DNA from: a virus
Reading direction: 5' to 3' (one strand)
DNA: 48,772 nucleotides
Virus record (IMG/VR): IMGVR_UViG_3300007960_000003
Coordinates: 1-48,772 of that record
Shown here: one piece after another, positions 1 through 48,772 of the stretch
How the letters are laid out: every line of letters begins with the position of its first letter
How positions within the stretch are numbered: the first letter of the stretch is position 1
Notes under the pieces: model-generated
The model's database searches: none
The model's input: only the letters and a program-made list of their open reading frames with translations
What the model was told of the DNA's origin: nothing
Made by a program: the position numbers and the translations under genes

Positions 1-123
1 ACGAAGGTCAAGCTACTACAGAAGAAGCTAGACAAGCAGCCAAACAACTACAACAACAATTAGATATTTATGGAGCTTTAGACCAAGCATTAGTTGAAGC
101 TTTAGATTTATCTGATCAACAAG
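1..123. repeat. Terminal direct repeat, left copy
   Basis: Bases 1-123 are identical to 48650-48772. The repeat lies inside the tape-measure coding sequence and is in frame across the join. It is either an assembly overlap of a circular or circularly permuted genome, or a short physical terminal redundancy. A headful-packaged, circularly permuted genome gives this kind of contig. A real repeat placed inside a coding gene would be unusual, so an assembly overlap is preferred. Confidence 0.95.
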
Positions 124-1754
124 TTGAAGAAATAGCTAAGAACTTAAATTTAGATATTGAAAACAGTATGCGTCATGGGGTTAATATAGATGAATTAATT
201 GGTTTAAGATATACTCAATTATTCGATATAATAGGTGGTGAAGCCAATGAAATATTTGATAAGTTAGAAGGTTCAATATCTGAAAATTTATCTGTAACAA
301 TTGCTTATGTTAGTGCTAATGAAGAAGTTAAATCTTTATACGATGATTTAATTGTTACTCAGGATGGTAATTCAAAAAGCATTATGGAATTATCCAGTAC
401 CCTATTAACAGTTAATTCAGTATTAGGTAGGGCGAATATAAGTTTATTTGAATTAAACACGGTAGGAGCAAAAGCGTCTACTCGATTAGTTGAATTAGCT
501 GGTGGTATAGACAAATTAGCCCAAAAGAGTAATTTTTATTATGATAATTTCTTTGATGAAGAAGAAAAAGCAACTTTAACTAGGGATAGATCATTACGGG
601 CAGTTTCTGAATTTAACGAAAGATATGGTGAATTTGGAACATTAACATTAGATAATACTGATTCTTTACGGGATTTTATTGAAGGTTTAGATTCTTCTGA
701 TGCAGCGTATAACGAAGTCTTAAATGCAGCATTAAATATGGCTCCAGTTATGATTGAAGGTAGTAATGCCATAGATAAAATAACTGAATCGCAAAGAGCA
801 GCTAATGATGAGGCTGAAGAAACTCTTAGACTACAAAAACAACAGCAACAACAATTTAGGGATCAAGCGTTAATAAACGTTGGAGCCACAGACCCAACAT
901 TTGCTATGAGGGAATTAGAAAGAATATGGTCTCCTCGTATCACAGAAGCGAATGCTTGGTTAGCAGCTAGAGGTCAAGGGGATTTACAATTTGGTCAATT
1001 TGCTCAACAAGGTGTTTCAGGTTATAGACAAAATGTTGCAAATATTCAAAGGCGCATATATGATTATGCTGATTCACCAGAAGCCCAAGTAGCACAACAA
1101 TGGATTGATGAGTTTAGTTCTGCTTTAAACCAATATGAAATATATCAAAATGCTTTAAATGGTAATACAGATGCAGTTAATGATTCCTCTAATGGTTTAG
1201 ATAATTTTTCAAATGAATTAGGTAATGCTAGATTAGCTATTGCTGATTATGTTAATGCTTTAACATTGAGCGATTTATCTCCATTAACTAATGAACAACG
1301 TTTAATAGAAGCTAGAGGTCAATATGGTAGGCAATTACTATTGGCTCAATCTGGAAATGTAGATGCATTATCTGGTTTACCACAAACGGCTGATGCTTAT
1401 TTAAGAGAAGCCAGAAGTTTCCATGCTTCTTCCACTTTATATACGGATATTTTTAGAAGTGTTCAAATTGCTTTAGGTTCATTAGCTGGTATAGAGCAAC
1501 TCCAAACAGGTTCGGATTTTATACCTCAAAACGGTTTATTTTTCTTACATCAAGGTGAGTCTGTTACTACAGCAGCAGATAATCAACAATTACATGAAAA
1601 AGTAGATATATTGACTCAAGAAGTTGCTAATCAAACTAATGTAATTGGTGGATTATTATCTAATGCTAATAGTCAAAGAGAAAATATTGTAGAAAGTAAT
1701 CAACGTATAGCAGACTCCACTGAAGAACAAGCGGATACTAGGAGAGTTGCATAA
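1..1754 (+). CDS. Tape measure protein, C-terminal part (continues from the right end)
   Basis: This is the 3' part of the tail tape-measure gene that begins at 46744. Across the circular junction (48649 to 1) the frame is continuous: 1906 + 1754 = 3660 nt, giving 1219 residues. The tape measure sets tail length and is threaded inside the tail tube. This portion is rich in Gln, Asn and Ala, contains helical and coiled-coil-prone stretches (a Gln run near base 835), and ends in a heptad-like helix before an Arg-Val-Ala terminus. Its stop overlaps the ATG of the next tail gene by one base (TAATG). An internal ATG at 168 is not a real start; the apparent ORF there is only the tail of this gene. 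Confidence 0.9.
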   Translation, partial: EGQATTEEARQAAKQLQQQLDIYGALDQALVEALDLSDQQVEEIAKNLNLDIENSMRHGVNIDELIGLRYTQLFDIIGGEANEIFDKLEGSISENLSVTIAYVSANEEVKSLYDDLIVTQDGNSKSIMELSSTLLTVNSVLGRANISLFELNTVGAKASTRLVELAGGIDKLAQKSNFYYDNFFDEEEKATLTRDRSLRAVSEFNERYGEFGTLTLDNTDSLRDFIEGLDSSDAAYNEVLNAALNMAPVMIEGSNAIDKITESQRAANDEAEETLRLQKQQQQQFRDQALINVGATDPTFAMRELERIWSPRITEANAWLAARGQGDLQFGQFAQQGVSGYRQNVANIQRRIYDYADSPEAQVAQQWIDEFSSALNQYEIYQNALNGNTDAVNDSSNGLDNFSNELGNARLAIADYVNALTLSDLSPLTNEQRLIEARGQYGRQLLLAQSGNVDALSGLPQTADAYLREARSFHASSTLYTDIFRSVQIALGSLAGIEQLQTGSDFIPQNGLFFLHQGESVTTAADNQQLHEKVDILTQEVANQTNVIGGLLSNANSQRENIVESNQRIADSTEEQADTRRVA

Positions 1755-3181
1755 TGACTATATCCGATGCTGAATTTAAAGAATGGTTAGCAGACGAAGA
1801 AGTACTAAGAGCTGTTATGGTAGAAGCTGAACATTCGGCAGGAACAAAATATTTTGGTTCTTATCCATTTATTAGTACTTCAACAGATACCCCTGCTTCT
1901 ATGCCGTTTGATGACTTATTAAAATCTATTCCTCAAATTAGTACTTCTATAAATGCTCGTACAACGTTTGGTGATTTGGTATTAATTAACGATGATGAAT
2001 TAGATGATTGGTTAAATTTAAAATTTAAAGGGTATTCACTAAAGGTAAAATTTGGAGACCCTAGTTGGGAATATGATGATTTTAGATTTTTAATAGATGG
2101 AATTAATGGTGGTATTTATGCACCAAACAATGATTCTATTGGATTTAAAGTGTTTGATAAAAGAGAACTATTTAATGTTCCATTACAAACTTCTAAAATA
2201 GTTGCTAATCCAACAACATTAGTTAGCCATGATTATCCAGTACCTATATCCCTAGGTGAACCGTTTAATGTTGAACCACAATTAGTTGATTCAACAATTA
2301 GTAAGTATCAAGCCCATGAGGCAACTTGTACTATAAGTTCTGTTAGGGATAACGGTGTTGCTTTAACTGGTGGCGGTGTTGGTTATACAGATAATGGAGA
2401 TGGTACATTCACATTAACTTCTGCTCCGGCTGGTAAAATAACTAATGACGTTACAGAAGCAAATACAACAACTAAATTAATGGTTGAATATATTTGTAAT
2501 AAAATAAGTTTTACAGATATAGACAATACTAACTTAGCAGCTTTTCCAAATACAGATACTCAAGGTCTTTATTTTAAAGATGGTATAAGCACAACAGCAG
2601 CTCAAGCAATGGACAAGGTGACTGAATCAGTAGGTGCTTTTTGGAGATTAGATAGATTAGGATTATTACAATTATCCCGTTTTGAAGCTCCTGGAACATC
2701 TATTGCAGATATTTCATACGATGGTATTCACGAGTTTAAAGTTCGTTTATTAAGAATGGAAGATCCTAATGATGTTATCACTTTAAATTATGAAAGAAAT
2801 TGGTCTCCACAGGATAAAGACGGTTTAGCAGGAAGTGTTTCAGAAACAAATAGAGATTTATATTCTAAAGAATATTCTAAAGTAACTAAAACAAATAGTT
2901 TAAGTGGTTTTCCAATGGCTCATGAAATGGAATCAATAAATAGTTTTATAGTTACTAAAGCGAATGCTCAAACAGAATGTGATAGAAGAGCTTTGATACG
3001 AAATAGCAGACGTAAAGTATATGAAGTAACTACATTTGTAGAACCTTTCAGTTTAAATGTAGGTGACACTGTAACATTAACTTTTAATAGATATGGTTTA
3101 GAATCTGGTGTTGATATGGTGATTATAAAAATGATTGAAAAACCAACTGAAAATATGGCGGTGTTACACTTATGGGTCTAA
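1754..3181 (+). CDS. Tail tip / baseplate hub-like protein
   Basis: A 475-residue protein encoded directly after the tape measure (TAATG overlap), the usual place for distal-tail and hub proteins of siphoviruses. The sequence is beta-rich and has no signal or membrane segment. Its C-terminal half resembles hub domains that carry a late-strand motif of the form 'R..R.......T.F......L..GDTV.L' (residues about 410-445), seen in phage tail proteins that form the distal cone. The role is inferred mostly from gene order and overall pattern; the exact family was not identified. It overlaps the next gene by 10 bases. Confidence 0.6.
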   Translation: MTISDAEFKEWLADEEVLRAVMVEAEHSAGTKYFGSYPFISTSTDTPASMPFDDLLKSIPQISTSINARTTFGDLVLINDDELDDWLNLKFKGYSLKVKFGDPSWEYDDFRFLIDGINGGIYAPNNDSIGFKVFDKRELFNVPLQTSKIVANPTTLVSHDYPVPISLGEPFNVEPQLVDSTISKYQAHEATCTISSVRDNGVALTGGGVGYTDNGDGTFTLTSAPAGKITNDVTEANTTTKLMVEYICNKISFTDIDNTNLAAFPNTDTQGLYFKDGISTTAAQAMDKVTESVGAFWRLDRLGLLQLSRFEAPGTSIADISYDGIHEFKVRLLRMEDPNDVITLNYERNWSPQDKDGLAGSVSETNRDLYSKEYSKVTKTNSLSGFPMAHEMESINSFIVTKANAQTECDRRALIRNSRRKVYEVTTFVEPFSLNVGDTVTLTFNRYGLESGVDMVIIKMIEKPTENMAVLHLWV

Positions 3182-4008
3182 AAATAGTTTTCGATAATTT
3201 AACTAATACAGGAACATTAGGTAGTTCAGGTACGTTTGAAACTAATTTACCTTTGACTAACCTAGCTATCCCATCACGTTCTAAAACAGCTAGAACAACA
3301 ACAGATGCGGATTTTAATATAACTGAAAATTTTACTGAATCTCAATATTGTAGTGCGTTTTGTATTACACAATTCAATTTTACAACAGCAGCAACTATCA
3401 GATTAAGGATATATTCTGGTGAAAATCAAACTGGAACATTATTATATGATTCAGGTGTGACTAATATATATGAATTAAAAGGTTGGGGTGAATTTATTTG
3501 GGCTATACCGGATTCATGGGGAGACACATGGAACACAGAAGATACTGCTCCAATATTTATATTATTTTTTGATTCGGTAATATTTAAATCCATACTAGTG
3601 GATATTAGCGATAGTTCTAATCCAGATAATTATATAGAAATTGGTAGAATGTTTTATGGTCAAACTAGCGAATTAGCGGTAGATGTTGATGAAGGTTTAA
3701 GTATTGGTTATGAAGAAAACACTAAGCAATTTAGAACAGCAAGTGGAACACTGAGAGCTAATCAAGCCACGCCATTTAGAGTATTAAATTTTAGTCGAAG
3801 CGTAATAAGTGATAGTGAACAATTGTTATTATTACAACAAACGAAGAAAACTGGGAAACGTGTAGATCTACTAGTATCTGTATACCCAGATGCAGAAGTA
3901 GCAATAAAACAAGAACATACTTTTATTGGGAAATTAAAAAGAGTACCTAAGTTTACTCATACTGATACAACCAATAATAAATCTAATTTTATGATAGAGG
4001 AAAGTTAA
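3172..4008 (+). CDS. Tail structural protein
   Basis: A 278-residue protein between the putative hub and the tail fibre, starting inside the end of the previous gene. It is beta-rich with no membrane segment and holds a short jelly-roll-like stretch (residues about 55-150, 'F.ITQFNFT..ATIRLRIYSG') typical of carbohydrate-binding-like tail appendages. The context suggests a tail-tip or fibre-attachment component. No specific family was recognised. Confidence 0.5.
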   Translation: MGLKIVFDNLTNTGTLGSSGTFETNLPLTNLAIPSRSKTARTTTDADFNITENFTESQYCSAFCITQFNFTTAATIRLRIYSGENQTGTLLYDSGVTNIYELKGWGEFIWAIPDSWGDTWNTEDTAPIFILFFDSVIFKSILVDISDSSNPDNYIEIGRMFYGQTSELAVDVDEGLSIGYEENTKQFRTASGTLRANQATPFRVLNFSRSVISDSEQLLLLQQTKKTGKRVDLLVSVYPDAEVAIKQEHTFIGKLKRVPKFTHTDTTNNKSNFMIEES

Positions 4009-4010
4009 AT

Positions 4011-6590
4011 ATGGCAGATTATACTCCATTTAACCCATCAGCAGGCGAGGCTTATCTGACTAAGTTTACTAACTTTTTCAACCAATTAACATCAGATGTT
4101 ACAAGTGTTGAAAATGATATAGCTACTGCTCAGGCGGATATATTAGCACTACAAACAGGTTCTTATTTGACGGGTACTTCTTTAACTAGTGAAACTATTG
4201 CTACAGGTAGTAAGACTTTTACTATTGTAGAATCTGATAGAGCATGGGGTGACGGTACTAACTTAAAAATAACGGATACGGCTAATAGTGCTAATTTTAT
4301 GATTGGTACAACAGATACTTATTCTGGTAGTACTTTAAATATAACTATCAGCAGTACTGGAGGGTCAGGTACTAAGTCTGATTGGACTATAACTGTTGTT
4401 ACTGAAGATAGTGGAAAGGCGGATAAAGCCGTTCCAAGTTCTGCTAATAATGTAGCTTTATTGGATGCTTCTGGTAATTTATTAGATAGTACAAGGGGTT
4501 TACCAGGACAATCTAACCTAGCTATCTCAGGTCTACGAGCTGGTGTTTTAAGTTTAGACAATACCGTTTTAACTGATGTACAAAACTCAACATTACACAC
4601 AGGTAATGGAACTTCTCAATCACCCGATACAGGCATACCAAATGAAGATATTAACTGGGTAACTGGTACAGTATACGCAATTGGTGATGTACGTTTTACA
4701 CTAGACGGTACTGGTGTAACCGCAAGCGCTTTTACTCTTTGGGAATGTAATACAGGACATACAGCAGGAGCAGTAGGTTTAGGCACAGATACATTAGGTG
4801 ATTCGGTATGGACAGAAGTTTCTGACAATGATGTAAAAAATCATAACAACGCTTTACATAAGATTAAAAATAGAGATGCAGCAGACTCTTGGGTATGGGT
4901 AGATACCCTTAGAGGTGTTGGTAATATTTTATCCAGTGATACTACAGCAGCAGAAGCAGCAGATGTTGATACAGTTACAGCATTTACAGCTACTGGATTT
5001 ACAGTTGGTGCAGACGTTAAAGTTAATACTAACCTTGAGAAATATGTAACAGATACTGTTGGCTTCCATAAGGTAATGATTACAACAGTAGACGCGAAGA
5101 GGGTCTTAATAGCATTTGATGATGTAAACAACAGAGGTATCAGATTAAGACAAGGTTCAGGAGCAGCTATAGATTTACCGCATGGACTAAATACAGATAT
5201 TAAATATTCTGTGTCCAAGAACACAGATGCTGTCACTAATTGGGCTGTATTCTTTGGCGATGAGACAGACTATATGTTGTTGAATTCGACTATTGCTGGA
5301 ACAGATGATTCGACTTATTGGAACGATACAGCGCCTACAATCAGCGTACAAACATTAGGCACGAATGCGGATGTTAATACTATTGACGAAGTTTATTTTG
5401 ATTATTATTCCGGTGATTCTGACAACATCAAAATCGTTGAATACTCAGGCGCAGCTGCAGCAGGTAATGAGATTTATCTTGGGGATGATTTTACGCCTGA
5501 TAGAGGGACAATTAAAAGGATAGATACCACAGATGACTGGCATATTGTGGATAATGCTAGGGCTGATTCTGGGGATTATTTATTAGCCAACAGTACAGCC
5601 GTTGAAGCCACAGGTGGAGGACATGTTGATTTCACTAGTACAGGTATTACTTTACAATCTACAGATGCGGGATTTAATGCATTAGGCGGAAGATACATTC
5701 TTATAGCCTACCGTGACACAGACGCAGATGGTGGAGGCTCAGAATCAAGCCTCCCAAGTGATACAACCAATGCTCAAATAGCATCTGGTTCTATGGCCTA
5801 TTCTGATGGTTACGATGGTACTGGTGCTACCAATACGTCTGAAACTTTATCAGGAACTATTATCCCAAGTAATGGATGGCAAGAAGGTATTAATTATTGT
5901 AAACGAGTAGAAGGTACAGAATATATATCTACATTAGTTGCTCCGGTGTTTGGTGAAACAAGTTCTACAGCAGACTATAATATTGACGGTGTTTGGTATA
6001 ATAGTTCTGATGTTGCTTACACTCCCCCAATAGGATATTGCCCTTACACATTCAAAGCTGATGCGAGCGGTAATATCTCAGTTATAGAACCATATAACTT
6101 ACCAAGTGTTTCTGAAAAGACTATTCATGTGAATAATATTGAGGGGTTGGATAAACCTTTGTTTAGAGGTTACTTAACTTCTAATCTAACAGGCGTTGAT
6201 TTGATCTTTCCTTGGACTACTCAAATTGATACACATAACGCAATGAATGGCGGTGTTTATACTATACCAAAAACAGGGTATTACAATATATCAATATCTA
6301 TATACCATGACCATCAAAGTGCAACAGCTAACTCAGTTGCCTGGTATATGTATAAAAATGGAGCTATTGCTCCTATACAAAGTTCAAGTAATTTCACCTA
6401 TGGTGACAATACAAATACAAGATACCGACTTATTAGTGTAGAGCTAAAAGGTGTTTATTTTGAAAAAGGTGATACTTTTTATCTTATAACCTTTCTCGCT
6501 AGTGCTTCTGATTTTGTGTACGCGCATATAGATGGAAGCAGAATGTCTATCGAATATATCGGTAATAAACTCACAACAGGACAATCATAA
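4011..6590 (+). CDS. Tail fibre / receptor-binding protein with C1q-like tip
   Basis: An 859-residue fibre protein. The N-terminus has a short coiled-coil-prone segment (residues about 15-50). The middle is Thr/Ser/Asp-rich and repetitive in texture, as in fibre shafts. The last ~140 residues (about 715-855) look like a C1q/TNF-type jelly roll, with 'GGVYTIPKTGYYNISISIY' followed by 'YRLISVELKGVYFEKGDTFYL'. Trimeric C1q-like tips are used for ligand binding. It is the largest gene of the tail-tip block and lies directly before the lysis genes, so it is the best candidate for host recognition. Shadow ORFs on the minus strand in this gene were discarded. Confidence 0.8.
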   Translation: MADYTPFNPSAGEAYLTKFTNFFNQLTSDVTSVENDIATAQADILALQTGSYLTGTSLTSETIATGSKTFTIVESDRAWGDGTNLKITDTANSANFMIGTTDTYSGSTLNITISSTGGSGTKSDWTITVVTEDSGKADKAVPSSANNVALLDASGNLLDSTRGLPGQSNLAISGLRAGVLSLDNTVLTDVQNSTLHTGNGTSQSPDTGIPNEDINWVTGTVYAIGDVRFTLDGTGVTASAFTLWECNTGHTAGAVGLGTDTLGDSVWTEVSDNDVKNHNNALHKIKNRDAADSWVWVDTLRGVGNILSSDTTAAEAADVDTVTAFTATGFTVGADVKVNTNLEKYVTDTVGFHKVMITTVDAKRVLIAFDDVNNRGIRLRQGSGAAIDLPHGLNTDIKYSVSKNTDAVTNWAVFFGDETDYMLLNSTIAGTDDSTYWNDTAPTISVQTLGTNADVNTIDEVYFDYYSGDSDNIKIVEYSGAAAAGNEIYLGDDFTPDRGTIKRIDTTDDWHIVDNARADSGDYLLANSTAVEATGGGHVDFTSTGITLQSTDAGFNALGGRYILIAYRDTDADGGGSESSLPSDTTNAQIASGSMAYSDGYDGTGATNTSETLSGTIIPSNGWQEGINYCKRVEGTEYISTLVAPVFGETSSTADYNIDGVWYNSSDVAYTPPIGYCPYTFKADASGNISVIEPYNLPSVSEKTIHVNNIEGLDKPLFRGYLTSNLTGVDLIFPWTTQIDTHNAMNGGVYTIPKTGYYNISISIYHDHQSATANSVAWYMYKNGAIAPIQSSSNFTYGDNTNTRYRLISVELKGVYFEKGDTFYLITFLASASDFVYAHIDGSRMSIEYIGNKLTTGQS

Positions 6591-7111
6591 TGAATTTAAT
6601 AGGAAAGATAACAGATTATACTTTACATACTATAGAAGGTACTTTGACACCTATTCATGAACAACTAGGTTATAAAGAAATTAACCCAGATAACATTGAA
6701 GTTGATGCTGATGGTAATCGTTACCCTTATTATGACGAATTATTAGACGGTGTTTTTACTCGTGCTTTAGCGTATGAAACGGAACAATTGTTTGCAGCTA
6801 AAACTGAGCAAGCTACCAAGCTTACAGAACAACACATTTATACACCTATAAAAGAATATAATGAAACTAATGGTACTGAATTTGGACGAGGTACTTTAGA
6901 AGCTCAGGCTATTCATAATTGTGCTACTTATAAAGATGATACGGATTATCCGCATCAGCCCTTTTGTGCTAAGATAGTTAAGTTTAATAGTGCTGTGTGG
7001 AAAGATGCTAGACAAGCTCAGATTGATATAGGTAACGGTACAATCCCAGAACCACAAACTGAGGAAGAGTTTATAGCGTTACTGCCAGTATGGGATACTT
7101 TTAATGGTTAA
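6590..7111 (+). CDS. Putative tail fibre-associated or assembly protein
   Basis: A 173-residue soluble protein, coupled to the fibre gene by a TAATG overlap. The sequence has a long amphipathic central helix (residues about 60-100) and a Pro/Glu-rich C-terminus ('PEPQTEEEF'). Proteins in this position, just after the fibre, are often fibre chaperones or accessory tip proteins; that is inference from position. It overlaps the spanin gene by 8 bases. Confidence 0.4.
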   Translation: MNLIGKITDYTLHTIEGTLTPIHEQLGYKEINPDNIEVDADGNRYPYYDELLDGVFTRALAYETEQLFAAKTEQATKLTEQHIYTPIKEYNETNGTEFGRGTLEAQAIHNCATYKDDTDYPHQPFCAKIVKFNSAVWKDARQAQIDIGNGTIPEPQTEEEFIALLPVWDTFNG

Positions 7112-7385
7112 ATATATTTCTTGGCTCCCACTAATTACTATTACAGCGTCTGGAATTTGGTATAGTTCGGGTATGGCTAAAGATATTTTAAGTAATAAAA
7201 CAGGTATACAAAATAATAAAGAGTCGATATCTGAATTAGTTAAAGCGATGAAAGAAATAACAAAAGTTCAACATATTAATGCTATTCAACAAACACGAAC
7301 TCAAACTAAACTAGAAAACTTTATTGATGTAAGCAAGCGTGATAGAAAAGAAATACTAGACAGCTTGCGGAGACTAGAAAAATGA
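7104..7385 (+). CDS. Inner-membrane spanin-like protein (Rz-type)
   Basis: A 93-residue protein with one N-terminal membrane segment (residues about 5-22, 'ISWLPLITITASGIWYSS') and a charged, helical, coiled-coil-prone remainder (about 30-93). This is the layout of an i-spanin, anchored in the inner membrane with a periplasmic helix. Its stop codon overlaps the start of a 41-residue lipoprotein (ATGA), matching Rz/Rz1 arrangements. An alternative role as a holin is possible because no other obvious holin is present. Confidence 0.6.
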   Translation: MVKYISWLPLITITASGIWYSSGMAKDILSNKTGIQNNKESISELVKAMKEITKVQHINAIQQTRTQTKLENFIDVSKRDRKEILDSLRRLEK

Positions 7386-7507
7386 GAATTATATATTTAA
7401 TTATCCTTACTATGTTATTACAAGGTTGCGAAACATTAAATACTTTTGTTGATAAAGGGGTTAATCCAGCGTTTAAAGAAATGGTTTGTGGTAAGGACTA
7501 CTTATGA
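7382..7507 (+). CDS. Outer-membrane spanin-like lipoprotein (Rz1-type)
   Basis: A 41-residue ORF with ATGA overlaps at both ends. It begins with a short basic/hydrophobic signal and has a lipobox at residues 13-16 (Leu-Gln-Gly-Cys16), so the mature lipopeptide would be only 26 residues. This fits an o-spanin that bridges to the upstream membrane protein and fuses the inner and outer membranes at lysis. It implies a host with an outer membrane. Confidence 0.7.
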   Translation: MRIIYLIILTMLLQGCETLNTFVDKGVNPAFKEMVCGKDYL

Positions 7508-7944
7508 AGAAGTTTATTTATTCAGAACTAAAAGAAGCAAAAGACAAATATGGTCTAAAATGTGAAACTCCTGTTTTAAGATGGATAGAAATGCACCCTG
7601 AAGAAATTAATTTTTGTGGTGCTAAAAATGGTATTAAGTTTCCCGATAAAGCGTATGGTATCTTTTTTGGATGGGCTTGTGCCATCCACGATGGTGATTT
7701 TGGTTATATTCGTAAACAATATATTCATAATTTAAAACAAGGTATGGTTAAAGAACAAGCTCTAAAAATCTTATCTTTAGCAGTACTTGATTCTAATATT
7801 CGTTTAATGGGTAATGCTGTTCGTATATTTTGGCACGAACCAAATAAAGGGTTTTTTACAACTTTCAGGTTATTTAGAGCGTTCTGGTATTTATTAGGAA
7901 CACTTTGGAAAGGTAAACAAATAATTTTAGATAGTATTAAATAA
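7504..7944 (+). CDS. Hypothetical protein of the lysis region, phospholipase A2-like His-Asp motif
   Basis: A 146-residue protein. Residues about 37-70 read Cys-Gly...GIKFP..AYGIFFGWACAIHDGDFGY, which resembles the active-site helix of small prokaryotic phospholipases A2 (Cys-x2-His-Asp-x-x-Tyr type), with His-Asp as a possible dyad. The C-terminus is hydrophobic and aromatic (about 118-140) and could touch membranes. It sits between the spanins and the endolysin. A phospholipase role would suit membrane disruption or entry, but the match is only a motif. Confidence 0.5.
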   Translation: MKKFIYSELKEAKDKYGLKCETPVLRWIEMHPEEINFCGAKNGIKFPDKAYGIFFGWACAIHDGDFGYIRKQYIHNLKQGMVKEQALKILSLAVLDSNIRLMGNAVRIFWHEPNKGFFTTFRLFRAFWYLLGTLWKGKQIILDSIK

Positions 7945-7964
7945 CAATAATAAAGGTATTTAAA

Positions 7965-8558
7965 ATGCAAGATAGGGTAGAAAAATTAGAAAAACAACAA
8001 CAAGAAATGAGACGCTCTATTGATAATTTAGCTAATGAACAAAACGAAACATCAAAAGCTATTGGTAGGTTAGAACAAGCATTTGAAGCTAAAAACAAGA
8101 GTGATGATGAAATAATAATAACGTTACGAAATTTAGATGATAGTTTGACGGAATTAAAAGTCGACATAGCAAAAGCACCATTGTTAAACTTGGAAACTAT
8201 ACAAAAAGAAGTTCATCCAGTTTATGAAATACTTAGAAGGAATAGTGAAGAAATCACTACTGTTAAAATAAATTTACAAAAAGAAATCGCTGATGTTACT
8301 ACAAAAGAACAAACTAAAAGAGAAAAATCCGAATGGAAATTACAGAAACAAGCTGGAATTTTAGTTGTTGCTTGCGGTGTTTTTATAGCGATTATTTTTA
8401 ATGATATACGTGACAGTATTGAAAAGAATACTAAACTGAGGGAAGACACTCATAGTAAACAAGATGCGAAATATCAACATAAATTAATAGGCGATAGAAT
8501 ATCTAGGGTACAAAATAAAGTTTCTATTTTAGAAAATAAATTGGATAGTAAAAAATGA
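7965..8558 (+). CDS. Coiled-coil membrane protein of the lysis cassette
   Basis: A 197-residue protein. It has long charged coiled-coil stretches on both sides of a single membrane segment (residues about 130-146, 'AGILVVACGVFIAIIF'). It lies immediately before the amidase gene with a 4-base overlap. It could be a holin-like or spanin-like accessory, but the single central membrane span does not fit a classical holin. No family was assigned. Confidence 0.5.
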   Translation: MQDRVEKLEKQQQEMRRSIDNLANEQNETSKAIGRLEQAFEAKNKSDDEIIITLRNLDDSLTELKVDIAKAPLLNLETIQKEVHPVYEILRRNSEEITTVKINLQKEIADVTTKEQTKREKSEWKLQKQAGILVVACGVFIAIIFNDIRDSIEKNTKLREDTHSKQDAKYQHKLIGDRISRVQNKVSILENKLDSKK

Positions 8559-9082
8559 ATCTCACATTAGTTATAGGTCATAAATTTAATTCTAAAGGTG
8601 CTTGTAACGAACAATATAACTTATGTGAATATGATTATAATGATACATTTGTTAATAAGTTAATAAAAGTATTAGACAAAATCCATAATGTTTATGTTAC
8701 TATTGTTTATAGAGACATATATAAAGAATTACCTGAAGATATTAATAATACTAATCCAGATATAATCTTAAGTTTTCATTGTAATGCATTTAATAAAAAA
8801 GCTTCAGGAACAGAAGTATTGTTTTATCACAAATCTAGGAAAGGTAGAGCTTTAGCAACTAATCTACAAGAAAAATTAGTTGACGCTCTACAATTACCAA
8901 ATAGAGGTATTAAACCAAAAGCAGCAGAAGACAGAGGTGGTTATTTGTTATGTTATACTAAAGCACCTTGTTTAATTGTAGAACCATTTTTTATAGATAA
9001 CAATAATGATTTACAAGTAGCTTTAAATAGACAAGCTGAGTTATTGGATGCTTATAAAGAGTTTATTATAGATTTTATATAA
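8555..9082 (+). CDS. N-acetylmuramoyl-L-alanine amidase endolysin (Amidase_3-like)
   Basis: A 175-residue single-domain enzyme. The zinc-ligand and catalytic pattern of Amidase_3 is visible: His9 (IGH), Glu25, His75 (SFHCN) and Glu143 (IVEPFF). It would cut the bond between N-acetylmuramic acid and L-alanine in peptidoglycan. There is no signal peptide and no cell-wall-binding domain, so it depends on a holin and fits a thin Gram-negative cell wall. It is the last gene of the rightward arm and ends 3 bases before convergent leftward genes. Confidence 0.88.
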   Translation: MNLTLVIGHKFNSKGACNEQYNLCEYDYNDTFVNKLIKVLDKIHNVYVTIVYRDIYKELPEDINNTNPDIILSFHCNAFNKKASGTEVLFYHKSRKGRALATNLQEKLVDALQLPNRGIKPKAAEDRGGYLLCYTKAPCLIVEPFFIDNNNDLQVALNRQAELLDAYKEFIIDFI

Positions 9083-9085
9083 TAA

Positions 9086-9346
9086 TTATGAATACACCAT
9101 CGAATATTTTGGTACACAAGAACCATATCCACCATCGAAGGTGTATAGCCTATTTCCACTTAACCCAAGTTTCTTAGCTGCATCTCTTATTCGACTTCTC
9201 CAAGTTGCGTAACTTAGTTCAACATTACATGCCTTGGAAAATTCACATTCTAACTCAAAATTAGATGCACATAACCCTGGATTCATATATAGTGGTTGTT
9301 CCAAGTACCAATCAACTAGCCATTCTATTTGTTCTGATTTGTTCAT
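9086..9346 (-). CDS. Hypothetical protein
   Basis: An 86-residue soluble protein, last gene of the leftward arm, with its start overlapping the previous stop. It contains an amphipathic helical C-terminal segment ('SYATWRSRIRDAAKKLGL', residues about 45-62) that could be a small DNA-binding helix-turn-helix, preceded by three Cys. No family was recognised. Confidence 0.6.
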   Translation of the reverse strand: MNKSEQIEWLVDWYLEQPLYMNPGLCASNFELECEFSKACNVELSYATWRSRIRDAAKKLGLSGNRLYTFDGGYGSCVPKYSMVYS

Positions 9347-9690
9347 ATAAAATACATATCAGCATAATCTTTAATAGTATCATTATGATTACTTATTAAT
9401 TTTATACTAGCAACAAAAGAAAATAACCAACACATAATTGGAATAAGTACAGTCATAGAACCTACTATAGCAACTCCAGTTAGTATACTAGCAACTATTT
9501 TATCACTGTAAAATAAACCTAGTGGGCCAAATAATAAACATAAAATAAAACCAGTTATTTGACTTTTAGAATGGTTATCGATATAACGTTGTTTTTTATT
9601 AAGTCTTTGTAAGTCACCATTGTACCGATGTTCCCAATCATCTACATAATCTTTTGGTGGTTTATTACTATTATCTCTACTATTTAACAT
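9343..9690 (-). CDS. TM2-like membrane protein
   Basis: A 115-residue protein. After a charged N-terminus (residues 1-45) come two or three membrane segments, the first ending in 'FGPLGLFY', which is close to the TM2-domain signature (small-residue turn between two helices). A strong ribosome site (AAGGGGAA) precedes the ATG. It overlaps its downstream gene by 4 bases. Phage TM2 proteins are of unknown role; a membrane-acting host-takeover or superinfection function is possible. Confidence 0.6.
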   Translation of the reverse strand: MLNSRDNSNKPPKDYVDDWEHRYNGDLQRLNKKQRYIDNHSKSQITGFILCLLFGPLGLFYSDKIVASILTGVAIVGSMTVLIPIMCWLFSFVASIKLISNHNDTIKDYADMYFI

Positions 9691-9702
9691 TTTTAATTCC
9701 CC

Positions 9703-9777
9703 TTAATAAAAATAAACTAAATAAATACTTCCCCAAAACACAGTTCCGATTAAATACCCTGAAAATAATTTAAACAT
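9703..9777 (-). CDS. 24-residue membrane microprotein
   Basis: A very short ORF (M-F-K-L-F-S-G-Y-L-I-G-T...) that is almost entirely one hydrophobic segment ending in aromatic residues. It is preceded by a strong ribosome site (GGAAGGA, 5 bases from the ATG), starts one base after the stop of the ligase-like gene, and is followed by the ribosome site of the TM2-like gene. The spacing and ribosome site argue that it is translated. Its role is unknown. Confidence 0.55.
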   Translation of the reverse strand: MFKLFSGYLIGTVFWGSIYLVYFY

Positions 9778-9778
9778 A

Positions 9779-10534
9779 CTATCCTTCCAAAATATAACTA
9801 AATTTTGAAACACAATTTTTAATATACGGTTTATCGTTTCTTTTTAAAATAACATGTATATTTTTTTTTTCAAAAATACTAACTAAACGACTGACATGAA
9901 CATAACAAAATTTTAATGGTACTGGAGTATCTATTTTAATACTTTCACCAAAATGTAAACTTTTTAAGTAGCCCATTCTTTCCGTAAAGTTATCTTCTAA
10001 CATAACATCTGTACATAAATAAAATACTTTATTGGATCTTTTATCAAAGTTTAAATAACCATCTAAAACACAACACTCAGGAAGGTTATTTAAATCTTTC
10101 AAAATATTTGAAGGAAGCTCTTGTCTTTTACCTTCATTGTTAACACTAATTATACTACCATATAATTTTACAACAATACAAGCATTTTCTTTCGGAATGT
10201 ATTGTACATAAAAATTATTTTTATTGCTTATACTACGAATCTTAATTTTATTTTGTATAAGCATCGGCTTAAGAAATTTATACCCATCTTTATGTCCAAG
10301 TACTGCTTCTTTAATAGTATTATAGTATCCTAATTTTATTTGTTTTTTAAATTTTTTATTTACTTCTTTATGAATAAATTCTTGTTTTTGAGAGGTGTAA
10401 ATACTTTCTTCTTTTCTTAATTTACCGTTTAAAACTCCATGCCATATAGTAACCTTACTGAAATATTCTTGTACTTTCCAGATTCTAATATTACCCAAAG
10501 TATCCAGTTTAAAAAGAACTTTAATATCTAACAT
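9779..10534 (-). CDS. ATP-dependent DNA ligase-like protein with degenerate active site
   Basis: A 251-residue protein that follows the ligase plan. It has a WGR-like N-terminus (residues about 5-45), the 'KPML' entry (89-92), the motif I region (about 108-122), the motif III position 'VLDGYL' (156-161), the motif IV position 'IHVILKR' (226-232), 'PY' (236-237) and a motif V-like end (243-249). Catalytic residues are missing: the KxDG nucleophile motif is replaced by 'PKENACI', the motif III Glu is Tyr160, the motif IV Glu-Gly is Ile-His, and the terminal K-x-K is absent. Fold recognition rests on the ordered string of motifs. It follows DNA polymerase by 3 bases, where an active ligase would be expected. 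It may be a structural or DNA-nick-binding pseudoenzyme. Confidence 0.6.
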   Translation of the reverse strand: MLDIKVLFKLDTLGNIRIWKVQEYFSKVTIWHGVLNGKLRKEESIYTSQKQEFIHKEVNKKFKKQIKLGYYNTIKEAVLGHKDGYKFLKPMLIQNKIKIRSISNKNNFYVQYIPKENACIVVKLYGSIISVNNEGKRQELPSNILKDLNNLPECCVLDGYLNFDKRSNKVFYLCTDVMLEDNFTERMGYLKSLHFGESIKIDTPVPLKFCYVHVSRLVSIFEKKNIHVILKRNDKPYIKNCVSKFSYILEG

Positions 10535-10537
10535 AAT

Positions 10538-12616
10538 TTATTCCACCATTTTACCAGTATACAAATCATAATTTTTAACGTTTGCCCAATTAGTTCCAAC
10601 TTCCGAATCCATAATAACTGGAACTTTTAAAGGAATTGCATTTTCAATATATTGTTTAAACTCTAAAGCATATTTTCGTAGGTCTGGATGATAACTAAAA
10701 TCGAATTCATCGTGAACTGTAACATGCGGCATTCCTAGTTTGTCCGGGGAAAGAACTCCAGCCTCATAAGCCTCTACAAAACCCTTTTTTAACAAATCTG
10801 CAGAAGACCCTTGCGTTCTACGGTTTAATGCTTTATACGTTTTATACCGTTGTAAATTAGACCCATATCTGGCCCTAGCCTGTGCGTAGGGTAGCGGGTA
10901 AAAGTCCCCCTTACGTTTTGGTACAAATAAATTAAACGTGTTCCTACGCCCTAAAATGGTGCGTAATTCGCCTGTATTTTCGGCAATTTGAGCACACTCT
11001 TGTAAACTTTTTCTAGCCGCTGGAAATTTTTCAGCATATAATTTTACAAAATATAAACCAAGTGTTCTAGCAGTATCCCCAGTTGTTGAAAGACCCAAAT
11101 CATTACATAGTTTAACTATTTGCTCGTGGGGAATATTTCCTTTGATCATACTAATTGTTTTTTCTTTACCACCACCAAAAATAGACATAAAATTAAAATT
11201 TTTAACAATTTTACGAGGCATAACACCCATTAAAAATCCAGAAACAACATCATGGTAATCTGTTTTTGGATCCTGGTATCCTTCAATAAGTTGTTGATCA
11301 CGACTATAGTGTGCAAAAAATCTATACTCTATTTGGGATAAATCTAACTTTAACCAACCATTATATCCAGGTTCTGGAATATACATACCACGAATTAATG
11401 GTGCTAATAATTTATCCCTAGATGGTATTTGTTGTGCGTTTGGGTGACTAGAACTAAACCTACCGGAAACTGCCCCACCACTTTCCCCCCTTAAGGGATG
11501 AAAACTAGGATATATTTTTCCATCTATTTGTTTATCATAAATACCATTCTGAATAAACGTTTTCCTAGCTTTATTTAATTTTCTAACTTCATTTACCTTT
11601 TGGGCAGCAGTACTAGTATGATGTTCTAACCAATCTCCCGTAAAACTTGGTTGTCCATTTGAATGTCTGCTGGATGGTGCTGTATATGGATAAGAAATAC
11701 CATCGTTATCAAACATTTTTTGAATATCAACATTAGTATAGACACCAACATGAAACCCGGCATGTTCATCCAGTTGACATTGAGCCTCGGTTTCTAATAA
11801 TTGTAATTCTTCAGAAACAAGTTCTGCTTTTTCTAAATCTACTGGCATACCACGTTTTCGCATACCAATTAAGGCTGGTATTAAACGACATTCTAATTTA
11901 AACAACTCCAATAGATCAGCATTTACTAGTTCTTTCCATTGTTTTTTAAATATTTCTAATGGCTCATGTGCGTCACCTTCGGCATACGGTCCGACTAATG
12001 TAGTAGGTGATCTATAAATTTCTCTTCTTCTAAAACGTGCTGGGGGATTATAGGAACGGTCTATCCAGTTGTATAACTTATTTGTAATTTTACCAGTTCC
12101 TAGATATTTCTGTGCAATAGCTTCTAATGAGTAATCTTTTGCTACATCATCTAAAAGGGCTTCAGCATACTGTACATCATAGCCAATACCATTTATTTTT
12201 ATTCCTTCGTGGTCTAACCAACCAAAATCATATTGTAAGTTAGCGCCAACTTTTGGCCTATTATCACCTAATATATCTTGTAGAAATTTAAATACTTGTT
12301 CTTTGTCCATATTTAATTCTGGTTGTAATGTATGCTCGTACGGAAAATACCACGAACCACCTTCAACGGCTATCGATACTCCAACAGTATGACCAACACC
12401 TCTAGCCCATCCAGGACCGCATGTTGTTAATTCGGGGTCAAATGTTTCTGTATCTATAGCAATAATTTTAGCAGAACTTAAATTAGGAAATGAACTTGGT
12501 GGTTTCCAATTACTTTCTGGAATAGGGGCAAGAGGTCTAGTTTTAGTAGACCTTTGACCTTTTTCTTTAACAGGTGGTAAATCCTCCCAGAATAATCCAA
12601 TTGAATCTTGGCGCAT
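10538..12616 (-). CDS. Family A DNA polymerase with 3'-5' exonuclease
   Basis: A 692-residue replicative polymerase. The exonuclease domain shows DTE (55-57), NLQYD (126-130) and a Y...D site (Tyr211/Asp215). The polymerase domain shows 'SGRFSSSHPNAQQIP' (384-398), motif A 'DLSQIEYR' (425-432), motif B (468-483; Arg468, Lys472, Phe476) and motif C 'VHDE' (634-637). There is no 5'-3' exonuclease domain, as in T7-like polymerases. Phe476 sits where E. coli Pol I has Phe762, a residue linked in the literature to fidelity and lifestyle in phages. It is in one operon with the sliding-clamp-like and dpdA genes, 1 base after the DUF6884-like gene. Confidence 0.95.
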   Translation of the reverse strand: MRQDSIGLFWEDLPPVKEKGQRSTKTRPLAPIPESNWKPPSSFPNLSSAKIIAIDTETFDPELTTCGPGWARGVGHTVGVSIAVEGGSWYFPYEHTLQPELNMDKEQVFKFLQDILGDNRPKVGANLQYDFGWLDHEGIKINGIGYDVQYAEALLDDVAKDYSLEAIAQKYLGTGKITNKLYNWIDRSYNPPARFRRREIYRSPTTLVGPYAEGDAHEPLEIFKKQWKELVNADLLELFKLECRLIPALIGMRKRGMPVDLEKAELVSEELQLLETEAQCQLDEHAGFHVGVYTNVDIQKMFDNDGISYPYTAPSSRHSNGQPSFTGDWLEHHTSTAAQKVNEVRKLNKARKTFIQNGIYDKQIDGKIYPSFHPLRGESGGAVSGRFSSSHPNAQQIPSRDKLLAPLIRGMYIPEPGYNGWLKLDLSQIEYRFFAHYSRDQQLIEGYQDPKTDYHDVVSGFLMGVMPRKIVKNFNFMSIFGGGKEKTISMIKGNIPHEQIVKLCNDLGLSTTGDTARTLGLYFVKLYAEKFPAARKSLQECAQIAENTGELRTILGRRNTFNLFVPKRKGDFYPLPYAQARARYGSNLQRYKTYKALNRRTQGSSADLLKKGFVEAYEAGVLSPDKLGMPHVTVHDEFDFSYHPDLRKYALEFKQYIENAIPLKVPVIMDSEVGTNWANVKNYDLYTGKMVE

Positions 12617-12617
12617 T

Positions 12618-13055
12618 TTAGAAACCTAAATCGGATGGTGATGTATTTGTTAAATATTGTGTCTGGTATCCAAGACCCATTCCCGAAAGTGGTGCTTCTC
12701 CTGGAAGTAAATCTTTTCTGTAATGCGAGTTAAGTAAATAAATTCTTCGATCGTACATCTTTAGAATTAAATTTGCATTCTTTTTTATTTGTAATGCTTG
12801 TTCTTTTGTAAGAACTTCCGGCAGTTCCGCCTGTTTTTTCATTTTTCTACTGAGGCGAAAAACCTTATTGTACGGTTGAATTATTTGTTCCGGATGCACT
12901 AAGCCGTATCCAGCGCTTAGAATAAACCAATCACATCCACAATTTTCCGCCAATGATTTAGATTTTTTAAACAAAATAGATAAATACATGTCCTTTGCTT
13001 TCGATGCTATTTTTAATTTTTTACCACAGCACGGGATCACTATACACGTTTTCAT
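12618..13055 (-). CDS. DUF6884-like protein, possible DpdA partner
   Basis: A 145-residue protein with the hallmark pattern of DUF6884: 'IPCCGKK' (residues 7-13), then 'ILSAGYGLVHPE' (45-56) and 'PYN' (61-63). The 'S-A-x-x-G-L-V-P-E' texture is also found in an accessory domain of archaeal tRNA-guanine transglycosylases, which belongs to a uracil-glycosylase-like fold group. It overlaps the clamp-like gene by 4 bases and lies two genes after dpdA. A role in base exchange, target choice or modified-base handling is inference from context. Confidence 0.65.
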   Translation of the reverse strand: MKTCIVIPCCGKKLKIASKAKDMYLSILFKKSKSLAENCGCDWFILSAGYGLVHPEQIIQPYNKVFRLSRKMKKQAELPEVLTKEQALQIKKNANLILKMYDRRIYLLNSHYRKDLLPGEAPLSGMGLGYQTQYLTNTSPSDLGF

Positions 13056-14023
13056 TTTTTCAATCCTATCATTACACCTTCAATTCCACCTTTACCTTTC
13101 CATGGACAAGGTTTTGGGTATGGAGTTAAATCATAACCTAATGCTTCTGATAATACAAGTAAAAAATTTAAAGCATGCCAATTACTGTTACTATTTAATG
13201 GAATATCTTCAACCATAGCTCTAGAATCTCCATCTGCGGTAGTAACCCAATTTTTTCCAAATTGAATTTCTGGAAACTTAACATCAACACAAAAGGGAAC
13301 AATAGTTTCTATTGCTTCTTTTAAATTTTCAGGAATAATTATTAAATTACTAAAATCTACAGATTTAAATAAACTTTCTACATCCGGCCATGGACTGTTA
13401 ATAGTTTGAATTTTAATCCATACGTCATCATCCAAATCGAAATAAATTGCATTTTCTGTAATGTGAACTCGTATAGGTTCTTTATTTATTCGTATTAATT
13501 CGTCTATTCCAAAAATAGGTAGGATACCGTTTATATCGTATTCAACAGGTACCCTAGCCATAACAGGATTATTAGTAGCGTATGCAAAACCGTTATGAAT
13601 GTAAATAGAATTTATCCATTTTCTGGAGGCATCACTACCAACAAACGGTTTTAATCTTTTTAATATAGGAAGTATTTGTTGATTATTAATAGGGATATAA
13701 TTATCGGCAGGAAGTTCTACTTTAGGATATTTGTCGTGTTCAGCTAAAGGTATTCTAGCCCTAAATTTTCCACTTACTATAGACATGTTGCCTTTTTCAG
13801 ATACTTTTATTTTTGGTTCTTCTTTACAAGAATTAATTGCTTTAATAAATTTATCTGAGGGAACTGTAACATTTAAATCTTTTAATTGTGGTATTGGAGC
13901 GTCAATAGTTATTCTTCCATTACTACCTTGTATCCTTCCATTATAAATATGAAAATGGGATAGTATTGGAATAAAATCTTTTTTAGAAATTGAGCCTTTT
14001 ACTAATTTAAGTATATTTAACAT
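13052..14023 (-). CDS. Sliding clamp (beta/DnaN-like) processivity factor
   Basis: A 323-residue, beta-rich protein with repeated clamp-like units. An N-terminal 'ILSHFHIYNGRIQGSNGRITIDAPI' stretch (residues about 19-44, broken here for description) resembles DnaN's strand pair before 'TDLE'. A middle 'AYATNNPVMARVPV' (about 150-165) resembles the 'TDGHRLA' element, and the C-terminal 'GVMIGLKK' resembles the clamp's final strand. Its position beside DNA polymerase fits a processivity factor. The identity is a pattern-level call. It overlaps dpdA by one base and the DUF6884-like gene by 4. Confidence 0.6.
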   Translation of the reverse strand: MLNILKLVKGSISKKDFIPILSHFHIYNGRIQGSNGRITIDAPIPQLKDLNVTVPSDKFIKAINSCKEEPKIKVSEKGNMSIVSGKFRARIPLAEHDKYPKVELPADNYIPINNQQILPILKRLKPFVGSDASRKWINSIYIHNGFAYATNNPVMARVPVEYDINGILPIFGIDELIRINKEPIRVHITENAIYFDLDDDVWIKIQTINSPWPDVESLFKSVDFSNLIIIPENLKEAIETIVPFCVDVKFPEIQFGKNWVTTADGDSRAMVEDIPLNSNSNWHALNFLLVLSEALGYDLTPYPKPCPWKGKGGIEGVMIGLKK

Positions 14024-14955
14024 TAAAATAGTCCTTGCTGTTTATTTATAAATGGTTTAATAGGTAAATCACATAATTGTCTAAAATACTGGACATTCCA
14101 TAAATCTCTTTTCCAATAAATTTCTTGCAAATCTTGTACTGTAAAACCATTTTTAATAATAGTTTTTTCTATTTCTTTTTGCTCTACACTACTTAAAGTA
14201 GTGTAATGCATATTTAAAGCTTTTACTTTTGGACTTTGGCTAGACATTGTTAACTTTGTTTCTGTACCATCAGATTTTTCCCAATAGATATTTCCAAACA
14301 TGGCGGTCATTACCCAAGAAGTCGAATCTACAGAATACCATGGATACCTTTTCATTAAATTTAAAACAGTTAGACCAAAACCATGAACTTTATGGGTTGG
14401 GTATCCTTTTTCGTCTGTTAAAAATTCTCCCCATATAAAATCTAACCATTTATATAGATCTGGTGTAGAAATAGGAACCATTCCTCCAAGTGTTATATGT
14501 TTATAGTTTTTTAAATAGTACTCTAAATAACGAGTGTCTTCACCATAGTGAAAACATGGTAACACATCACAACCTAAATCCTCAAGTTTTTTTTGATTTT
14601 CATAAGTTAGTTTAGGATCGCCAATTCCATCCAATACAGAAGCGACTTCAATTATATCTAAATTCTCTTTAACAAATTCAGCATACTTTTCAATAGGTAC
14701 ATAAACTCCTTTAGTGAACATAGAAAAAGCACCAGAATCCAAAAAAATCTTTTTACCGTTCTCTCTTATTAAATTCATTAAATTTGGTCTATTGCCAACA
14801 TAATGATAAGACTCTAAAAGATAAGGGTAATCCTTCCACATTTTTAATTGTTGGTCTGTTATTTCGTTTGGTGGTGGGTCTTGGTATAAAAATGTTCTAC
14901 CATTAAAACAACCCGCCATATGAATTTTTAAATATGTAGAAGGATGTTGGTTCAT
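14023..14955 (-). CDS. dpdA: DNA guanine transglycosylase DpdA (phage type)
   Basis: A 310-residue TGT-like enzyme that exchanges guanine in DNA for a 7-deazaguanine. The TGT-type acid/base Asp lies in 'FLDSGAFS' (71-78, Asp73), matching 'TDSGGFQ' of bacterial Tgt. A substrate-pocket loop 'LGGMVPIS' is at 156-163, and 'HGFGLT' (201-206) is followed by the nucleophile Asp220 in 'YSVDSTSW'. These are the recurring motifs of phage DpdA. There is no zinc site like that of tRNA-specific Tgt. It overlaps the FolE fusion by ATGA and is in the same operon as queC, queE and queD, which make its preQ0 substrate. The exact DpdA subfamily cannot be set from sequence reading alone. Confidence 0.9.
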
Positions 14956-15866
14956 TTTATTAACCCCATAAATTCTTGCCTAACATTTCCATCCCCAAGA
15001 AATACACCTTTCATGCTAGATGTTACTGTTGTAGAACCTTGCTGTGAAATACCACGAGATTCCATACACATATGACGACATTCCAAAACAACAGCAACCC
15101 CTAATGGTTCCAGTTCTGCTTCTAAACACTCGGCTATTTGATTAGTTAACCGCTCTTGTACTTGCAAACGTCTTGAAAATACATCGGTAACTCTAGATAA
15201 TTTAGATAATCCAACTACTTTTCCATTCGGAATATAAGCAATATGAGCTACACCAAAAAAAGGAACTAAATGATGCTCACATTGGCTATAAATTGGAATA
15301 TTTTTAACTAATACCATTTCGTCGTAATTTTCTGCTCCATCTTCAAATACTTTTAAAATATCAGATGGATTTTTATCGTAACCGGATGTGAAGTGTTTCC
15401 ATGCTTTTAAAAATCTTTTTGGTGTTTCTAATAAACCACCTCTATTAATATCCTCACCAATAAACTGCATTAACCGTAAAGGAATATCTTCAGCAGAACT
15501 TTCTTCTTTTTCTTCCCATGGAAAAATTAGCCATTCACTTACGTTTTCTTCTTTTTTATTATATAAAGATAAAAAAGGTTTACCAGGATAATCGTCACAC
15601 CAACGTTCCATTGTTGCTCCACTATCAATTAGATCATCTATAAAGTAATCTGCCACAGTGGGATGATCTACTAGGTTACTTTTTGGAAGGTGTTTAGAAA
15701 CTAAAATTGCAGCGGGTACACCACCTCGAGGGATACCGTATAAATTAATTTCTTTTGGTTTCATCCCAGACATTAAATCTGCTTTACTTACTGTACTTTT
15801 AATAAATTCGGCTAAATCTTTAGCCTTGCTTTCTACTTCCATATAACTTAAAAATTTAGTCGACAT
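14952..15866 (-). CDS. folE: Phosphoribosyltransferase - GTP cyclohydrolase I (FolE) fusion
   Basis: A 304-residue two-domain enzyme. Residues 1 to about 118 form a type I phosphoribosyltransferase: '[11 protein letters not shown]' (43-53) and the PRPP loop '[12 protein letters not shown]' (74-85). Residues about 125-304 are GTP cyclohydrolase I: '[10 protein letters not shown]' (147-156), the zinc/catalytic set Cys196, His198 and His199 (CEHH), and His265/Cys267 (RHMC). FolE converts GTP to dihydroneopterin triphosphate, the first step to preQ0. The first domain may form GMP from guanine and PRPP, which would recycle guanine released by DpdA; this is inference. It starts 2 bases after queC and overlaps dpdA by 4 bases. 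Confidence 0.9.
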
Positions 15867-15868
15867 GC

Positions 15869-16528
15869 TTATTCCTCATATTGTAATGGATCTTCTATAT
15901 TTAAGTGGTTAAACGCTTCTAAACGTTCCTGACAACTTCCACACTTACCACATGCTTTTTCACGACCATTATAACACGTCCAAGTATCCTTGTAATCCAC
16001 ATTATGTTTTAAACCATACGTCAATATAGTTTCCTTATTTCCATCTAAAAAAGGTGCTACAATTGAAATTGGTGTATCGTGACATGTTGTTGCTGCAAAT
16101 TTCATAGCATCTACAAATTCAGGTCTGCAGTCCGGATAAATATGATGGTCCCCACTATGAGCTCCATACCAAACTTCGTCTACTCCAATATCGATAGCAT
16201 AAGAAATAGCAATGGACAATAGAATCATGTTTCTGTTTGGTACAACAGTATCTTTCATGGATTCAGCTTCATAATGACCTTCCGGAACATTTAACGAACC
16301 TGTTAAAGCATTTTTTCTTGCTATACTATGCATAAAATCTAATTGAATAATTTTGTGAACTAGTTGTTTCTCTTCACATACTTTCATAGCACAATCAATT
16401 TCTTTATTGTGGCGTTGACCATAAAACATAGTAATAGGAAAGCATTCTCGACCATGTACCAAAGCCTTTTCTAAAACAGTTCTGCTATCCATACCACCAC
16501 TATAAACAATTACAGCTTTTGTTTTCAT
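15869..16528 (-). CDS. queC: 7-cyano-7-deazaguanine (preQ0) synthase QueC
   Basis: A 219-residue enzyme that turns 7-carboxy-7-deazaguanine into preQ0 using ATP and ammonia. The PP-loop ATP site 'SGGMDS' is at 10-15, 'VPNRNMI' at 96-102, a conserved '[15 protein letters not shown]' block begins at 124, and the zinc set is Cys185, Cys193, Cys196 and Cys199. Length and motifs match stand-alone QueC; there is no fused glutamine amidotransferase domain of the Gat-QueC type, so archaeosine-type DNA is not expected from this gene. It sits 2 bases before the FolE fusion. Confidence 0.93.
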
Positions 16529-16545
16529 TTTTAATTCCTCTTAGT

Positions 16546-16848
16546 TTAAAACGGTACTTCATCTATAAACCTTTCTGCTTCCGTATCTGGGGAACCTTGT
16601 CCACAACCTACTTCTCTAAGTGGTCTAATAATTTGTGTATCAAACTTCTCGCATTTATTTTCACTAACAACAGTTCCACCTGTTTTACCAGATAGTTTTG
16701 GATTCATATTTTCATATACACAAGAAGAACAGTCTACAAAATAATTACCTAACATACCAGATATATTATACTTTACTAAGAAAGATAAAGCTACTTGATT
16801 TCTTGAAATAATCTCTTCTCTTCTTTTATTAAAAAATTCTGCATTCAT
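16546..16848 (-). CDS. Hypothetical Cys-containing protein
   Basis: A 100-residue protein with Cys40-x2-Cys43 and two further Cys (67, 83), which could bind a metal. The N-terminus is helical and charged, the C-terminus acidic. The start overlaps the helicase stop by one base (TAATG). The operon position between helicase and queC suggests a DNA metabolism accessory. No family was recognised. Confidence 0.65.
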   Translation of the reverse strand: MNAEFFNKRREEIISRNQVALSFLVKYNISGMLGNYFVDCSSCVYENMNPKLSGKTGGTVVSENKCEKFDTQIIRPLREVGCGQGSPDTEAERFIDEVPF

Positions 16849-18452
16849 TAAAATGTACTCCGTAATATTTTTGGATATTTACTTGTATCGTCTATAAATA
16901 TCCGAGTTGGAATTTTTAATTCTTTATCAATTCTTTTTAAGGCATCGTTAACATCTGGTGGGGAATAAAAATCTGGATGATCTTTAAATTTAGACCTATA
17001 AGCCCACCAATAACTAGCATTATAACCGGATTTACCTGCTCTTCCAATAGCAATGTACTCTGTAATTACTCTTAACCCACAAGTATAAGAAACCTTTATA
17101 CTTTCACCAAAACCAGTAACATGCTTTGTATAGGAAATATTCGAAACATCTACCCACATTTTTTTAGGTTGAAAATTCGTTTTAACTACTTCTTTAGTCT
17201 CGGCATCGGCAGATAAATCTGAACTTTCTTTTCTTGGAAATTCATGTCCACATTTATAACAAATTGTTGCGGAAGCTGGTATATGTGTTCTACATTTAGG
17301 ACACGTTTTAACGGGTGCAACACCTTTTTGCTTACCTTTAATAGGAACATGTACGTCATTTATTGGCCCTAACCTTGTTATGTTACCAGCAAAATCTAAT
17401 ATTAAACAATGTGTTTTTCCTGTTTCTTCACTCTTTCTTAAACCCCTACCAATCATTTGAATATGTAATACAGGGGATTTAGTTGGTCTAATTAATCCAA
17501 TTAAATCTGTTAATGGGGCATCGAACCCAGTTGTTAACGAAGCTACACTAACTAAACATTGTATTTGACCAGTTTTATATTGCCCTATATGCTTATCATT
17601 AAGTTCTGCTTTTTGTTTACTGTGTACAGTTTGTGCTTTAATTCCATTTACTTGTAAAAGTTCAACAATATGTTCAGCATGTTCGATATTAATAGCAAAT
17701 AATAACCAATGTTTATACTTATTTTTATACGTTACTAATTCTTCAACTATTTCCTTAGTTACTGTAAATTTATCAAATTGTTCACTCATTTCAGAGGTTT
17801 TAAAATCACCTCCTAAAGTATGTACATCAGAAGTATCTAAAACATTTTCGGCATCTTTTGTTGTTAGTGGAGAAAGATGTCCTTTTTTAATTAACTCCTC
17901 GACTCTTATTTTATATGTTATTTTTCTAAATAATGATTCTTTTTGTCCGTAAATATACCCATGACCAAGTCTAAAAGGTGTTGCTGTTAAACCAATAATA
18001 TTTGGATCTTCTAACCCATTTAAAAAAGTTCTATATTTACCCTCACCTTTAGGTGGTATTAAATGTGTCTCATCTATAAGAACATTATCGAACATTCTAA
18101 ACAAACTAGATTTTTTATAAACAGAATGTATACTAACAACTGTTATTTTTTTACGTTCTTTTTTTAACAATCCAGCACTATACACTCCAATTAATTTTTC
18201 TGGAAAAAAGTCTAGCATACTTTCGTATGTTTGTTTTATTAACTCCTTTTGTGGGGATAAAATTAATACATTTGAGGTTGGATTAGGAGTTAATATTTTT
18301 TCACTTAATCCAACCATCTTATAGGTTTTACCCGATCCAGTAGGGGCCTCTATTAAAGCATCTTTATTATTTAATTCATAAATTTCTTCAATAACAGAAC
18401 TTATAGCCTCCTCCTGATAGTCCCGGAATTGTATTTGTTGTTTTGTTAACAT
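16848..18452 (-). CDS. SF2 DEAD/DEAH-box helicase with C-terminal zinc ribbon
   Basis: A 534-residue helicase. Walker A 'APTGSGKT' is at 36-43, the Walker B position reads 'IDETH', followed by 'GLTATPFR' (motif III) and a C-terminal motif VI-like 'QMIGRGLRKS'. After the two RecA-like domains comes a zinc ribbon 'CPKC...CYKCG' (about residues 384-405), and a further ~130-residue domain. Related phage enzymes resemble UvsW-type or type III restriction-like helicases and act in recombination or fork remodelling. It starts 1 base after the wHTH gene and overlaps the next gene. Confidence 0.88.
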   Translation of the reverse strand: MLTKQQIQFRDYQEEAISSVIEEIYELNNKDALIEAPTGSGKTYKMVGLSEKILTPNPTSNVLILSPQKELIKQTYESMLDFFPEKLIGVYSAGLLKKERKKITVVSIHSVYKKSSLFRMFDNVLIDETHLIPPKGEGKYRTFLNGLEDPNIIGLTATPFRLGHGYIYGQKESLFRKITYKIRVEELIKKGHLSPLTTKDAENVLDTSDVHTLGGDFKTSEMSEQFDKFTVTKEIVEELVTYKNKYKHWLLFAINIEHAEHIVELLQVNGIKAQTVHSKQKAELNDKHIGQYKTGQIQCLVSVASLTTGFDAPLTDLIGLIRPTKSPVLHIQMIGRGLRKSEETGKTHCLILDFAGNITRLGPINDVHVPIKGKQKGVAPVKTCPKCRTHIPASATICYKCGHEFPRKESSDLSADAETKEVVKTNFQPKKMWVDVSNISYTKHVTGFGESIKVSYTCGLRVITEYIAIGRAGKSGYNASYWWAYRSKFKDHPDFYSPPDVNDALKRIDKELKIPTRIFIDDTSKYPKILRSTF

Positions 18453-18869
18453 TTATTCTTCAGACTTAAAGTTCTCGTAATCAGACATAATCTTATCTAA
18501 TACTTTTACAACGGCAGTATTCTGTCCATTACTTATGAATAGTTTTCTAATATCTTTTAAAATAGTTAGTTTAGCAGTAATTGCAGTTATTTTTGGGCTA
18601 TCTTTCATTAATTCAAGAAGTTGTTCCATTTCCCCAGTAAACCGATTACCAGAAGGATCTACATTATTTTCAAGTTTTATACTTACACCTCTTTGAGTGA
18701 GAATCCAATTACCATTTTCATTTTCAACTAAACCTTGAGTTTGTAAACTTGTCATAACAGGATTAATTGCTTTTTGTGGTTGTTGTATTGAATAAGCAAT
18801 TTCTTTTATAGTCATAAAATTTGCTTGCATTTTTAATGTAGCTAAAATTTCTTTTTGTAGTTCTGTCAT
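18453..18869 (-). CDS. Winged-helix protein
   Basis: A 138-residue protein. The first ~65 residues read as a winged helix: 'EILATLKM', 'TIKEIAYSIQQPQKAINPVMTSLQTQGLVE', then a wing 'NGNWILTQRG'. A helical region follows. It may be a DNA-binding regulator or a subunit that works with the adjacent helicase, with which it is tightly spaced. Confidence 0.6.
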   Translation of the reverse strand: MTELQKEILATLKMQANFMTIKEIAYSIQQPQKAINPVMTSLQTQGLVENENGNWILTQRGVSIKLENNVDPSGNRFTGEMEQLLELMKDSPKITAITAKLTILKDIRKLFISNGQNTAVVKVLDKIMSDYENFKSEE

Positions 18870-18870
18870 T

Positions 18871-19197
18871 TTATTTTCCTTTAATTATTTTAAACATATT
18901 TATAAAGAAATTAATTACTTTTCTCCAAAAAGTAATTTTTATTTTCTTCTTAGGTTGTTCTTGTATTTCTTCTATTGAATTATATATTTTAAGGACAACA
19001 TCTATACCACGACCTTTCAACTCTTTTTCTGGAAACCATACTTTACCAGTTGTAGGCCAAAAATGAATTTGTTTATAGGATTTAACTATAATAACATGCA
19101 TTCCATTATTAAATAATGTATACGGAATGTTGTTATCTTGCAATATTTTGAGCGAATCGTTATATAACGTCCATTTTCTATCGTTATAGGTTGACAT
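18871..19197 (-). CDS. Hypothetical protein with hydrophobic basic C-terminus
   Basis: A 108-residue protein. Residues about 10-65 have a mixed alpha/beta pattern ('YTLFNNGMHVIIV...HFWPTTGKVWFP') that resembles small ssDNA-annealing or nucleotide-handling proteins, while the C-terminus is Lys- and Phe-rich and may associate with membrane or nucleic acid. It starts a sub-block after a 67-base gap that may contain a promoter, though no convincing one was seen. Confidence 0.6.
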   Translation of the reverse strand: MSTYNDRKWTLYNDSLKILQDNNIPYTLFNNGMHVIIVKSYKQIHFWPTTGKVWFPEKELKGRGIDVVLKIYNSIEEIQEQPKKKIKITFWRKVINFFINMFKIIKGK

Positions 19198-19264
19198 GAT
19201 AATTTCCTTTTAGTTAATTGTTTAATATAGGTTAACATAAAATAATCTAATAATCAACCGATAA

Positions 19265-20122
19265 TTAAAACAATCTTTCATAAAGTTTACATCCCTTTCT
19301 CTGAACGTTTTCTGGGATTCTTATAGCGTCTGAAGTATGTCCACAAGACCACTCACCCTTATCCTCAATTGTTCCAAATTTACACGTATGACAATTTTTA
19401 TCTGGTGGTATTAGTTTAAAACAAACATTTTTAGCCGAACACATCCTACATTTATAAAAGTCTATCTTCTTGCTAATTTTATACATTGGTTTATCGGAGG
19501 TAATAATATCCAATATTTTTTGTTTTAAAAAATCAAATTGTTTTTTATCAAAATGGTATCTTAAATAAACCCGTTCTTCTGTATTTTTATTTGTAGCTAT
19601 AAACAACGTTCTTTTTAAACCTAAATACCCCATGTATAATTGAATTTGCCCCCAATAAACAGTCGAATAATCCTCTAAACCAACTTTTAACAGTTGTTTA
19701 AAGTACTGCTCTTTCATGGTTTTATATTCACCCAGATGTTCTGTTTTTTCACATCCTGGTAAGTTGATTATACGACTATCAATATGCCCTTTGGAGTGAC
19801 CAGTAAAGTGAACTATTTCTTCTTGGTACTCACCTCGTTTACCTGTTGCCGGAATTTTATTTCCATCCTTTAACATGTAAACTTCAGCGCCAATATTTTT
19901 TAAATCGTGTATAATTCGTGGTTCTTCTAAATCACCCCTATCAAATATTCTTTGTGTTCTAGGAGTAATATATTCTGTATAAGCCCACCTAAAAGACAAC
20001 CATAAATAGTTATAACATTCATGTCCAACTTGGGACATACCTAGATAAGGTCTTTTCTTAACCTTAATTTGATGTCCTTCTATAGCTGTTTCTATTGGGT
20101 TTACATCTGGTATAGCAACCAT
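19265..20122 (-). CDS. PD-(D/E)XK exonuclease (Cas4/RecB-like)
   Basis: A nuclease of 285 residues from the chosen start. The active site is visible as 'GHIDSR' (112-117, Asp115) followed by 'EYKTMK' (132-137, Glu-x-Lys). Cysteines near the N-terminus (Cys36) and a Cys-rich C-terminus ('KCRMCSAKNVC...CHTC...C') suggest an iron-sulfur or zinc cluster as in Cas4-type enzymes. The start at 20122 is preferred because TAATG couples it to the upstream stop; the upstream in-frame ATG at 20149 lies inside the previous gene. It likely works with the Sak4-like ATPase and DUF669 protein in recombination. Confidence 0.85.
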   Translation of the reverse strand: MVAIPDVNPIETAIEGHQIKVKKRPYLGMSQVGHECYNYLWLSFRWAYTEYITPRTQRIFDRGDLEEPRIIHDLKNIGAEVYMLKDGNKIPATGKRGEYQEEIVHFTGHSKGHIDSRIINLPGCEKTEHLGEYKTMKEQYFKQLLKVGLEDYSTVYWGQIQLYMGYLGLKRTLFIATNKNTEERVYLRYHFDKKQFDFLKQKILDIITSDKPMYKISKKIDFYKCRMCSAKNVCFKLIPPDKNCHTCKFGTIEDKGEWSCGHTSDAIRIPENVQRKGCKLYERLF

Positions 20123-20361
20123 TATTGATCGCCTACTAAAATATCCCAATCTTCTTGAGAGTATTGATGTTTAATTTGTTGTAAAAATTTATAAACTTCC
20201 AATTCGTCCAGTGCATTAAAACAATACAATGCTTCTTTTAAAGTATCTGTATTTTCTGGAGGAACTTCCTTAAGACGTAATAAAATACTATAAGATTGTT
20301 TTATATCTACATCTTCTAAAAGTTCAAATAATTGTTCTAATTTTGGTTTTGTTAAGGACAT
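20122..20361 (-). CDS. Hypothetical small helical protein
   Basis: A 79-residue acidic, all-helical protein. It starts 1 base after the stop of a 59-residue gene and its stop shares a base with the exonuclease start (TAATG). Such tight coupling suggests a nuclease partner. No family was recognised. Confidence 0.6.
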   Translation of the reverse strand: MSLTKPKLEQLFELLEDVDIKQSYSILLRLKEVPPENTDTLKEALYCFNALDELEVYKFLQQIKHQYSQEDWDILVGDQ

Positions 20362-20362
20362 T

Positions 20363-20542
20363 TTATATTATATTCCTTAGTACGCTAAAAATAGAATTTC
20401 GCATCATTCTGATTTCTGGGTCTTCTTTATCCGGTGGAACATCGTGTAATGGATTCTGCATTGTAGTTTTAATCCATTTTGCTTCTTTTTCGTTTAATGT
20501 TAATTGAACATAAATCGGTTGAATTAATTCTGCTCTAGCCAT
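20363..20542 (-). CDS. Hypothetical small protein
   Basis: A 59-residue ORF starting M-A-R-A-E-L-I-Q-P, with a good ribosome site (GGGAGA) and the promoter-like inverted repeat (20566-20622) just upstream. It ends one base before the next start. A helical C-terminus follows a Pro-rich middle ('NPLHDVPPDKEDPE'). The N-terminal 'VQLTLNEKEAKWI' fragment is reminiscent of helix-rich adaptor peptides. No family was recognised. Confidence 0.6.
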   Translation of the reverse strand: MARAELIQPIYVQLTLNEKEAKWIKTTMQNPLHDVPPDKEDPEIRMMRNSIFSVLRNII

Positions 20543-20565
20543 AATTTTCTCCCAAAGTTTTATAA

Positions 20566-20622
20566 TTTAAAGGTACTTACAACTAAATTAAACGGAATTT
20601 ACAAAACATAAGTACCTTTAAA
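20566..20622. promoter_or_regulatory. Perfect 14-bp inverted repeat containing AAAGGTACTTA
   Basis: The arms TTTAAAGGTACTTA (20566-20579) and TAAGTACCTTTAAA (20609-20622) are perfect inverted copies, separated by 29 bases. The arm carries the AAGGTAC core that also lies upstream of promoters at 24090, 27396 and 31074. It sits in the only sizeable gap of the recombination operon, before the 59-residue gene. It may be an operator, an activator site, or an RNA hairpin that reduces transcription out of the upstream ssDNA-binding protein gene. Confidence 0.65.
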
Positions 20623-20647
20623 ATTTTAAATAAACAGGGTTAATTTA

Positions 20648-21223
20648 TTACATTTCCCAAGGTGGTTTTTCAGCAGCTGCCACTTCACCACCTCCATTAG
20701 ACTGACTTTCTACTTGTGCTGTGTTTGTTGGTGCTTGCTGTGTTGTTTCAACAGGTTTTTGTTCCTGTTTTTCAGTACCTTGTGTATTAGCACCAGAAGC
20801 ACCCTGTACAGGTTGATAATTTTTGATTTCATTTTTTGGTGGATATTGTCCATCTGCTGGAATAACATCAATATCTAATAACATCGGTATTTCATGTAAC
20901 TGCATTGTATCTTGTACGGTTACTAGTTTACACGCACGAATAATAGTTGCTAATTCACGATTTGCCATATTAACTGCTTTTTCATTTTTATTCCATTTAT
21001 GAAGCATAGGCCATACAAATTTACCTGAAGCATCTTCACCGTGTTCTAAACCTTTACCCATTAATTCGACTTTTAACTGAATATAACGATTTCCAGGAGT
21101 AGACGCAGAATCTTTAATTTCACTATCCACTATTTTACCATAATATTGATCTTTTTGTACTGGATCAAAATTAATCATATCATTATGTTGACTAGAATCG
21201 AATTGTTCACCTAATTCGGCCAT
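20648..21223 (-). CDS. DUF669-like single-stranded DNA-binding protein
   Basis: A 191-residue protein. An OB-like beta-rich domain (residues about 20-135) is followed by a low-complexity Gln/Thr/Pro linker and a conserved tail ending Pro-Pro-Trp-Glu-Met, a typical ssDNA-binding-protein acidic/aromatic tip for partner docking. DUF669 proteins often lie next to Sak4 annealases, as here (15-base gap). It would coat ssDNA during replication and recombination. Confidence 0.8.
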   Translation of the reverse strand: MAELGEQFDSSQHNDMINFDPVQKDQYYGKIVDSEIKDSASTPGNRYIQLKVELMGKGLEHGEDASGKFVWPMLHKWNKNEKAVNMANRELATIIRACKLVTVQDTMQLHEIPMLLDIDVIPADGQYPPKNEIKNYQPVQGASGANTQGTEKQEQKPVETTQQAPTNTAQVESQSNGGGEVAAAEKPPWEM

Positions 21224-21238
21224 TGTATTTCTCCTAAA

Positions 21239-22021
21239 TTAATTATTAAACGAAGTTTTTAAAGCAGAACTAAAACTGTTCCAATTTAAATCTATTACAT
21301 CTGGTAAAGAATATCTATTACCAGCTACATAAGCAGGGGTTCCTACTAAATGAAGTTTGTTTGTTTCACCAAGGTCTGTTGCACGGGCAACTCCACCTTG
21401 ACCTTTTTTGTCACTACCTTTTTTACTAATGTAAACCTTTTTATTAGCAAAACCAATTATATCCGCCCATTCACATAATAGATCTTTTGCACCTGTTGTT
21501 TTCTTTGGTTGGTGCAATTTCATTTCAAATCTATCATAAGGTTCGTGCATTGGATCATTAAATGGTACTACTACACTATGGCAAATAATTCCAACTATCA
21601 TATTTTTTTCTGTATTTAAATAGTTTAGTAGTTTAAGTATTTCCCTCCAGTAATTAGTTGCTAACGTATAACCTTTACCATAACCACCAGCAGCTAGTTC
21701 TATTGTTTTAACATTATCATCTTTACATATTTTTTTATGTATTAAATGTTCTAACCAATCTGCACTATCCAAAATAATACTTTTAAATTCATGTTGCTGA
21801 CTACAAAGTACTGTTAGAGCTTCTTTTACTTCTTCATAGGAAGTTGCTAATGGAAAGGATTTAGTATCCAAACCTTTTAACCCATCTTCAGTTTGAACAA
21901 AAATGGGATTTGGTGCTTGCGAAAAAAATGTGGACTTACCAACTTTTTCACCACCATGTAATAACATTCTAGGTGGTGAGTTATGTTTGGTATCTTGTAT
22001 ACTGCTTAAATTAATTGGCAT
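21239..22021 (-). CDS. Sak4-like RecA-fold ATPase (recombination)
   Basis: A 260-residue RecA-like ATPase of the phage 'AAA_24' type. Walker A 'GGEKVGKS' is at 23-30, Walker B is likely 'SIILDSADW' (about 80-88), and a 'SPK'-like region follows. Sak4 proteins anneal or promote strand exchange in partnership with a DUF669 ssDNA-binding protein, and the two genes are adjacent here. It is preceded by a small-gene run and followed closely by the partner. Confidence 0.82.
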   Translation of the reverse strand: MPINLSSIQDTKHNSPPRMLLHGGEKVGKSTFFSQAPNPIFVQTEDGLKGLDTKSFPLATSYEEVKEALTVLCSQQHEFKSIILDSADWLEHLIHKKICKDDNVKTIELAAGGYGKGYTLATNYWREILKLLNYLNTEKNMIVGIICHSVVVPFNDPMHEPYDRFEMKLHQPKKTTGAKDLLCEWADIIGFANKKVYISKKGSDKKGQGGVARATDLGETNKLHLVGTPAYVAGNRYSLPDVIDLNWNSFSSALKTSFNN

Positions 22022-22031
22022 TTTATGCTCC

Positions 22032-22409
22032 TTAGGAAATTATTTTTACAGTAGGGGTGGATAGTTTACGTTCTGCCCAATTTTGAACAACATAACTATC
22101 CTCTGGTAATTTTTCGTAGTTACGTTTATCTATTTCAACTTTAGTTTTAAAACATGCTTTTTCTTTAGAATCTAATTCGTTCCAATGGGCTGTAAGTTCT
22201 TCTTTTTTAACTGTTAAGTTTATTTTTTCAGACGTGGATACAGTTACTTCATTTCCAAATAACTCTTTGTGGTATGTTCCTACTTTACCCTGACCAATTT
22301 GAGTAGCTATTTTTAAACGCAGTTCCATCTCACGTTTTCTTGTATGTTCTAAAACAGTAACACAATCTTTCCATTCTTTAAACTCTTCCTGCGTAACTAA
22401 AGTACTCAT
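22032..22409 (-). CDS. Hypothetical helical protein
   Basis: A 125-residue, mostly helical and charged protein ('EEFKEWKDCVTVLEHTRKREMELRLKIATQIGQGK'), with a beta hairpin in the middle. Similar proteins of unknown role lie before Sak4/recombination ATPases in many phages. It overlaps the next upstream gene by 4 bases. Confidence 0.65.
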   Translation of the reverse strand: MSTLVTQEEFKEWKDCVTVLEHTRKREMELRLKIATQIGQGKVGTYHKELFGNEVTVSTSEKINLTVKKEELTAHWNELDSKEKACFKTKVEIDKRNYEKLPEDSYVVQNWAERKLSTPTVKIIS

Positions 22410-22642
22410 ACAACCCCCTTTTGCATTAATGCTGTTTTATTTGTTTTAATAATAAAGTCCCATCCAGCACAAAAACCTTTTTTAAATTTTCTGTTTTTCT
22501 TATATTGATTTTTTGCTGTATTTAAATCTTTAAATGTAAATATTACACTTAAAGAACTATTTAGTATACTTTTAACTGTTCTTTCAGCATATTGTTTACC
22601 TAAATCATAATTAGATAATTCTCTTTGTTTTGTTTTACTCAT
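22406..22642 (-). CDS. Hypothetical small basic protein
   Basis: A 78-residue protein with high Lys content, helical C-terminus and an internal short hydrophobic stretch. It overlaps both neighbours (4 bases downstream, 8 upstream), so it is part of the queE-to-Sak4 operon. No family was recognised. Confidence 0.6.
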   Translation of the reverse strand: MSKTKQRELSNYDLGKQYAERTVKSILNSSLSVIFTFKDLNTAKNQYKKNRKFKKGFCAGWDFIIKTNKTALMQKGVV

Positions 22643-22820
22643 TGTTATTATCCTTTTGTTGTTCTATTTCTTCTATCATATGGAGGTCACGGTCATGAAC
22701 TTCGCACCAGACTTCACCTGGATTATCCACCAATTCAAATTGATTCCAGTAACCTTCTTTACCCATATAAACTAATGTTTCATGCTGATGTTTAAAGTTA
22801 TAATGTTTACCAATCAACAT
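22635..22820 (-). CDS. Hypothetical small protein
   Basis: A 61-residue protein with a small beta-rich core ('GKHYNFKHQHETLVYMGKEGYW') and a charged tail rich in Asn/Asp. The pattern resembles small SH3-like phage proteins. The start shares a base with the queE stop (TAATG). Confidence 0.6.
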   Translation of the reverse strand: MLIGKHYNFKHQHETLVYMGKEGYWNQFELVDNPGEVWCEVHDRDLHMIEEIEQQKDNNNE

Positions 22821-23503
22821 TATCTTACTCCAAGTATTTTATGAACACGTAAAGATAGTATTCTATTAGGATGACTCATTACTATATGTTGTGTTACTAT
22901 TTCATTAGCCTTTTGTTCCTCTGGTGTTTCACCATCTTTAGGCATTAAATAAACGGGTGTTTTTTCGTCCGGTTGTTGTGGAGTACCTGCTCTTTCTTGT
23001 GTCTTAGTATTTGGTATACCATTAACACAACCTTTATCTTCTACACCAACAACATATTTATAATGACCTACATTTTGAACAATATCCTCATGTAGTTTAC
23101 CAGCCTTTGGACTACAAACAATAAAAGTATCTTTCCAAGGAAATTTAGGATTAGTTAGTGTTCCATTAGTTTCAATCTGTACAGTAAAACCATTTACAAT
23201 TAATGTTTTAACTAAATCAGAAATATTTTGTAAAAAAGGTTCTCCACCTGTAATAACAATCAAACTAGGAAATTGAGGTATTTTAGCAATTATTTCTTCG
23301 ATCATTAATTCTTGTAAATTCTCACTGTACTCTGTATCACACCATGTACATTTAAGATTACATCCGCCAAAACGAATAAAAGTTGCGGAATGACCAGTTA
23401 AAAGACCTTCACCCTGAATACTGGTAAATATTTCTTTAACTAGAAATGGTCTTAACACACCATCTCTAGATAAGTCCTGCTTTGTTATTGGTTGGTTATT
23501 CAT
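22820..23503 (-). CDS. queE: 7-carboxy-7-deazaguanine synthase QueE (radical SAM)
   Basis: A radical-SAM enzyme of 227 residues from the chosen start that converts 6-carboxytetrahydropterin to 7-carboxy-7-deazaguanine. 'IQGEG' lies at 29-33, the FeS cluster is Cys48-x3-Cys52-x2-Cys55, and the SAM-binding 'GGEPF' is at 86-90. The start at 23503 is chosen because the ATG overlaps the queD stop (ATGA) and has an AAGGAA ribosome site; the in-frame ATG 42 bases earlier (23545) lies deep inside queD. It is the second gene of the preQ0 block. Confidence 0.93.
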   Translation of the reverse strand: MNNQPITKQDLSRDGVLRPFLVKEIFTSIQGEGLLTGHSATFIRFGGCNLKCTWCDTEYSENLQELMIEEIIAKIPQFPSLIVITGGEPFLQNISDLVKTLIVNGFTVQIETNGTLTNPKFPWKDTFIVCSPKAGKLHEDIVQNVGHYKYVVGVEDKGCVNGIPNTKTQERAGTPQQPDEKTPVYLMPKDGETPEEQKANEIVTQHIVMSHPNRILSLRVHKILGVR

Positions 23504-24012
23504 ATTGTTCCTTCGTAATGTAAATCTTGTTGTGGTTGATTCCACTCGGCAAAACTACTATCTGTTTCCCACATTTTAATTTTTACTAGATTACACTCGT
23601 ACTTATTTAATTCTTCTATAAGTGCATCAGCGACCCAACTTATTATATTTTCTGAAGTTGGATTAAAAGGTAAAATATGTAAATTAGCTTCTTCACCATT
23701 AGCAGCTTTTAATATTTCTCTTACAGTACGTTCGGCTTCATAACCGTTCATATTTTCATTTCCAATTGTAGAAAATATTGGATCTTTACTATGTAATAAG
23801 AAGGCATGATCTAAATTACCGATAGTATCCTTCATTATTTGCTTAAGTATTTTATAGTCTATAATAAAACCAGTTCCATTTAATACATTTTTAGAAATAG
23901 TAACTTCCCATTTATAACTATGACCATGAAAGTGTGTACAAGCTCCAGAATAGTTTGTTAAACGATGTCCAGTTTCTGTAGACATAGTTTTAGTAATTGT
24001 TCTTACAGGCAT
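23500..24012 (-). CDS. queD: 6-carboxytetrahydropterin synthase QueD
   Basis: A 170-residue protein of the 6-pyruvoyltetrahydropterin-synthase family. The zinc and catalytic pattern is visible: His16, Cys25-x3-His29-Gly-His31 (the CxxxHGH set that marks QueD function), Asp68-His69 and Glu149. It makes 6-carboxytetrahydropterin from dihydroneopterin triphosphate, the FolE product. It is longer than typical bacterial QueD, with extra internal segments as in the larger phage forms. It is the first gene of the leftward replication/modification operon, just downstream of a TTGATT-17-TATAAT promoter. Confidence 0.92.
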   Translation of the reverse strand: MPVRTITKTMSTETGHRLTNYSGACTHFHGHSYKWEVTISKNVLNGTGFIIDYKILKQIMKDTIGNLDHAFLLHSKDPIFSTIGNENMNGYEAERTVREILKAANGEEANLHILPFNPTSENIISWVADALIEELNKYECNLVKIKMWETDSSFAEWNQPQQDLHYEGTI

Positions 24013-24035
24013 TTAATTATCTCCATAAAACTTAT

Positions 24036-24064
24036 ATTATACTAAAAGTAGTTTATAAAATCAA
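24036..24064 (-). promoter_or_regulatory. Sigma70-like promoter for the queD operon
   Basis: On the minus strand, -35 TTGATT (24059-24064) and -10 TATAAT (24036-24041) are 17 bases apart. Transcription would start about 17 bases before the queD ATG, leaving almost no leader and so no room for a riboswitch. An AAGGGTACAT box lies 25 bases upstream of the -35 (ending at 24090). This is probably the main driver of the long leftward operon from queD to the ligase-like gene. Confidence 0.75.
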
Positions 24065-24089
24065 CTATTAATTTACTATTTTTTAAAAT

Positions 24090-24103
24090 ATGTACCCTTA
24101 AAA
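24090..24103 (-). promoter_or_regulatory. AARGGTACAT box upstream of queD promoter
   Basis: On the minus strand this reads TTTTAAGGGTACAT. The same core occurs upstream of promoters at 27396-27405 and 31074-31083, always on the strand of the promoter and 18-25 bases before the -35 element. It may bind a phage or host activator, or a repressor. Conservation is by eye only. Confidence 0.5.
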
Positions 24104-24113
24104 TTTAATAAAT

Positions 24114-24142
24114 TAAAAAAATTCCCCATATTTCAGGGGAAT
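24114..24142 (-). terminator. Rho-independent terminator after the four-repeat protein gene
   Basis: On the minus strand, ATTCCCC and GGGGAAT form a perfect 7-bp stem with an 8-base loop, followed directly by a run of seven T. It lies 12 bases after the stop of the gene at 24155-24868, isolating that gene from the queD operon that starts next. Confidence 0.85.
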
Positions 24143-24154
24143 CTTAAACCAGGA

Positions 24155-24868
24155 TTAACCTTTAGCAGTTTCTTTAAAAGATTCAAATTTACGTGCAAAA
24201 GTAAGGTGTTGCCAATAACGAGATGCAGTATTTTCTTTCATACCGAACTCTTTAACTAATGCAGGAACTAATTGTTTAGCAGTAGTAAACTCACTTTTAT
24301 TTTCAAAAATAAAAGTTAAGATTTCATCTGTTTTAGAATTAGTAACATAACCTTCTGCTTTATGAATACGATCATAAGCAGTATTTGCTGTTTTTTCATC
24401 AATACTAAATTCAGCTGTTAAAGATTTAATTACATCCACTCGAGGTGTATTAGCTTCACAACCAGCAACAACCATACTTTTGTATTGTTCTAAATCTTCT
24501 TTACTAATTACAGTACGAACTGGAAATGCAATTTCGTTTGCTAAACAATAACGTTTAACATGTGCACGACTAGAAGTTTTTGTTAATTCCATAGATTCAG
24601 AAACGGCTTTTACAGCAGAATTAATGTCAATTTTACCGTCTTTAATATGTTCCACGATAATACCATTGATTTTTTCTTGGCGTTCTTCTTTACTTAAGAC
24701 TTGACCTGATTCTTTTAGATAACTTTTGTAGGCCTGTACTGCTTTAAGTAATGGTAATTTAGCATGTTCCGATAACGCTGTAATAATTTCGTCTTCGGTC
24801 ATACCCTTAGCGGACATGTTTTGACACATTTCAAAAGTAGTTGGTTTATTTTCCTTTGTATTACTCAT
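24155..24868 (-). CDS. Four-repeat helical protein, putative DNA-binding
   Basis: A 237-residue protein built from four related helix-turn-helix-like units at residues about 23-52, 81-111, 142-173 and 195-228. Each shows 'hhxxLxxEhxhxxxxAxxxhxxhxxA' spacing; the third and fourth are most alike ('KSLTAEFSIDEKTANTAYDRI', and 'PALVKEFGMKENTASRYWQHL'). No catalytic motif is seen. It has its own promoter and a strong terminator, unlike its neighbours, which suggests high-level expression. It may coat or bend DNA, or regulate early genes. No known family was assigned. Confidence 0.7.
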   Translation of the reverse strand: MSNTKENKPTTFEMCQNMSAKGMTEDEIITALSEHAKLPLLKAVQAYKSYLKESGQVLSKEERQEKINGIIVEHIKDGKIDINSAVKAVSESMELTKTSSRAHVKRYCLANEIAFPVRTVISKEDLEQYKSMVVAGCEANTPRVDVIKSLTAEFSIDEKTANTAYDRIHKAEGYVTNSKTDEILTFIFENKSEFTTAKQLVPALVKEFGMKENTASRYWQHLTFARKFESFKETAKG

Positions 24869-24924
24869 TGTGTTTCTCCATAAAGTAATGTTTATTAAAA
24901 GTAGTTATTTTTAACTATGATAAT

Positions 24925-24953
24925 AATATACACCTTTTAAATTAAAATGTCTA
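24925..24953 (-). promoter_or_regulatory. Sigma70-like promoter for the four-repeat protein
   Basis: On the minus strand, -35 TAGACA (24948-24953) and -10 TATATT (24925-24930) are 17 bases apart. The leader of about 50 bases contains TAGTTA-AAAA-TAACTA, a 6-bp hairpin, and an ACTACTTTTA stretch also present before queD. Confidence 0.6.
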
Positions 24954-25115
24954 CATATTTTCTCTTTTAATTCGATTTATTTGCTTATTATCTTTCCATT
25001 TACCAAAAATTAATAAAATTACTTTTCTAATAAAATTATTATTATAACCAATCCTGGTTAATTGTAATACTACTTTTGTAATAGTTAAAATGTTTTTATT
25101 TTTATAATATTTCAT
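24951..25115 (-). CDS. Possible small basic protein
   Basis: An open frame of 54 codons starting M-K-Y-Y-K-N, rich in Lys, Asn and Ile, with pI clearly basic and a short hydrophobic stretch in the middle. It overlaps the upstream gene by 14 bases but has no visible ribosome site, and the AT-rich composition makes chance ORFs likely. It fills an otherwise empty 230-base gap. Confidence 0.3.
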   Translation of the reverse strand: MKYYKNKNILTITKVVLQLTRIGYNNNFIRKVILLIFGKWKDNKQINRIKRENM

Positions 25116-25353
25116 TTTTATTAATATGTTCCATTAATTTTTTTATATATATATTAGGATGCATGATAAACATACCATTAGAAACAATTATTTGTCTTTC
25201 TTTACCAAAGAAAACATTTAACCATCTATTATAATTATATCTAAATTCATCCGATACTTTAACATTTTCACTTAATGAGATAACTTGTTTATATTCAAAC
25301 ACATTAAATGACTGGATAATTTCCATACCTTGTAATCGGTTAAAGGTTATCAT
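25102..25353 (-). CDS. Hypothetical small protein
   Basis: An 83-residue protein with an N-terminal beta/alpha pattern ('MEIIQSFNVFEYKQVISLSENVKVSDEF') and a helical C-terminus. It begins immediately after the stop of the 53-residue Cys-rich gene. No family was recognised. Confidence 0.5.
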   Translation of the reverse strand: MITFNRLQGMEIIQSFNVFEYKQVISLSENVKVSDEFRYNYNRWLNVFFGKERQIIVSNGMFIMHPNIYIKKLMEHINKNEIL

Positions 25354-25515
25354 TTAAATATTCTCCAATGAACAACTGTCTGGTATTTCATAATCACCTG
25401 AACCATCTCTACAAAGTTTCTTATTTGTTTCCTTACAATAAGCTTCATATTGTCTGAATTCATCCTCGAAATGAGGGCATTCATCACAAAAATCTATTTC
25501 AACTAATTTACTCAT
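25354..25515 (-). CDS. Small Cys-rich protein, possible metal binder
   Basis: A 53-residue ORF with Cys10-x2-Cys13, and Cys22, Cys29 and Cys44 later, starting M-S-K-L-V-E-I-D-F-C-D-E-C. A GGAGA ribosome site precedes the ATG and the stop abuts the next ATG directly. It resembles short zinc-binding phage proteins of unknown role. Confidence 0.6.
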   Translation of the reverse strand: MSKLVEIDFCDECPHFEDEFRQYEAYCKETNKKLCRDGSGDYEIPDSCSLENI

Positions 25516-25718
25516 TTGTGTCTCCCAATCCAACTAGTGAAAACATTTTGGATTTTTCTTTATTTAAAATAAAAGTAGAGTCTTTTTCTAACCATATAGG
25601 TTTACTTAAATTAATACTGTAATAACCTGATTTATTAATAGTGTAAATAACTATATTTTCATCCTGTTTAGGTAATTCTTCCCAAGGAAAAAATTGTAGA
25701 GTTATCTTTATTACTCAT
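25508..25718 (-). pseudogene. Small gene with apparent +1 homopolymer frameshift
   Basis: The ATG at 25718 opens a frame that stops after 16 codons. After a run of six T on the coding strand (A6 at 25688-25693 on the plus strand), the adjacent frame continues open to 25508, overlapping the next ATG in the same 'AATGAGTAA' junction that lies at the upstream end. Removing one T gives a 69-residue product starting M-S-N-K-D-N and containing F-P-W-E-E-L-P, then 'IVIYTINKSGYYSINL'. The span of 211 bases is one more than a multiple of 3. It is either a sequencing error or a real mutation. Confidence 0.6.
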
Positions 25719-25914
25719 TTACTAGCTCTATACATTGTTTACATTTAAGATCACGTCCATCTTTAACATCTAAATCTATCGTAAATAAACCACATACATT
25801 ACCAATTGAACATGCAACAATATACTTACATTCTTCATAGGGATGCTTTAATTCAGAACCACAATAAACTGGGTCATCATATATTTCAACTTTTAAGTTA
25901 ACAATAATACTCAT
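25711..25914 (-). CDS. Hypothetical Cys-rich protein
   Basis: A 67-residue protein from the preferred start at 25914, whose ATG overlaps the upstream stop (ATGA) and has an AGGA ribosome site. An in-frame ATG 9 bases earlier is less likely. A beta-rich core is followed by a 'CKQC' C-terminus, with other Cys at about 18, 29, 35 and 41, suggesting a metal-binding fold. Confidence 0.55.
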   Translation of the reverse strand: MSIIVNLKVEIYDDPVYCGSELKHPYEECKYIVACSIGNVCGLFTIDLDVKDGRDLKCKQCIELVNE

Positions 25915-26561
25915 TTCAACCATTCCTCTTTAATTTCTACATCTGGGTGAAGTTTGCAATATTTCCAATATGTTAAATCTTCAGCTTCATTTAGTTTACT
26001 ACCATTATAAAAACAATAATATCTACTTACCGCTTTAGGTAAATAATTAGCAAAATATCTCACCTCCCAAGTTTTATCATCTAACCTATTATCCCCACAA
26101 ACCAACACCTTAATATCAACCGGAACTTTAGTCCAATCAATCTCTGGCTCTGGTCGTTCAGTAACTTCATACTTAATCTCTGGTTCCTGCCAGTAGAGTT
26201 CGGGGTATTCATTATCTACTCTGCCGTGACCACTAAATGTATAAGTGTTAATTATATATTTATTTTCCCTATTGTCTGGAAGAAATGCAATTGGGTAACT
26301 ATCCGTATAGTTATCTATATTTATCACTTTCCCCCAACCATATAAACAACTCCAAACCTTATCTCCTACTTTAGCATTTTTGAAAACTTCTTTCATTTTA
26401 TTTTCCTCTCCAAAATAACAATCTACTACATTATTTTGTATGTCCATACTTTTAAAGAAGGAACATTCACTACATCTAATAGAACCAACAGAAACATTTC
26501 TGCGTATATTAGGACATAGGGTTATATATTTTGACTCACTTTGCATATAACTTATTTTCAT
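25911..26561 (-). CDS. Hypothetical protein with Cys cluster and beta-barrel-like segment
   Basis: A 216-residue protein. An N-terminal Cys cluster (Cys16, Cys30, Cys33, Cys48) precedes a KOW/SH3-like 'KVGDKVWSCLYGWGKVINID' segment (residues about 65-84) and a repeated 'VDIKVLVCGD...WEVRYFANY' unit near the C-terminus. The combination is common in phage proteins of unknown function that appear in accessory regions. The start overlaps the preceding broken gene (ATGA). Confidence 0.65.
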   Translation of the reverse strand: MKISYMQSESKYITLCPNIRRNVSVGSIRCSECSFFKSMDIQNNVVDCYFGEENKMKEVFKNAKVGDKVWSCLYGWGKVINIDNYTDSYPIAFLPDNRENKYIINTYTFSGHGRVDNEYPELYWQEPEIKYEVTERPEPEIDWTKVPVDIKVLVCGDNRLDDKTWEVRYFANYLPKAVSRYYCFYNGSKLNEAEDLTYWKYCKLHPDVEIKEEWLK

Positions 26562-26775
26562 GTTACTTCTCTTAATGTTTTAGTCCAATGTTTAGAACCA
26601 GTATAACGAGTTCCTAAATATTGCGGTATTAAATCTAATCTGTCCCAAGACCACCATGCGTTTCCTGAAACTATTGGCTTTGTAGGATACCAATAAAGTT
26701 TTTATTTTTATCTACAGCTACCCAGCCTTTTCCATATTTCTTTTTAGCGTACTTTACTAATTTCTTAAGTTTCAT
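26558..26775 (-). pseudogene. Small gene with apparent -1 homopolymer frameshift
   Basis: The ATG at 26775 opens a frame that stops after ~35 codons, yet the adjacent frame continues in a clearly protein-like way to a TGA that overlaps the next ATG. Adding one A in the AAAAA run of the coding strand (near 26701) restores a 72-residue product starting M-K-L-K-K-L-V-K-Y and ending K-T-L-R-E-V-T, with 'YWYPTKP' and 'AWWSWDRLDLIPQYLG' after the shift. The span of 218 bases is one short of a multiple of 3. It is likely a sequencing or recent mutational indel. Confidence 0.65.
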
Positions 26776-26777
26776 AA

Positions 26778-27104
26778 TTATTTCCAAGCCCGACAAAGTA
26801 AACTATCTTTTCTAATTTCTAACACTTCTTTAATATGATCTTGCGCTGTGTAAGCAACTGGTTTACCCCTATTAGCAGCATTATTGTTTCTATACCTAGT
26901 TAAAATATTAAGTTCTGCTTTATATCTACAAGGATCTGTTTTTATAGAACGTGTAATTCCTTTACCATCTATTTTTAATTTCCATTTATTAATAGTTTGA
27001 CGGGTTATACCCGTTGCTTTAGATATTTCAGTTGTTGTAAATAGTTTAATTAATTTCTTAAATATTTTTTCAATATCCAAATCTCTGTTTAATGTTTGTG
27101 TCAT
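26778..27104 (-). CDS. HTH transcriptional regulator
   Basis: A 108-residue protein. A Cro/sigma-like helix-turn-helix is clear at residues about 19-36 ('TTTEISKATGITRQTINKWK'). The C-terminal half is basic and helical. It is the first gene of the leftward arm and faces a control region with six GTATGG sites, which are candidates for its operators. A role as autoregulating early switch is inferred from position. Confidence 0.75.
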   Translation of the reverse strand: MTQTLNRDLDIEKIFKKLIKLFTTTEISKATGITRQTINKWKLKIDGKGITRSIKTDPCRYKAELNILTRYRNNNAANRGKPVAYTAQDHIKEVLEIRKDSLLCRAWK

Positions 27105-27395
27105 TGTTTTATCCTTTTATTGAAAATTTGAATGAGGCTTTCCACCTCAATTGTCAGGTTTGGTATGTATATGCCCATACAGGTCACGTTATGTTACCAT
27201 ACTGGTATCCACTGAACTATTGCTTATATGTCTTAACCATACAGGGATTCGGGCATATAAACTCAATGTTAAAGTAAAGACCGTTGATACAACTAGCCAT
27301 TTAACCATACTTACCACCTATCGGCATATATATTTTCACTTTAACTGTAACCTATTATACAGATACTTTTTCAAAAGTCAAGGATTATTTTAAAT

Positions 27396-27405
27396 AAGGG
27401 TACAT
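27396..27405 (+). promoter_or_regulatory. AARGGTACAT box upstream of primase promoter
   Basis: The sequence AAGGGTACAT lies 20 bases before the TTGTAA -35 element at 27426. The same core and strand relation is seen at 24090 (minus) and 31074 (plus). Confidence 0.5.
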
Positions 27406-27425
27406 AAAATATAATTTATACCCCC

Positions 27426-27454
27426 TTGTAAAATAATTTATAATAGTATATACT
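27426..27454 (+). promoter_or_regulatory. Promoter for the primase-helicase gene
   Basis: -35 TTGTAA (27426-27431) and -10 TATACT (27449-27454) are 17 bases apart. The same hexamers with the same spacer occur at 34275-34303 before the terminase genes. Transcription would begin near 27461, giving a ~100-base leader that includes two GTATGG copies and the hairpin at 27512-27558. Confidence 0.65.
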
Positions 27455-27511
27455 AAATATGCTTTATTGTGGACTAATTAACCCTTTAAAGTTATCACCA
27501 TACTGTATGTC

Positions 27512-27558
27512 GCCCTCGCTAGATGTATAGTATGGTTTTCTTTTAGCGAGATGAGGGC
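27512..27558 (+). promoter_or_regulatory. Leader hairpin that may hide the primase ribosome site
   Basis: GCCCTCGCT (27512-27520) can pair with AGCGA (27545-27549) and GGGC (27555-27558), a 9-bp stem with a 5-base bulge. Alternative 6-bp pairings (CTCGCT/AGCGAG and GCCCTC/GAGGGC) are mutually exclusive. The GAGGG ribosome site (27553-27557) lies within the stem, so it could be blocked. An inner inverted pair (ACCATACT/AGTATGGT) competes with it. Confidence 0.55.
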
Positions 27559-27563
27559 ATTAC

Positions 27564-29906
27564 ATGAATTTATATCCAATACCAGCAGAACTGAACTGCT
27601 TATTAGATAAACCTGTTTGGGGATTATTTACCCGTAACAAAATCGGAAGAAAATATACTATACCTATAATAAAAGGAAATAAAGCGTGTAGTAGTAATAA
27701 TGAAGACACTTTATTAACGTTTAATGAAGTATTAGAAATAAAGAAAGAAGATCAGTATGTTGTATTAAGTATTATATTGGCTAATAATTACCTACCATTA
27801 AAATTAAACTTATTAGATATCGATGGGGAAAAGGATGATTTTAATCCCTATTATTTACAAAAGTTTTTAAATACCCCGGACACGTATGCCGAATTCTCAC
27901 CTTCTGGAAGAGGTTATCACTTATTTTATTTTACAGATAAAGATAAAAAATTAGATAAAATAGATCAAAAAGGTTATGACACAGCGGATCGCGGTTTTGT
28001 AACATTTACATTTCACCCAATATCCCAACGACCCATATTAAAAGTACAGGGTATTGAGTATCAAGCAACTGGTTCAGCAGATCCGTTACCACTAAAACAC
28101 GGGGATAAGATCTCTCCTATTTACTGTTATAACATGCAGAATAGTATAGAAGATATTCTTAAAGAACATGGCTACATACAAAAAGGTAAAAAGTTTTTAT
28201 ACCCACAATCAACTAGCGGTGTTCCTGGTGTATTTATAAACAAAAGTTGGAAAGGGGATTGGAATACCTGTTATTCCTTTCATCAAGATGACCCACTACA
28301 TAATAAAATATTTGACCCATTTGAGCTTCAAGTCCTGCTTAAATACGATGGCAATAAAAAGAAAGCATTATATGAAGTTAGTAAAACTATACAAGCTATA
28401 GATGGGGAAACAGGGGAAATTTTAGATAAGACAGTGGATGAGTATAATAACCCACCTTCTGATTTACAATCCTTTTTGGATGAAGAAACTCATCAAGGGT
28501 ATCCAGAGTTTAATGAGGATATTTTTATGCAATGGCCTGAGCCTTGGCCTTTATTATTTAAAACATATAAAAGTTTAATTTATAATTATGTTCCGGTGAT
28601 TGCTATGCCGTCGTGTGCTAGTTGGCATGGTGTTGGACTGTTCAATAAATTTAAAACGCACTGGGGCCGCCCTGTTAATACAGCTAATATTATAGGAAGC
28701 CGCTCTGGTGGTGGTAAGGATGTGAACACAGCTGAAGTAATGGACAGTATTATTACATTATTGGGTCAAGAATGGGGTTTACAAAATTTAGAATTGGATA
28801 GATTTTTAGATGCTATTAATCCGGTTAATGTAAGTAATAGTAGTGGAACAAATTATTTACAGACAATTGCTGGGGAAGGTCGTGAAGGTGGTTGCTTTTA
28901 TTTAGATACAGAGGCTAGTTCTCATTTTAGAAATATGGTGAATTCTAAAAATAGTAATGTAGATAATATCTTAAGTGTAGATATTGCTGCATACAATGGA
29001 AAAAGCTTACCTGGACGGGTAACACAAAATACTAATTTAGATCCAATTAAAAATCCAAATGTAACGACATTGCGTTTGTTACAAACTGGTATGTTGGGTG
29101 AAGCATTTAATGAAAGTATGTCAACAAGAGGTTACTTTCCAAGGTTGTCTATATTTTTAGATTTAGAGGAACGCAAAACAGCCTGTTCTACTGGTTATAC
29201 GGATGAAACAGATGTTAGTGGAAATCACTTACCAAATGAATATGTAGAGTTTATGAAGTTTGTTGCAACGTATGTTACCAATCCAAATGCCCCAGTTATA
29301 AGAATTTATAGTGGCAAAAAAGACAGTGTATTAGATAAGTATAATAGGTTGTTAATTAAATACCGTGATGAAAATAAAGCATTTAGTGATGATGAATGGG
29401 CTACATTAGAAAGAGTAGCAGGTTACTTTGAAAAACAAGTGACATTAGTAACAGCTTATAATTATTTATGGAGATTGTATAAAAAATTACCTGTAAATGA
29501 TTTAGTAAAAAATATTTTAGATGGTGAGGTTGAGGCTTTAGATGGTGGTCAATTTGAGCAGAACTTAGTTCCATTAATTAACTACTATGTTAAAGTAAAA
29601 CGCTGTATGTTTAGGGAACATTTTGTGGAAACAACAGTATCTAAACAAGACAAGGCGTTAGATAAGATATGGGAAAAGCTTTTAAAAAGTAAGGCTGCTA
29701 ATGTTGCACCATGGAGAAAGAAAGGTGGAATACCTATAACAGTAATAAACAATCGGTTACAACAGGATAGAGCATTTAAACAATACCATGATGATAGTAT
29801 TAAAATTAATCGGATTTTAGTTAATTGGTCACATATTAGAGGGTTGAAGGTACTTATGGTAACGGCCGCTACTGGTAAAAAGAGAAATTGTTTTTGTTTT
29901 AAGTGA
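27564..29906 (+). CDS. Primase-helicase (AEP-type primase with DUF3987-like ATPase)
   Basis: A 780-residue replication protein. The N-terminal archaeo-eukaryotic primase pattern is visible as a 'LLDIDG' acidic pair (Asp85, Asp87) followed by 'SPSGRGYH' (112-119, conserved His). The C-terminal half has a P-loop 'GSRSGGGKD' (378-386) with Asp in place of the usual Ser/Thr, as in some phage DUF3987 ATPases, and an acidic Walker B-like 'FYLDTEASS' about 75 residues later. It would prime and unwind DNA for the family A polymerase. It is the first gene of the rightward arm, with a dedicated promoter and a leader hairpin, and is followed by the origin-like gap. Confidence 0.8.
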   Translation: MNLYPIPAELNCLLDKPVWGLFTRNKIGRKYTIPIIKGNKACSSNNEDTLLTFNEVLEIKKEDQYVVLSIILANNYLPLKLNLLDIDGEKDDFNPYYLQKFLNTPDTYAEFSPSGRGYHLFYFTDKDKKLDKIDQKGYDTADRGFVTFTFHPISQRPILKVQGIEYQATGSADPLPLKHGDKISPIYCYNMQNSIEDILKEHGYIQKGKKFLYPQSTSGVPGVFINKSWKGDWNTCYSFHQDDPLHNKIFDPFELQVLLKYDGNKKKALYEVSKTIQAIDGETGEILDKTVDEYNNPPSDLQSFLDEETHQGYPEFNEDIFMQWPEPWPLLFKTYKSLIYNYVPVIAMPSCASWHGVGLFNKFKTHWGRPVNTANIIGSRSGGGKDVNTAEVMDSIITLLGQEWGLQNLELDRFLDAINPVNVSNSSGTNYLQTIAGEGREGGCFYLDTEASSHFRNMVNSKNSNVDNILSVDIAAYNGKSLPGRVTQNTNLDPIKNPNVTTLRLLQTGMLGEAFNESMSTRGYFPRLSIFLDLEERKTACSTGYTDETDVSGNHLPNEYVEFMKFVATYVTNPNAPVIRIYSGKKDSVLDKYNRLLIKYRDENKAFSDDEWATLERVAGYFEKQVTLVTAYNYLWRLYKKLPVNDLVKNILDGEVEALDGGQFEQNLVPLINYYVKVKRCMFREHFVETTVSKQDKALDKIWEKLLKSKAANVAPWRKKGGIPITVINNRLQQDRAFKQYHDDSIKINRILVNWSHIRGLKVLMVTAATGKKRNCFCFK

Positions 29907-30110
29907 TGTAATTGTATTTGAATTAACTTGTTAATAACCTTAAGGAAAGTAATGTTATTGAAAACATTTTAAAATAACCATAAAATCTATAAGTTTATTA
30001 GTAAATTAAATTTAAAGAAATAAGGATGTATTTAGGAATGTTGAGTTGTGTTAAAGGGATGGATAGGTTGTTAAATAACCCTTTAATTAAAACGGTTATA
30101 ATTTATTTTT

Positions 30111-30141
30111 TAAATTACATGTAAGGTAAGTATAGCAAGGG
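30111..30141 (+). repeat. 31-base imperfect direct repeat, copy 1
   Basis: TAAATTACATGTAAGG...GCAAGGG. It matches the copy at 30241-30271 in 23 of 31 positions, the unmatched bases being clustered in the middle. The conserved ends (TAAATTAC-TGTAA and GCAAGGG) could be protein-binding sites, as in iterons. Confidence 0.6.
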
Positions 30142-30240
30142 TTTGCATGGGATTTAGGTACTATAATTTAAAATAACTTAAAAATAAATTATGAATGTAA
30201 TAAATTACTATAATTTAAATAATTTACGTTAAATTATAAT

Positions 30241-30271
30241 TAAATTACGTGTAACCCAAGCGGGGCAAGGG
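30241..30271 (+). repeat. 31-base imperfect direct repeat, copy 2
   Basis: TAAATTACGTGTAACC...GCAAGGG, placed 130 bases after the first copy. A further TAAATTAC without the right half lies at 30201. Confidence 0.6.
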
Positions 30272-30282
30272 ATTCCAGAGAA

Positions 30283-30336
30283 GTGACAGATAATTTAAAT
30301 TTTTGCAGTATATCGGGGGATGGCCCGGAATGTCAC
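30283..30336 (+). other. Structured element in the origin-like gap
   Basis: GTGACA (30283-30288) and TGTCAC (30331-30336) pair perfectly, enclosing a GC-rich CGGG-GGATGG-CCCG hairpin (30314-30327). In such AT-rich DNA this is a conspicuous structure, either a cruciform/origin element or an RNA fold. Confidence 0.45.
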
Positions 30337-30548
30337 ATAAAAACAACATGTGGTAAAAAAACAACAACCCCACAAAAAGTAGGGTTATTTTAATTAATAA
30401 AAAATTATTATGTATATAAGTATAGAGGTAGTAGTACTGGGGGCTGGACGTAATTTAAAAAATAAATTATATTAAATTATTTTGTACATGGTGTAATATT
30501 TTCATGGATGTTATAAAAGGCTAGTTTATTTAGCAGGAGAACAAGAAA

Positions 30549-31067
30549 ATGGATAAACAAAACGAACAAACAGACGTTCCCTTGTTAAGGGATTTTTTAA
30601 ATGGGGAGGTATTGGATCCAGCATTTATTCATTACGATGAAAGCTCTGGTTTAAGACCTAAACTAAAACCATTCCATATATTAGTGGAAGATTTACGCCA
30701 AGCACATACAGATATGTATCTTATGCGCGAAGGTATAACTGGAGCCGAATTAAGAAAAGTTCTGCTTCCAGAGTTATTAAATAAATCAAAATTCTTTTTA
30801 GAAGTTGCTGAAGGTTCAAAAGTATTTGCAACACGTAATCAAGGGGAAGCTGCTTTAACGGCTTGGAAGACATTAGATAAAATTATTTCAGAATCAAACG
30901 ATTTAATGAATACTAAAGATTTAACTTCTAAACAACAAATTACTCAAAGTGTATTAAATGGTAAAATGGGTGTAGATGATGCAGAGAAGTTAATTAATTT
31001 AATTTCACATACAGATTGTGACGGTATACAAAAATTAATAGATAGGTTAGAATCAGAATTGGATTAA
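30549..31067 (+). CDS. Hypothetical helical protein
   Basis: A 172-residue, mostly helical and charged protein with a good AGGAG ribosome site. 'GITGAELRKVLLPELLNKSKFFLEVAEG' (about 61-90) is amphipathic. It may be an oligomeric DNA-binding or terminase-related protein, but no family match was seen. It stands alone before the next promoter at 31101. Confidence 0.6.
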   Translation: MDKQNEQTDVPLLRDFLNGEVLDPAFIHYDESSGLRPKLKPFHILVEDLRQAHTDMYLMREGITGAELRKVLLPELLNKSKFFLEVAEGSKVFATRNQGEAALTAWKTLDKIISESNDLMNTKDLTSKQQITQSVLNGKMGVDDAEKLINLISHTDCDGIQKLIDRLESELD

Positions 31068-31073
31068 TTTAAT

Positions 31074-31083
31074 AAAGGTACAT
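31074..31083 (+). promoter_or_regulatory. AARGGTACAT box upstream of the small-gene operon promoter
   Basis: AAAGGTACAT, 17 bases before the TTGACT -35 element. Same core as at 24090 and 27396. Confidence 0.5.
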
Positions 31084-31100
31084 ATTTTTGAAAATAATAC

Positions 31101-31128
31101 TTGACTTTTTTATTTAATGTTGTATAAT
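31101..31128 (+). promoter_or_regulatory. Sigma70-like promoter for the small-gene operon
   Basis: -35 TTGACT (31101-31106) and a perfect -10 TATAAT (31123-31128) with a 16-base spacer. It is the closest match to a host sigma70 promoter in the window. The leader is short and followed by an AGGGGGAA ribosome site before the ATG at 31166. Confidence 0.8.
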
Positions 31129-31165
31129 AGATTACATAAGTTAAATATTATAGGGGGAATTAAAC

Positions 31166-31606
31166 ATGTCAACTACTCAATTTTCAACACAGCTTTCAGC
31201 CATGCAGGAAGCTTCTAAAATAATTACTTTAAATTTTAATGTTCCTATTGAATATATGATGTTTAATCAGTGGAGATTTAGAGAATTCTACCCTACCCAT
31301 TACACTGTTATAGATACCAGAAATAATAATACGATTTGTAAATTGGTTGTTAATTATAATAAATATAATCAATTTTGGACGGCTGAAATAGAGAGTAATC
31401 ACCAGATTGTTACACTACCAGTTAGAAAGAATTCGCTGTATGGTAGTGAGATAAATGAATTTACAGCTATTTATGATGGTTGTGGTTATCTTAATAAATA
31501 TTGTTTTCAACCTATAAATAAAAAGACCCCAGATAGAGAAATACTATATTGTGAAAAAACACAAAAAGATTGTAATATTACTAATTGCCCTAAATTGGAT
31601 AGGTAG
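31166..31606 (+). CDS. Hypothetical protein
   Basis: A 146-residue soluble protein with a strong ribosome site (AGGGGGAA). The N-terminus is helical, the remainder beta-rich with a Cys-rich end ('CEKTQKDCNITNCPKL'). No family was recognised. First gene of the rightward small-gene operon. Confidence 0.65.
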   Translation: MSTTQFSTQLSAMQEASKIITLNFNVPIEYMMFNQWRFREFYPTHYTVIDTRNNNTICKLVVNYNKYNQFWTAEIESNHQIVTLPVRKNSLYGSEINEFTAIYDGCGYLNKYCFQPINKKTPDREILYCEKTQKDCNITNCPKLDR

Positions 31607-31612
31607 AATAAA

Positions 31613-31831
31613 ATGAAAATGAAGACCGCATGGTGGGGATGCCAAATACTAGCAGAAACTACTGAAGACAAAGAAGTATTAGAAAAATTACTTGAATCTT
31701 TACCTAAAGAAAACATCGATGGTTATGAAGAAGGTAATATAGAAATAATTAATGAAGGCTCGATTGAATGGGATCAATTTTCTATTAAGGAAGTAAAACA
31801 GTTTCCATTAGTTATAGAAATAAATAGGTGA
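31613..31831 (+). CDS. Hypothetical small acidic protein
   Basis: A 72-residue acidic protein, mixed alpha/beta, starting 6 bases after the previous stop. No family was recognised. Small and strongly acidic proteins of this type often act as inhibitors or DNA mimics, but that is speculative. Confidence 0.6.
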   Translation: MKMKTAWWGCQILAETTEDKEVLEKLLESLPKENIDGYEEGNIEIINEGSIEWDQFSIKEVKQFPLVIEINR

Positions 31832-31837
31832 GTTGTT

Positions 31838-32151
31838 ATGAACAGAAAAATGTTTGTTGTTTTAGATGCAAGGGTAATTGAAGTATACAGGGATGAAGTA
31901 GTTAAACCTAATCTTTCTTTGGGAGGAAGTGTTCGTGGCCGTAAGATTTTGAATCGTTAGATAAGTCGGATGAAGGTTATTCTGATTCGTATTTAGATCC
32001 TGAAAGAGTAACATATAACGATTTATATGATTGGAACCTAGATAGTATTGATCCAGTTGCAGCCGTTCAAAATATGGCTTGTCATTTAGAAAGAAGAATG
32101 GGTGTTTTTCCAGCACTCTTAGACGGTGAATTAAAAGGAAATAAACAATGA
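31838..32151 (+). pseudogene. Small gene with apparent -1 homopolymer frameshift
   Basis: The frame from the ATG at 31838 stops after 44 codons at a TAG near 31957, but the adjacent frame continues open to a TGA that overlaps the next ATG (ATGATA). Adding one T to the TTTT run near 31947 gives a 104-residue product that reads 'KIFESLDKSDEGYSDSYLD' across the shift and later 'NMACHLERRMGVFPALLDGE'. The span of 314 bases is one short of a multiple of 3. The continuous protein-like reading across the join shows this is a single damaged gene. Confidence 0.7.
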
Positions 32152-32372
32152 TAGCTTTAATAAGATTAGCACTAACAGTATTTCTAATTTACTTGTCTTA
32201 TGTAGAGACAGGTGGTATAATTACATCTCTTATATTATTTCTAACTTATATTATATTAGAGTTAATAATAGTACAAATTAGTAGATTTAGTAATTATCTA
32301 AACATGTTAGCCAAAATAGGGGGAGCTGATGAAAATAATAGTAAAAACAAAATTAAGCGGTATATTGCTTGA
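32148..32372 (+). CDS. Small membrane protein
   Basis: A 74-residue protein with two consecutive membrane segments (residues about 2-17 and 24-42) and a Lys-rich C-terminus. The start overlaps the previous gene's stop. It could be a holin-like or host-takeover peptide. Confidence 0.6.
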   Translation: MIALIRLALTVFLIYLSYVETGGIITSLILFLTYIILELIIVQISRFSNYLNMLAKIGGADENNSKNKIKRYIA

Positions 32373-32523
32373 AGATGATGTTAAAATTAGTAATATTACT
32401 AAATGTAAAGAATTAACTGATCATTTAGTTAGACGCGTTAAGGAATTGGATAAGCAACAGCAGAACAGTCAATTATCAAAGATATTATGGGATAGTAGGT
32501 TAAGATATGAAATTAATAATTAA
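32329..32523 (+). CDS. Hypothetical small protein
   Basis: A 64-residue, helical, charged protein with a GGGGAG ribosome site. It overlaps the membrane protein gene by 44 bases and the next gene by 17. No family was recognised. Confidence 0.55.
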   Translation: MKIIVKTKLSGILLEDDVKISNITKCKELTDHLVRRVKELDKQQQNSQLSKILWDSRLRYEINN

Positions 32524-32728
32524 AGGTGATTTTAATCATAATTTTCCAACGGAAAAGTTTGAAGAGTTTGATCCAGATTGTTTAATTTCTTCAACTGAGG
32601 TACAATTAGATATAAAAGATAAATCTGTTGTTGAAGTAATGGAATTTATTTCGTATATTGACTTAGAAGATATTCCACTGTATTATAATGGTGAAAATTT
32701 AATTATGAAATTAATTGGGGAGATTTAA
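32507..32728 (+). CDS. Hypothetical small acidic protein
   Basis: A 73-residue acidic protein. A beta-strand start ('MKLIIKGDFNHNFP') is followed by acidic, helical segments. It overlaps the previous gene by 17 bases and is followed by a GGGGAG ribosome site for the next. Confidence 0.6.
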   Translation: MKLIIKGDFNHNFPTEKFEEFDPDCLISSTEVQLDIKDKSVVEVMEFISYIDLEDIPLYYNGENLIMKLIGEI

Positions 32729-32729
32729 A

Positions 32730-33164
32730 ATGGACGATATATTTACAAAATTAGTAGACCATACTATAAAAAGTTATATTATTTATAAAGAAGTATTAGA
32801 ATTAAATGAAGAACAAATAAGATTAAGGTTAGATAGAGAACTTACTTTTTTAACTCCAATGATCGCTAAACAGCTTATTGAAAGTACTATGGAGCGTATG
32901 AGTAAAGAAACTAGAAAGTTGTTTAACCCTACAAATAAAACAAATGTAGAAAAAGTTCGTAAGTATTTTAAAGCTAATCCTAATGTAACAGATAATGAAT
33001 TAAATAAATTTGTTGATTCTTTAGACCCTAATGATTCTATAGATCCTAATGGGAGTTGTAACAATATAGTTGATCATTTTAAATTAAATGAAAATGATTC
33101 TATAGAATTTCCAATTTTTTGTAATGAAAATCATTTATGTGAATCTTGTCAAGGAGAAGTATAA
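32730..33164 (+). CDS. Hypothetical helical protein
   Basis: A protein of 144 residues from the preferred ATG at 32730, which has a GGGGAG ribosome site ~8 bases upstream; an in-frame ATG 15 bases earlier lies in the preceding gene. Residues about 1-95 are long amphipathic helices; the C-terminus holds a short Cys cluster ('FCNENHLCESC'). No family was recognised. Confidence 0.6.
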   Translation: MDDIFTKLVDHTIKSYIIYKEVLELNEEQIRLRLDRELTFLTPMIAKQLIESTMERMSKETRKLFNPTNKTNVEKVRKYFKANPNVTDNELNKFVDSLDPNDSIDPNGSCNNIVDHFKLNENDSIEFPIFCNENHLCESCQGEV

Positions 33165-33283
33165 TGTATAATCCATTTAGAGAAAAACTATTAGTAATAT
33201 CTGTTAGATTAGCTATGCGACAGTATGAGTTGGAGTTAGCCAGAGCTTATCGTGATAAATTATTAAAGCAAGGGGTATTGTAA
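33164..33283 (+). CDS. 39-residue hypothetical protein
   Basis: A short ORF starting M-Y-N-P-F-R-E-K, nearly all amphipathic helix. The ribosome site is AAGGAGAAG, and the TAATG overlaps at both ends couple it to its neighbours, which supports translation. Confidence 0.6.
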   Translation: MYNPFREKLLVISVRLAMRQYELELARAYRDKLLKQGVL

Positions 33284-33489
33284 TGCAAACTATGAGACAT
33301 GCAGTTGGTAAAGGTTTTATCACTAAAGAGTTTATGGAAGAAACAGAAAAGGCTAATGACTTAAATCAACTTGATCAACATTTTAAAGATTTAGAAGAAA
33401 TGTTAAGCGAAGAACAGAACTTAAAAGATAAAGTTAAAATGCAATACTTAAACAGTAATTTCGAGGCAATGGCTGATGAACAGACGTAA
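33283..33489 (+). CDS. Hypothetical small helical protein
   Basis: A 68-residue helical and acidic protein, coupled to the previous gene by a shared base. It overlaps the next small gene by 14 bases. No family was recognised. Confidence 0.6.
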   Translation: MQTMRHAVGKGFITKEFMEETEKANDLNQLDQHFKDLEEMLSEEQNLKDKVKMQYLNSNFEAMADEQT

Positions 33490-33652
33490 CTTTATAAAAT
33501 CCATAGTAGCAGGTATTTCAACATTAAGTTCTGTTTTTGTAGTTGGTAAAGAACTTAAATGTAAGAAGCAAGATGTTGAATGTTTAGCTAATAATGATGA
33601 AAATGGTACGTTTAAAATACGCGAAAAACCTATATATTGCTTATATAATTAA
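33476..33652 (+). CDS. Small protein with twin-arginine signal
   Basis: A 58-residue ORF starting M-N-R-R-N-F-I-K, which matches the Tat consensus R-R-x-F-h-K, followed by a moderately hydrophobic stretch ('SIVAGISTLSSVFVVG', about 9-24) and a short Cys-containing tail. The Tat system exports folded proteins across the inner membrane, so this peptide may be exported or membrane-tethered. No clear signal-peptidase site is seen. Starts within the previous gene. Confidence 0.55.
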   Translation: MNRRNFIKSIVAGISTLSSVFVVGKELKCKKQDVECLANNDENGTFKIREKPIYCLYN

Positions 33653-33665
33653 ATAAGGTATACTT

Positions 33666-33821
33666 ATGAACGTCTACGATTGTGATAAATGTAACCATAA
33701 CAAAGACAAGGATAAGCCAAAAAGTTTTTATTCCGTATGTTATTTAGGGGATAAATTTGAAGAAAAGGAAATTGTGTCCGGAGTGCAAGAAACAACCACT
33801 AATAAAACTATCCAGTCTTAA
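33666..33821 (+). CDS. 51-residue hypothetical protein
   Basis: Starts M-N-V-Y-D-C-D-K-C, with Cys6-x2-Cys9 and a later Cys25. A weak ribosome site (AAGG) precedes it. It overlaps the TTG-started zinc-ribbon gene for 65 bases in a different frame, so one of the two may be expressed at a lower level. Confidence 0.5.
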   Translation: MNVYDCDKCNHNKDKDKPKSFYSVCYLGDKFEEKEIVSGVQETTTNKTIQS

Positions 33822-33906
33822 TTTAAAAATATGTTGTTGTGGGTATAAAGAAGAGTGGAAGTTAAATAAAAATCAAAAATCTGTAGGGTTAAAACGGTAT
33901 TATTAA
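33757..33906 (+). CDS. Zinc-ribbon protein with TTG start
   Basis: A 49-residue ORF starting at TTG (33757), preceded by an AGGGGA ribosome site. It carries Cys7-x2-Cys10 and Cys26/Cys27/Cys28, a zinc-ribbon-like pair ('CPECKKQ' and 'CCCGYKEE'), and a basic tail. Its TAA abuts the RusA ATG. The ribosome site and context choose this start; the frame has no ATG. Confidence 0.6.
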   Translation: MKKRKLCPECKKQPLIKLSSLNLKICCCGYKEEWKLNKNQKSVGLKRYY

Positions 33907-34263
33907 ATGTCCCAAATAATTAAACTTCCTTTACCACCAAGTTTTAATCGGTATTATGCACGAGGTAAATTTATTACAAAAATTGGTAAAGAGTACAGGA
34001 TGCAGGTTATTACTGCTATTAATAGGCAGAATGCTGTGTTTAAGGCTAATATACCATTAAGTTTAGAAATTGTAGTAAATTACCCAGAGGATGGAGATTT
34101 AGATAATTTTACAAATACTAAAGGTTTATTCGATGCTTTAACCCATGCTAATGTTTGGCAGGACGATAAGTTAATTAAACAATTTTTAGTAACAACCGGA
34201 ATACACTGTAAAAAACGGGAGGAGGGAAGTATTCTGTTAACAATTAAGCCCTACGAACAATAA
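33907..34263 (+). CDS. rusA: RusA-like Holliday junction resolvase
   Basis: A 118-residue protein. The RusA signature is visible as 'DGDLDNFTNTKGLFDAL' (62-78; Asp64, Asp66, Asn67, Lys72, Asp76) and 'VWQDDKLI' (83-90). It would resolve branched DNA before packaging or during recombination. The length fits RusA (about 120). It follows the zinc-ribbon gene directly and ends before the terminase promoter. Confidence 0.88.
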   Translation: MSQIIKLPLPPSFNRYYARGKFITKIGKEYRMQVITAINRQNAVFKANIPLSLEIVVNYPEDGDLDNFTNTKGLFDALTHANVWQDDKLIKQFLVTTGIHCKKREEGSILLTIKPYEQ

Positions 34264-34274
34264 TAAAATATACC

Positions 34275-34303
34275 TTGTAATTTATAAAAAAATAAAGTAT
34301 ACT
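34275..34303 (+). promoter_or_regulatory. Promoter before terminase genes
   Basis: -35 TTGTAA (34275-34280) and -10 TATACT (34298-34303), 17 bases apart, the same hexamers and spacing as at 27426-27454. It lies between the RusA gene and the GTG start at 34337 and may drive the packaging and head genes. Confidence 0.6.
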
Positions 34304-34336
34304 ATAGCGTATTATTTTATTTTTGGGGTATATTTC

Positions 34337-34708
34337 GTGGGTAACGAAACTGATGTTACAACTAAACTAAAGGAACTGAATTGTGATCCGTTACAACTGT
34401 CCGCTAGGATAGCTTTAGGTAAAGACATAACCTTACCTCATCCAATGTACGATAAAATTAAAAGAAAATGGATAGAAGTTTTAAAAAAATTAAAAGAAGA
34501 CGAAATAGATTTACTATCCTTAACTGAGTTTTGGAATATGCTTGATAAAGCTTTAAAAGCGTCACCCCCAACGCAAGAAGTTCGTTCCAAGCATATTCTA
34601 AATCTAACTAAGTTTGTTGCTCCAACCTTAAGTTCTGTATCCCAGGATGTTAATCCTGAAAATATTGCGGACGCCTTGAAAGAATTAGCGGGGCAATTAC
34701 CAGAATGA
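34337..34708 (+). CDS. Putative small terminase subunit
   Basis: A 123-residue helical protein, likely starting at GTG (34337) with a GGGG ribosome site 10 bases before. 'LNCDPLQLSARIALGKDITLPHPMYDKIKRKW' and a helical middle resemble proteins that precede TerL in many phages and bind packaging DNA. The gene overlaps terL by 4 bases. The call rests on position and size. Confidence 0.6.
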   Translation: MGNETDVTTKLKELNCDPLQLSARIALGKDITLPHPMYDKIKRKWIEVLKKLKEDEIDLLSLTEFWNMLDKALKASPPTQEVRSKHILNLTKFVAPTLSSVSQDVNPENIADALKELAGQLPE

Positions 34709-36039
34709 GTAATAACCCTAATATCCCACTTAAATTAAAAAAGCAATTTGAAAGATGGTATAAACTTAAAGACCATCCTGTTCAATTAGAATTAGTTAAA
34801 GCGATTCCTAATGGTGTTCGTTTCCCATTAGTACCAGCAGGAAGACGATCTGGAAAGACAGAACGTTTTAAACGGTTTCTTTCTAAATTAGCAATGGCTA
34901 CCCCAAACGAAAAATATTTTGCAGCCGCTCCAACGTATGCACAAGCTAAAAAAATATTTTGGAATGATTTAAAAGATTTAACGTTATCCTACACGCATCT
35001 AAAAAGGCCAAGCGAAACAGAACTACAAATTTATTTACCTAATAATACAGAAATTCATATTTTAGGTATGGATAAACCAGAAAGAATAGAAGGTGTTAAC
35101 TGGACAGGTGGTGGAATAGACGAAATAGCTAATATTAAATCCAAAGCAGTAAATGAAAACATTATGCCGGCATTAGATACTGAGAATCCAACAAAACCAG
35201 GATATCATGCATGGTGTTGGTTTTTGGGTGTACCTGATGGATTAAACCATTATTATACAATGTGCCAAAATGCTGAAACAGGTAAGACTCCAGATGCTAA
35301 AGTATTTCATTGGAAGTCCGCAGAAATACTATCCCCGGAAGTAATTGCCGCTGCTAAAAGAAGGATGTCTAAACGACAGTATAAACAGGAGTATGAAGCA
35401 AGTTTTGAGACAGCTTCTGGACGTATTTACGAGGACTATAGTTCTGCTAATTATACTAAGCGTACAATTCAACCACACGAACAAATATTATGGATGCATG
35501 ATCAAAACTTTACGCCATTATCTAGTGCAATAGGTGTCAGGGAGGAAGAAAAACTATTTCTATTGGATGAGATAGTTTTAACATCCGCTAAGTCAGAACA
35601 ATCGGCTATTGAATTTGTGGAGAAATATAAAAATCACCAAAATAAACATTTATTATTGTATGGTGATCCTAGTGGTAAGAATGGTGAAAAGCATGGTCAT
35701 GAATCTGATTATATTGTAATTGAAAAAATATTAACTAAGAATGGTTGGAAAGTAGAAAGAAGGATAAGACCAGGACACCCACCTATTAAAGATAGACAGA
35801 ATGCTGTAAGGGCTAAAATAAGAACAGCTGATGATCACATTACTTTATTCGTTAACCCAGAAACAGCTCCTTGGTGTCATAATGGGCTAGCTACTGTTCA
35901 AGTTAAAGAAGGATCTACATTTCAAGAAGATCAAACTAACGAATACCAGCATATCACAACCGCTATAGGGTATTGTATAGAATTTGAATGGTCTTTAGAT
36001 GAAGCAATTATTTTTACTGGTATTGGTTCAGTACATTAA
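34705..36039 (+). CDS. terL: Terminase large subunit
   Basis: A 444-residue packaging motor. The ATPase has a Walker A 'PAGRRSGKT' (44-52) and Walker B 'GGGIDE' (135-140). The nuclease half shows 'LLLYGDPSG' (about residues 311-319), with Asp as metal ligand. It cuts and drives DNA into the prohead. A circularly permuted contig with no fixed ends is consistent with headful packaging, though this is not proven. Confidence 0.92.
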   Translation: MSNNPNIPLKLKKQFERWYKLKDHPVQLELVKAIPNGVRFPLVPAGRRSGKTERFKRFLSKLAMATPNEKYFAAAPTYAQAKKIFWNDLKDLTLSYTHLKRPSETELQIYLPNNTEIHILGMDKPERIEGVNWTGGGIDEIANIKSKAVNENIMPALDTENPTKPGYHAWCWFLGVPDGLNHYYTMCQNAETGKTPDAKVFHWKSAEILSPEVIAAAKRRMSKRQYKQEYEASFETASGRIYEDYSSANYTKRTIQPHEQILWMHDQNFTPLSSAIGVREEEKLFLLDEIVLTSAKSEQSAIEFVEKYKNHQNKHLLLYGDPSGKNGEKHGHESDYIVIEKILTKNGWKVERRIRPGHPPIKDRQNAVRAKIRTADDHITLFVNPETAPWCHNGLATVQVKEGSTFQEDQTNEYQHITTAIGYCIEFEWSLDEAIIFTGIGSVH

Positions 36040-36054
36040 TTATAAGGAAAGAAA

Positions 36055-37488
36055 ATGGCTATTGATGAACAACATAAACAGTATAAGAAGTATTTTCCTA
36101 TATGGAAAGAAATAACAGATATTATAAACCAAGAAAATTTAAAAGATCTTTTAATACCTGTTGAGTCTATATATGGTTCTACAAAGAAAACAAATGTAAA
36201 AAGTAGGAATGATGCTTACCAAGAAAGAGCAGTCTTTTATGCTATTACTGCTAATACTGTAAAGGGTCAAATAGGTTTAATGTTTAGTAAAGAACCTAAG
36301 TTAGAATTACCGTCTCAATTAGAGTATGTTAAAACTAATATTGATGGTCGTGGTAATTCTATTTTTCAACAATCTAAGGCAGTAGCAAAAAATGTAGACG
36401 CTATAAGTCGCGAAGGATTATATACAAGTTATCCTATTACAAATGGGGAAGTTTCTCAAGCTGATATTAATTCTGGTGCAGCTGTTGCTACTATACAAAG
36501 AATTACAGCACAACGGATTATTAATTGGCGTGAACAATCTTTTGGAGCTAAAATAAAACTAGTATTTCTTACATTTACTGAAATTAAAGAAGAAATGCAA
36601 GAAGATTACACTATTAAAGAAACTCAACAAATACGTGAATTATTTTTAGATACAACAGGTGAAAATCATATTTATAAAGAACGTGTTTGGAGTAAAACAG
36701 ATAATGAAAATTGGGTAAAAGGAGAAGATATAACTCCAAGAGATAAAAACGGTAAACTATTTGATGAAATTCAATTTGATTTTATTGGGGCTGAAAATAA
36801 CGACAGTGACGTTGATGAACCGAATCAATTAGCTATTGCTAGACTAAATAAAGCTCATTTTAGAAACAGTGCTGAATATGAAGATAATGTTTGGTGGATT
36901 GGTCAGTCTCAACCTTGGATGTCAGGAATTACACAAAACCATATTAATTTAATGAAAGAAAATAATATGTACGTTGGTTCTAGAGAATTGATGGGTGTAC
37001 CTCCTGGGGAACAATTTGGAATAGATGGTGCCCCAGAAAACCCATTGGTTCGCCAAGCTATGTTGGATAAAGTAGATATGATGGTTAGTTTAGGAGCACA
37101 ACAAATCCAAGTTGGAGGAGTAGCTAAAACAGCCACCCAAACAAACTATGAAAAAGGAACTCAATATTCTGTAACTTCAATGGTCGCTAATAATGTAAGT
37201 TCTGCTTACACTTCAGCATTAGCAAGAATGGAACGATTTATGTTAGGGGAAGTTACTGGAGAATCTTTATATCAAATAGATACTGATTTTATAAAACCAG
37301 ATGCGGATCCTGCTTTATTAAAAGAAATAGCTTCTCAATGGCAAGTTGGAGCAAGGCCGACATTTGATTATATTCGTAGAATGAAAGAATTAGGTGAATT
37401 TGATAAGGACAAATCAGATGAAGATTATTTAGATGAGTTATTTAGAGAAGATATGCCGAATTTAGAAAACACTAATGGGGAAGAGTAA
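36055..37488 (+). CDS. Portal protein (DUF4055-like)
   Basis: A 477-residue protein, soluble, with the typical portal arrangement of helices and an early 'RNDAYQERAVFYAITANTVKGQIG' block (about 51-75) of the DUF4055 type. It forms the dodecameric ring at the capsid vertex and docks TerL. It lies directly after terL and couples to the next gene by TAATG. Confidence 0.85.
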   Translation: MAIDEQHKQYKKYFPIWKEITDIINQENLKDLLIPVESIYGSTKKTNVKSRNDAYQERAVFYAITANTVKGQIGLMFSKEPKLELPSQLEYVKTNIDGRGNSIFQQSKAVAKNVDAISREGLYTSYPITNGEVSQADINSGAAVATIQRITAQRIINWREQSFGAKIKLVFLTFTEIKEEMQEDYTIKETQQIRELFLDTTGENHIYKERVWSKTDNENWVKGEDITPRDKNGKLFDEIQFDFIGAENNDSDVDEPNQLAIARLNKAHFRNSAEYEDNVWWIGQSQPWMSGITQNHINLMKENNMYVGSRELMGVPPGEQFGIDGAPENPLVRQAMLDKVDMMVSLGAQQIQVGGVAKTATQTNYEKGTQYSVTSMVANNVSSAYTSALARMERFMLGEVTGESLYQIDTDFIKPDADPALLKEIASQWQVGARPTFDYIRRMKELGEFDKDKSDEDYLDELFREDMPNLENTNGEE

Positions 37489-37919
37489 TGACAACCATTA
37501 CTTATAAAGATGGTGTAATCGCTTATGATTCTTTAGCTGTTAGCGATATTACAATAGTAGATAATAATTTTGATAAACATATTGAAAAAGATAATGTTCA
37601 TTTTTTCTTCTCAGGATGTGTTGCAGATATAACTAAACTTATAGAATGTTATTTTGGAGCAAAACATAAAATAAATAGCAATTCATCAGCTATTGTCTAC
37701 GATAAAAACGATTTGTTTATTATAGGATTTGGTAAAAATGGTAATTATTATTGTGACCCAGAACGATTAGATAACTGTATCGCTATAGGTTCCGGTACTG
37801 ATCACGCTTTAACGGCTATGGATTTAGGTTGTTCTGCAAAGAAAGCTATAAAAATGGCTGCAAAAAGAGATACTTGTACAGGTGGTAAAATTAGAAAGTT
37901 TAAAATAAACGGAATATAA
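37488..37919 (+). CDS. HslV/proteasome-like Ntn hydrolase, possible head maturation protease
   Basis: A 143-residue protein with the start of a proteasome beta/HslV protein: Met-Thr-Thr-Ile, so removal of Met exposes catalytic Thr2; Asp14 ('YDS') and Lys30 sit where Asp17 and Lys33 occur in HslV, and 'GSG' is at 101-103. The 'GTDHALTAMDLGCSAKKAIKMAAKRD' block matches HslV's C-terminal helices. It lies between portal and MuF, and no other prohead protease is visible, so it may process scaffold or capsid. The head role is inference. Confidence 0.7.
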   Translation: MTTITYKDGVIAYDSLAVSDITIVDNNFDKHIEKDNVHFFFSGCVADITKLIECYFGAKHKINSNSSAIVYDKNDLFIIGFGKNGNYYCDPERLDNCIAIGSGTDHALTAMDLGCSAKKAIKMAAKRDTCTGGKIRKFKINGI

Positions 37920-37920
37920 A

Positions 37921-38325
37921 ATGGCTGAAATTAAAAAAGATTTAATAAAAATGCTTGCAACTACTGGAGCTAAAATCCCAGAAGAAATATTAGGGGTTGA
38001 AGTTGATGTTATAACTCCAGAACATTCTATATCAGATGTAATAAGATATTGTATGGAACAAAGTAGTGTAGATGAAGTAGTGTATATCGCTAATAATATA
38101 AAGAAAGAGTTTGAATACCCTTGGGATGATGCTTTGAAAGAACAAAGTGATATTAAAAATAAACAAGATTTATTAGAAGTAAATAATTCTTCTAAACAAG
38201 TAAAATTAAATGGAGTAATTATTAATAATTGTAAACATATAAACTATGGTAATTTAACCCCTGATTCAATAAATGAAGTTGTTATAGTATTATCATTACC
38301 AGATGTAGAAATTAAAAATGGCTAA
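37921..38325 (+). CDS. Hypothetical head-region protein
   Basis: A 134-residue protein, helical first half and beta-rich second half, with no motif. It starts 1 base after the HslV-like gene and overlaps MuF by 8. It may be a minor head component or protease regulator. Confidence 0.6.
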   Translation: MAEIKKDLIKMLATTGAKIPEEILGVEVDVITPEHSISDVIRYCMEQSSVDEVVYIANNIKKEFEYPWDDALKEQSDIKNKQDLLEVNNSSKQVKLNGVIINNCKHINYGNLTPDSINEVVIVLSLPDVEIKNG

Positions 38326-39445
38326 AACACCTAGTCAATTAATTGAAATAGCAACACGGTCTCAAGTCTTTATAGAAAGATATAAAGGTGGTATTGTTAA
38401 AGAATATGAACCATTTCTTGTTGAAATGGCTAAATTGATTCGTAAAAAATTAGAAGGTAAAGAACTTACTAGTTTTTCTAGAGGTCGTTTAAATAAATTA
38501 CTTAAAGTTATTGCTAAAGATTTAATGATTCTTCAGGGAACATACTTAGATGAAGATTTTTACCCATCTAGTTTTACGTTAGCTAAACAACAAGCTAAAT
38601 TTGAAGTTAAGTCATTACAACAAGTTGTTAAATATGATTTTGTCACACCTTCCGAAACTCAGTTAACTAGTGCAGTATTAACCAACCCCATGAGTGCAGA
38701 AGGTTATGCTGGTAAATTATTAGACCCTTTTATTAAGGATATATCTAAAAATGAAGTAGCTAAAATAACTAATTTAATAAGACAAGGTGTGTATGAAGGA
38801 TTGACCACACCTCAGATAGTAAATAATATTATAGGTACTAAGAAAAATAAATTTACGGATGGTCAATTGGTTAAAACAAATAGAAACATGTCTAATATGG
38901 TTAGAACAGCCGTTCAACATGTTTCTAGTCAAGCAAGACAAGAAACATGGAATAGGAATAATGATATAATAAAAGGAGTTACTTGGGTTAGCACCTTAGA
39001 TAGTAGAACTTCTACTATATGTCGATCTTTAGACCAGCAAGAATTTCCTTTAAATAAAGGTCCTAGACCACCTATTCATATTGGTTGTCGTTCCACTACA
39101 GCAGCATTATTAAGTGAACAATTTGCTTTTTTAAGAAAAGGAGCAACACGTAAAGCCAGAAATCCTGAAACAGGTAAAGTTGAAGAAATACCTGCTAAAA
39201 CCTCATATTATGATTGGTTAAAAGGACAATCTTCTTCTTTTCAGGACAGTGAATTAGGTAAAACCAGAGGTAAATTACTTCGAGATGGTAAATTAAGTTC
39301 ACAACGATTTGCTGAATTACAATTAGGTCGTAACTTTAGACCTTTAACAACAATAACCCGCAATGGTAAGAAAATAACCCCATTAGAACAAATGGAAGAA
39401 ATGGAACCATTAGCTTTTGAAAGAGCTGGAATATCTAGTGAGTAA
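38318..39445 (+). CDS. MuF-like minor head protein
   Basis: A 375-residue protein. The Phage_Mu_F domain is marked by 'TLDSRTSTICRSLDQQEF' and 'PPIHIGCRSTT' (residues about 225-265), the usual His/Cys-containing signature. Long N-terminal helices precede it. MuF proteins act in head assembly and are injected in some phages. It follows the usual portal-to-MuF gene order. Confidence 0.85.
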   Translation: MAKTPSQLIEIATRSQVFIERYKGGIVKEYEPFLVEMAKLIRKKLEGKELTSFSRGRLNKLLKVIAKDLMILQGTYLDEDFYPSSFTLAKQQAKFEVKSLQQVVKYDFVTPSETQLTSAVLTNPMSAEGYAGKLLDPFIKDISKNEVAKITNLIRQGVYEGLTTPQIVNNIIGTKKNKFTDGQLVKTNRNMSNMVRTAVQHVSSQARQETWNRNNDIIKGVTWVSTLDSRTSTICRSLDQQEFPLNKGPRPPIHIGCRSTTAALLSEQFAFLRKGATRKARNPETGKVEEIPAKTSYYDWLKGQSSSFQDSELGKTRGKLLRDGKLSSQRFAELQLGRNFRPLTTITRNGKKITPLEQMEEMEPLAFERAGISSE

Positions 39446-39476
39446 TAAACTTTAATTAAACTAAAAGGAAAATAAA

Positions 39477-40265
39477 ATGAATAAAAAATTTATAGCAATT
39501 GCAAGACCACAAGACCCATATTCAAAAGATTGGTTAGATTATAATCGTCAAAACCCACATCTTCATAGAAGTGTTGGAGGGGATGGGGATAACGAAGGTA
39601 CTCCGGACATTAAAGAGTTACAAGATACCATAGATAAAATGCAAACTAGTATGGATACATTAAAAACTCAAAATGAAAATTTACAAGCATCTAACCAGAA
39701 ATGGGAAGATAAACATAATGAAGCTGAAAAGCATCGTAAGAAACAAGAAAAAGAAGCACAAGAAAAAGCTGATGAAGCAGCTAGAGCCTCTGGGGATATT
39801 GAAGCATTAACAAATTCTTGGACTACTAAGTATAATGAGTTAGAAACTTCTTCAGGTGAAGAAATTAGTAGTTTAAAAAATATTATTAAAAATTTAACTG
39901 TTACAGCCACAGCAGAATCAATAGCTTCTAAAATTGCCATGGAAGGATGTGCTGAAATTATTCAACCCCATATTGAAAGAAGATTATACGGTGAAATTAA
40001 AGATGGTCAAGCACTAACTAAGGTATATAGTGAAGATGGTAAAGTATCTGCATTAACTATAGATGATTTAGCTAAAGAATTTTCTGAAAATAAAAAATTT
40101 GAAAAAGTAATGCGAGGCAGTTCTGCTTCAGGTGGTGGAGGTACTTCCGAAAGTGGTGGAGGAGTATCTGGCGACAATGTTATTAAACGTTCTGAATTTG
40201 ATAAAATGAACCCAACTCAACAGGCATTACACATGTCTAAGAAAGGAGCTGGAGTAGTAGATTAG
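39477..40265 (+). CDS. Scaffold protein
   Basis: A 262-residue protein. An early acidic segment is followed by a long coiled coil rich in Lys/Glu/Gln (residues about 45-125), a flexible Gly/Ser region (about 214-235) and a short C-terminus 'NPTQQALHMSKKGAGVVD' that may dock to capsid. It precedes the capsid gene as is usual for P22/phage scaffold proteins. No protease motif is present. Confidence 0.82.
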   Translation: MNKKFIAIARPQDPYSKDWLDYNRQNPHLHRSVGGDGDNEGTPDIKELQDTIDKMQTSMDTLKTQNENLQASNQKWEDKHNEAEKHRKKQEKEAQEKADEAARASGDIEALTNSWTTKYNELETSSGEEISSLKNIIKNLTVTATAESIASKIAMEGCAEIIQPHIERRLYGEIKDGQALTKVYSEDGKVSALTIDDLAKEFSENKKFEKVMRGSSASGGGGTSESGGGVSGDNVIKRSEFDKMNPTQQALHMSKKGAGVVD

Positions 40266-40302
40266 TAAACTCTAATATAAGTAAAATAATTGTAATTTTT
40301 AC

Positions 40303-40330
40303 TTGACTTTTCTAATTTTTTATTTTAAAA
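40303..40330 (+). promoter_or_regulatory. Possible promoter for the capsid gene
   Basis: TTGACT (40303-40308) in the context 'tacttgactttt', the same as at 31101, with an AT-rich but poorly matched -10 region (TTTAAA/TTAAAA near 40324-40330, spacer 15-16). The start would fall near 40337, just before the structured leader. Confidence 0.45.
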
Positions 40331-40355
40331 TTTGGGTAACGTAAAAATTAGAAAA

Positions 40356-40441
40356 GGGTTAAGAGAGTAACTTAACCCCGATAGGTCGGTGACCTTCTAA
40401 TGATATTTAATTCATTGGTAGGCATCGACTTTTTATTGCCT
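40356..40441 (+). promoter_or_regulatory. Structured RNA leader before the capsid gene
   Basis: Helices seen by eye: GGGTTAAG/CTTAACCC (40356-40363 with 40371-40378, perfect 8 bp); CGAT/ATCG (40379-40382 with 40424-40427) closing two hairpins, AGGTC/GACCT (40383-40387 with 40391-40395) and CTAATGA/TCATTGG (40397-40403 with 40412-40418, one G-U). The closing stem and two hairpins form a three-way junction. An alternative AGGCA/TGCCT pair (40420-40424 with 40437-40441) excludes the closing stem, which would allow switching. No U-tract follows, so it is not a simple terminator. Confidence 0.55.
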
Positions 40442-40472
40442 CCATTTTATAATTTAATAAGAGGTAATAAAA

Positions 40473-41636
40473 ATGGCTAATACTATCACAGGCTTAACGG
40501 TTAGTATTTATAATGCTTTAGATGTCGTATCCCGTGAATTAACAGGTTTAATTCCTTCTGTTACTTCCGATATGACGTATGATCGTGCTGCCGTTGGTCA
40601 AGCAGTAACTTCTCCAGTTGCTCCAGCAGCAACAGCCTCCGATATCACTCCAGCAGTAAACCCTCCAGACGACGGTGATCAAACAATTGGTACAACAACC
40701 ATGACGATTTCTAAGTCACGTCGTGTTCCAGTTCGTTGGAATGGTGAAGAACGTCTAGCACTAGATAATAATGGTGCTCAATATAATGTTATTTTACGTG
40801 ATCAATTTGCTCAAGCAATGCGAACATTAGCCAATGAAGTAGAAACTGATCTTGGTGCTTTATACGTTGGTGCTTCACGTGCTTATGGTACAGCAGGAAC
40901 AACACCTTTTGCAACAGCAGGTGATTTCACAGATGCTTCTTTTCTTGCTAAAATATTAAAAGATAATGGTGCTCCAAATACTGGTAATAGTATGGTATTG
41001 GATACAACAGCAGGGGCGAATCTTGTTGGTAAACAGTCACGAGTCGATATTGCTGGTCAAGACGATATGCTTCGTAGAGGTGTCTTATTGGATACGGCTG
41101 GTTTTGCTATTCGTGAATCAGCAGGTATTCAAACTCCAGCAGTTGGTGATGCAGCTAGTTATGTTACTGATACAGGAGCAACTTATACTGTTGGAACAAC
41201 TACTATTCATGTGGATACTGGGACAGGTGATGTCTTAGCAGGTGATATAATTACTTTCGCAGGTGACACTAATAAATATGTTGTTGCTACTGGATTCACT
41301 GGTGATGGTGATAATGATGTTGTTATTGCTAAACCTGGATTAAGAGAGACACTTGCGGATGGTGTTGCTATGACAGTTGTTGCAGCAGCAACTAGAAGTA
41401 TGGGTTTCGCTCGTTCGGCTATTGCATTAGCAACTCGTATTCCAGCTTTACCTAAAGATGGAAGCGGTCGTGAAGTCGATATGGCTGAAGACAGAATGAT
41501 AGTTACAGATCCTAATTCAGGATTATCCTTTGAAATTGCTATGTACTTACAATACAGACAGATCCAGTATGAAGTATCATTAGCATGGGGTCAAGTGGTC
41601 ACTAAGCCTGAACATCTAGCGTTGCTCCTTGGTTAA
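40473..41636 (+). CDS. Major capsid protein (P22 coat-like)
   Basis: A 387-residue protein with HK97-type fold features of the P22 coat family: an N-arm, a conserved 'SKSRRVPVRWNGEER' (about 79-93) near the E-loop, a central beta-rich insertion (about 225-300), and a conserved C-terminal 'YLQYRQIQYEVSLAWGQVVTKPEHLALLLG'. GC content and codon use are higher than in neighbours, as expected for a highly expressed gene. It follows the scaffold and the structured leader. A strong GAGG ribosome site precedes it. Confidence 0.88.
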   Translation: MANTITGLTVSIYNALDVVSRELTGLIPSVTSDMTYDRAAVGQAVTSPVAPAATASDITPAVNPPDDGDQTIGTTTMTISKSRRVPVRWNGEERLALDNNGAQYNVILRDQFAQAMRTLANEVETDLGALYVGASRAYGTAGTTPFATAGDFTDASFLAKILKDNGAPNTGNSMVLDTTAGANLVGKQSRVDIAGQDDMLRRGVLLDTAGFAIRESAGIQTPAVGDAASYVTDTGATYTVGTTTIHVDTGTGDVLAGDIITFAGDTNKYVVATGFTGDGDNDVVIAKPGLRETLADGVAMTVVAAATRSMGFARSAIALATRIPALPKDGSGREVDMAEDRMIVTDPNSGLSFEIAMYLQYRQIQYEVSLAWGQVVTKPEHLALLLG

Positions 41637-41686
41637 TGTTAATTATTAAGTAGTTAATAATTTAAAATAGATGTTTTTAGTGAATT

Positions 41687-41714
41687 GGAAGGAGTTAATT
41701 CCTTTGCTCCTTCC
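41687..41714 (+). terminator. Hairpin after the capsid gene
   Basis: GGAAGGAG/CTCCTTCC form a perfect 8-bp stem (41687-41694 with 41707-41714) with a 12-base loop, and no T-run follows. It may attenuate transcription, protect the capsid mRNA 3' end, or be a processing site. Whether transcription stops here is unclear. Confidence 0.55.
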
Positions 41715-41737
41715 TCTCTAACAAAGGAAAAATAATT

Positions 41738-41932
41738 ATGCCTAGAATAGAAACTGTTAAAATAAAATCAGATTGTCTTAGAGGTTACATTATAATTAAT
41801 AAAGAAGATCTTAAAGAAGATCAAGAATTATTTATTAATAAAGAAGTTGGAAACACAAACAATGAAATAAATACTTCTGAAGAGGTTGAAAAATCTGCTC
41901 CTTGGGAAAATACTGAAGAAGATAATGACTAA
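41738..41932 (+). CDS. Hypothetical small acidic protein
   Basis: A 64-residue protein. A short beta-rich start ('VKIKSDCLRGYIIINKEDL') leads into an acidic tail ending 'APWENTEEDND'. A similar short protein often sits after capsid genes, possibly a capsid-associated peptide. It overlaps the next gene by 8 bases. Confidence 0.55.
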   Translation: MPRIETVKIKSDCLRGYIIINKEDLKEDQELFINKEVGNTNNEINTSEEVEKSAPWENTEEDND

Positions 41933-43250
41933 TCCAACTAATAAATCTGGTATACTAGTAAGTGTTCCAACTAATCAAGAAGGTGCTCAACCTCGTTTGG
42001 TTACGGAAACTGATGGTTTACCAACTAAAACCATATCTGAAACTACTAATAGTATGATGATAGGTGCTTTTGGTGAATTATTAACAGGTATTAAAAGGGA
42101 TGATATTACTGTCCAGTTTCAATACGATTATCTTAACGATGTTGATGATTTAAGAACTCCAGTATTAACTGGAGATGGGACTGCAACGGTATCTGGAGGA
42201 CTTCTAACAACGTCTTCAGTAATAACAGGTACATCCACTGTTGAATCTAGAAAAGCTATCCATTATGTTCCCGGACACACAGGTTATATTGATTTTACTG
42301 CTTCATTTAGTGGTTCAGGTATAGGTCAAATTGGTGGATTTGATGATGAAGATGGTTTCTTTATAAAATACGATAATGGGACGTTATCTTTTGGTTATAG
42401 ATCAGATGGTTCAGATACAACTGAAACAGTTAGTTTTGAAGGTATTACTCATCCAGATGGTACAGCAGTTGATTTATCTAAATTAAATATTTTTAGAATT
42501 TTATTTGGTTATTTAGGAGTTGCTTCTCCTATACTATTAATAAAATTAGGTGATTATAAATTAGTACATATTATAGACACTGAAGGTAAACTAGAAACTA
42601 CCCATGTACAAAATCCAGCTTTTCCTATCAGAAGTTATGTTGAAGATGGAATGATAGTTAAAACAGGATCATGGGGAGGTGGAATTATAGGTTGTGAAGA
42701 AAGAGCTATCGGTAGAGCATTTCATTTCCCAAACAATAAGTTGGTCGATGGAGCAGGTGCAGGTCAAGCAAACATGGTTTTGTCTGGTACAAATGTTGGA
42801 ACTGCTATTATTTTCCATAACAAGACTTCTTATAAAAGTAAGACTAACAAAGTAATTGCTAAATTATTACAATATGCTATTTATGTTGATCCCCCTAGTA
42901 GCGGAAGCGGATCAGTTGCTTGGCAATTAATTGCTAATGCAACTTATTCGGGATCACCAACTTATGCAGATATAGACAGCAATTCGTCCATTATCGAATA
43001 TGACCATACTGCTCCAACTGGTGCTAGTGTAGAATATTCAAGTAGTGGAAGAGTAATTCTTTGTGGGAATTTATATTATGATGCTGGTCAAGGAGCTAGT
43101 CCAGGAATTTATGGAAACTCTGGAGCTATTGATGCAGCTAGATTGGGAGCTGTTGCTACTCCAAATGATAATTTCTGTTTAATATTTAAAGATAGAGGTG
43201 GTAACAATGTAACTGTTAGATGGTTCTTTGATTGGGAGGAACTTTTTTAA
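41925..43250 (+). CDS. Structural protein, possible head decoration or appendage
   Basis: A 441-residue protein from the preferred ATG at 41925, which overlaps the previous stop; an in-frame ATG 39 bases earlier is within that gene. The sequence is beta-rich with Gly/Ser/Thr-rich stretches and no membrane segment. A LamG-like pattern (about 80-200: 'YIDFTASFSGSG', 'GFFIKYDNGTLSFGYRSDGS', 'ILLIKLGDY') suggests a carbohydrate-binding-like fold. It sits between capsid and connector genes. Role uncertain. Confidence 0.55.
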   Translation: MTNPTNKSGILVSVPTNQEGAQPRLVTETDGLPTKTISETTNSMMIGAFGELLTGIKRDDITVQFQYDYLNDVDDLRTPVLTGDGTATVSGGLLTTSSVITGTSTVESRKAIHYVPGHTGYIDFTASFSGSGIGQIGGFDDEDGFFIKYDNGTLSFGYRSDGSDTTETVSFEGITHPDGTAVDLSKLNIFRILFGYLGVASPILLIKLGDYKLVHIIDTEGKLETTHVQNPAFPIRSYVEDGMIVKTGSWGGGIIGCEERAIGRAFHFPNNKLVDGAGAGQANMVLSGTNVGTAIIFHNKTSYKSKTNKVIAKLLQYAIYVDPPSSGSGSVAWQLIANATYSGSPTYADIDSNSSIIEYDHTAPTGASVEYSSSGRVILCGNLYYDAGQGASPGIYGNSGAIDAARLGAVATPNDNFCLIFKDRGGNNVTVRWFFDWEELF

Positions 43251-43753
43251 TGGCTCTAATTATTGAAGATGGTTCTCAAGTTGCAAATGCCGATAGTTAT
43301 GTTACTCAAGCAGATTACATTACTTATGCCGCAAAGTTAGGTATAACCATAGACGCTGTTGATGCTACAGATGAACAATTAAGAAAAGCTGCTAATTTTA
43401 TTGGGGATCATGAAGCTAACTTAAAAGGATGTAAAGTATCCCGTGATCAATCCATGGCTTACCCTAGGTATGATTTATGTATTGAAGGATTTTACTGGGC
43501 TAGTGATGAAATACCTAGACAAGTAATTTTAGCCCAAATGAATATTGCTTTAGACCTAGAAGCTGGTATAGATATTTATAACCCAGCACAGTCAGATAGC
43601 ACACCAGTAAAACGGGAAAAAATAGAAGGTGCTGTAGAAATCGAGTATGCAACTAAAGAATCTTCACCTTTGTCTAGACGTTCTAGCAGTACTGCTTTAA
43701 TGTCTAGTTTATTAGAAAATAATGGTTTAAATATTAGGTTAGTAAAACGATGA
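43250..43753 (+). CDS. Head-tail connector (DnaT-like / gp6-like)
   Basis: A protein of 167 residues from the ATG at 43250, which shares its A with the previous stop (TAATG) and has a GGAGG ribosome site; an in-frame ATG 18 bases earlier is rejected. 'SYVTQADYITYAAKLGI' and 'QLRKAANFIGD' (about 15-55) match the DnaT-like connector family of phage neck proteins. Confidence 0.7.
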   Translation: MALIIEDGSQVANADSYVTQADYITYAAKLGITIDAVDATDEQLRKAANFIGDHEANLKGCKVSRDQSMAYPRYDLCIEGFYWASDEIPRQVILAQMNIALDLEAGIDIYNPAQSDSTPVKREKIEGAVEIEYATKESSPLSRRSSSTALMSSLLENNGLNIRLVKR

Positions 43754-44097
43754 GTACTACTTTTTATAACAAATTAGCTAACACGGCTGGAAGGTTATTA
43801 AATAAGTATGGTACAACAATTAATTTAAGTAGAATAACAGGTGAAGTTCGAAATCCTGTTACAGGAGAAGTAACTCCCGGAACTACTACAGTTTTTAAAC
43901 CTAAAGGTATTTATCAAAAAATACCACAGAATTTAATAGACGATACTAGAATTTTAGCAAGTGATAAAATGATAGTATTGGACGATACAGAAGAACCATT
44001 AATGTCTGATACGATTGATGGTTGGAAAATGGTAAATATTATTATAGTTGAACCGTCTACTATACCAATAGTTTATATAGTGCAGATAAGAAAATGA
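43750..44097 (+). CDS. Neck / head-closure protein
   Basis: A 115-residue beta-rich protein with 'GEVRNPVTGEVTPGTTTVFKPKGIYQKI' (about 29-56), similar in style to head-closure or stopper proteins. It overlaps both neighbours by 4 bases in the connector operon. Confidence 0.55.
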   Translation: MSTTFYNKLANTAGRLLNKYGTTINLSRITGEVRNPVTGEVTPGTTTVFKPKGIYQKIPQNLIDDTRILASDKMIVLDDTEEPLMSDTIDGWKMVNIIIVEPSTIPIVYIVQIRK

Positions 44098-44480
44098 GTT
44101 TTGCGGATGATATTAATAAGTTTGTTGAAAAAACTAATGCTAAGGCTGAAAAAGTTTGTAGAGCTGTAACTATATCTGTATTTACGGATGTTATTTTAAA
44201 AACTAGCGTAGATACTGGTAGATTAAGAGCTAATTGGCAAACAACAGTCGGTGAACCTGCAAGCGGTGTTTTAGATAGAACAAGTAAAAAACAAAAAGGG
44301 GAAGAAGGTGGAGCTTCTTATAATGAAGTATTAAAAACTGTTCAACCTTTTGCTATAAATTGGTTAACTAATAATCTCCCCTATGCTAAAGTCAGGGAAG
44401 AAGAAGATGGGATGGTTAGAAGTAGTATAGTAAGGGCTGAAAGAGCTTTACGGGAAGAAGTTAATAAATTAAATAATTAG
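44094..44480 (+). CDS. HK97 gp10-like tail completion protein
   Basis: A 128-residue protein. 'LKTSVDTGRLRANWQTTVG' (about 38-56) is the recognisable gp10-type signature, and helical ends surround a beta core. It seals the neck between head and tail. It overlaps the preceding gene by 4 bases. Confidence 0.7.
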   Translation: MSFADDINKFVEKTNAKAEKVCRAVTISVFTDVILKTSVDTGRLRANWQTTVGEPASGVLDRTSKKQKGEEGGASYNEVLKTVQPFAINWLTNNLPYAKVREEEDGMVRSSIVRAERALREEVNKLNN

Positions 44481-44491
44481 AGGATCACAAA

Positions 44492-44995
44492 ATGGCTTTA
44501 ACAACTAGAATAGCAGTAAACACACTATTGAACCAAACAGGTTCTAATGATTTGGGGTCTCCTAAATTTGATGTTGATGTTGATAATATTTTAAATATGG
44601 CGTCTGGGACTTCTTCTGGTCAGGCGGATTTAGCTTTTGCAGACCAACGAACATTATCCGCAAGTGCTACAGAAGATATAGACTTAGCTGGAACATTAAT
44701 AGATGGTCTAGGTAATACTTTAACATTTGTAAAAGTTAAAGCTATATTAATTAAAGCTGCAACGGGTAATACTAACAATGTAGAAGTAACTCCAGCAGCA
44801 GCAAATGGATTTGTTGGACCGTTTGCAGATGTAAGTGATCAAATAGATATTGCTCCAAATGGTATTATGTTAGTTACCGCTCCAAATGATGGTTGGGCGG
44901 TAACAGCGGGGACAGGTGATTTATTAACAATCACAAATAGTGCAGGTGGAACAAGTGTTACTTATGATATAATTATTGTGGGAACCAGTGCTTAA
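44492..44995 (+). CDS. Structural protein of the neck or tail
   Basis: A 167-residue beta-rich protein with Gly/Asn/Ala-rich strands ('GNTNNVEVTPAAANGFVGPFADVSDQIDIAPNG', about 91-124). Such small beta proteins in neck or tail gene blocks are often decoration or tube-initiator proteins. TAATG coupling to the next gene. Confidence 0.5.
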   Translation: MALTTRIAVNTLLNQTGSNDLGSPKFDVDVDNILNMASGTSSGQADLAFADQRTLSASATEDIDLAGTLIDGLGNTLTFVKVKAILIKAATGNTNNVEVTPAAANGFVGPFADVSDQIDIAPNGIMLVTAPNDGWAVTAGTGDLLTITNSAGGTSVTYDIIIVGTSA

Positions 44996-45393
44996 TGAGT
45001 GTTAAGATTGGTCAAGCGTTTATCCAAGCATTTATAGATGCTAATTTTGGATTGGAGATAGCTCATCAAAATGAAAACTATACTCCAACCGAAGATATAG
45101 AATATTTTGAATTGATCAATATACCGAACGATGAAACACCATTAAGTATTAAACATACAAATGAAACAGATGGGATTTTTCAAGTCAATTTATATTGGCC
45201 TTCTGGTACAGGGGCAATTGACGCAAAATTAAAAGTTGAAGAAGTTACGGAAGCTTTTAAAATAGGGACAGAGGTTTGTTACTCAGGCCAATGTGCAACA
45301 GTTACCAAGACATCAGTTGATTCGGGAACGAACAAAGATGGTTGGTATAAGACTATTATAACGATTGGTTATTATGCCAATATAACGAGGTAA
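44995..45393 (+). CDS. Tail terminator (DUF4128-like)
   Basis: A 132-residue protein. 'IKHTNETDGIFQVNLYWPSGTGAIDAKLKVEEVTEAFKIG' (about 49-88) matches the beta/alpha plan of tail terminator proteins that end tail-tube growth. It precedes the tail tube gene, as in other siphoviruses. Confidence 0.65.
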   Translation: MSVKIGQAFIQAFIDANFGLEIAHQNENYTPTEDIEYFELINIPNDETPLSIKHTNETDGIFQVNLYWPSGTGAIDAKLKVEEVTEAFKIGTEVCYSGQCATVTKTSVDSGTNKDGWYKTIITIGYYANITR

Positions 45394-45398
45394 TTAAA

Positions 45399-45851
45399 AT
45401 GACAGCTAATAACGTTGGAATTAGTTTAGGTACAACAGTATCTATTTCAGCAAGTCAACCAGCAACAGAAGATCAAGCAGGTTACGAAGCATTAACTTAT
45501 ACAGAAGTGGGTGAAGTAACTAATATTGGGGAAGGTGGCGGTACTGCTCAAATTACGAATTTTGTACCTGTAAAATCAGGTATTGTTCATAAACGTAAAG
45601 GTTCTAGAGATTATGGTACACAGTCTTTAGAAATTGCTAAAGATGCTACAGATGTTGGACAGGTAGCATTACAGTCAGGTTTTGATGGTGCGAATAAAGA
45701 TATTATTCACTCTGTTAAATTAGACGATGGTGATGAAGTGGTTTATTTCCAAGGACTTATTTCTAGTTTCACAACGGTTCGCGGAGATGCTAATACTATC
45801 ATTTCTCATAATTGTAACATTGAAAGAACAAGTGCTTCTGTTGATGTTTAA
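45399..45851 (+). CDS. Major tail tube protein
   Basis: A 150-residue beta-rich protein with a tube-protein motif ('GEVTNIGEGGGTAQITNFVPV', about 38-58), a hairpin-loop 'RKGSRDYGTQSLEIA', and a terminal beta sheet. It would form the tail tube around the tape measure. A hairpin-terminator follows directly, consistent with high expression. Confidence 0.75.
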   Translation: MTANNVGISLGTTVSISASQPATEDQAGYEALTYTEVGEVTNIGEGGGTAQITNFVPVKSGIVHKRKGSRDYGTQSLEIAKDATDVGQVALQSGFDGANKDIIHSVKLDDGDEVVYFQGLISSFTTVRGDANTIISHNCNIERTSASVDV

Positions 45852-45857
45852 TTTGTA

Positions 45858-45875
45858 GGGAGCACTACTGCTCCC
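45858..45875 (+). terminator. Hairpin after the tail tube gene
   Basis: GGGAGC/GCTCCC (45858-45863 with 45870-45875) is a perfect 6-bp stem with a 6-base loop, followed by 'agtattaattttt'. It may be a partial terminator that sets tube protein expression above the downstream chaperone. Confidence 0.6.
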
Positions 45876-45908
45876 AGTATTAATTTTTAAAAATAAAGGA
45901 AAAATAAA

Positions 45909-46334
45909 ATGGATTTAATAGATCATAAATTACCAGATACAATCGATGTACACCTTGAAACTCCCAATGGTGATTTACTATATGGAGAAGATGATAGAGG
46001 TGAAACAGATGAAAATAAACCATTTATTATAGGTTTACATTTACCTCAATCTGAAGCTATGCGTCAATATGATAATAAGATTCATAGAAAAACTTTGAAA
46101 GCAGTAAATAAGCGTAATTCTGGAAAAATAAATACTTCCTTAGAAGAAGTTAGGGAAGAAAATTTAGAACGATTAGTAGCTTATACTTCTCATGTTAAAA
46201 ATGTTATTTATAATAAAGAAAAAATAACAAAAGATAATATTTATAAAGTATATGCTGATCCTAATCTAGGGTTTATTAAAAACCAATTAGAAAAAAGATT
46301 AGAAGGATATTCTAGTTTTTTGGGGGAATCGTAG
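45909..46334 (+). CDS. Tail assembly chaperone, short form (G-type)
   Basis: A 141-residue helical protein located between tail tube and tape measure, where the G/GT chaperones sit. It ends in 'GYSSFLGES' just after a slippery TTTTTTGGGGG tract (46316-46326). The chaperone helps tape-measure and tube assembly. A -1 shift at the tract joins it to the downstream open frame. Confidence 0.7.
   Translation: MDLIDHKLPDTIDVHLETPNGDLLYGEDDRGETDENKPFIIGLHLPQSEAMRQYDNKIHRKTLKAVNKRNSGKINTSLEEVREENLERLVAYTSHVKNVIYNKEKITKDNIYKVYADPNLGFIKNQLEKRLEGYSSFLGES
46316..46326 (+). other. Predicted -1 ribosomal frameshift site in the tail chaperone
   Basis: Six T and five G (TTTTTTGGGGG) give two overlapping slippery heptamers in the zero frame: T TTT TTG (46316-46322) and T TTG GGG (46319-46325). 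A -1 shift avoids the TAG at 46332-46334 and enters an open frame that runs to 46744. The pattern agrees with the conserved G/GT frameshift of tail chaperones. Confidence 0.7.
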
Positions 46335-46744
46335 CTTCTGCCAGAGATTATTTTATAGTTAATGCTTGGTTAGACTGTGCACCAAATAAAACAGATAAAC
46401 CTAGAAGGGAAAAGTACGAAGATTCACCAGAAGTTGAGTATATGCCTGAAAGGGAAGCCCTTTGGTTGGTGGAATTAGCTAAACAATGCGGTTTATACCA
46501 AGCAACTATGAGCGGTATTTTACCAATACCATGGACAGAAATAAGAGCGTGGCAAAAAGCTACTGGATATACTGATTATTGGTTAGCTGAAACAATAAGA
46601 GGTTTATCAAAAGATTATGTAAATGAGTTTAATGAAGCAAAAGATCCAGCTAGAGTTTCACCTTTATTAGAGGTAACATCTAAAGAGGATCATAGAGCTA
46701 AAGTATCTAACCAGTTAAAGAAATTTAAGGAAAATAATAAGTAA
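46322..46744 (+). CDS. Tail assembly chaperone, frameshift extension (T-type)
   Basis: The -1 frame is open from the slippery tract through 46744 and adds about 140 residues, starting after the shift with 'VASARDYFIVNAWLDCAPNK'. An in-frame ATG at 46442 is internal. The product would be G fused to T (about 278 residues), as in lambda-like siphoviruses. The T region has 'WLVELAKQCGLYQATM' and 'EIRAWQKATGYTDYWLAETIRG'. Its stop shares a base with the tape-measure start (TAATG). Confidence 0.65.
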   Translation, partial: GGIVASARDYFIVNAWLDCAPNKTDKPRREKYEDSPEVEYMPEREALWLVELAKQCGLYQATMSGILPIPWTEIRAWQKATGYTDYWLAETIRGLSKDYVNEFNEAKDPARVSPLLEVTSKEDHRAKVSNQLKKFKENNK

Positions 46745-48772
46745 TGCCAGATCTAGGAAGCATTAAAGTTAAGTCAGATACTACCGAAGTTAAACATTCT
46801 ACTACGGATCTTAATAACTTTAATAAAAAAGCAAAAGAAACAGATAAAGCCACGGAGAAAATTTCTAAAGGTTTCTCTACAATGGCTGACTCTGCTAAAA
46901 ACCTTAAAAATGCTATTGCTGCAATAGGTTTATTAGGTTTTACTAGCAAGATAGTTAATGTTGCTAAAACGACAGAAATGTATATTGCTAGATTAAAAAC
47001 TATGGTTGGTAGTATGGATCTTGCTACCAGCTCATTTAATCGTTTAAATGAATTCGCAAAAACAACACCTTTTTCACTTCAACAATCCATAGATGGATTT
47101 GTTAAACTTAAAGCTTTAGGTTTAGACCCTTCAGAACGTGCTATGCGTTCTTATGGTAATACAGCAGCAGCAATGGGAACTTCTATGCACCAAATGATAG
47201 AAGCTGTTGCGGATGCTAGTACCTTTGAATTTGAACGTTTATTAGCCTTTGGTATTAAATCCCGTCAACAAGGTGATAATGTTACCTTCACTTTTAGAGG
47301 TGTTGAAACTACAGTTAAAAAATCATCTAAAAACATTCAAGAGTTCTTATTAGGAATTGGTGAAACTGATTTCAGTACTGCTATGGATGACCAAATGAAT
47401 ACAATAATTGGTCAAACGTCTAATATGGATCAGGCGTTTAATGATTTATGGATAACTATAGGTAATATACTACATGTCGAGGCTATAGTTAAAAAATCTT
47501 TATCCGCAATATCTTCTTTCATAAATGGTGTAACTGGAACACTTAAAATAGCTCAAATAGAGATAATTGCTTACAGTGAAGTATTTGCAGCATTAGCAAC
47601 GGATAAACTTGATTTCTCTGATACTATCGGTAAAACGTTTATTGAAATATTGCGTGAAATGCAAAATGAATACGGTATACAGTCTGAAGCGCTTAGATTA
47701 GTTGATACTGCTCTGGGAGACTTTAATGTTACAACAGGCGAAGCAATTGATAAACAAAAAGAATTAAATAAAGAATTAAAAGACAACAATAATATTATTT
47801 CCATAGGTGGAAATGCTTATGATGATTTACATAATGAACTTATAGGGTTTACTACAGAATTAGAAGATACTAGATGGGCTTTAGATACCATTAATCAAAT
47901 GTATGAAGATGGTATTATTTCTGTTTCTGAATATACTAAAGGTTTAGAAAAATATGGAGAAAAATTAAAAAGGCTAGAAGGTATTACAGATGAAACTACT
48001 CGTGAAATGGAATCAGATTGGGATAGATTAAATACTAATATACAATCTCAGTTTATTGATACATTTACGGATATGTTATTTGGAGCTAAAGTTAAGTTTT
48101 CAGATTTTGCTAAATCCATTGGAAAAATGTGGGTAAATACCTTTGCTAACCAAATGTTTTCACCCCAATCTATATTAGGCGGTAGTGGAACAGGTGGTTC
48201 AGCTTCTAGTTCCGGTTTTGGATTTGGTGATGTGCTATCCATAGGTGGAGATCTATTAAGCGGTGCAGGTATGTTTGGAGCATTTGGTACTGGTACTATT
48301 GGTGGTATGATTACTCCAACATTAAATTCTATGTTTGCTGGTTCTGGTTTAGGTAGTTTCGCTACTGGTTTAATGGGACCAACAGCCAGCGGAGCGTCAT
48401 TAGGTGCTGGTACAGGCTTCTTAGGCGGTTTAGGGTCAGCTATGCCATATATTGGAATGGCAATAATGGCTGCCAATATGTTAGGTTTATTTGACGACCA
48501 AAATCAACCAACAAATGTTAGACTGGGCTTTGGTACAAATAGAGACTTTTTATCTGAGTTAGAACCATTTGGGTCAAGCAGAACTGACTTTGGTTTTGGT
48601 ACTAAAACACCATTTGGACGTATATTTGGTGAAGTTGGGGATTTTGGTCACGAAGGTCAAGCTACTACAGAAGAAGCTAGACAAGCAGCCAAACAACTAC
48701 AACAACAATTAGATATTTATGGAGCTTTAGACCAAGCATTAGTTGAAGCTTTAGATTTATCTGATCAACAAG
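46744..48772 (+). CDS. Tape measure protein, N-terminal part (continues at base 1)
   Basis: Begins at ATG 46744 (M-P-D-L-G-S-I-K-V-K) and stays open to the end of the window; joined across the circular junction it makes 1219 residues with the part at 1-1754. The tape-measure domain is visible in residues about 65-185 ('MVGSMDLATSSFNRLNEFAKTTPFSLQQSIDGFVKLKALG', broken here for description), a pattern typical of TIGR02675. Later residues include a Gly-rich hydrophobic stretch ('SGAGMFGAFGTGTIGG') that may cross membranes at infection. Confidence 0.92.
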   Translation, partial: MPDLGSIKVKSDTTEVKHSTTDLNNFNKKAKETDKATEKISKGFSTMADSAKNLKNAIAAIGLLGFTSKIVNVAKTTEMYIARLKTMVGSMDLATSSFNRLNEFAKTTPFSLQQSIDGFVKLKALGLDPSERAMRSYGNTAAAMGTSMHQMIEAVADASTFEFERLLAFGIKSRQQGDNVTFTFRGVETTVKKSSKNIQEFLLGIGETDFSTAMDDQMNTIIGQTSNMDQAFNDLWITIGNILHVEAIVKKSLSAISSFINGVTGTLKIAQIEIIAYSEVFAALATDKLDFSDTIGKTFIEILREMQNEYGIQSEALRLVDTALGDFNVTTGEAIDKQKELNKELKDNNNIISIGGNAYDDLHNELIGFTTELEDTRWALDTINQMYEDGIISVSEYTKGLEKYGEKLKRLEGITDETTREMESDWDRLNTNIQSQFIDTFTDMLFGAKVKFSDFAKSIGKMWVNTFANQMFSPQSILGGSGTGGSASSSGFGFGDVLSIGGDLLSGAGMFGAFGTGTIGGMITPTLNSMFAGSGLGSFATGLMGPTASGASLGAGTGFLGGLGSAMPYIGMAIMAANMLGLFDDQNQPTNVRLGFGTNRDFLSELEPFGSSRTDFGFGTKTPFGRIFGEVGDFGHEGQATTEEARQAAKQLQQQLDIYGALDQALVEALDLSDQQ
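48650..48772. repeat. Terminal direct repeat, right copy
   Basis: Identical to bases 1-123. See the left copy. Unique genome length after removing one copy is 48,649 bases. Confidence 0.95.

Follow-up and report, generated by a model that had tools for sequence, protein, structure and literature searches.

A probable five-segment attenuator in the RNA leader of a P22-type phage coat gene

What occupies the long gap between the scaffold and coat genes of this virus? In the window, the whole 48,772-nt stretch of DNA analysed here, a gene for a head scaffolding protein is followed by the gene for a major capsid (coat) protein of the P22 type, and the 207 nt between them house a leader element (Table 1). 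The original prediction described this element as an RNA built around a three-way junction, with an alternative pairing able to break its closing stem, that might act as a switch on coat protein output. A switch-like coat-gene leader is well supported by comparison across twelve leaders, but the best-supported architecture is a chain of five segments (a to e) and not a three-way junction. We consider it likely that the leader is a two-state attenuator gating both transcription and translation of the coat gene.

The individual pairings first proposed can all be located: hairpin 1 and the a:b helix (Table 1), a helix AATGA/TCATT (40399-40403/40412-40416), the closing-stem letters CGAT/ATCG (40379-40382/40424-40427) and the alternative pairing AGGCA/TGCCT (40420-40424/40437-40441). 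It had been missed that the same bases make an interrupted helix of 18 pairs with a U-run at its end. The most stable fold has a and b opened and paired with c in this helix, while d and e form a 12-bp helix that covers the Shine-Dalgarno sequence of the coat gene. Because UGCCU also belongs to the anti-Shine-Dalgarno strand, the element extends to 40472, beyond the end originally assigned to it. In the alternative fold, hairpin 2 (a:b), which competes with the terminator helix, is combined with c:d, the AGGCA of segment c pairing instead with the UGCCU of segment d; this is the alternative pairing noticed at the outset, and strand permutation identifies it as a conserved helix of the switch. 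Such a fold would exclude the terminator, enclose the U-run within a loop and leave the Shine-Dalgarno sequence free.

Table 1. Features of the scaffold-coat gap and its flanking genes in the window, with sites of motif R1 in related records
Feature	Position	Strand	Details
Head scaffolding protein gene (upstream)	39477..40265	+	phrog_206, E 6.5e-37
Candidate sigma-70 promoter	40303..40331	+	TTGACT-17-TAAAAT
Hairpin 1	40356..40378	+	perfect 8-bp stem GGGTTAAG/CTTAACCC, arms 40356-40363/40371-40378
Hairpin 2 (segments a and b)	40383..40395	+	AGGUC-GGU-GACCU, loop GGU; a 40383-40387, b 40391-40395
Inner hairpin (terminator tip)	40397..40418	+	CUAAUGA/UCAUUGG
Segment c (terminator 3' arm)	40420..40429	+	AGGCAUCGAC
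U-run	40430..40434	+	UUUUU, directly 3' of terminator helix
Segment d (anti-Shine-Dalgarno strand)	40431..40442	+	UUUUAUUGCCUC, overlaps U-run
Segment e (coat Shine-Dalgarno and spacer)	40461..40472	+	GAGGUAAUAAAA, 12-bp pairing with d
Major capsid (coat) gene, P22 coat type	40473..41636	+	AUG at 40473; phrog_283, E 5.6e-90; PF11651, E 5.9e-9
R1 motif sites, L520	10354-10402, 11186-11234
R1 motif sites, L518	2319-2367, 3148-3196
R1 motif site, L542	4925-4973

The modelled energies are -34.3 kcal/mol for the fold with terminator and Shine-Dalgarno helix (OFF) and -16.0 kcal/mol for the alternative (ON), and the predicted pair probabilities of the OFF state are near 1, so that the terminator state is strongly favoured. 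The ON fold is about 18 kcal/mol less stable, and switching must therefore be kinetic or factor-driven. Compared with dinucleotide shuffles, folding is unusually stable both for 40354-40443 (z = -5.9) and for 40383-40472 (-35.3 kcal/mol, z = -7.6). The region had also been called richer in GC than its surroundings, which is true of the flanking parts of the gap (39.5% versus 15.6% and 16.1%) but not of the coat gene (41.3%). In line with its proposed non-coding nature, it holds no open reading frame (ORF) of at least 60 aa, and no conserved short leader peptide was noticed by eye.

The candidate promoter lies in an AT-rich stretch, where the match alone is not significant (p 0.14); near-perfect consensus promoters occur at the equivalent place in L171, L291, L447 and other relatives. 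A perfect 14-bp inverted repeat, CTTTTCTAATTTTT/AAAAATTAGAAAAG (40307-40320/40343-40356), flanks its -10 hexamer; it might serve as an operator, or fold into a hairpin in read-through transcripts. Elsewhere in the window, a homologue of HslV-type peptidases (phrog_1040, 37488-37919) sits in the head cluster between portal and scaffold, and four copies of CCATACWG, possibly iterons or operators, lie within 331 bp (27175-27560) between divergent genes ahead of a primase-like gene, the window as a whole holding seven copies where 1.8 are expected. A hairpin with a U-rich tail (z -2.2) precedes the same primase-like gene.

Relatives of the coat protein were taken from viral contigs, phage records and bacterial genomes, yielding 138 distinct coat leaders of at least 60 nt. 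Eleven further leaders have the window's scheme (L461, L063, L100, L171, L291, L432, L446, L447, L055, L422 and L473); their coats share 49-62% identity with that of the window, and the leader letters have diverged, with compensating changes such as GUCGGUG/CAUCGAC in the window, GUCAGUG/CACUGAC in L461 and GUCCGUG/CGCGGAC in L100. Three of the eleven (L055, L422 and L473) keep the scheme with another hairpin 2 (GGG-AGAAGCR-CCC or similar) that lacks a C(NNN)G loop. In each of the twelve leaders the terminator helix is followed by four or more U in a row, and folding z-scores ranged from -5.5 to -9.9 in nine.

The covariation analysis of homologous coat leaders suggested with the original prediction was carried out, and helices a:b, a:c, c:d and d:e covary. 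Among nine aligned leaders, 98.6% of a:c columns were paired against 85.3% after shuffling of partners (0/500), and 92.9% of a:b columns against 77.0% (0/500). The same bases thus covary both as a:c and as a:b, and one strand held to two partners is the mark of a switch. We also compared the duplex energy of matched strands with that of strands exchanged between phages (20,000 swaps) in the twelve leaders, which were chosen by eye ahead of testing and some of which are related and so not independent. Matched a:c strands gave -198.7 versus -141.6 kcal/mol when permuted, c:d strands -144.6 versus -116.2 +/- 6.9 kcal/mol and d:e strands -174.8 versus -101.3 kcal/mol, the matched value being reached in 0 of 20,000 swaps each time. 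Two control pairs that the scheme does not predict, c:e (12,236/20,000) and a:d (1,209/20,000) in the same leaders, argue against base composition as the cause of the matches. Of the three helices c:d is the least secure: it was marginal (239/5000) when nine leaders were used and d was delimited where the terminator helix ends, and the 0/20,000 result used twelve leaders and a segment d starting 3 nt into the U-run, both of which changes matter.

Sequence comparison shows helices a:b, a:c, c:d and d:e, their mutual exclusion and the U-run. The leader combines a stable helix followed by a U-run and conserved alternative helices (a:b and c:d) that exclude this terminator, as expected of a transcriptional attenuator, with a conserved d:e helix over the Shine-Dalgarno sequence of the controlled gene, as expected of a translational one. 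This arrangement is uncommon: among 195 gene starts preceded by a long gap, drawn from 23 phage genomes or fragments, nine combine a terminator and U-run with a paired Shine-Dalgarno sequence, and four of these nine are coat starts in carriers, one of them the window. Acinetobacter phage qsb1, the nearest cultured relative, has a coat 63.5% identical to that of the window and a 12-nt gap without the leader. On a quick coat tree the leader classes are scattered, with about six changes for the window's class, a pattern that would fit a single old element lost in places just as well as several separate gains and does not tell the two apart.

Structured leaders are not confined to the window's class. 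Among coat relatives, leaders with two or three hairpins are frequent in which one apical loop recurs within a phage but changes from phage to phage, the loops being C(UAG)G, C(UGC)G, C(AGC)G, C(GGG)G, C(AGG)G, C(AGU)G and C(CGU)G; a repeated identical loop was present in 21 of 102 non-redundant coat leaders, where shuffles gave an expectation of 0.3. Hairpin 1 has such a C(NNN)G loop in L461 and L100 and lacks it in the window, where hairpin 2 is single-copy, no second copy of the window's loop hairpin having been found. A GC-rich class has three hairpins of this kind (L002, L003, L006, L008, L044, L047, L058, L059, L065 and others), and in most of its members CUCCGG in the second hairpin is complementary to CCGGAG at the Shine-Dalgarno site. 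Leaders of a third class carry a pair of GGAU-loop hairpins, with two-sided changes at 12 of 15 pairs and a covariation score of 0.552 versus 0.279 when shuffled (0/500). A model of these tandem GGAU hairpins (R1, 49 nt) matched upstream of scaffold and coat in many siphophages with P22-type coats (Table 1 lists some sites; there are others). Klebsiella phage 5 LV-2017 and an E. coli phage are examples with the motif ahead of both genes, and in HK639 it precedes scaffold only; the window gave no R1 match at E up to 1.

Other relatives (L177, L261, L391, L396, L400, L452 and L463) have a plain terminator-like hairpin and U-run no more than about 70 nt from the coat start codon, with no visible antiterminator; blocking of read-through from scaffold to coat may be a common theme. 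In some relatives (L012, L038, L040, L213, L265-L282 and L288) an N-terminal extension resembling a signal peptide (MKK or MKS and a hydrophobic stretch) appears in frame with the coat, just upstream of the coat match. Searches of Rfam 15 at gathering score returned no match for the window and 17 related loci, and at a relaxed threshold gave only chance-level matches for the window, L318 and L065 leaders; the R1 motif leaders tested were likewise without an Rfam match. No description of these leaders was found in the open-access papers searched.

Could a simpler device account for the window's leader? A constitutive terminator with a Shine-Dalgarno hairpin would insulate the coat gene against transcription arriving from upstream and set a fixed level of expression without any switching. 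The strong preference for the terminator state is what such a device would show, and the plain-looking terminators just before the coat start in relatives such as L177, L261, L391 and L396 point the same way. Yet a fixed terminator would not need a:b and c:d, both of which are kept by compensating change, and a lock that cannot be opened is hard to reconcile with coat normally being a very abundant late phage protein; we regard this explanation as unlikely. The three-way-junction aptamer of the original prediction is a most improbable account, for although its four helices can be drawn, the closing stem has a predicted pair probability of 0.0, the whole junction reaches -7.8 kcal/mol against the -34.3 kcal/mol of the terminator and Shine-Dalgarno helix, and neither closing stem nor junction was seen on inspection of the other eleven leaders.

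An antitermination site resembling nut or put, in which RNA polymerase, once modified by the RNA or by a protein bound to it, ignores local and later terminators, would explain other features. As in lambda nutboxB and HK022 put, phage hairpins with phage-specific loops lie just after the promoter, and like boxB the loops are the same within a leader and differ between phages. Here, however, the hairpin strand is itself part of the terminator, nothing resembling boxA was noticed, the leader is confined to the coat gene, and polymerase modification needs neither c:d nor the conserved Shine-Dalgarno helix d:e, so that we think this reading quite improbable. Chance folding, or an element acting at the level of DNA (an operator or palindrome) with no RNA role, might be argued from the 14-bp inverted repeat around the -10 hexamer; against it stand the folding z-scores of -5.9 to -7.6, the strand-specific U-run and Shine-Dalgarno pairing, and covariation in twelve leaders. 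The twelve-leader permutation has already largely refuted this possibility, and we hold it to be very unlikely.

The attenuator that we favour would be OFF in its ground state. By default, a and b would pair with c in an intrinsic terminator ending at UUUUU and d would pair with the Shine-Dalgarno segment e; RNA polymerase would halt at the U-run, the ribosome site would be blocked, and coat transcription and translation would both be held down. For coat to be produced, something would have to favour hairpin a:b; with a:b formed, c:d would pair, the terminator would be blocked and the Shine-Dalgarno sequence released. We infer that the terminator works, that the RNA starts at the candidate promoter and that hairpin a:b is kept in place by a trans-acting factor, which would turn the leader ON at the proper moment. 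The recurrence of one loop among the hairpins of a related leader hints that the loop is what such a factor would recognise. Across 23 genomes or fragments, the ORF families with the widest distribution among carriers encode head and neck proteins; a non-structural family common to all carriers was not found, ORF calling in GC-rich records being crude. Our best guess for the factor is therefore a phage head protein (scaffold or coat), and next a host RNA-binding protein; the control by coat or scaffold binding suggested with the original prediction would be compatible with this distribution. Phage-encoded CsrA was considered as a general factor and rejected, being present in only 1 of 31 related records; the window's loops (GGU and AGAGUAA) are also not of the CsrA-type GGA kind.

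In its logic, and in logic only, the window's leader seems closest to the RAT/terminator leaders of bgl, sac and lic, in which a small hairpin likewise overlaps the 5' arm of a terminator and BglG or LicT bound to the hairpin prevents termination. To this the window would add a translational lock: its chain continues into the conserved c:d and anti-Shine-Dalgarno:Shine-Dalgarno helices, and the gene concerned is a phage coat gene. Attenuators of the trp type (1:2 and 3:4 versus 2:3) likewise string together helices that exclude one another and finish with a terminator and U-run, but the window has five segments, its last pair hides the Shine-Dalgarno sequence of the controlled gene, and no leader peptide was noticed. 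Phage P22, whose coat has the same fold, offers a parallel in the post-transcriptional control of head genes, its scaffold being under autogenous control; P22 itself, with 13 nt between genes ahead of scaffold and no gap ahead of coat, is without such a leader.

How tailed phages set the proportion of scaffold to coat is an old question, which the specific alternative helices now make directly testable. Structured leaders precede the coat gene and, in many relatives, the scaffold gene as well; cultured Escherichia and Klebsiella phages are among these relatives. It is a tentative idea, and one we rate as rather less than probable, that the head-assembly genes of a large group of tailed phages with P22-type coats are governed by dedicated RNA switches that sense free scaffold or coat protein, so that coat synthesis is licensed by the state of assembly, the form in the window coupling control of transcription with that of translation. 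The window's leader would then be a compact natural device, with one five-segment chain gating both.
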